Positions 1 through 32,045 of a stretch of DNA of 32,045 nucleotides are shown in pieces; position 1 is the stretch's first letter; each line of letters begins with the position of its first letter. Under the pieces are notes generated by a model. It was not told where the DNA came from. It saw nothing but the letters and a program-made list of their open reading frames with translations, and ran no database searches. The translations under genes were made by a program, and so were the position numbers. Location of the stretch: NCBI GenBank assembly GCA_023663085.1, contig JAMPIB010000001.1, positions 1-32,045 on the forward strand. The letters are read 5' to 3'. Origin of the DNA: Ruminococcus sp. GTDB taxonomy: Bacteria > Bacillota > Clostridia > Lachnospirales > Lachnospiraceae.

Positions 1-1163
1 TTGACGGCAAAGGGCCGATTCAGACTGACAAATATCGTAAGATTGAAAGAGTTGCATCCGGTGTTATCACAAGAAAATCCGTTGATACACCGTTGCAGAC
101 AGGTATCAAGGCGATCGACTCCATGGTGCCTATCGGAAGAGGCCAGAGAGAGTTGATCATCGGCGACAGACAGACCGGTAAGACCGCGATCGCCGTTGAT
201 ACGATCATCAACCAGAAAGGGCAGAACGTAAAATGTATTTACGTGGCGATCGGACAGAAATCTTCTACGGTTGCGTCTATCGTAAAGACACTGACCGAGT
301 TCGGCGCTATGAGTTATACAACGGTAGTTGCCGCTTCTGCAAGTGAGCTGGCTCCGTTACAGTATATTGCACCGTATTCCGGATGCGCGATCGGTGAAGA
401 ATGGATGGAGAACGGGGAAGACGTTCTTGTTGTATATGATGACTTGAGTAAGCATGCGGTTGCATACCGTACACTTTCCCTGCTTCTTAGAAGACCGCCG
501 GGACGTGAGGCTTATCCGGGTGACGTTTTCTATCTGCATTCAAGACTGTTAGAGCGTGCAGCCAGAATGAGTGATGAGTACGGCGGAGGTTCCCTGACGG
601 CGCTGCCGATCATCGAAACGCAGGCGGGTGACGTTTCCGCTTATATTCCGACGAACGTTATTTCTATCACGGATGGTCAGATCTATCTGGAAACAGAAAT
701 GTTCAACTCCGGTTTCAGACCTGCCGTTAATGCCGGTCTTTCCGTATCCCGTGTTGGTGGTGCGGCGCAGATCAAGGCGATGAAATCCATTGCGGCACCT
801 ATCCGTGTGGAACTGGCGCAGTATCGTGAACTGGCAGCTTTCTCACAGTTCGGTTCTGAACTGGATGCCGATACCAAAGAGAAGCTGGCGCAGGGTGAAA
901 GGATCAAGGAAATCCTGAAGCAGCCTCAGTACAAGCCGATGCCTGTACAGTATCAGGTAATCATCATCTTTGCGGCAACGAACAAGTATTTGCTGGATGT
1001 TGCGGTAGAAGATATTACCAGATTTGAGACAGAGTTCTTTGAGTTTCTGGATACCAAATATCCTGAGATCCCGAGTACGATCGCGGCTGAGAAAGTAATC
1101 TCCCAAACGACGGAAGAAGCACTCAGGAAATCTATTGAAGAATTTAAAGCGCAGTTTAAGTAG
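1..1163 (+). CDS. atpA: ATP synthase F1 subunit alpha (5'-truncated by window)
   Basis: The reading frame is open from the first bases (codons begin at base 3), so this is the C-terminal three quarters of F1 alpha, the nucleotide-binding but mainly non-catalytic partner of beta in the alpha3beta3 head at the cytoplasmic face of the membrane. The Walker A motif GDRQTGKT lies at about bases 162-185, preceded by the conserved [20 protein letters not shown] stretch. The segment [22 protein letters not shown] and a C-terminal helical bundle follow, ending in FKAQFK and a TAG stop. It is the first of four consecutive F1 genes in the standard order alpha, gamma, beta, epsilon; the F0 and delta genes must lie upstream. 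The c subunit is not visible, so the coupling ion cannot be inferred. Identification is essentially certain. Confidence 0.98.
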
Positions 1164-1218
1164 GTTGAAAAATAAATTTTTCAACCGCGAATTTGTGTCT
1201 TTTGGCCACAAATATCGC
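1163..1218 (+). other. Two back-to-back hairpins in the atpA-atpG gap
   Basis: The first hairpin has perfect 10-bp arms (GGTTGAAAAA at 1163-1172 and TTTTTCAACC at 1177-1186) around a 4-base loop. The second follows immediately: GCGA + ATTTGTG (1187-1197) pairs with CACAAAT + TCGC (1207-1218) with one bulged A. Neither is followed by a T run, so they look like intercistronic RNA structures (processing, stability or translational tuning of atpG) and not terminators. The function is inference. Confidence 0.6.
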
Positions 1219-1244
1219 AGGCTGAGCAGAAATGGAGGATTACT

Positions 1245-2108
1245 ATGGCCTCAATGAGAGACATTAAAAGGCGTAAGGGTAGTATTCAGAGTACTCAGCA
1301 GATTACCAAAGCGATGAAACTTGTTTCTACCGTAAAACTGCAAAGAGCAAAACAGCGTGCGGAACAGTCCAAGGCGTATTTTAACTGTATGTACGAGACC
1401 GTGACTTCTGTACTGGCCAAGACTGGCAACTTAAACCACCCCTATTTAAGCGGCGGGGACTCTGACAAAAAAGCGGTCATTGTCATTACGTCCAACAGGG
1501 GACTTGCAGGCGGATATAATTCCAATGTCGTCAAGCTGATCACACAGGGCGGCTTGAAAAAAGAAGACCTTCGCATTTATGCGGTAGGTAAAAAAGGAAA
1601 AGACACGCTGCAAAGATACGGTTATGAGATTGTGGAAGAGGATTCCGACATTATCGAAGAACCGCTTTATGTAGATGCGATGGCACTCAGTTCCAGAGTG
1701 CTGGAAGCCTATGTAAAGGGTGAAGTCGGAGAAATCTATCTTGCCTATACAGGTTTTAAGAATACCGTGGTACATGAACCGACTTTGTTAAAGCTTCTTC
1801 CGGTGGAGCCGGAGAAGAAAGAAGAGGCGGTACAGGATAAAGAGAGCAAGGCGCTCATGAATTTTGAACCGGAAGATGACGAGGCGCTTGATCTGATCAT
1901 TCCCAAATATGTTACCAGCCTGATATATGGCGGTCTGATAGAGTCCGTTGCCAGTGAGAACGGCGCGAGAATGCAGGCCATGGATTCCGCAACAAGCAAT
2001 GCTGAAGAAATGATAGATCACTTATCGCTGATGTATAACAGAGCAAGACAGGGCTCTATTACACAGGAATTAACTGAAATTATCGCAGGAGCGAATGCTA
2101 TTTCTTAG
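1245..2108 (+). CDS. atpG: ATP synthase F1 subunit gamma
   Basis: This encodes the 287-residue central rotor shaft of F1, which couples c-ring rotation to catalysis in beta. The N-terminal signature MASMRDIKRRKGSIQSTQQI (residues 1-20) followed by TKAMKLVSTVKLQRAK, and the C-terminal helix with RQGSITQELTEIIAGANA, are the two halves of the coiled coil that enters the alpha3beta3 head. The middle (about 85-225) is the Rossmann-like globular domain, with a charged Glu/Lys/Asp-rich stretch around 184-205 that looks like a surface loop. The start is fixed by GGAGGA at 1234-1239, five bases ahead of the ATG. It sits between atpA and atpD as expected; length is normal for the family. Confidence 0.97.
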   Translation: MASMRDIKRRKGSIQSTQQITKAMKLVSTVKLQRAKQRAEQSKAYFNCMYETVTSVLAKTGNLNHPYLSGGDSDKKAVIVITSNRGLAGGYNSNVVKLITQGGLKKEDLRIYAVGKKGKDTLQRYGYEIVEEDSDIIEEPLYVDAMALSSRVLEAYVKGEVGEIYLAYTGFKNTVVHEPTLLKLLPVEPEKKEEAVQDKESKALMNFEPEDDEALDLIIPKYVTSLIYGGLIESVASENGARMQAMDSATSNAEEMIDHLSLMYNRARQGSITQELTEIIAGANAIS

Positions 2109-2130
2109 AATGAAAATGGCGCTTCTGTAA

Positions 2131-3552
<1,422 letters not shown>

Positions 3553-3564
3553 GGGGGGCACAGT

Positions 3565-3978
3565 ATGGCGGAAAATGACAATAAGTTTACATTAAAAGTG
3601 ATCACTCCTGACAGGGTATTTTATGAAGAAGAAGTATCCATGGTGGAGTTTAATACCGTAGAAGGCGAAGTCGGTATCTATAAAGAGCATATTCCGATGA
3701 CTATGATCGTCGCACCCGGTATTTTGACCATCACGCAGGATGGTGAGACGAAAGAGGCCGCGCTGCACGCAGGTTTCGCAGAAGTATTGCAGGATAAGGT
3801 GACAATACTTGCAGAGATCATCGAGTGGCCGGCGGAAATTGATCTGCAGCGTGCACAGGAGGCAAAAGTGCGTGCGGAAGAAAGAATCCGCGAAAACGCC
3901 CCCGGTACAGATATGAAACGTGCCGAACTCTCCCTCAAACGTGCCGTTGCCAGGATCAACGCAATTGATTACAAATAG
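3565..3978 (+). CDS. atpC: ATP synthase F1 subunit epsilon
   Basis: The 137-residue product is the epsilon subunit, which binds the gamma foot and c ring and can inhibit ATP hydrolysis. The N-terminal beta-sandwich is recognisable (VITPDRVFYEEEVSMVEFNT then EGEVGIYKEHIPMTM, about residues 13-50). It is followed by the two C-terminal helices (RAQEAKVRAEERIRE and MKRAELSLKRAVARINAI). AGGGGGG lies just upstream of the ATG, 12 bases after atpD. The stop codon itself forms part of the outer stem of the downstream terminator. It is the last gene of the operon. Confidence 0.96.
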   Translation: MAENDNKFTLKVITPDRVFYEEEVSMVEFNTVEGEVGIYKEHIPMTMIVAPGILTITQDGETKEAALHAGFAEVLQDKVTILAEIIEWPAEIDLQRAQEAKVRAEERIRENAPGTDMKRAELSLKRAVARINAIDYK

Positions 3979-4030
3979 AAGTTCTTAACACCGCGTCCAA
4001 TGGCGCGGTGTTTTTAGAACTTCTTTTCAC
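3976..4030 (+). terminator. Intrinsic terminator of the atp operon (copy 1)
   Basis: The inner stem is perfect, 9 bp: AACACCGCG (3987-3995) against CGCGGTGTT (4004-4012) with loop TCCAATGG, followed by a run of T (4011-4015). An outer 8-bp stem, GAAGTTCT (3978-3985) with AGAACTTC (4016-4023), encloses it and includes the last base of the atpC stop codon. The whole 55-bp stretch recurs exactly at 4112-4166. Confidence 0.88.
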
Positions 4031-4111
4031 TCAGCGTATAAGATATAACTCAGCTGGTCAGAATTGCTGTAAGCAATTCTGACGGGTGAAAAAGATTTGC
4101 TATGCAAATCG

Positions 4112-4166
4112 TAGAAGTTCTTAACACCGCGTCCAATGGCGCGGTGTTTTTAGAACTTCTTTTCAC
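4112..4166 (+). terminator. Second, identical terminator unit (copy 2)
   Basis: This is the same nested stem-loop and T run as at 3976-4030, base for base. It gives a tandem terminator arrangement after atpC. It ends about 45 bases before the next gene, so it may also insulate that gene from read-through. Confidence 0.8.
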
Positions 4167-4209
4167 CCTGTGCATAAGATAGAATTAAAACAGTTTAGAA
4201 GTTGATAAG

Positions 4210-4632
4210 ATGAATCAATCAAAAATCCTTCCTTTCTATATGACATATCCGCTTCCCATGTATTATCAGGAAGAAGATACCGTAACACGTGATCTGGAAT
4301 ATTTACAACAGATGTATCCGTCTGAAGCCAAGCGTTATCAGAAGATGATAGCGGAGATACTGAATCAAATGGATTATGAAGGGAGCTGTATTTATGATGA
4401 ATATCCTGATCGCTGGCAGTTGTACCGGCTGACACAGATGGTCATGGATAAGGTTAAACGGGCAGAAGGCGTACAAAGCAGTAATTGTGCTAATACTGAC
4501 AACGGGGCAGAAGACGCAGATAACACGGCGGAGAAACCGTGGGAATGGATTGAACAGTTTGTACAGGTGCTGCTTTATTACGAAATTTATAAGAAACGTC
4601 ATGTGAATCACAACGGCATCTTAAAATTTTAG
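4210..4632 (+). CDS. Conserved-looking protein of unknown function, 140 aa
   Basis: I do not recognise a family. The protein is soluble, rich in Tyr, Met and Glu, with no signal peptide or membrane segment. The N-terminus has a Pro/Tyr-rich run (ILPFYMTYPLPMYYQ). A helical region (RDLEYLQQMYPSEAKRYQKM then IAEILNQMDYEGSCIYDEYP, residues 26-65) follows. An acidic Asn/Asp/Ala-rich linker at about 90-108 precedes a final helix with WEWIEQFVQVLLYYEIYKK. Codon usage resembles its neighbours and the frame is long relative to the gap, so it is probably real. The ATG at 4210 has only a weak purine stretch upstream (AGAAG, 4197-4201). It follows the duplicated terminators and precedes a separate promoter, so it may be monocistronic. 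Confidence 0.72.
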   Translation: MNQSKILPFYMTYPLPMYYQEEDTVTRDLEYLQQMYPSEAKRYQKMIAEILNQMDYEGSCIYDEYPDRWQLYRLTQMVMDKVKRAEGVQSSNCANTDNGAEDADNTAEKPWEWIEQFVQVLLYYEIYKKRHVNHNGILKF

Positions 4633-4661
4633 TTGTGCTTTTGAGGCAATCTTATTAAAAT
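4633..4661 (+). promoter_or_regulatory. Candidate sigma-A promoter for the methyltransferase operon
   Basis: TTGTGC (4633-4638) and TAAAAT (4656-4661) are separated by 17 bases. The -35 keeps TTG and the -10 matches at 5 of 6. Transcription would start near 4668, just ahead of the hairpin at 4671-4712. Confidence 0.45.
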
Positions 4662-4670
4662 AGATATGTA

Positions 4671-4712
4671 GAAGAGGTTCTAAGGCAGTAAAAGGCGCTG
4701 CCTCGGAACTTC
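4671..4712 (+). other. Hairpin in the leader of the methyltransferase gene
   Basis: An inner stem AGGCAG / CTGCCT (about 4683-4688 and 4698-4703) is enclosed by an outer pairing of GAAG..GTTC with GGAACTTC. There is no T run after it, so it is more likely a 5' leader structure than a terminator. The outer arm resembles the GAAGTTCT arm of the terminators behind atpC. Confidence 0.45.
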
Positions 4713-4746
4713 TGATGAAGGTATGCTCAGAAAGGAAACCGCACAG

Positions 4747-5922
4747 ATGGATGAAGAATTGCGGACATTGCTCGCCGGGACGATTGACCGGGGTCTATAT
4801 CAGATCATCCTCAGCAATGCCAGAAAAAAGGACGAGCTTTCTAAAATTAAAATACGGCCTGTTATGTTAAAAGGCGAACTGCGATTTCAGGAGACCGCAT
4901 ACCGGGGAACCCAGGTATTCCATGAAAACTACCGGGAGGTTGAAACGATGCGGCGCATTGAAAACTATATGCTGCAGGATTTTAAACAGTGCGAAATAGA
5001 GCATACTAATATAAAAGCAACGATTCTGGTCAGTAAAAAGGGCAAAATGACCATAAAGAAGAAAAACCCCGATCAGACATCCGGGCCGGACGATGAAAAA
5101 AGACTGGTTTCCATGGAGCATAACAGAGTAAAACAATATGTTTTAAAAGAAGGGATACCGGTGCCCTTTTTGATCGATCTGGGTGTGCAGAGCAAGGATG
5201 GAAAGATCGTCCGCGCCAGATATGATAAATATAAACAGATCAACCGCTTTTTAGAGTTTATAGAAGATATCCTGCCAGCCCTTCCGGCAGACAGGGAGAT
5301 AAAGATCATAGATTTTGGATGTGGAAAGTCTTATCTTACATTTGCCATATATTATTATCTTCATGAACTGAAAGGTCTGGATGTGTCTATTACAGGACTT
5401 GATTTAAAAACAGATGTTATTGAAAAATGCAATGTTCTGCGGACAAAATATGGTTATGATAAACTGCATTTTATCAAAGGCGATATTGCAGATTATGATG
5501 ATGTAACAGAAACAGATATGGTAGTAACCCTCCATGCCTGTGATACGGCGACCGACTATGCGCTGGCTAAGGCTGTGAAGTGGAGAGCGGGCGTGATCTT
5601 ATCGGTTCCTTGCTGTCAGCATGAGGTGAACAGGCAGATCGAATGTGAGAACCTGCAGCCCGTTCTGCGCTATGGCATTATAAAGGAGCGGATGTCCGCT
5701 CTGATCACGGATGCGCTAAGAGCGGATCTGTTAAGAGCCGAAGGGTATGAGACTGATCTGCTGGAATTTATTGATATGGAACATACACCTAAAAATATTC
5801 TGATACGTGCAGTCAAAAATGAGGGGATCAGTGAAAAAAGAAAGCGGGAAGAGGCTGTACAGGTATCGGAAACCGCAGATTTTCTCCATGTGGAAACTAC
5901 TTTGCAGAAGCTGCTGCGCTAA
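4747..5922 (+). CDS. Class I SAM-dependent methyltransferase (Methyltransf_32-like)
   Basis: The protein (391 residues from this start) carries a C-terminal Rossmann-fold methyltransferase domain. Motif I is IIDFGCGKSYLTF, followed by the acidic ribose-binding motif ITGLDLKTD, a motif III region with KGDIADYDD, and the segment VVTLHACDTATDYAL. The later VPCCQHE motif is typical of the family related to eukaryotic GSTCD/RRNAD1-type methyltransferases, some of which act on RNA. The N-terminal 170 residues are basic and may bind substrate. The substrate is unknown; an RNA target is inference. An ATG at 4723 is in frame, but it has AAGG only one base away, whereas the ATG at 4747 has AAAGGA at 4731-4736 at normal spacing, so I prefer 4747. 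It probably heads an operon that continues to 10410. Confidence 0.85.
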   Translation: MDEELRTLLAGTIDRGLYQIILSNARKKDELSKIKIRPVMLKGELRFQETAYRGTQVFHENYREVETMRRIENYMLQDFKQCEIEHTNIKATILVSKKGKMTIKKKNPDQTSGPDDEKRLVSMEHNRVKQYVLKEGIPVPFLIDLGVQSKDGKIVRARYDKYKQINRFLEFIEDILPALPADREIKIIDFGCGKSYLTFAIYYYLHELKGLDVSITGLDLKTDVIEKCNVLRTKYGYDKLHFIKGDIADYDDVTETDMVVTLHACDTATDYALAKAVKWRAGVILSVPCCQHEVNRQIECENLQPVLRYGIIKERMSALITDALRADLLRAEGYETDLLEFIDMEHTPKNILIRAVKNEGISEKRKREEAVQVSETADFLHVETTLQKLLR

Positions 5923-5979
5923 TGCGGTAATACTGTTTAAGCAGAGTATTTGCCAGACCGGTAAAGGAATGAAAAGCAT

Positions 5980-8520
5980 ATGAAAAAAGCCATCCTGAAA
6001 ATTATATATCTGCTCATCGTGTTTGTGGCCGCCTTATTTGGGATCAGCGCCGTTATGAATAAAGGTAATACCGATATGACGGCGGAAATGGGAGAAGCCA
6101 CTTTTCCGATCGTCACGATGCAGATAGATGAATATCAGATCAACAGACTGCATGGATATGCGGTCGATATGAATACCCGTTATCTGCGGGATACGCTTCT
6201 GCCTATCGGAAACGACAGAAATATTTCTTTTATCATTGATACGTATGGCACACCGATATCTTCCCTTTCTTTTGAGGTACGGAGTATCAATGGGGAACGT
6301 CTGGTGGAAAGCACGCAGATTGAAGATTATGAGCAAAAAGAAGAGCAGATCCAGGGAAAAATCACCTTAAAGGATCTGATCAGTCCCAATGAGGAATATA
6401 TGCTCATACTTTTTCTGACGCCTGAAGAACAGAGTACCATACGATATTATATGCGGATCGTGCAGTCGGAAGATATGTATGTCCGGGAAAAACTGGAGTA
6501 TGTACTGGACTTTCACGAGCGGACGTTTGACAGGGAAGCGGCGGCTGAACTGACTAAATATCTGGAATCGAATGCCGAGGGAGATAATTCAACCCTGCAT
6601 AAAGTTACGATACACAGCAGTTTTAATCAGGTGACATGGGGCGATCTGGCGGTAGAGCGCATCACGGAGCCAGTCATTGATATCAAGGAACTGGAAGTTG
6701 GAACGGGCTCTTTCCAACTGGAATACATGGTGCTTACCAGAAGCGGCAGAGAAAAGACCTATTATCAGGTCAGGGAATATTATCGTATCCGCTATACGCC
6801 TGAACGTATGTATCTGTTGGATTTCGACCGGGAAATGACGCAGATCTTTGATGAAGAGGCAGGCGTATTTGCCAATGATAAGATCATGCTCGGTATCGTG
6901 GATAAAGATGTGCAGATGCAGGAAAGCGATGGCGGAAACGTATTTGCTTTTGTCAGTTCCAATAAACTCTACAGCTATAATGTGGCCGATCAGAAACTGG
7001 CCTGCCTGTTTTCTTTTTATGAAGAGGATATAACGGATCTGAGAAGCAGTTATGACCGGCACAGGGCCAAAATATTGAGCGTGGATGAGGCCGGGAACGT
7101 TGTATTTATCATCTACGGCTATATGAACAGGGGAAAGCATGAAGGAGAAGTGGGGGTTTCTGCATACATTTACGACAGCATGACTAATACAGTGGAAGAG
7201 ATGGTCTACATTCCCTATGACAAATCTTATGAACTGTTAAAAAGCGATATTGAAAAACTGGCATATGTCAATAAAAAGGGTGTCTGTTTTCTGATGTTGG
7301 AAGGAAATGTTTATGCGATTGATCTGAATACCAAAAAACACAGCATCATTGTATCGGGTCTGACCGAGGACAGTTACAAGGTTTCCAGATCTAACAAGAT
7401 GCTCGTTTGGCAGGAGGGCACAGATCAGTACAGTTGCAGGACGCTCAAACTGTTAAATCTGGGAGAAATGCAGGAAACGGAGATCAATGCAGGAAGTGGA
7501 GAGTATATCGCGCTGCTCGGATTTATGGAGGAGGATCTGATCTATGGCCTCGCCCGACAGGATGATATCGTGATCGATCATACAGGGAATACGACGTTTC
7601 CCATGTATTGTCTGCGGATACAGGGAGATGGAGGAAAAGTATTAAAGACATATCGTGAAAAGGATATTTATGTGGTGGACAGTTCCATCGCCGATAACCA
7701 GATCACATTGTCCAGAGTCATGTGGGATGAAGAGACGGAAGAATATCTGCCGACAAGCGACGATCAGATTATGAGTACGGAGAAGGTGACAACGGGAAGT
7801 AATACTGTCAGCAGCGTGGTGATAGAAAAGTATGAAACGATGATGGAGATCGTTGTAAAAAATGTGATTGATACCAAAGCATTGATAAAACTGACACCCA
7901 AAGAAGTGCTTTTTGAAGGTGATCGTGAAATTGCGATGCAGAAGAACGAGGCGGCTCAGAGACGGTATTATGTCTATGGGAAAAACGGCATTGAAGGGAT
8001 TTTTTCCAGTTCCGCCAAGGCGGTCATCTATGCGTATGCCAACGCCGGCGTGATCGTAGATGACGAAGGAGATTATATCTGGAAAAGGACTGCGCGCAGT
8101 ACGCGCAACCAGATCATGGCCATAGAGGGAGAACTGGTGAGTGAGCAGAATACAAGCCTTTCCGTCTGCCTGAATACGATATTGAGATTTGAAGGGGTTT
8201 CAAGGCGCACGGAGTACCTTTTGGGACAGGGAAAGACAATCCCTTCTATTCTGGAAGGAAGTCTTGAGAATGTTCAGGTGCTGGATCTGTCGGGTTGTAG
8301 TCTGGACGCCGTTTTATACTATGTGAACATGGATATTCCGGTACTCGCAACGCTGCAGGATGGCAACGCGGTTCTGATCGTGGGATTCAATGAGTTGAAT
8401 ATCGTGGTCATGGATCCGCTTACGGGAACGGTTTATAAAAAGGGTATGAATGACTCGACACAGTGGTTTGCGGAAAACGGTAATCATTTTACGACATATA
8501 TCAGAAACGAAAAGGATTAA
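5980..8520 (+). CDS. Membrane-anchored protein with propeller-like middle and C39-peptidase-like C-terminus
   Basis: The product has 846 residues. Residues about 4-24 (ILKIIYLLIVFVAALFGISA) are a single N-terminal membrane anchor, so the rest is probably outside the cell. Residues about 300-600 contain repeated beta-strand blocks (VFAFVSSNKLYSYNVADQK; VCFLMLEGNVYAIDLNTKK; YIALLGFMEEDLIYGLARQD) that read like blades of a beta-propeller. The last 125 residues resemble a C39-type papain fold: a candidate nucleophile Cys730 in SLSVCLNTIL, then VLATLQDGNAVLIVGF and VVMDPLTG with Asp812. The position where C39 enzymes usually have His (GHAV) is Asn796 here, so it may be non-catalytic. The domain assignment is my reading of pattern, not a search. 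Codon usage is like its neighbours, and a HAD gene follows 14 bases later. Confidence 0.75.
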   Translation: MKKAILKIIYLLIVFVAALFGISAVMNKGNTDMTAEMGEATFPIVTMQIDEYQINRLHGYAVDMNTRYLRDTLLPIGNDRNISFIIDTYGTPISSLSFEVRSINGERLVESTQIEDYEQKEEQIQGKITLKDLISPNEEYMLILFLTPEEQSTIRYYMRIVQSEDMYVREKLEYVLDFHERTFDREAAAELTKYLESNAEGDNSTLHKVTIHSSFNQVTWGDLAVERITEPVIDIKELEVGTGSFQLEYMVLTRSGREKTYYQVREYYRIRYTPERMYLLDFDREMTQIFDEEAGVFANDKIMLGIVDKDVQMQESDGGNVFAFVSSNKLYSYNVADQKLACLFSFYEEDITDLRSSYDRHRAKILSVDEAGNVVFIIYGYMNRGKHEGEVGVSAYIYDSMTNTVEEMVYIPYDKSYELLKSDIEKLAYVNKKGVCFLMLEGNVYAIDLNTKKHSIIVSGLTEDSYKVSRSNKMLVWQEGTDQYSCRTLKLLNLGEMQETEINAGSGEYIALLGFMEEDLIYGLARQDDIVIDHTGNTTFPMYCLRIQGDGGKVLKTYREKDIYVVDSSIADNQITLSRVMWDEETEEYLPTSDDQIMSTEKVTTGSNTVSSVVIEKYETMMEIVVKNVIDTKALIKLTPKEVLFEGDREIAMQKNEAAQRRYYVYGKNGIEGIFSSSAKAVIYAYANAGVIVDDEGDYIWKRTARSTRNQIMAIEGELVSEQNTSLSVCLNTILRFEGVSRRTEYLLGQGKTIPSILEGSLENVQVLDLSGCSLDAVLYYVNMDIPVLATLQDGNAVLIVGFNELNIVVMDPLTGTVYKKGMNDSTQWFAENGNHFTTYIRNEKD

Positions 8521-8534
8521 CGGAGAAGAAAGTT

Positions 8535-9209
8535 ATGAAAAAGAAAGCTGTTATATTCGATATGGATGGCGTTATCTTTGACAGTGAGAGTCTGGTCCTG
8601 GACTGTTGGGAAAAGATTGGCAGGAAATACCATATTCCGGATATCAGAAAAGTATTCATAGACTGTATCGGAACGAATAAGGAGTTGACAGAGCAGATTG
8701 TATATTCCTATTATGGAAAAGATTTTGCTTATGATAAATTTTCCAGAGAATCTTCGGTATTATATCATGAATATGTGGATAAAAACGGTCTGCCCGTGAA
8801 AAAAGGAGCAAGGGAACTGTTACTGTATCTGCGGGAAATGACCGTTCCCGTCGGGCTGGCGTCTTCCACGAGGCTGGCGATAGTCGAAGAAGAACTGCAA
8901 CAGGCGGGGATTTACGAATATTTTCAGGTCGTTATGGGTGGAGATCAACTGAAAAGAAGCAAGCCCGAACCGGATATCTATCTGATGACCTGTGAAAAAA
9001 TGGGAGTATCGCCGGCAGACGCCTATGCGATAGAAGATTCCTATAACGGGATCCGTTCTTCCTACAGTGCGGGCATGATTCCCATTATGGTGCCGGATAT
9101 CCTTCCGGCGACAGAAGAGATGCAGGAAAAAAGCCACATCGTGTTGAACGATCTGACAGAAGTAATGGCTTATTTTCAGCGTGAGAATTGTCTGATAGAA
9201 AAATCCTGA
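8535..9209 (+). CDS. HAD-superfamily hydrolase, beta-phosphoglucomutase/phosphatase type
   Basis: The 224-residue protein has all HAD motifs: motif I VIFDMDGVIFDSE with nucleophile Asp9 and acid/base Asp11; motif II GLASSTR; motif III Lys in RSKPEPDIY; motif IV AIEDSYNGIRSSYSAGM. The alpha-helical cap between motifs I and II (about residues 17-85) is the C1 type seen in beta-phosphoglucomutases and small sugar-phosphate phosphatases. The substrate cannot be read from sequence. The start has GGAGAAG about 8 bases upstream. It is 14 bases after the previous gene and 25 before the glycosylase gene, consistent with one transcript. Confidence 0.93.
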   Translation: MKKKAVIFDMDGVIFDSESLVLDCWEKIGRKYHIPDIRKVFIDCIGTNKELTEQIVYSYYGKDFAYDKFSRESSVLYHEYVDKNGLPVKKGARELLLYLREMTVPVGLASSTRLAIVEEELQQAGIYEYFQVVMGGDQLKRSKPEPDIYLMTCEKMGVSPADAYAIEDSYNGIRSSYSAGMIPIMVPDILPATEEMQEKSHIVLNDLTEVMAYFQRENCLIEKS

Positions 9210-9234
9210 AAAAACGGGGAGATATAAAAGACAA

Positions 9235-9735
9235 ATGGAAATACATAATATACCGCCTTTATATGATGAAAAGTCGCGGATACTGATACTGGGTTCCTTT
9301 CCCAGCGTGAAATCCAGAGAAGGACAGTTTTTCTATCACCATCCGCAGAATCGTTACTGGAAGGTGATGGCGGCGGTGTTCCATGCGCCGGTGCCACAGA
9401 CGATAGCGGAAAAGAAAGAGATGATCTTATCCCACCATGCGGCGATGTGGGACGTGATCGCAAGCTGTGATATCTCCGGTTCAAGCGACAGCAGCATCAA
9501 AAATGTAGTGCCCAATGATATCGGGAGACTGCTTGCAGAGACACAGATTCAGAAAATATATACTAATGGCGGTACGGCGCACAAATATTATCAGAAATAC
9601 ATAAAAAATAAAATTGGTAAGGAAGATATCGTGCTGCCCTCCACCAGTCCGGCGAATGCGGCCTGGTCGCTGGAAAGACTGACAGCGGCATGGAGAGAGG
9701 CGCTTGATATAAAAGATTTTGAAAGAGCATATTAA
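9235..9735 (+). CDS. Uracil-DNA glycosylase superfamily, family 6 (deoxyinosine/hypoxanthine-DNA glycosylase)
   Basis: The protein has 166 residues. Motif 1 is ILGSFPSVKSREGQFFYHHP running into HPQNRYW (residues 36-42), and motif 2 is LPSTSPANA near residue 136. This pair is the hallmark of the family 6 enzymes that remove hypoxanthine (deaminated adenine) from DNA; Asn39 sits where the family's active-site Asn is expected. The central AMWDVIASCDISGSSDSSIK helps complete the fold. It is likely a base excision repair enzyme acting in the cytoplasm. A GGGGAG lies upstream of the ATG but at about 14 bases, longer than ideal. It sits in the same run of genes as the HAD protein and the YczE-like membrane protein; no functional link is obvious. 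Confidence 0.9.
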   Translation: MEIHNIPPLYDEKSRILILGSFPSVKSREGQFFYHHPQNRYWKVMAAVFHAPVPQTIAEKKEMILSHHAAMWDVIASCDISGSSDSSIKNVVPNDIGRLLAETQIQKIYTNGGTAHKYYQKYIKNKIGKEDIVLPSTSPANAAWSLERLTAAWREALDIKDFERAY

Positions 9736-9759
9736 AATGTGACGGGAGAAAGAGATTGT

Positions 9760-10410
9760 ATGGGAAAGTTGGTTGAATATTTTAAGAAAGTCGGCAGCAA
9801 GCGGCTTATTGCCATGGTGTTTGGCAATATTTTTCTGGGTATGGGAATCAGTATTTACAAATTTGCGGGTCTGGGGAACGATCCTTTCAGCGGTATGGTA
9901 ATGGCGCTTTCTGATGTGGTGGGGATAACATATGCTAATTTTCTTATTATTCTGAATGTGTTTATTTTCCTGCTGGAGTTCTTTTTCGGCAGAGAGTTCA
10001 TCGGGGCGGGGACAATCGTCAATGCCTGTCTGCTGGGATATATCGTGACCTTCTTTTATGATCTGTGGCTGAAATTATTTGCGCTGCCGAGTGTCCTGCC
10101 CGTGCAGGTGGTGATCGTGCTGATCGGTGCGGTAGTGACCGGGTTTGGCTTATCCCTGTATCAGACGTCCAATGCAGGGGTATCGCCCTATGACAGTCTG
10201 TCCATTATCATGTCAAAAAAGGTGCCGAAGATATCCTATTTCTGGCATCGCATCGCTACGGATGCCTTATGTGCGATTATCTGTTTTCTGGCCGGAGGCG
10301 TTGTAGGACTCGGTACATTGGTATCAGCGTTCGGACTCGGCCCGGTAATCGACTTTTTCAATATTCATTTTACGAGCAGGTTATTTAAGGCGGAAGAGAA
10401 CATTTTGTGA
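9760..10410 (+). CDS. YczE/YyaS/YitT-family integral membrane protein
   Basis: The product (216 residues) is hydrophobic throughout with about five membrane spans. The typical family pattern is an opening GNIFLGMGISIYKFAGLGND PFSG-like segment echoed later by GFGLSLYQTSNAGVSPYDSL (about residue 130). This is the internal repeat characteristic of the family. The biochemical function of these proteins is unknown. A GTG at 9739 is in frame, but the ATG at 9760 has GGGAGAAAG upstream at workable spacing and gives the usual short cytoplasmic N-terminus, so I chose it. The gene ends the plus-strand run; a GC-rich imperfect hairpin (10411-10433) lies directly after the stop but lacks a good T run. 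Confidence 0.88.
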   Translation: MGKLVEYFKKVGSKRLIAMVFGNIFLGMGISIYKFAGLGNDPFSGMVMALSDVVGITYANFLIILNVFIFLLEFFFGREFIGAGTIVNACLLGYIVTFFYDLWLKLFALPSVLPVQVVIVLIGAVVTGFGLSLYQTSNAGVSPYDSLSIIMSKKVPKISYFWHRIATDALCAIICFLAGGVVGLGTLVSAFGLGPVIDFFNIHFTSRLFKAEENIL

Positions 10411-10453
10411 CCCGGCAACCGATAGTTGCGGGGTTGAAAACCAGAATAGATAG

Positions 10454-10867
10454 CGCAACCGGCTGGTCGGATTACGAAAAGCCAATAATCTTTCACAGGA
10501 GGCGCTGGCGGAGAAATTAGGTATCAGCAGACAGGCTGTCAGCAAATGGGAACGTGCGGAGGCATCTCCGGATACGGATCATCTGGATTTCCCGCTGGGA
10601 CTGCTGGCGTTTATCGCTTATATCGCACTGGGGTGCATGTATGGCCTCTGGCTTACGGTCTGGATCGTCTTTTTATTAGTTCCTGTTATCAGAAGTGCCG
10701 TCCGGGCTATCCGTAAGAGAAAGGCCTCCAGTTTTGAGTATCCGGTACTGGTATTGTTTGTGTTTCTTCTGGCGGGGTTTGCCAGAGGACTCTGGCATCC
10801 GGCATGGGTGCTGTTTTTGACGATTCCGCTCTATTATGAGATGGTGAAGTTTTTCCGTGGGAGATAA
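10454..10867 (+). pseudogene. Remnant of an XRE-family regulator with C-terminal membrane domain
   Basis: From 10469 the frame reads GLRKANNLSQEALAEKLGIS then RQAVSKWERAEASPDTD, a textbook XRE helix-turn-helix. It then continues without a break into hydrophobic sequence (PLGLLAFIAYIALG, WLTVWIVFLLVPVI, LVLFVFLLAGFARG) to a TAA at 10867. The frame is closed upstream by TAG at 10451 and has no ATG, GTG or TTG before 10637, so the HTH cannot be translated from a standard start. The linker that normally follows the HTH (the NLIALAKLY-type helix and the region after it) is missing, as if deleted. The last codons run into the queT-like fragment. An ATG at 10637 would only yield the membrane piece. 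I regard it as a decayed gene. Confidence 0.78.
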
Positions 10868-10936
10868 TTTCCCCGATACCTATGGTCAGCGCATGATATC
10901 CGTAGCAGTATATTACAGATGCGCCATCGATCAAAA
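10861..10936 (-). pseudogene. 76-bp fragment of a second queT-like gene
   Basis: Bases 10861-10936 align without gaps to 13656-13731 inside the intact queT gene, with about six mismatches. On the minus strand the fragment encodes LIDGASVIYCYGYHALTIGI then GEIIS, against the same segment with Y and V in the intact copy, so most changes are silent. Only this C-terminal portion is present and both ends break off sharply. The left end abuts the stop of the XRE remnant. It is a relic of a paralogous or transferred gene. Confidence 0.82.
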
Positions 10937-10980
10937 TCCCGGGTAAATGCAGTGATTCCATGGCTATTTCAGCCTGTATG

Positions 10981-10989
10981 TGCTATACT
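10981..10989 (+). promoter_or_regulatory. Extended -10 promoter for the antitoxin-toxin pair
   Basis: TGCTATACT matches the TGnTATAAT extended -10 at one mismatch, 33 bases ahead of the antitoxin start. There is no convincing -35 at 17 bases upstream, which extended -10 promoters can lack. It lies right of the queT fragment, so it probably drives both 11022 and 11205. Confidence 0.5.
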
Positions 10990-11021
10990 ATTGTTACCAT
11001 CAGGAAAGGAGAGATTATCAG

Positions 11022-11192
11022 ATGCTTGTAAGGGAAGATAAGGCATGGGATTATGCTGTAGGGATGATAAAGGTGGACGGTCTTGAGCCTACGCCGGAAA
11101 TGAAGAAGCTGATCGAACGAGAAAAGCGCGGTGAGATTACCATGGAACAGGTAAGGGAGGCTTTAGACCAGAGATACAAGATGAAGCAGTAA
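11022..11192 (+). CDS. VbhA-family antitoxin of the Fic toxin
   Basis: This small protein (56 residues) directly precedes a Fic gene. Its sequence follows the VbhA pattern: helix WDYAVGMIKVDGLEPTPEMK, then LIEREKRGEITMEQVREALD and a basic end. Such antitoxins hold class I Fic proteins inactive by inserting a (S/T)xxxE(G/N) helix that blocks productive ATP binding. Here the aligned segment is Met15-Ile-Lys-Val-Asp19-Gly20, so the Ser/Thr is Met and the Glu is Asp; Gly and the GLEP that follows are kept. AAAGGAGAG is about 8 bases upstream of the ATG. An upstream in-frame codon (10980) would add 14 residues without a ribosome site, so I reject it. The gap to fic is 12 bases. Confidence 0.85.
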   Translation: MLVREDKAWDYAVGMIKVDGLEPTPEMKKLIEREKRGEITMEQVREALDQRYKMKQ

Positions 11193-11204
11193 GGGGGATT
11201 GCTT

Positions 11205-11999
11205 ATGCGTGACCCATATTTTTATCCGGATACAGAGATACTGAAAAACCAGCTTGGCATCATGGATGACAAAAAACTCCGGGAGGCAGAGGCGGACTAT
11301 GCATCCTTGAACCTTGCGGAGCTTGCAAGGGATGATACCGTTAAGGTGTTTGACTTTGCCACCCTCTGCCAGATGCATTACAGGATTTTTCGGGATATTT
11401 ATGAGTGGGCTGGAAAGCCGCGTATTGTAAATATTGAAAAATCGGAGGAAGCCTTGAATGGTATCTCTGTGGAATATTCGGATGTATTTGACATAGAAAG
11501 GGATGCGAGGGCTGTCCTTACGGACATGAACCTTTATGGATGGAGAAACGCATCTATGGAAGAAGCAGCCAGAAGTTTTTCAGATTTTATGGCGCGGCTC
11601 TGGAAAGCACACCCCTTCCGGGAGGGGAATACAAGGACGATTGTCACGTTCTGCGCCATGTTTATAGAAGAACAGGGTATTTATATTGATAGTGAACTGT
11701 TCAAGGACAATGCAAAGTATATGAGGGATGCTCTGGTGGCGGCAAGCGCTGTTTTTTCAGACCTCGGCGACAGGCGGAAACCTGAATACCTGTACCAGAT
11801 CGTGGAGGATGCGATGGGAAAGGGAAAAGAGATAAAAGAGGATGCAGTTCGCAGGATAAGGGAATCCAGTTTTGCGGCAGGTGAAGAACAGGTGCGGAAG
11901 GTCATCTTCTGGGACAGAAGAGAAAGGAGAGTCCATAGTGCGGAAGAGATACAGTGGTTTTTGAAAGAGAAGAAAAGAGAAGCCCCCGACGAACTTTAA
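11205..11999 (+). CDS. fic: Fic-domain AMP-transferase toxin
   Basis: The 264-residue protein has the catalytic loop HPFREGNTRT at residues 136-145, matching the HPFx(D/E)GN(G/K)R core including catalytic His136, acidic Glu140 and Arg144. The family's upstream segments are present too: HYRIFRDIYEWAGKPRIVNI (59-78), with the flap region just after it, and the helix SFSDFMARLWKA. The fold transfers AMP from ATP to a target hydroxyl, and VbhT-type relatives act on DNA gyrase and topoisomerase IV; the target here is inference. The C-terminal 70 residues are charged and helical. I place the start at the ATG at 11205, since AAGGGGGA (11191-11198) is six bases ahead; a TTG six bases upstream is in frame. 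It forms a two-gene toxin-antitoxin module with 11022-11192. Confidence 0.92.
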   Translation: MRDPYFYPDTEILKNQLGIMDDKKLREAEADYASLNLAELARDDTVKVFDFATLCQMHYRIFRDIYEWAGKPRIVNIEKSEEALNGISVEYSDVFDIERDARAVLTDMNLYGWRNASMEEAARSFSDFMARLWKAHPFREGNTRTIVTFCAMFIEEQGIYIDSELFKDNAKYMRDALVAASAVFSDLGDRRKPEYLYQIVEDAMGKGKEIKEDAVRRIRESSFAAGEEQVRKVIFWDRRERRVHSAEEIQWFLKEKKREAPDEL

Positions 12000-12015
12000 T
12001 AGAGCCTTCCTCTTC

Positions 12016-13407
12016 TTATTGTAACAAGGCCAAAATGTCTTCCCGACGGTTTGTCTGTGCCAGCATGGACTGTCCCATCTGCGCCAGAATATTATTTTGT
12101 GAGTATAGGATCATTTCATCCGCGATATCCAGATCACGAATCCTTGTTTCTGCGGCCTGCATGTTTTCAACGATATTTTCATCTATCGCCATTCCGTGTT
12201 CCAGACGATTCTGCTGTGCACCGAATTGGATCTGGTAACGGCTGACAGTTTCAATTGCATCTTTAATTTGATTAATCGCATTTCCTGCATTGTCATGGTT
12301 AGAAACGTTCAATGAGCCTTTAGATAAACCCAGCCCATTTGCCGTTGCATCTACAAGCGTAAGAAACATACCGTTTCCGGAATCTGCCCCCATTTGAATC
12401 CAAAGACTATCATCATCGTATATTGATGAGCCGCCAGAAGAAAGCGGCCCTTTCAGATACTCATAAGTATAGCCGGAATCTGAATAGTGGCCGGAAGTGC
12501 CCGGTGCGGTATACAAACTTCCCGTAGCATAAGAATGGCTGGGGTGAGGCTGCAGACCGATCTCTTTTTTACCGGAAGGAGATGTGTTCACAACCAGATA
12601 TAACCGACCATCCCAGTTAGCGGGAGGCGACTGGATATGCCATGTTTCATTCGGATTTAAACTGGAGGAATCCGAACGTAAAAGATAATAAATATAACCG
12701 TTGGCATCTGTTTTTAAATCGCTCAACCGCAGACTGTTATAAGCGGTTTTATAAATATTGCCATGCGTTGCATCTATCGGATCGCCGTTTTGATTTAAGA
12801 TACTAACTATCTGATCCTCTATCCACATAGTATCCGAATCTTTCAGCCGCAGTCCTGTCAAATAAAATAACTCTCCCGGTTTATAGGTGGTGCCATCCGA
12901 GGTGATATCGACATTTGGTCTGGTGCTATGGTAGGAAAAAGTAGATTTTTGCGTATATTCTTCTATCGTCAAATCTCCGCTTAACGCACCTGATAATGTC
13001 ACCGACTTTACACCTTTTCCACGCAGCGGATAAATTTTTTCGTTAAATGTCGTTGTGTTGGCAATCCGGTCAATTTCTTCAAACAGGGCATCTATCTCGC
13101 TTTGGATCGCGGACCGATCTTCGGCATTGTTGGTATCGTTTGCCGCCTGTACGGAAAGCTCGTTCATCCGTTGTAGGATGGCATGTGTCTCATTAAGAGC
13201 GCCATCCGCAACCTGACAGAGGGAAATCCCATCCTGAATATTTCTTGCGCCCTGCTGTAAGCCGCGAATTTGTCTGCGCATTTTTTCAGAGATGGACAGA
13301 CCGGATGCGTCGTCTGCTGCGCGGTTTATCCGGTAGCCGCTCGATAGTTTTTCAGAAGACTTTGCTATATTTCCTGTTATCATCCCGAATTGGCGATCAA
13401 TGTTCAT
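12016..13407 (-). CDS. Flagellin, cut off from its true N-terminus by a nonsense codon
   Basis: The 463 residues from the internal ATG contain the conserved flagellin ends. N-terminal D0/D1: KLSSGYRINRAADDASGLSI, KMRRQIRGLQQGARNIQDGI and MNELSVQAANDTNNAEDRSA. C-terminal: NIVENMQAAETRIRDLDIAD and NILAQMGQSMLAQTN. The middle (about 145-365) is a long, non-conserved surface domain rich in Ser, Gly, Tyr and Asp. The homology continues upstream of this ATG as HNLSA, preceded by an in-frame TAA and then ATG GCG ATA TCT ATA (13440-13426), so the ancestral start was at 13440. The ATG at 13407 has no Shine-Dalgarno sequence. No other flagellar gene is nearby. Either it is a pseudogene or translation reinitiates at 13407, giving a flagellin short by 11 residues in the filament-core helix. 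Confidence 0.88.
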   Translation of the reverse strand: MNIDRQFGMITGNIAKSSEKLSSGYRINRAADDASGLSISEKMRRQIRGLQQGARNIQDGISLCQVADGALNETHAILQRMNELSVQAANDTNNAEDRSAIQSEIDALFEEIDRIANTTTFNEKIYPLRGKGVKSVTLSGALSGDLTIEEYTQKSTFSYHSTRPNVDITSDGTTYKPGELFYLTGLRLKDSDTMWIEDQIVSILNQNGDPIDATHGNIYKTAYNSLRLSDLKTDANGYIYYLLRSDSSSLNPNETWHIQSPPANWDGRLYLVVNTSPSGKKEIGLQPHPSHSYATGSLYTAPGTSGHYSDSGYTYEYLKGPLSSGGSSIYDDDSLWIQMGADSGNGMFLTLVDATANGLGLSKGSLNVSNHDNAGNAINQIKDAIETVSRYQIQFGAQQNRLEHGMAIDENIVENMQAAETRIRDLDIADEMILYSQNNILAQMGQSMLAQTNRREDILALLQ

Positions 13408-13422
13408 TGCGGATAAGTTGTG

Positions 13423-13440
13423 TTATATAGATATCGCCAT
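13423..13440 (-). other. Original flagellin start region and the TAA that interrupts it
   Basis: Read on the minus strand from 13440, the codons are M A I S I, then TAA (13425-13423), then H N L S A M. Clostridial flagellins usually read QHNLxAMN here, so TAA stands where CAA (Gln) is expected, a single C-to-T change. A GGAAGG lies about 13 bases upstream of the ATG at 13440. Confidence 0.82.
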
Positions 13441-13576
13441 TGCCTTCATCACACCTTCCGTATTTTCCCATATTTCAATAAATATATCGGATGAAAAGGG
13501 AAAAATAATAATATTTCACGAAACATTGCAAGCTTTGATAAAAGGATATTTGAGCCTATTGTTTTGATACCATATA

Positions 13577-14137
13577 TCACACGATATTTCGCCGGAAAAT
13601 CCTATCCGCATATTTTTCCAAAGAAAATAAGAGGATCATACCCAGAACACCGCAGGAAATAATTTCTCCGATGCCTACGGTCAGCGCATAATATCCGTAG
13701 CAGTATATTACGGATGCGCCATCGATCAAAAGACCGTATCCATAGATCAGAACCAGAGGAACGATGAGGATATTGGCAAGGATGGGAGTAAGCGGTGCGC
13801 ACCATTTCCATTTCCTGAGCGCGTAAGTGCCGAGCGCGCCGATCAGGGTGGCCAGACTGCCGAAAATAATATCGGGTACGATACAGCCTGTCAGGATGTT
13901 GCTGAGCAGACAGCCGATAAAAAGGCCGGGTATCGCCGCCGGGGTAAAGTAAGGCAGAATGGTGAGTGCTTCGGAAATACGTACCTGTATGACATGATTG
14001 GCAAGTCCGAACGCATTGGCAATAAGGGTGAGTACAACATAGAGTGCGGCGATCATGGCCGCCTGTACCATAGTGGTAAGTGAGATGGGTGAGGCAAACC
14101 CTGTAGATGGCGCCTCATGATAAGATGGATTTTTCAT
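13577..14137 (-). CDS. queT: QueT-family queuosine-precursor ECF transporter substrate-binding subunit
   Basis: The 186-residue protein is an S-component of an energy-coupling factor transporter, with about five or six membrane segments (MVQAAMIAALYVVLTLIANA, IPGLFIGCLLSNILTG, PLVLIYGYGLLI, ILLFSLEKYA). The conserved QueT core VRISEALTILPYFTPAAIPG lies at about 52-71. It should bind a 7-deazaguanine precursor such as preQ1 and use shared EcfA/EcfT components encoded elsewhere. The start has AAGGAG 8 bases upstream, and that ribosome site is part of a preQ1-like pseudoknot leader, which supports both the start and the substrate. A fragment of a second such gene lies at 10861-10936. Confidence 0.9.
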   Translation of the reverse strand: MKNPSYHEAPSTGFASPISLTTMVQAAMIAALYVVLTLIANAFGLANHVIQVRISEALTILPYFTPAAIPGLFIGCLLSNILTGCIVPDIIFGSLATLIGALGTYALRKWKWCAPLTPILANILIVPLVLIYGYGLLIDGASVIYCYGYYALTVGIGEIISCGVLGMILLFSLEKYADRIFRRNIV

Positions 14138-14145
14138 ATTCTTTT

Positions 14146-14188
14146 CTCCTTTAGTTTTGTTTTACGTCAGGAAGGTCTCGAACTGACG
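14146..14188 (-). promoter_or_regulatory. preQ1-I-type riboswitch in the queT leader
   Basis: On the minus strand the RNA has a perfect 6-bp stem, CGUCAG (14188-14183) with CUGACG (14170-14165). It encloses the 12-base loop UUCGAGACCUUC, and an A-rich tail UAAAACAAAACUAAAGGAG follows. That is the size, order and A-rich tail of preQ1 class I switches. CCUU in the loop can pair with AAGG of the Shine-Dalgarno in the tail, forming the H-type pseudoknot that hides the ribosome site when ligand is bound. The ligand is inferred from family pattern and the adjacent queT. Confidence 0.78.
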
Positions 14189-14231
14189 GTTATTTTCGGA
14201 ACTTTCAATTTTATGAATTTTCCAAAACCTA

Positions 14232-14259
14232 AGTATATCATTAAAATGATAAAAGTCAA
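14232..14259 (-). promoter_or_regulatory. Promoter of queT
   Basis: On the minus strand TTGACT (14259-14254) and TATACT (14237-14232) are 16 bases apart. Transcription would begin near 14225, leaving room for the riboswitch in the leader. It is divergent from the acyltransferase promoter. Confidence 0.62.
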
Positions 14260-14294
14260 GCAGGAAACGTAATCCGGAAATTATCTGCGCGCTA

Positions 14295-14324
14295 TTGACT
14301 TCATAGAGCGGCGAAATATATAAT
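14295..14324 (+). promoter_or_regulatory. Promoter of the MBOAT-SGNH gene pair
   Basis: TTGACT (14295-14300), 18-base spacer, consensus TATAAT (14319-14324). The predicted start is near 14331, giving a short leader before the ATG at 14367. Confidence 0.65.
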
Positions 14325-14366
14325 ATAAATACGATAAGAATCCGCAGAGAAAAGGTAGAACGAGTC

Positions 14367-15872
14367 ATGTTGTTTAACACAATGCAATATATCATATTCC
14401 TGCCTGTCGTTGTGCTGGTCTATTATTTGCTGACCCCCAAAGTACGTTATATATGGCTGCTCATTACAAGCTATTATTTTTATATGCAGTGGAATCCGTT
14501 ATATGTTACGCTGCTTTTTTCGTGTACATTCCTGACCTATTGTGGTGCAAGGCTCATTGAAAATATGCACAATGCCGGGCACAGTGGCGATCAAAAAGAA
14601 GCGTATGATACCCGCAAAAAGAAAAAAGTCTGCTTTGTTGTATGTATTTTGCTGAATTTAGGGATACTCCTGTTTTTTAAATATTTTGAGTTCGGGATTG
14701 ACTGTCTGAACCATATCCTGCGTCTTTTGCATGTCGGTGAGGTTGTCTGGGATCATCATATCATACTGCCGGTGGGCATTTCTTTTTATACTTTACAGGC
14801 TCTGGGATATCTGATCGACGTATATCGCGGCGATATATGTGCCGAGAAGAATTTTTTAAGATACGCATTATTTGTATCCTTTTTTCCACAGCTTGTAGCC
14901 GGGCCGATCGAGCGCTCGAAGAACCTTTTGGCACAATTACGGGAACCGCATTCTTTTGCATACGAGAATCTGCGGAAAGGTGCAGTACTCATACTCTACG
15001 GATTGTTTCTGAAAATGGTCGTTGCCGACAGGGCGGCGGTTCTTGTAGATACTGTATACGGAGACAGCGGTGCATATCCGGGTTTTTATATTGCGGTGGC
15101 GACCTGTTTTTTTGTCATTCAGATTTATTGTGATTTTTATGGATATTCCACGATTGCGAGAGGCTCGGCGCTTATTATGGGCATTCACCTGATGGATAAT
15201 TTTAAGGCGCCGTTTTTTTCAAGGAGCATAAAAGAACTTTGGCAAAGATGGCATATCTCTCTTTCCGGCTGGTTCCGGGATTATCTCTATATTCCGCTCG
15301 GCGGCAATCGAAAAGGCAGTATACGAAGAACGCTCAATCTTCTTATTGTATTTGCCATCAGTGGATTGTGGCATGGCGCCTCCGGTGCATATATATTCTG
15401 GGGGCTCTTAAACGGCATCTATCAGGTGGCCGGAGACGTGGTAAAGAGGGTTCAAAGTGCCTTCCGGCATGTGGAGAGAAAAGATGGTTTCAGCAGGCAT
15501 TTATTGCAGACGGCAGGTACTTTCGGGCTGTTTACATTTGCCTGTCTGTTTTTCCGCTCAGGCAGACTCGATACGGCAGTCCGGGTTCTCCAGGATATGT
15601 TCAGTGTGAATAACTGGCAGATTCTTTTTGACGGTTCGCTGTATGGTCTGGGAGTGGCCAGAAATTATATGAATGTGCTGACCGCTTCTATTGTTGTCCT
15701 GTTTGTTGTAGATTATCGGAAATATAAAGGTGCAGACGTGGCGGAAGGCATTTTAAGGCAGGAGTGGTGGTTCCGCACAGGCATCTATATGGCGATGCTC
15801 TTTGCCATATTATTATATGGATGTTACGGTGAGATGTATAATATACAGCAGTTTATTTATTTTCAATTCTAA
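14367..15872 (+). CDS. MBOAT-family O-acyltransferase (AlgI/DltB-like)
   Basis: The 501-residue polytopic membrane protein starts in the family's usual way (MLFNTMQYIIFLPVVVLVYY). It carries the MBOAT core: HIILPVGISFYTLQALGYLIDVYRG, the FFPQLVAGPIERS segment, and WHISLSGWFRDYLYIPLGGN with the nearby FAISGLWHGASG, where His336 is the predicted catalytic residue. Such proteins pass acyl groups across the membrane to extracellular polymers; in AlgI and DltB systems a partner protein completes the transfer. The next gene encodes an SGNH-fold protein of that partner type. A consensus promoter lies 43 bases upstream; the ribosome site is weak (AAAGGT). The polymer acted on (exopolysaccharide, teichoic acid or cell-wall sugar) cannot be told. 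Confidence 0.93.
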   Translation: MLFNTMQYIIFLPVVVLVYYLLTPKVRYIWLLITSYYFYMQWNPLYVTLLFSCTFLTYCGARLIENMHNAGHSGDQKEAYDTRKKKKVCFVVCILLNLGILLFFKYFEFGIDCLNHILRLLHVGEVVWDHHIILPVGISFYTLQALGYLIDVYRGDICAEKNFLRYALFVSFFPQLVAGPIERSKNLLAQLREPHSFAYENLRKGAVLILYGLFLKMVVADRAAVLVDTVYGDSGAYPGFYIAVATCFFVIQIYCDFYGYSTIARGSALIMGIHLMDNFKAPFFSRSIKELWQRWHISLSGWFRDYLYIPLGGNRKGSIRRTLNLLIVFAISGLWHGASGAYIFWGLLNGIYQVAGDVVKRVQSAFRHVERKDGFSRHLLQTAGTFGLFTFACLFFRSGRLDTAVRVLQDMFSVNNWQILFDGSLYGLGVARNYMNVLTASIVVLFVVDYRKYKGADVAEGILRQEWWFRTGIYMAMLFAILLYGCYGEMYNIQQFIYFQF

Positions 15873-15895
15873 ATATGGCAGTAAAAGGTGGGTAT

Positions 15896-17275
15896 ATGCG
15901 CAGTAAACATTTTTTTTCAGATAAAAAAAAGATAAAGAGACTGGCCGGTATCGCAGGGGCGATTCTTCTATGTTATATGATAAGCGAGGCGCTGAATTAT
16001 ATGTATGTGGAGGAGGCAGACTGGGGACGTATTTTATGGCATCATTTTTATGAAGACAGCGGCAGGATTGAGAACCTTTATCTGGGTTCTTCCCATGTAT
16101 ATTGTGATATCGATCCGCAGCTGCTGGATGGGATGAACGGGAAATATAATTTTAACCTGGCCTCCGGCAACCAGACGCTGAACGGTTCTTATTATCTGTT
16201 AAAAGAGGCCGACCGCAAAAATGATCTTTCCCATGTATATCTGGAATTAAGTTATATGTGCAGTACCAAAAATAATTTTGATTCGGATATCGATCCGGCG
16301 GATATAGGATATTATGAAAACTGGCGGAATTTTGATTATATGGAAAATTCGCTGAATAAAGCGGCCTATTTTTTTTCATTTACCGGGACGGAAAAATATA
16401 TAGATACTTTGCTGCCGTTTAGCAGATATCGTTCCAATCTGGATAACTGGGATTATATCAAACAGACTATGGAAAAGAAGAAAGGCAGCGATTATTTAAA
16501 CTACGTGTTCCGTTTCGATTATGACGATGGTAACGGATATAATGAATACCAGAGACAGGGATACTGGTATACTACAAGGGCGTTCGCCAGGGAAAAGCGG
16601 GTATACGGACAAATGCGTATTCTCGGAGAAGACCCGCTGGGAGAGTCGAGTGAAAAATATCTCCGGAAAATCATCAGTTATTGTCAGAAACAGAATATCC
16701 CGATCACTTTATTCTGTTCTCCGGTAGATGAGTTAATGCTTGTCAGTACGGGAAATTATGATAATTATGTGACGCAGATCAGGGAGATCGCAGAAGAGTA
16801 TGGCGTCCCGTTTTATGATTTTAATCTGGCAAGGCGGCAGTACCTGCCAATCCGTGAAGAGTCCTGTTTCTTTGACATCGACCACTTAAATCACACGGGA
16901 GCGGAAATTTTTACGGCATTTTTCAGTGATGTCGTATCCGGGGATGCAGCCGGGAATGAAAAATATTTTTATAAATCTTATGCAGAGAAACTGCAGGCGG
17001 AGGAACCTTCGCTTTATGGATTATATTATCGGAATGCAGAAGGATCGGAGGAGTATCCGGAACAGAACCTGCTGTTTAGCATAGCGTCTAACAGAGAGGA
17101 AGGAATGGAATATAAGGTGCTTCTGACTCCGGAGGCGGGAGAGGAACGGCTGGTACAGGATTTTTCGGAAAATAAGGAGTTCAGGCTCTCCGCCTTGGAG
17201 CATGGAATCTGCACTGTCATCGCGAGGATGGCAGACGACCCGGAGAATGTGCAGACATTGGAAGTCAGCTATTAA
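15896..17275 (+). CDS. SGNH-like, membrane-anchored acyltransfer partner with C-terminal extra domain
   Basis: The protein has 459 residues. Residues about 15-33 (RLAGIAGAILLCYMISEAL) form a membrane anchor, so the rest faces outward. The SGNH signatures are LYLGSSHVYCDIDP (Ser65/Ser66, His67; block I) and FFDIDHLNHTG with the Asp327-x-x-His330 pair (block V). This resembles the AlgJ/AlgX/DltD-type partners of MBOAT acyltransferases, and it lies two bases or so after the MBOAT gene. The last 90 residues (from about 370) look like an added beta-rich domain after the catalytic fold. An ATG at 15875 is in frame, but the ATG at 15896 has AAAGGTGGG just upstream, so I use it. The end faces the next gene's end with only eight bases between. 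Confidence 0.83.
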   Translation: MRSKHFFSDKKKIKRLAGIAGAILLCYMISEALNYMYVEEADWGRILWHHFYEDSGRIENLYLGSSHVYCDIDPQLLDGMNGKYNFNLASGNQTLNGSYYLLKEADRKNDLSHVYLELSYMCSTKNNFDSDIDPADIGYYENWRNFDYMENSLNKAAYFFSFTGTEKYIDTLLPFSRYRSNLDNWDYIKQTMEKKKGSDYLNYVFRFDYDDGNGYNEYQRQGYWYTTRAFAREKRVYGQMRILGEDPLGESSEKYLRKIISYCQKQNIPITLFCSPVDELMLVSTGNYDNYVTQIREIAEEYGVPFYDFNLARRQYLPIREESCFFDIDHLNHTGAEIFTAFFSDVVSGDAAGNEKYFYKSYAEKLQAEEPSLYGLYYRNAEGSEEYPEQNLLFSIASNREEGMEYKVLLTPEAGEERLVQDFSENKEFRLSALEHGICTVIARMADDPENVQTLEVSY

Positions 17276-17283
17276 GTCCGGTC

Positions 17284-20139
17284 TTACAGATTCATCTTGC
17301 TCCCGCATTTCGGACAGACGTTGCCGCTTTTATAGATAAAACCGCAGCGGTAGCAGCATTTCACGACATGCGTTTCTTTGGCCATGTATTCCACACTTCT
17401 CGATTCCGGCTTTTCCTGTAGGTAATGTATGAAATCGTCCAATACTCTGGCAAAAGCATTCAGGTCTTTGGCTTTCATGTTATTAGGCAGTTTTTCTTTT
17501 TCCTGTCTGGCGTTTACAATAAAGATACCCTTGCCGAATAATTTTTTGCAGGCCATGATCTTGTCAATATCAAAGATATTGATCTTGCCGGAATTTAAAA
17601 AGGTATGATAGAAAATATGATCCGGTGTGAGGACAAAACCTTCTTTTCCGTTGCCGGAACGGGAAATATCGCATATCATCAGAGGATACTCGTAAGTATC
17701 TCTTGCGGAGGCATATCCGTTTACCGCATTTAACATGGCTTTGCGGTGGGAAGAGCCGCCCTCGGTATTTTCTTCGGAGGTTTCGGATTCGGCTGCCGAT
17801 TCCGGTTTATCCTCCATGCTTTTTTGCGCCGATTTGAGTTCTTCTCTGGCATTATAGAAGTAAAGGCGTTCGCAGTTTATCATTTTTTCTTCCAGATCAT
17901 GCTTTAGTTTCCGCATAAGCTGAACGCTTTCGTCGGTCTTTAGTTTGGTGAGCCGTCTTCTGATCATTTCCAGTGTATTGGTTTTTAATTCCGGCAAAAA
18001 AGCGCCTTCACTGATCTCGTTATAGGCTTTCATGGCCTCGGAAAAAGAAAGGCTGGCCATGCTCGGACAGATCTTTTCAATCCTGACTTCATCAAGCATA
18101 CGGACTTTATCATATATTTTTTCTAAAAACGGCGCTTTATTTTCTTCTTTGTAATCCTGCTCCTGTAATTTCTCGTAAAGATTCCACAAAGCTGCCCTGT
18201 CTTTTTTACTGCTGCGGTTTATCATTGCGGATATCTCTTCTTTTTCCGCCATGTCTTTGCGCTCTTCCAACTGTTTGCGGTAAGGTGTCAGATCGACTTC
18301 ATGGTACTGGTCTATTTTATCCATATAGGCGGACAGTTGTTTCCTGTTAAGATGCAGGGGCATATGTGTGAGCAGATGTTCTACCTCGCGTTTGGCGCGG
18401 GCGGCTTTGATCTGCTTGAGTTTTTGCAGGGTTTCCTGTTTCAGTTCTTCGGGAAGTTCCTGCTTGATAACGTCTCTGATGACTTTTTCGATTTCCGCAT
18501 AAGGTTTATTTTTGCAGTTTTCCACCTCTTTTGCCAGATCCAGTGCTTCTACCTTGTACAGGCGATGGTCGATCTGCTGTCTGTATTCGCTTTTCTTGCG
18601 TTCGGGAAGTACGGATTCTTTCTCAATCTGTCTCTTAAGATCGGCGAGTTGTTTGAGCGGCAGGTCGTCTACCGTTTCCATATGTGCATCGTATTGCGCG
18701 ATCAGTTTGTCGCGGAGGGTTTCCCTGACCGCATCTATATAATTGTAATCTTCATCAGAGGAAATATCTTCGGATGTCGTATTAATGATTACTTTCTGGC
18801 GCTCTAAGCCTGTGAGGATCGTTTTTAATTCCTCAATCGTCTTAGCGGGAAGTTTCGTGATATCCCGCGGAGATTCCGGGGCCGAACCATGGGAAACGGA
18901 AGAAGAGTCTTTCGTTTGCGTGAAAGCGCGATCCGGTATTTCGGAAGTATCAGCAGCGGATGCGGCGATATCCTGCGATGCAACGGAGGCGGAGCTGACA
19001 GAAGCAGATCCCGCAGAAACAGATTCCGTAGAAGAGGGTTCTGCAGACCGCGGCGCGATATCCCGGCTCACGGCATCGAAAACAGCCCCCAGGCGTACAG
19101 TCTCCCTGTGTGTTCTACCAGTTTCTTCACTGTCTTCATCGCCCTGCTTCATTTTGGCAAGACGGTCAGCTTCAAATTCATTGAATTTAGAGTTGGTCGT
19201 TTTGGCGGCTTTCTGGCCCAGAAGATCCAGATAATCTTCATACGCAGTCCGGTCTTCATCGAATTTCAGACTGTAAACGTCGCCTTCCTGCAACAGTTTC
19301 TGCGGGCGCGGCGTATAGAGGGTATTGCATTCATGGCAGGCATAAGTCCGCGCCATAAATACCCGGCCTTCTTCCGTGTCGATCAATATTTCCCTGTTTA
19401 CGGGATATACGCCCATATACAATTTCTCACCACAGTTCGGACACTGATAATTCGTGATATAAAAATTGCGTCCGATCCTGGAGCGGGCGGTATCCTCTTC
19501 GCTCATGGATAATTTATGAAAAGCGCAAAGTTCTGTTTTCCAGCATAGATTGTGCCAGAGCCCGATCTGATAATCGTCCTCCGTGACCGCGTCCGTTTCC
19601 GTCAAGCCCGATCCTTCAGTCTGTTTCTCCTGAATCTCGGAAGTGGCCAGACTCTGTCCTTCTTTTAACTTGCCTTCTTCTTTCAGGAGTTTTAAAACGG
19701 CAAGCATGACGTCTTCAAAAGTAATCTGTATACTGTTTTTAAAAAAACGGAAATTTTCAATGTTATAATCCGGTTCGATATTTACCGGACGAAGAACGTT
19801 CGTAAACAGGGCATTGAGAGCGTCATAGTCTTTATCTACTTTGAGGCCGCTTATGATACCCCATTTGCCGAAAGAATATAACGTCATATTCATGACATTA
19901 TTTAAGAGGGAGTCACCCGGCATGTTTTCCAGTTGATCGCACTCGGCCGGAATTTCCATGATAGTCGTATAGGCTTTTTTATGGTCAAAATTGAAGATCA
20001 GGGAACGGATCTCGCCTGTCAGGATCAGATTATTGTTTGTGATCACAAAGTAATCCGTCCATGTAACAGGGAGTTTCATGGCCTTGATCAGTTTACCAAA
20101 TACCTTTTTCAGTTCCGGATTCGCTTTTAACAATAACAT
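17284..20139 (-). CDS. Large zinc-ribbon protein with helical repeats, unknown function
   Basis: The 951-residue protein has no signal or membrane segment. In order it shows: an unrecognised N-terminal domain (1-160); a split Cys4 zinc site (CPNC near 233-236 and CHEC near 268-271); a Ser/Ala/Asp-rich linker (about 360-425); a 320-residue, strongly helical region (about 430-750) that I read as five degenerate units of roughly 50-60 residues; a second acidic linker (775-795); a PH-like beta domain (about 815-905); and a C-terminal zinc ribbon (CYRC 929-932, CPKC 942-945). I do not recognise the family. A GTG at 20148 is possible, but GGGGTG is six bases ahead of the ATG at 20139. It is the last gene of a dnaD operon, which hints at a cytoplasmic role, but its function is unknown. 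Confidence 0.82.
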   Translation of the reverse strand: MLLLKANPELKKVFGKLIKAMKLPVTWTDYFVITNNNLILTGEIRSLIFNFDHKKAYTTIMEIPAECDQLENMPGDSLLNNVMNMTLYSFGKWGIISGLKVDKDYDALNALFTNVLRPVNIEPDYNIENFRFFKNSIQITFEDVMLAVLKLLKEEGKLKEGQSLATSEIQEKQTEGSGLTETDAVTEDDYQIGLWHNLCWKTELCAFHKLSMSEEDTARSRIGRNFYITNYQCPNCGEKLYMGVYPVNREILIDTEEGRVFMARTYACHECNTLYTPRPQKLLQEGDVYSLKFDEDRTAYEDYLDLLGQKAAKTTNSKFNEFEADRLAKMKQGDEDSEETGRTHRETVRLGAVFDAVSRDIAPRSAEPSSTESVSAGSASVSSASVASQDIAASAADTSEIPDRAFTQTKDSSSVSHGSAPESPRDITKLPAKTIEELKTILTGLERQKVIINTTSEDISSDEDYNYIDAVRETLRDKLIAQYDAHMETVDDLPLKQLADLKRQIEKESVLPERKKSEYRQQIDHRLYKVEALDLAKEVENCKNKPYAEIEKVIRDVIKQELPEELKQETLQKLKQIKAARAKREVEHLLTHMPLHLNRKQLSAYMDKIDQYHEVDLTPYRKQLEERKDMAEKEEISAMINRSSKKDRAALWNLYEKLQEQDYKEENKAPFLEKIYDKVRMLDEVRIEKICPSMASLSFSEAMKAYNEISEGAFLPELKTNTLEMIRRRLTKLKTDESVQLMRKLKHDLEEKMINCERLYFYNAREELKSAQKSMEDKPESAAESETSEENTEGGSSHRKAMLNAVNGYASARDTYEYPLMICDISRSGNGKEGFVLTPDHIFYHTFLNSGKINIFDIDKIMACKKLFGKGIFIVNARQEKEKLPNNMKAKDLNAFARVLDDFIHYLQEKPESRSVEYMAKETHVVKCCYRCGFIYKSGNVCPKCGSKMNL

Positions 20140-20160
20140 GTAAGTCACCCCGTCAGAGTA

Positions 20161-21348
20161 TTAATCCAGTTCCCCGGCCTGATATCTTGCCACGATAGAG
20201 TGGATACGTTCTACAGGATTTAACAGATCGCTGATAGAAGAATCGTGGTTCAACGTATCAATTAAGTAGGCGATATATTTGCTCAGATCGCAGTCGATAT
20301 ACCATTCGCGTTTTAAAAGTTCCGGCGGCTGGTAGATTAAGTTGGTGGTCAGGACGCCGTCTATCGTGCTTTTTTCATAGGCTCTGTCGAAACGATCCAG
20401 ACCGGCTGTGAAAAGGCCGAAAGTTGCGAAAACAAAGATGCGTCCCGCTTTTCTGGCTTTCAGGGCGGCGGCGACTTCCAGAACGCTTTCGCCGGAAGAG
20501 ATCATATCGTCAATAATGATAAGATCCTTGCCTTCTACGCTGCTGCCCAGAAACTCGTGTGCAACAACGGGATTGCGGCCGTTGATAACGCGGGTATAAT
20601 CTTTTCTCCGGTAATACATGCCGACATCGAGTCCCAGGACATTGGCGATGTAGATGGCTCTGGTCATACCGCCTTCATCGGGGCTGATGACCATCATGTG
20701 GTCGCTGTCGATCTGTAAACCTTTCACATGTGTGAGAAGACCTTTGACAAACTGATAGGCCGGCTGTACAGTCTCAAAACCGTGCAGGGGGATGGCATTT
20801 TGTACTCTGGCGTCATGCGCATCAAAGGTGATGATATTATCGACGCCCATTTTTACCATTTCCTGCAGGGCCAGCGCGCAGTCCAGAGATTCTCTGGAAG
20901 AACGTTTGCTCTGTCTGCTTTCATATAAAAACGGCATGATGACGGTAATACGTCTCGCTTTGCCGCCGACTGCGGCGATAATACGTTTTAAGTCCTGATA
21001 ATGGTCATCGGGGGACATATGATTTTGGTGCCCGCACAGGGAGTAAGTCAGACTATAGTTGGCAACATCTACCAGAAGATAGAGGTCGTTGCCGCGGACG
21101 GACTGGTTGATGATGCCCTTGGCTTCGCCGGAACCGAATCTCGGCACTTTGGCATCCAGAATATAAGAATCCCGCTGATATCCGGTAAAAGCAAGGCTGT
21201 CTTTATGTTCGCTTTCCCGCTCTGCTCTCCATTTTACAAGGTAATAATCCACTTTTTCGCCCAACGGCTTACAGCCTTCCAACGGAATGATACCAAGCGA
21301 ACCGACGGGAATGGTTTCCAGGTTTCTTTTTTCTTCACGTTTTGCCAT
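20161..21348 (-). CDS. Divergent ribose-phosphate pyrophosphokinase (PRPP synthetase)
   Basis: The 395-residue protein has two phosphoribosyltransferase-like halves. The PRPP-binding loop DLIIIDDMISSGESVL is at 275-290; the ATP/metal segment FDAHDARVQ at 175-183; Arg145-Gln146 in YESRQSKRSSRES matches the ATP-binding RQ of classical enzymes; SPDEGGMTRA (222-231) matches SPDxGGxxRA. It differs from standard 315-residue Prs by about 80 extra residues, mainly at the N-terminus, and by an altered flexible loop (RRKDYTRVINGRNPV). It should make PRPP from ribose 5-phosphate and ATP, but reduced or altered activity is possible. GAGG lies at normal distance from the ATG, and the gene begins 10 bases after dnaC-like ends, so it is the third gene of the operon. 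Confidence 0.88.
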   Translation of the reverse strand: MAKREEKRNLETIPVGSLGIIPLEGCKPLGEKVDYYLVKWRAERESEHKDSLAFTGYQRDSYILDAKVPRFGSGEAKGIINQSVRGNDLYLLVDVANYSLTYSLCGHQNHMSPDDHYQDLKRIIAAVGGKARRITVIMPFLYESRQSKRSSRESLDCALALQEMVKMGVDNIITFDAHDARVQNAIPLHGFETVQPAYQFVKGLLTHVKGLQIDSDHMMVISPDEGGMTRAIYIANVLGLDVGMYYRRKDYTRVINGRNPVVAHEFLGSSVEGKDLIIIDDMISSGESVLEVAAALKARKAGRIFVFATFGLFTAGLDRFDRAYEKSTIDGVLTTNLIYQPPELLKREWYIDCDLSKYIAYLIDTLNHDSSISDLLNPVERIHSIVARYQAGELD

Positions 21349-21358
21349 GCGACAATCC

Positions 21359-22330
21359 TCACTTTCTGTTTAGTAGACGCTTTTTGTACATACGAATGTC
21401 GGGCCCGGTCAATTTGCAAATTTCATAATGACTGGTAATACGGGAAAAAATACGGTCAGAATAACGGTTCCGCAATTCTTCCAGAGAAAGATTCGTGGAG
21501 ATGAGCGTTGCCTTTTTCCCCATGTGACGTTCGTTCAAGAGGGAAAAAAGCTGGGATGCCACGAACTGGTTGGTCAGTTCCGTGCCCAGATCATCAACGA
21601 TCAGCAGATCGCACTGATACAGATCCGCATAACGTTCCTGCTGTTCCTCCCTGTTTTTGTAGTCAAAAGAATATTTGGATAATAAATCAAACAGGCCGGA
21701 AGAACTGAAATAGATAACAGAATGACCGCTTTCGATCAGTTCTTTGGCAATACAGTTTGACAAAAAAGACTTTCCCGTTCCCACTGTACCATAAAAAAAT
21801 AAATTATGGTAGTCGGAATTGAAATTTTTGATAAAATTCTGACAGGTGATCACCGCGTTTTTGAAACGGGACAGATCTTCTCCCTCGTAATATTCATAAG
21901 ACAGTGTGCTGAAATTTTCACTCTGGAGCATCTCCCGGATATTGGACTGTTCGTACAAAAGGGTTATCATGGCCTGCTTGAAACAGTGACATTTCTCGGA
22001 GCCGATATAGCCGGTATCCTGACAGTCGGAACAGGTATAGACCGGTTTCAGATAATCTCCCGGCAGATCGATGGAATTTAAAAGAGTTACTTTGGCATCT
22101 GCGATCGCGGTCAGCTTTTCGTGCAGTTCTTTTCTGGCGTTTTCGTCACCGTCCAGATATTTTTTGCCATAGGAGACGGAAAGCGAAGCCACCCGGTCTT
22201 CCAGCGCGCGGTAGTTGGGAAGGAGTTTATATACATAGGCTGTCCGACGCTCTAATTCGCGGCGGTTTGCTAATTGTCTGTTTTCATAGTCGCGGAGTAT
22301 GATATCATACTGGGTATTTGTCAAAGACAC
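21359..22330 (-). CDS. DnaI/DnaC-type helicase loader, AAA+ ATPase
   Basis: The 323-residue protein has an N-terminal coiled helical part (1-95), a Cys cluster (Cys100, Cys103, Cys114, Cys116 in YTCSDC...KCHC) that looks like the DnaI zinc site, and an AAA+ core. The core has Walker A GTVGTGKS (181-188), Walker B LLIVDDLG (242-249), sensor ISTN (277-280) and the arginine-finger helix SDRIFSRI (291-298). DnaI-type proteins load the replicative helicase onto single-stranded DNA. It starts with GTG, with AGGAG 8 bases upstream, 15 bases after the dnaD-like gene. The order dnaD, loader mirrors the Gram-positive primosome. IstB-like transposition helpers share the fold, but the zinc domain and neighbours favour a replication role. 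Confidence 0.9.
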   Translation of the reverse strand: MSLTNTQYDIILRDYENRQLANRRELERRTAYVYKLLPNYRALEDRVASLSVSYGKKYLDGDENARKELHEKLTAIADAKVTLLNSIDLPGDYLKPVYTCSDCQDTGYIGSEKCHCFKQAMITLLYEQSNIREMLQSENFSTLSYEYYEGEDLSRFKNAVITCQNFIKNFNSDYHNLFFYGTVGTGKSFLSNCIAKELIESGHSVIYFSSSGLFDLLSKYSFDYKNREEQQERYADLYQCDLLIVDDLGTELTNQFVASQLFSLLNERHMGKKATLISTNLSLEELRNRYSDRIFSRITSHYEICKLTGPDIRMYKKRLLNRK

Positions 22331-22345
22331 GTGGATTCTCCTATC

Positions 22346-23410
22346 TTAATTGCTCAACAGTTCTTTTTCCAGAATATCGAAATCATATTGATTCTGTTTG
22401 AACTGATTGAATTTGTTGGCAGGCAGTACTCTGGCAGGTTTCGCCTGTTTAAAACGTTCTTCAACAGTCTGGATATCTTCAAGACAGTGAACGCCCAGTT
22501 TGTGCCAGTTATTCAAAATGCCGTCGGCATATTCGAAGCGGTGCTTGTCCGTAGCCAGTACGGTTTTCTCACAGGCCGCAGAGATCACATCGGTTCCAAA
22601 GGCAAATTCCTTAGTCCAGCGCGTGATAAAGGAAACCTCTTTCTGGGTAGGCATACTGCTCTTGCCGAGCGCCTTCATGATATCGTAAACGGTCTTATCG
22701 TATTTGTGGGCATAAGCAAGCGCCTGCTTCGGGGTCGTAATGCCTTCCTGCGCCCAGTTAATGGCTACTTTTTCTATGTAGCGGAGGTCTTTTTTGCCGC
22801 GTTCTACACAATATTGCAGCAGATGATCTATCAGTTCTTCCGAGAAACCGAGTTTGTCCGAGATAAAGAAAATGGACTGCATTTCTGTGGCGCTCAAAGT
22901 CTTCTTTAAATACTGTTCGGCAATGAAAAGCAGGCCGGAAGTGGATTCGTCAGCCTTAAAAGCCTTTATCTGATCCAGAGTATAGGCGGGTTTCTCATAT
23001 GGATCCTCACTCACAGGTTCTTTTGCAGGAACCATCTCCGCCGGTTTTGGAGCGATCGGCACGACATATACAGGCGAAGGCATGCTGTCAGCAGAAGGCA
23101 GAGCCGGAGCCTGTGCATTCAGATCTGACAGATGGACGCCGGTCAGATTTTTATTCTCATCAAAGTCAAGCGTGAGCAGTTTGTTCTTTTCCCAGTATTT
23201 CAGCGCACGCAGGACGTCTTTTTCCGTATAATTGAACATATCGGCAATCTGGGAGACGCTGGTCGAGAGCCTGGCGCTCATCATGCGGATCAGATACAGA
23301 TATATTTTAAGCTGCGCATCATTGGCGGATTTCATGTATTCGTCAATAAAGCGGTTGGAAACAACCGTGGCATCTGTATAGTTATCCTGATAAATCGTTA
23401 TATGGCTCAT
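22346..23410 (-). CDS. DnaD-domain replication initiation protein
   Basis: The protein (354 residues) begins with a winged-helix domain (about 15-95; SQIADMFNYTEKDVLRALKY), then a Pro/Ala-rich linker, then two DnaD C-terminal (DDBH2) units. The unit signatures are YIEKVAINWAQEGI and FEYADGILNNWHKLGV, both fitting YxxxIxxxWxxxGI. DnaD-type proteins remodel origin DNA and recruit the helicase loader, encoded by the next gene. Two ATGs compete: at 23416 GGAG is only two bases away; at 23410 it is eight away, so I prefer the latter. A TGCTATAAT element lies upstream, and beyond it a cluster of DnaA-box-like sites, so DnaA may control this operon (inference). Confidence 0.9.
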   Translation of the reverse strand: MSHITIYQDNYTDATVVSNRFIDEYMKSANDAQLKIYLYLIRMMSARLSTSVSQIADMFNYTEKDVLRALKYWEKNKLLTLDFDENKNLTGVHLSDLNAQAPALPSADSMPSPVYVVPIAPKPAEMVPAKEPVSEDPYEKPAYTLDQIKAFKADESTSGLLFIAEQYLKKTLSATEMQSIFFISDKLGFSEELIDHLLQYCVERGKKDLRYIEKVAINWAQEGITTPKQALAYAHKYDKTVYDIMKALGKSSMPTQKEVSFITRWTKEFAFGTDVISAACEKTVLATDKHRFEYADGILNNWHKLGVHCLEDIQTVEERFKQAKPARVLPANKFNQFKQNQYDFDILEKELLSN

Positions 23411-23443
23411 TTTCATAACTCCGTCTCTTTCAAAGTAAAATGA

Positions 23444-23452
23444 ATTATAGCA
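23444..23452 (-). promoter_or_regulatory. Extended -10 promoter of the dnaD operon
   Basis: On the minus strand TGCTATAAT (23452-23444) is a perfect extended -10, about 33 bases before the start codon. The sequence 17 bases upstream (TATCTT) is a poor -35. Confidence 0.6.
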
Positions 23453-23518
23453 TGAGGGATTTTAAAAAGATATAGTAATTTTTACAGAAACCAAAAAACG
23501 TTTGTCATTCCCCGCGCT

Positions 23519-23623
23519 TGTGGAAAATGTGTATAACGAAGCGGTATGGGGCAATAACAGACTCCGAATATCCACAGTAAAAGATACGAAAAAAAATGCT
23601 TTTACTGTGGATATTGTGGATAA
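23519..23623. promoter_or_regulatory. Cluster of five DnaA-box-like 9-mers
   Basis: Sites: TGTGGAAAA (23519-23527), TGTGTATAA (23528-23536), ATATCCACA (23568-23576), TGTGGATAT (23606-23614) and TGTGGATAA (23615-23623). The last is a perfect box (TTATCCACA on the other strand) and the rest differ at one position. Two pairs abut end to end in the same direction, and the single box is inverted. The cluster lies between the dnaD operon promoter and the murC stop codon. Confidence 0.65.
23568..23614. repeat. Perfect 16-bp inverted repeat
   Basis: ATATCCACAGTAAAAG (23568-23583) and CTTTTACTGTGGATAT (23599-23614) are exact reverse complements around a 15-base loop containing eight A in a row. The outer ends are the DnaA-box-like sites. 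It follows murC on the minus strand but has no T run after the stem there, so it is a poor intrinsic terminator. Confidence 0.85.
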
Positions 23624-25006
23624 TTATTTTTGAAGAAGATTTTCGCCGATTTTTACAACATCTCCGGCGCCCATAGTTATCAACAAATCATCCTTTGTGC
23701 AATTTTTCAGAACAAAATTTTCGACATCTTCAAAAGAAGAAAAATAATAGCATTCCTGTCCGAGTTCCCGGATCTGCTCCTGAAGGGTTACGGAACTGAT
23801 ACCGAGCGTATCTTTTTCCCTGGCGGCGTAGATATCGGTCAGAATGACCTTATCCGCGAGGGAGAGCGCCCTGGCAAATTCGGGAAGGAAAGCTTTGGTT
23901 CTGGAATAAGTGTGCGGCTGGAACACACACCAGAGGGTCTTGTGCGGATAATTTTCCGCGGCCTGTAAAGTTGCAGTAATTTCTGTGGGATGATGCGCAT
24001 AATCATCTATTATAGTAAAACCGTTTACCTGGCCCTTATATTCAAAGCGTCTGTCGGTTCCCTTAAAGTCAGACAGAGCTTTCACGATCACGGATTCTTC
24101 AATGTCTAAGATATGGGCCGTGGCAATGGCGGCCACAGCGTTATAGACGTTGTATAATCCCGGAACACGCAAAGAATAAGGGCCGGTTTTCGTGCCGTCG
24201 GACCTTGTCAGCATAAAAGAAGGGTGTCCAAACTCATCGTAAGTGATATCGGTCGGGACATAGCCGCAGGACGGCGTCGAACCGTAGGTGACGATCCGGC
24301 AGGAGAGGGCTTCTGTGATCTTTTCGACATCCGTTATATCCCCGTTTATGACAAGCGTTCCATCTGCGGGCAGAAGATGTGCAAATTCATGGAAAGAGTG
24401 ACGGATATCATCAATATCCTTAAAGAAATCCAAATGGTCTTCTTCTATATTAAGTATGATACCGATCTTTGGAAAAAAACTTAAAAAACTGTTCGTATAT
24501 TCGCAGGCTTCTGTGACAAAATAATCAGAGGAGCCGACGCGGATGTTGCCGCCGATGGCCTGGTAGATGCCGCCGATGGACAAGGTCGGGTCTGTCCCTG
24601 CTTCTAAAAGGATCTGGGAGAGCATGGAGGTCGTGGTGGTCTTGCCATGGGTGCCGCTTACGGCGATGGGAAGTTTATAGTTTTTCATCATCTGTCCAAG
24701 GAGCTGCGCTCTGGTAAGGAAGGGGATATCCAGTTCTTTACCTGCCGCAAATTCCGGATTGTCACTTTTGATGGCACTCGTATATACGATAAAATCGGGT
24801 TTGATGGCCAGATTTTCCTTTCTCTGTCCGTAATAGATGCGGGCGCCTTTGGCGCTCAGATGTTCTGTCAGAGGGGACTTCTGCCTGTCGGAACCTGACA
24901 CGTTAAAACCTTCTGAAAGAAGGATTTCGGCGAGGCCGCTCATACTGATGCCGCCGATCCCTATGAAAAATACGTGAACCGGATTTTTAAAATCAATTTG
25001 ATACAT
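23624..25006 (-). CDS. murC: UDP-N-acetylmuramate--L-alanine ligase
   Basis: The 460-residue protein is the normal length for MurC, which joins L-alanine to UDP-MurNAc in peptidoglycan precursor synthesis. The N-terminal UDP-binding loop FIGIGGISMSGLAEIL starts near residue 14. The ATP-binding loop SGTHGKTTTTSM is at 117-128. NIEEDHLDFF and the C-terminal DDYAHHPTEI match the metal and amino-acid binding motifs. The frame is open 147 bases further upstream, but that part is low-complexity and crosses the promoter. The ATG at 25006 gives the canonical N-terminus, with AGGAAG about 10 bases ahead. It stands alone, ending right at the DnaA-box cluster. Confidence 0.95.
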   Translation of the reverse strand: MYQIDFKNPVHVFFIGIGGISMSGLAEILLSEGFNVSGSDRQKSPLTEHLSAKGARIYYGQRKENLAIKPDFIVYTSAIKSDNPEFAAGKELDIPFLTRAQLLGQMMKNYKLPIAVSGTHGKTTTTSMLSQILLEAGTDPTLSIGGIYQAIGGNIRVGSSDYFVTEACEYTNSFLSFFPKIGIILNIEEDHLDFFKDIDDIRHSFHEFAHLLPADGTLVINGDITDVEKITEALSCRIVTYGSTPSCGYVPTDITYDEFGHPSFMLTRSDGTKTGPYSLRVPGLYNVYNAVAAIATAHILDIEESVIVKALSDFKGTDRRFEYKGQVNGFTIIDDYAHHPTEITATLQAAENYPHKTLWCVFQPHTYSRTKAFLPEFARALSLADKVILTDIYAAREKDTLGISSVTLQEQIRELGQECYYFSSFEDVENFVLKNCTKDDLLITMGAGDVVKIGENLLQK

Positions 25007-25058
25007 GTCACATGACTTCCTATCTTCTATATTTTTATACAACACATTATCATAAGAT

Positions 25059-25087
25059 ATTATACGCATTTGTCGCAAAAAAACCAA
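25059..25087 (-). promoter_or_regulatory. Promoter of murC
   Basis: On the minus strand TTGGTT (25087-25082), 17-base spacer, consensus TATAAT (25064-25059). The start would fall near 25052, giving a leader of about 45 bases. Confidence 0.6.
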
Positions 25088-25296
25088 TATGAATTTATAG
25101 AATGTTGGAAGAGGAGGGGGAGAAGGGGGGCTGCCGGCGGTGAAATTTATCAAAATTTACAAAAAATCCTGTTGTTATCAGGCGGAAAAAAAATTAAAAT
25201 ATAAAAAATGAATAAAAAAATAGAGAAATGTAAAAAAATATTGTAATATATGAATGAAAATAAAAGTATAAAAAGAGAATTATTTTGTAAATAATA

Positions 25297-25325
25297 TTCA
25301 CTTTCTGATTCACTTGTGGTATACT
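25297..25325 (+). promoter_or_regulatory. Promoter of glgC-glgD
   Basis: TTCACT (25297-25302), 17-base spacer, TATACT (25320-25325) with TG two bases upstream (TGGTATACT), an extended -10. The leader of about 60 bases is AT-rich. Confidence 0.55.
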
Positions 25326-25390
25326 TATAGCACAAAATAAGTTTTTATTATTTTATATAAAATATATTATCAGAAATAAGAGGTGAGAAT

Positions 25391-26665
25391 ATGGTTAAGA
25401 AAGAGATGATTGCCATGCTTTTAGCTGGCGGTCAGGGAAGCAGGCTGGGGGTATTGACATCCAAAGTCGCAAAACCTGCCGTATCCTTCGGCAGCAAGTA
25501 CAGAATAATTGACTTCCCACTGAGTAACTGCATTAATTCAGGCGTAGATACAGTAGGTGTTCTGACACAATATCAGCCGCTTCGTCTGAATACCCATATC
25601 GGAATCGGTATTCCGTGGGATCTTGACAGGAATATCGGTGGCGTTACGGTACTTCCTCCTTATGAAAAGAGCGTACACAGTGAATGGTATACGGGTACGG
25701 CCAATGCAATTTATCAGAACATTGCATATATGGAGAGTTTTAATCCCGAATATATACTGATCCTTTCCGGGGATCATATATATAAGATGGATTATGAGGT
25801 AATGCTGGACTTCCACAAACAGAACGGTTCGGAAGTTACAATCGCGGTTATGCCTGTGCCTATGGAAGAGGCAAAGCGTTTCGGTATCATGATCACGGAT
25901 GAAAACCGCAAGATCGTTGATTTTGAAGAAAAGCCTGAGAATCCGAGAAGTAACCTTGCATCTATGGGGATCTACATATTTAACTGGAAGACCCTGAAAG
26001 AAGCTCTGCTTGCCAATTCGGAACAGCCGGGACTGGACTTCGGTAAACACATCATTCCTTACTGCCATAAAAACGGCGGCTCCCTTTACGCATATGAGTT
26101 TAACGGTTACTGGAAGGATGTAGGAACGTTACACTCCTATTGGGAAGCAAATATGGAACTGATCGATCTGGTTCCTGAATTTAATCTGTATGAAGAATAC
26201 TGGAAGATATATACCAAGTGTGAGACCCTGCCGCCGCAATATCTGGCTCCTGAGAGTGTAGTAGAGAGGAGTATTGTAGGAGAGGGCGCCGAAGTCTACG
26301 GCAAAGTCTATAATTCGGTTATCGGCTGCGGCGTAGTGATCGGGGAAGGCACTGTGATCAGAGACTCCATTGTCATGAATTCTACCGAGATCGGCAGAAA
26401 TTGTGAACTGAACAAAGCGATTGTAGCAGAAAATGTCGTAATAGAGGATGGCGTGAAATTAGGAGTCGGGGACGAGGCTCCTAACGAGACAGATCCGCAT
26501 ATCTACAACAGCGGACTGGTAACGATCGGAGAAAAGAGCGTTATTCCGAGCGGCGTTTCAATCGGAAAGAACAGCGTTGTATTCGGCGTAACTTCCGGTG
26601 AAGATTACGAGAACGGCTATCTTCCGAGCGGTAGAACATTGATTAAGGCAGGTGATGAACAGTGA
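25391..26665 (+). CDS. glgC: Glucose-1-phosphate adenylyltransferase, catalytic subunit
   Basis: The 424-residue protein makes ADP-glucose from glucose 1-phosphate and ATP, the committing step of glycogen synthesis. The nucleotidyltransferase signature is [20 protein letters not shown] (11-30) with the [19 protein letters not shown] block. [23 protein letters not shown] (catalytic Asp) and [10 protein letters not shown] (sugar-phosphate binding) follow. The C-terminal third is a left-handed beta-helix with hexapeptide-like repeats ([15 protein letters not shown]). AAGAGGTGAG precedes the ATG. The stop overlaps the GTG start of glgD by four bases, so the two subunits are translationally coupled. 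Confidence 0.97.
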
Positions 26666-27780
26666 GAGCGATAGGAATTATATTAGCCGGTGGTAATAAC
26701 CACAGAATGAAAGAACTGACACAGAAACGGGCTGCCTGTGCAATGCCGGTCGCAGGAAGTTATCGTGGTATCGACTTTGCACTCAGTAATATGACGAATT
26801 CCCGCATCAATAAAGTGGCTGTATTTACGCAGTACAATGCAGGGAGTCTGAACGAACACTTAAGTTCCTCCAAATGGTGGGATTTTGGACGTAAACAGGG
26901 CGGTTTATCTGTCTTTACACCTGCGGTAACGGCGGAGAGCAGTTCATGGTACCGCGGTACAGCGGATGCAATAGCCCAGAACCTTTCGTTCTTAAAGAAC
27001 AGCCACGAGCCGTATGTTGTGATTTCTTCCGGCGACTGCGTTTATAAAATGGATTATAACGAAGTACTGGAATATCATATTGAGAAGAAAGCCGATATCA
27101 CGGTCGTATGCAAGGATATGGGGCCGGAAGTCAATGTGGAACGTTATGGTACGGTGAAGATGAATGAAGAGAGCCGTATCGAGGAATTTGAGGAAAAGCC
27201 CGTAGTGGCTAAATCCAATACGATCTCCTGTGGTGTCTATGTTGTCAGAAGAAGACAGTTGATCGAAATGATCGAGAAGTGTGCTGAAGAAGACCGTTAC
27301 GATTTTGTAAAGGATATTCTGATCCGCTATAAAGATATGAAGAGGATCTTCGGTTATAAGATCAAAGAATACTGGAGCAATATCGCAACGGTAGAAGATT
27401 ATTTCAGAACCAACATGGATTTCTTACAGCCGGATATCAGAAATTATTTCTTCAAACAGTATCCGGATGTATACTCTAAAGTAGACGACAATCCGCCGGC
27501 TAAATATAATGTGGGAGCCAATATCAGAAACAGTCTGATCTCCAGCGGATGTATCGTAAACGGTACAGTAGAGGATTCAGTTATATTTAAGAAGACTTAT
27601 ATTGGTAATAATTGTTACATCAAGAATTCAATTATTTTGAATGATGTATATATTGGTGATAACACGCATATAGAGAACTGTATCGTTGAAAGCCGTGGAA
27701 CAATTCGTGCCAACTCTTATTATAAGGGAGAAGATGGTATTCAGATTGTCGTAGAACATAATGACAGATACGTTATCTAG
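26662..27780 (+). CDS. glgD: Glucose-1-phosphate adenylyltransferase subunit GlgD
   Basis: The 372-residue partner of GlgC starts at GTG within GTGA, overlapping glgC. It keeps the fold ([53 protein letters not shown]) but has lost canonical residues: the GGxGxRL loop reads GGNNHRM, and the DH of GlgC is DC. In Firmicutes, GlgD is regarded as a regulatory or stimulatory partner that forms GlgCD heteromers. The length is about 50 residues shorter than GlgC, mostly in the beta-helix. No further glycogen gene follows in this window. Confidence 0.95.
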
Positions 27781-27941
27781 TGTTATAGTATCCGTAGGAA
27801 GTCTGTTGATCAGACGAAACGGATCAGAACGTTGTTGATTACAAGCTGCGTGGCTTGATAGGTATGACTTGTGTGGAATAGCTTGTGAACGCCGACAGGA
27901 ACCAGCCTGTTCGGTAGCATATGATAAGGAGGCTGAACTTC
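27781..27941 (+). other. Structured leader between glgD and spoVG
   Basis: Three short hairpins can be drawn: GTCTG/CAGAC (27801-27815), CAAGC/GCTTG (27842-27857), and CCGACAGG with CCTGTTCGG (27892-27914, one bulge). No T run follows any of them, so no intrinsic terminator for glgD is evident. The stretch may be the spoVG leader. No known RNA family was recognised. Confidence 0.4.
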
Positions 27942-28214
27942 ATGAGAATTACTGATGTCCGCGTGCGCAAAATGACCCAAGACAGCAAAATGAAAGCAGT
28001 CGTCTCAATTACTATCGACGATGAATTTGTAGTGCATGACATTAAAGTGATTGAAGGTGAAAAAGGACTTTTTATTGCTATGCCAAGTAAGAAAGCGACT
28101 GATGGGGAATATCGTGATATTGCACATCCGATCAATTCCGACACCAGGGAACGCATTCAGAGTATTATCTTGGATAGTTATGAGAAAGCGCTTTTAGAAC
28201 CGAATGACGAATAA
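27942..28214 (+). CDS. spoVG: SpoVG-family regulatory protein
   Basis: The 90-residue protein matches SpoVG throughout: [10 protein letters not shown] at the start, then [53 protein letters not shown]. SpoVG is a small nucleic-acid-binding regulator conserved in Firmicutes, linked to septation, capsule and sporulation control. AAGGAGG (27927-27933) is eight bases before this ATG; an upstream in-frame ATG (27921) overlaps that ribosome site and is unlikely to be used. A strong terminator follows 17 bases after the stop. Confidence 0.96.
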
Positions 28215-28231
28215 GCGCATTGAATGACTGT

Positions 28232-28262
28232 AAAAAAAGGATGCTTATAGCGTCCTTTTTTT
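28232..28262 (+). terminator. Intrinsic terminator after spoVG
   Basis: Arms of seven A plus GGATGC (28232-28244) and GCGTCC plus seven T (28250-28262) pair completely (one T-G wobble) around the loop TTATA. With the T run this is a strong and possibly bidirectional terminator. Confidence 0.9.
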
Positions 28263-28296
28263 GCGTTCACTTTTTTGGTGTTATAGGAAAAAATAC

Positions 28297-28325
28297 TTGT
28301 GAGAAAATCGGGATATTGGTACAAT
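28297..28325 (+). promoter_or_regulatory. Promoter of pth-mfd
   Basis: TTGTGA (28297-28302), 17-base spacer, TACAAT (28320-28325) preceded by TGG, giving an extended -10. It lies just after the spoVG terminator and 55 bases before the pth start. Confidence 0.55.
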
Positions 28326-28380
28326 ATATAAGATTGCTTGTTCTATGGTATAAGGGCGGAAAGAAAGGTGCGGACAGACT

Positions 28381-28962
28381 ATGTTTATCATTGCAGGATT
28401 GGGAAATCCGGGCAGAAAGTATGAAAACACAAGACATAACGTGGGATTTATGGTGATTGATGAACTTGCCGGAATACATCATATCAGCGTAGTGGAAAAA
28501 AAGCATAAGGCGCTGATCGGGAAAGGCATCATCGGCGGAGAGAAAGTAATTCTTGTAAAACCGCAGACTTTTATGAATCTCAGTGGTGAAAGTATACGAG
28601 AAATCATAGACTATTATAAAATAGAAGAAAAAACACAGTTAATTGTTATTTCCGACGATGTCAGCATGGATCCGGGAGCGGTGCGGATACGTAAAAGAGG
28701 CAGCGCGGGCGGACATAACGGTTTGAAAAATATCATTCTTCATCTGGGGCATGATGAATTTCAGCGGATCAAACTCGGCGTGGGAGAAAAACCGGCCGGT
28801 GGCGATCTGGTGGACCATGTGCTGGGCAGTTTCAGTAAAGAAGAATCCGAACTGATAGCGGAAAGCGTAAAAAGTGCGGCCGGGGCGGTCGAAGTCATGA
28901 TAACGGACGGAGCCGATACGGCCATGAACCGATTTAACAAAAAGGGAAGGGAATCAATGTGA
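28381..28962 (+). CDS. pth: Peptidyl-tRNA hydrolase
   Basis: The 193-residue protein releases tRNA from peptidyl-tRNAs that drop off the ribosome. The family signature GLGNPGRKYENTRHNVGF (6-23) contains the tRNA-binding Asn9 and catalytic His19. KPQTFMNLSGESI and the DDVSMDPGAVRIRKRGSAGG segment followed by HNGLKNI complete the active site. Length is standard. GAAAGG lies about 12 bases upstream of the ATG, a little long. Its TGA overlaps the GTG start of mfd, a gene order (pth-mfd) common in Firmicutes. Confidence 0.97.
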   Translation: MFIIAGLGNPGRKYENTRHNVGFMVIDELAGIHHISVVEKKHKALIGKGIIGGEKVILVKPQTFMNLSGESIREIIDYYKIEEKTQLIVISDDVSMDPGAVRIRKRGSAGGHNGLKNIILHLGHDEFQRIKLGVGEKPAGGDLVDHVLGSFSKEESELIAESVKSAAGAVEVMITDGADTAMNRFNKKGRESM

Positions 28963-31900
28963 GAGCATTATTAGCACCCCTGCAGGAACTGGGAGAATAC
29001 GAAGAGATCAGGAAAATGCTCATTAAGGAACGCGCTTCTATTACACTGAGCGGATGCGTTGATTCCGAGAAGCTGCATATGGTATATGGACTTGGCGAGG
29101 GTTTCAGATATAAGATCATTATTACTTTCAGCGATCTGCGGGCCAAAGAGATCTGTGACGACTACCGTTTTTATGACAGAAATGTCAGTATTTATCCAGC
29201 CAAAGACCTTATTTTTTTTCAGGCGGATATCCATGGAAATCAGCTTATCATGCAGCGGATGAAAGTCCTGCGTAAATTAATGGAAGGGAAATCTGCGACG
29301 ATCGTCACGACATTCGACGCGTTGATGGAGCCGCAGGTGCCGTTAGAGGTGTTGCAGCGCAGCATCATCCATATCAATAAGCAGAGTGTGATTGAGGAAG
29401 ATGACATGGCGGTGAAGCTGACACAGCTTGGATATGAGAAAAATTATCAGGTCGAAGCGCCCGGACAGTTCAGTATCCGGGGCGGTATCATTGACGTTTT
29501 TGATCTGACGGAAGAAAATCCCTATCGTATCGAGTTATGGGGAGAAGACGTGGAGTCTATCCGCAGTTTTGATATTTTAAGCCAGCGTTCTATCGAGAAT
29601 CTGGAGTCTGTCTCTATCTATCCGGCAACAGAGATCGTTCTGAGCAGGGAAGAACTGCAGGCCGGTATCCGCAGGATTGAAGCAGAAGGCAAAGATTATG
29701 CCGCGAAGCTGCGCGCCGAAATGAAAACGGAAGAAGCACACCGCATCACGAGGCAGATTCAGGAATTAAAAGAGCAGATGCTGGAACTTGGATTTTCTTT
29801 GAACGCGGTGAATCTGGAAAGTTATATCCGCTATTTTTATCCGCAGCTCTCCGGTTTTCTGGAGTTTTTTCAGGCGGCGTGGGGCTGTATCTTTATAGAC
29901 GAACCCGGACGGGTCAGCGAACATGCGAAGGCGGTGGAACTGGAATTTCGGGAGAGCATGATGCACCGCGTGGAGAAAGGATATATCCTGCCGGGACAGA
30001 TGGATGTGCTCTATGGCAGCGAGGAGATCGCGGCCAGACTGATGAACCGAAGAGTCGTCGGCATTTCCATGATGGATAGTAAGAATCCGCTTTTTAAAAC
30101 CGAGAGAAAATTTGATATTCAGGCAAGAAGTATGCCTTCTTATAATAACAGTTTTGATGCGCTGGTAAAAGATTTGCTGCGCTATAAGAAAAACGGTTAC
30201 CGGGTTCTTCTTTTATCCGGTTCCCGGACGAGAGCCGAGCGTCTGGCCGGGGATCTGCGGGAGCAGGGATTAACAGCTTTTTATACGGAAGATCCCGAAC
30301 GGGAAGTGCAGCCGGGTGAAGTCATGACCTGTTATGGCAGGGTATTTAAGGGGTTTGAATATCCGCTGATAAAATTCCTGGTGATCTCCGAAAGTGATAT
30401 TTTCGGCGCGCAGAAGAAGAAAAAAAAGAAGAAGAAAACGTATGAAGGGCAGAAGATCAATGATTTCTCGGAGTTAAAAGTCGGCGATTATGTCGTGCAT
30501 GAAAGCCACGGTCTTGGCATATATCGGGGCATAGAAAAAGTAGAAGTCGAGAAAGTCGTTAAAGATTATATTAAAATAGAGTATCGGGATGGCGGCAATC
30601 TCTATATTCTGGCGACCGGTCTGGATGTGATCCAGAAATACGCTTCTGCGGACGCGGGGACGCCTAAACTCAATAAGCTGGGGACGCAGGAGTGGAATAA
30701 GACCAAATCCAAAGTGCGCAGCGCTGTGAATGAGATCGCGCAGGATCTGGTGGAACTTTATGCGCACAGACAGCAGAAGAACGGTTATCAGTACGGAAAA
30801 GACACGGTCTGGCAGAAAGAGTTCGAGGAAATGTTTCCTTTTGAAGAAACAGAAGATCAGTTAAATGCCATCGTAGATACCAAGGCGGACATGGAAAGCA
30901 GTAAGATCATGGACAGACTCATCTGCGGCGATGTCGGTTACGGCAAGACGGAAATCGCCATCCGCGCGGCTTTTAAGGCGGTACAGGAAGGAAAACAGGT
31001 CGTTTATCTCGTACCGACGACGATCCTTGCACAGCAGCACTATAATACCTTTATCCAGCGGATGAAGGATTTCCCGGTGCGGGTGGACTTACTTTCCCGT
31101 TTCCGGACGAGCGCCGAACAGAAAAAGACGATAGAGGATCTGCGCAGGGGCATGGTAGATATTGTCATCGGTACGCACCGCGTTCTTTCAAATGATATTG
31201 TTTTCAAAGATCTGGGGTTGCTGATCATTGATGAAGAGCAGCGTTTCGGTGTGACCCATAAAGAAAAGATCAAGAAAATGAAGGAAAATGTAGACGTACT
31301 GACGCTGACGGCAACGCCGATTCCCCGGACGCTGCATATGAGCCTTATCGGTATCCGGGATATGAGCGTTTTGGAAGAAGGGCCCAACGACAGACTGCCG
31401 ATCCAGACATTTGTCTGCGAATATAACGAAGAACTGGTGCGTGAGGCTATTGTGCGGGAACTTTCCAGAGAAGGTCAGGTCTATTATGTCTATAACAGAG
31501 TCGCGCATATAGCGGATATCGCCGCTTCTATACAGAAACTGGTGCCGGAGGCCGTCGTGGCCTTTGCCCACGGACAGATGAAGGAGCGGGAACTGGAACA
31601 CATCATGTATGATTTCATAGCCGGAGAGATCGACGTGCTGGTCTCCACGACCATCATCGAGACGGGACTGGATATTGCCAATGTCAATACGATGATAATC
31701 CACGACTCTGATAGTATGGGACTTTCCCAGTTATATCAGCTGCGCGGGCGGGTAGGGCGCTCGAACCGGACGGCCTATGCTTTTTTGATGTATAAAAGAG
31801 ATAAGATGTTAAAAGAAGTGGCGGAGAAACGTCTGGAGGCGATCAGAGAGTTTACGGATCTGGGCAGCGGCTTCAAGATTGCCATGCGCGATCTGGAGAT

Positions 31901-32045
31901 CCGTGGTGCGGGCAATATTTTAGGTTCCAGACAGCACGGGCATATGCAGGCGGTGGGTTATGACCTGTATTGTAAGATGTTGAATGAAGCCGTCAAAAAT
32001 ATAAAAGGTATTTCCACGGTAGAGGATTTCAATACGAGTATTGAT
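28959..32045 (+). CDS. mfd: Transcription-repair coupling factor (3'-truncated by window)
   Basis: From a GTG overlapping the pth stop (GGGAAGGGA just upstream), 1029 codons remain open to the window edge; full Mfd is usually 1150-1180 residues. Mfd removes stalled RNA polymerase from lesions and recruits UvrA. The N-terminal UvrB-like half includes APGQFSIRGGIIDVF, and the RNA-polymerase-binding domain starts near 500 (LKVGDYVVHESHGLGIYRGI). The RecG-like motor has Walker A GDVGYGKT (657-664), DEEQ (758-761), TATPIPRTL and QLRGRVGRS. Residues 486-493 are eight Lys in a row, encoded by an A-rich tract, in the linker before the polymerase-binding domain. The end lies in the RNA/UvrA-regulatory C-terminal part. 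Confidence 0.97.
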   Translation, partial: MRALLAPLQELGEYEEIRKMLIKERASITLSGCVDSEKLHMVYGLGEGFRYKIIITFSDLRAKEICDDYRFYDRNVSIYPAKDLIFFQADIHGNQLIMQRMKVLRKLMEGKSATIVTTFDALMEPQVPLEVLQRSIIHINKQSVIEEDDMAVKLTQLGYEKNYQVEAPGQFSIRGGIIDVFDLTEENPYRIELWGEDVESIRSFDILSQRSIENLESVSIYPATEIVLSREELQAGIRRIEAEGKDYAAKLRAEMKTEEAHRITRQIQELKEQMLELGFSLNAVNLESYIRYFYPQLSGFLEFFQAAWGCIFIDEPGRVSEHAKAVELEFRESMMHRVEKGYILPGQMDVLYGSEEIAARLMNRRVVGISMMDSKNPLFKTERKFDIQARSMPSYNNSFDALVKDLLRYKKNGYRVLLLSGSRTRAERLAGDLREQGLTAFYTEDPEREVQPGEVMTCYGRVFKGFEYPLIKFLVISESDIFGAQKKKKKKKKTYEGQKINDFSELKVGDYVVHESHGLGIYRGIEKVEVEKVVKDYIKIEYRDGGNLYILATGLDVIQKYASADAGTPKLNKLGTQEWNKTKSKVRSAVNEIAQDLVELYAHRQQKNGYQYGKDTVWQKEFEEMFPFEETEDQLNAIVDTKADMESSKIMDRLICGDVGYGKTEIAIRAAFKAVQEGKQVVYLVPTTILAQQHYNTFIQRMKDFPVRVDLLSRFRTSAEQKKTIEDLRRGMVDIVIGTHRVLSNDIVFKDLGLLIIDEEQRFGVTHKEKIKKMKENVDVLTLTATPIPRTLHMSLIGIRDMSVLEEGPNDRLPIQTFVCEYNEELVREAIVRELSREGQVYYVYNRVAHIADIAASIQKLVPEAVVAFAHGQMKERELEHIMYDFIAGEIDVLVSTTIIETGLDIANVNTMIIHDSDSMGLSQLYQLRGRVGRSNRTAYAFLMYKRDKMLKEVAEKRLEAIREFTDLGSGFKIAMRDLEIRGAGNILGSRQHGHMQAVGYDLYCKMLNEAVKNIKGISTVEDFNTSID

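Follow-up and report, generated by a model that had tools for sequence, protein, structure and literature searches.

The window, that is, the whole 32,045-nucleotide stretch analysed here, contains a flagellin gene on the minus strand that is interrupted close to its 5′ end by an in-frame stop codon. The features of the gene and of its upstream region are:

12016..13407, minus strand: part of the flagellin gene that stays open, 463 aa counted from ATG 13407, with both terminal flagellin domains and an uncommon middle domain
13408..13449, minus strand: interrupted flagellin 5′ end, starting at ATG 13449 or ATG 13440 and reading M-K-A-M-A-I-S-I-stop-H-N-L-S-A
13425-13423, minus strand: in-frame TAA, codon 6 from ATG 13440 and codon 9 from ATG 13449
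13454..13459, minus strand: Shine-Dalgarno-like GGAAGG preceding ATG 13449, duplex energy −7.0 kcal/mol
13490-13483, minus strand: sigma-28-like −10, CCGATATA, upstream of the interrupted gene

The interrupted 5′ end and the open body

Read on the minus strand from 13449, the DNA runs ATG AAG GCA ATG GCG ATA TCT ATA TAA CAC AAC TTA TCC GCA ATG AAC. This reading, together with the frame of the 463-residue body, upholds the claim of the first-pass annotation that a TAA interrupts the gene at codon 6. The predicted duplex with the anti-Shine-Dalgarno sequence has an energy of −7.0 kcal/mol before 13449 and −4.3 before 13440 (18-nt stretch), the mean at 1000 random places in the window being −2.7 kcal/mol. 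Before ATG 13407, as that annotation had also stated, there is no ribosome site (+1.9 kcal/mol). The gene thus has no ribosome site from which its whole N-terminus could be translated: the TAA at 13425 closes the frame that has the site, and 13407 lacks one. The same annotation put the loss at the first 11 residues, a figure that holds when counted from 13440; against 9hpz, the best-scoring PDB flagellin for the window protein, nine are missing. Measured by the consensus TAAA-N15-CCGATAT given for Eubacterium/Roseburia flagellin promoters in the available text of PMC3720852, the −35 is poor, with no good match found at the usual spacing from the sigma-28-like −10. We do not claim promoter decay, as a similar CTTATT also stands ahead of the −10 of an intact flagellin gene on contig C18 of the same genome.

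Beyond the stop, the gene looks like a full flagellin. The 463-aa frame matches Flagellin_N over profile positions 18-130 of 139 (136.4 bits; curated cut-off 26.6) and Flagellin_C over positions 2-86 of 86 (56.1 bits; curated cut-off 23), and a whole-genome profile search that reads through stops matches the gene to Flagellin_N from position 1, with "1 TAA" inside. All 463 codons are open, in agreement with the earlier statement that more than 460 codons after 13407 are free of further stops. The middle domain, used as a 258-residue query, matched just partially, towards its C-terminal side, in 4 of 396 other genomes sampled from the family; G035, the genome of the nearest homologue described below, had no match to it in that sample. 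We also considered, and rejected, gene conversion involving the genome's other flagellin genes: the best DNA matches were 81% over 54 bases and 72% over 104 bases, with no near-identical tract. Rfam gave no match within the window at gathering scores.

Homologues, the stop column and the age of the lesion

Among the fetched loci, the nearest homologue is G035:C23, a 472-codon frame with 44.6% identity over 469 columns and one of two adjoining flagellin genes; four further homologues (L089, L018, L024 and L020) align over most of the length at 35-40%. G035:C23 differs from the window flagellin in having no stop, other neighbours and a Thr at the stop column, but the HNLSAMN that directly follows the stop is identical in the two, with five of the seven codons differing synonymously. 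Since HNLSA would be untranslated from 13407 and yet is conserved, it appears to have been under protein-level selection until recently, which suggests that translation still began upstream not long ago. The stretch ahead of the stop (M-A-I-S-I) tells us less: only the last of its five codons agrees with G035:C23, though its pattern is close to MAMSIT and MGMSII, with which the flagellins of two other congeners (L015 and L013) begin.

We aligned 62 other flagellin N-termini on the downstream motif (HN or TN, x-x-A-x-N) and the LSSG anchor. The residue at the stop column is Q in 29, K in 26, R in 3, T in 2, I in 1 and A in 1; with a looser pattern applied to all fetched flagellins (69 others) it is Q in 34, K in 27, R in 3, T in 2 and I, N and A in 1 each. 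The sample is uneven, having been picked by similarity to the window protein and supplemented with hand-picked long flagellins; one of the 62 is from another genus, and the count leaves out L039 (Ornithinibacillus), five sequences without the HN/TN pattern (a single gene accounting for two of them) and flagellins in which the LSSG-anchor motif is absent. The first-pass annotation had regarded Gln as conserved at this codon and the stop as a C-to-T change of CAA. The former does not hold, as Q occupies about half of either count, and the latter cannot be singled out, because the column is mostly Q or K and the nearest homologue has T. The alignment thus places the interruption in a homologous codon, though not in a conserved Gln, and the codon that preceded the stop cannot be told.

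The stop itself is rare. The 76 other genomes of the genus (one genome per species) yielded 454 Flagellin_N matches (150 + 149 + 155), and among those listed only two carry stops, neither at the window site: a TGA that precedes the natural start in a short class (G009:C87) and a TAA at a different position, where a 6.9-kb contig ends (G031:C47). No stop at the window site was seen in the other listed flagellins or in the other N-termini compared. Among the matches listed, the lesion is therefore absent from the homologues, as in a recent pseudogene.

The lesion had been described as young, and it does look young, with HNLSAMN kept and no second lesion in 463 codons. Taking 3.5% of random substitutions to make a stop, the latter bounds the divergence since the lesion at less than about 6.1% from stops only, or 1.6% with one indel per ten substitutions; these are rough figures that assume a transition weight of 3 and neutral rates, and they hold only if the body is not now under selection. 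Compared with G035:C23, the first 125 aligned codons are saturated at synonymous sites and differ at 17% of nonsynonymous sites; dN/dS after the lesion was discarded as useless owing to this saturation.

The insertion site and the other flagellins of the genome

The flagellin gene lies beside queT and is followed by genes and fragments on both strands:

13577..14137, minus strand: queT, intact, the conserved neighbour
11199..11999, plus strand: Fic-domain (VbhT-like) protein gene, convergent with the flagellin gene
11022..11189, plus strand: VbhA-type antitoxin, 56 aa, pairing with the Fic gene
10855..10941, minus strand: stranded queT fragment of 87 bases, a direct repeat of 13650-13736 (89% identical)
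10454..10864, plus strand: remnant of a helix-turn-helix/membrane gene, 137 codons, with no start and an internal part missing

We compared 15 queT regions in 15 other genomes with a homology threshold of E 1e-8. The relatives broadly keep the order prs, queT, followed by yczE-, UDG-, HAD- and 5980-type genes, with gains and losses. At this threshold neither a flagellin nor a Fic gene was found beside queT in 14 of them, the contig of the fifteenth (L074) ending just after queT. In the window, the flagellin, Fic and VbhA genes, the queT piece and the helix-turn-helix remnant together fill the space from queT to the yczE-like gene. Of the five relatives for which this gap was listed, three have a helix-turn-helix gene of 247-283 codons next to queT (domain scan on one). 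The position of the flagellin gene is thus off the order of the relatives, and by its context it is an accessory copy outside the flagellar loci. The queT fragment is closer to the intact window copy (92% over 77 bases) than to the next best relatives (75-81%), which suggests that the flagellin arrived with, or next to, a rearrangement of the lineage's own queT, the order of events being inferred.

Lying beyond the Fic-flagellin segment and about 11% off the intact gene, the queT fragment looks like a trace left by an insertion or duplication. Fic matches at E 1e-10 occur in 34 of the 77 genomes of the genus, including distant Fic proteins and the source genome itself; relatives of 74-80% are present in G019, G012 and G035.

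A search of the source genome for other flagellins and flagellar genes, as had been proposed in the first-pass annotation, gave eight Flagellin_N matches, with a stop only in the window gene. Among the remaining seven, five have the look of ordinary flagellins, with no stop in the Flagellin_N domain:

C22:59707: ordinary flagellin, 467 aa
C18: ordinary flagellin, 390 aa
C36: ordinary flagellin, 387 aa, of a different type with an MRINYN start
C22:677: ordinary flagellin, 313 aa
C8: ordinary flagellin, frame running to the contig edge

The assembly also has matches to FlhA and FliG, to the FliA sigma factor, FliS and FlgL over cut-off, and to FliD, FliW and FlgK below the NCBIfam cut-offs (FlgK partial, cut by the stretch). 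Of the possibilities raised earlier, a silent variant in a multi-flagellin genome is thus supported, whereas a recent loss of motility is unlikely, because the assembly has the five ordinary flagellins as well as those genes for export, motor, cap and regulation that were tested. Judging from this gene content, motility is probably kept.

A short flagellin-like class, with an N-terminus several residues later than the ordinary one, was seen at L093:7074-7850 (source-genome gene C22:129451) and at L132-L140; members appear in many congeners, with frames mostly of 258-307 codons. They have 16-19 residues before LSSG (five measured, starts set by eye; about 24 in L134 and L135), compared with 20 in the product of a restart at 13407 and 29 in an ordinary flagellin of the source genome. 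The window gene, with 463 codons after 13407 and homologous codons kept upstream, was rejected as a member of this class.

Beside csrA and the intact flagellin C22:59707, at L092:10562-11375, lies a tyrosine-recombinase gene (PF00589) flanked by 33-nt inverted repeats (94%, 748 nt apart). Comparable repeat pairs (24-38 nt, 697-804 nt apart) accompany a homologue of the recombinase in 10 of the 12 other congeners fetched (loci L153-L164), and in all ten, as in the source genome, it points away from csrA. The arrangement suggests a self-inverting switch that is widespread at a flagellin operon, but with the recombinase in one orientation throughout, inversion itself is not shown; we found no literature on an invertible flagellin/tyrosine recombinase locus in Lachnospiraceae. 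A second flagellin-csrA-recombinase locus, on contig C8 (L096:1-2100), is 72.8% identical to the C22 locus over 1529 nt, and the repeat scan gave no matching repeat pair there.

The interrupted gene as a probably silenced accessory flagellin

The probable explanation, in our judgement, is that a young nonsense mutation silenced a dispensable accessory flagellin in the inserted segment, with motility probably kept. Through most of its history the gene would have been translated with ATG 13449 or 13440 as its start, until an in-frame TAA arose lately a few codons in. Ribosomes loading at the ribosome site would now terminate after 8 (or 5) residues, so that little or no flagellin would come from this gene; as the other flagellin genes and the machinery remain, the lesion would be tolerated. 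The silence, youth and dispensability of the gene are read here from sequence features, and three observations count against the reading: the coding body is intact, as would also be expected were a restart product in use; the nearest homologue stands at only 44.6%, which gives no direct view of the gene before its lesion; and the sigma-28-like −10 is still present.

The whole case hangs on a single codon in a draft of 95 contigs that is 90.7% complete, and the TAA might have arisen as an error in sequencing or assembly, or be a minority allele taken into the draft consensus. We consider this unlikely, as the codon lies inside a contig of 194,832 bases, the rest of the gene shows no other lesion and stops are nearly absent among the listed members of the 454 other matches. 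Also rather unlikely is a restart at ATG 13407, which would give a low level of flagellin minus its first nine to eleven residues. The start is only fifteen bases past the stop, the body is open for 463 codons, and a natural short class with a comparable N-terminus (16-19 residues before LSSG in five measured, against 20 in the restart product) exists in the genus; but that class is a different, shorter family, there is no ribosome site before 13407 and the codons between the stop and 13407 still spell family sequence, and therefore 13407 has not long been the start. A related scheme, in which the stop is kept and the few ribosomes that restart at 13407 supply a trickle of N-terminally short flagellin, exported and serving outside the flagellum rather than in a filament, strikes us as very improbable. 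We give hardly any credence to the upstream short frame having been kept as a regulatory leader for the flagellin gene: the stop does have a ribosome site and starts ahead of it, but the frame is that of the flagellin, it is homologous to the family's own N-terminus and no other listed flagellin has a stop at the window site.

The interrupted gene comes closest to bacterial flagellins (PF00669/PF00700) of the Eubacterium/Roseburia type, with both terminal domains, a sigma-28-like −10 and several copies per genome. Its first residues, too, are of the MVVQHNLTAM kind given for that type in PMC3720852; unlike those flagellins, the window gene has a TAA just before the conserved HN, an uncommon middle domain and a place outside motility loci. 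An extra, non-functional flagellin gene is described from Shewanella oneidensis, which is motile and in which, according to PMC3120886, only two of the three annotated flagellins encode functional filament subunits; that was judged there by experiment. Judged by titles and the beginnings of abstracts, the literature yielded no stop-carrying flagellin like the present one. A gene catalogue would list a shortened flagellin starting at 13407 and so miss the break. An inserted accessory flagellin has apparently been caught here just after its inactivation while others persist, which bears on the turnover of flagellin repertoires.
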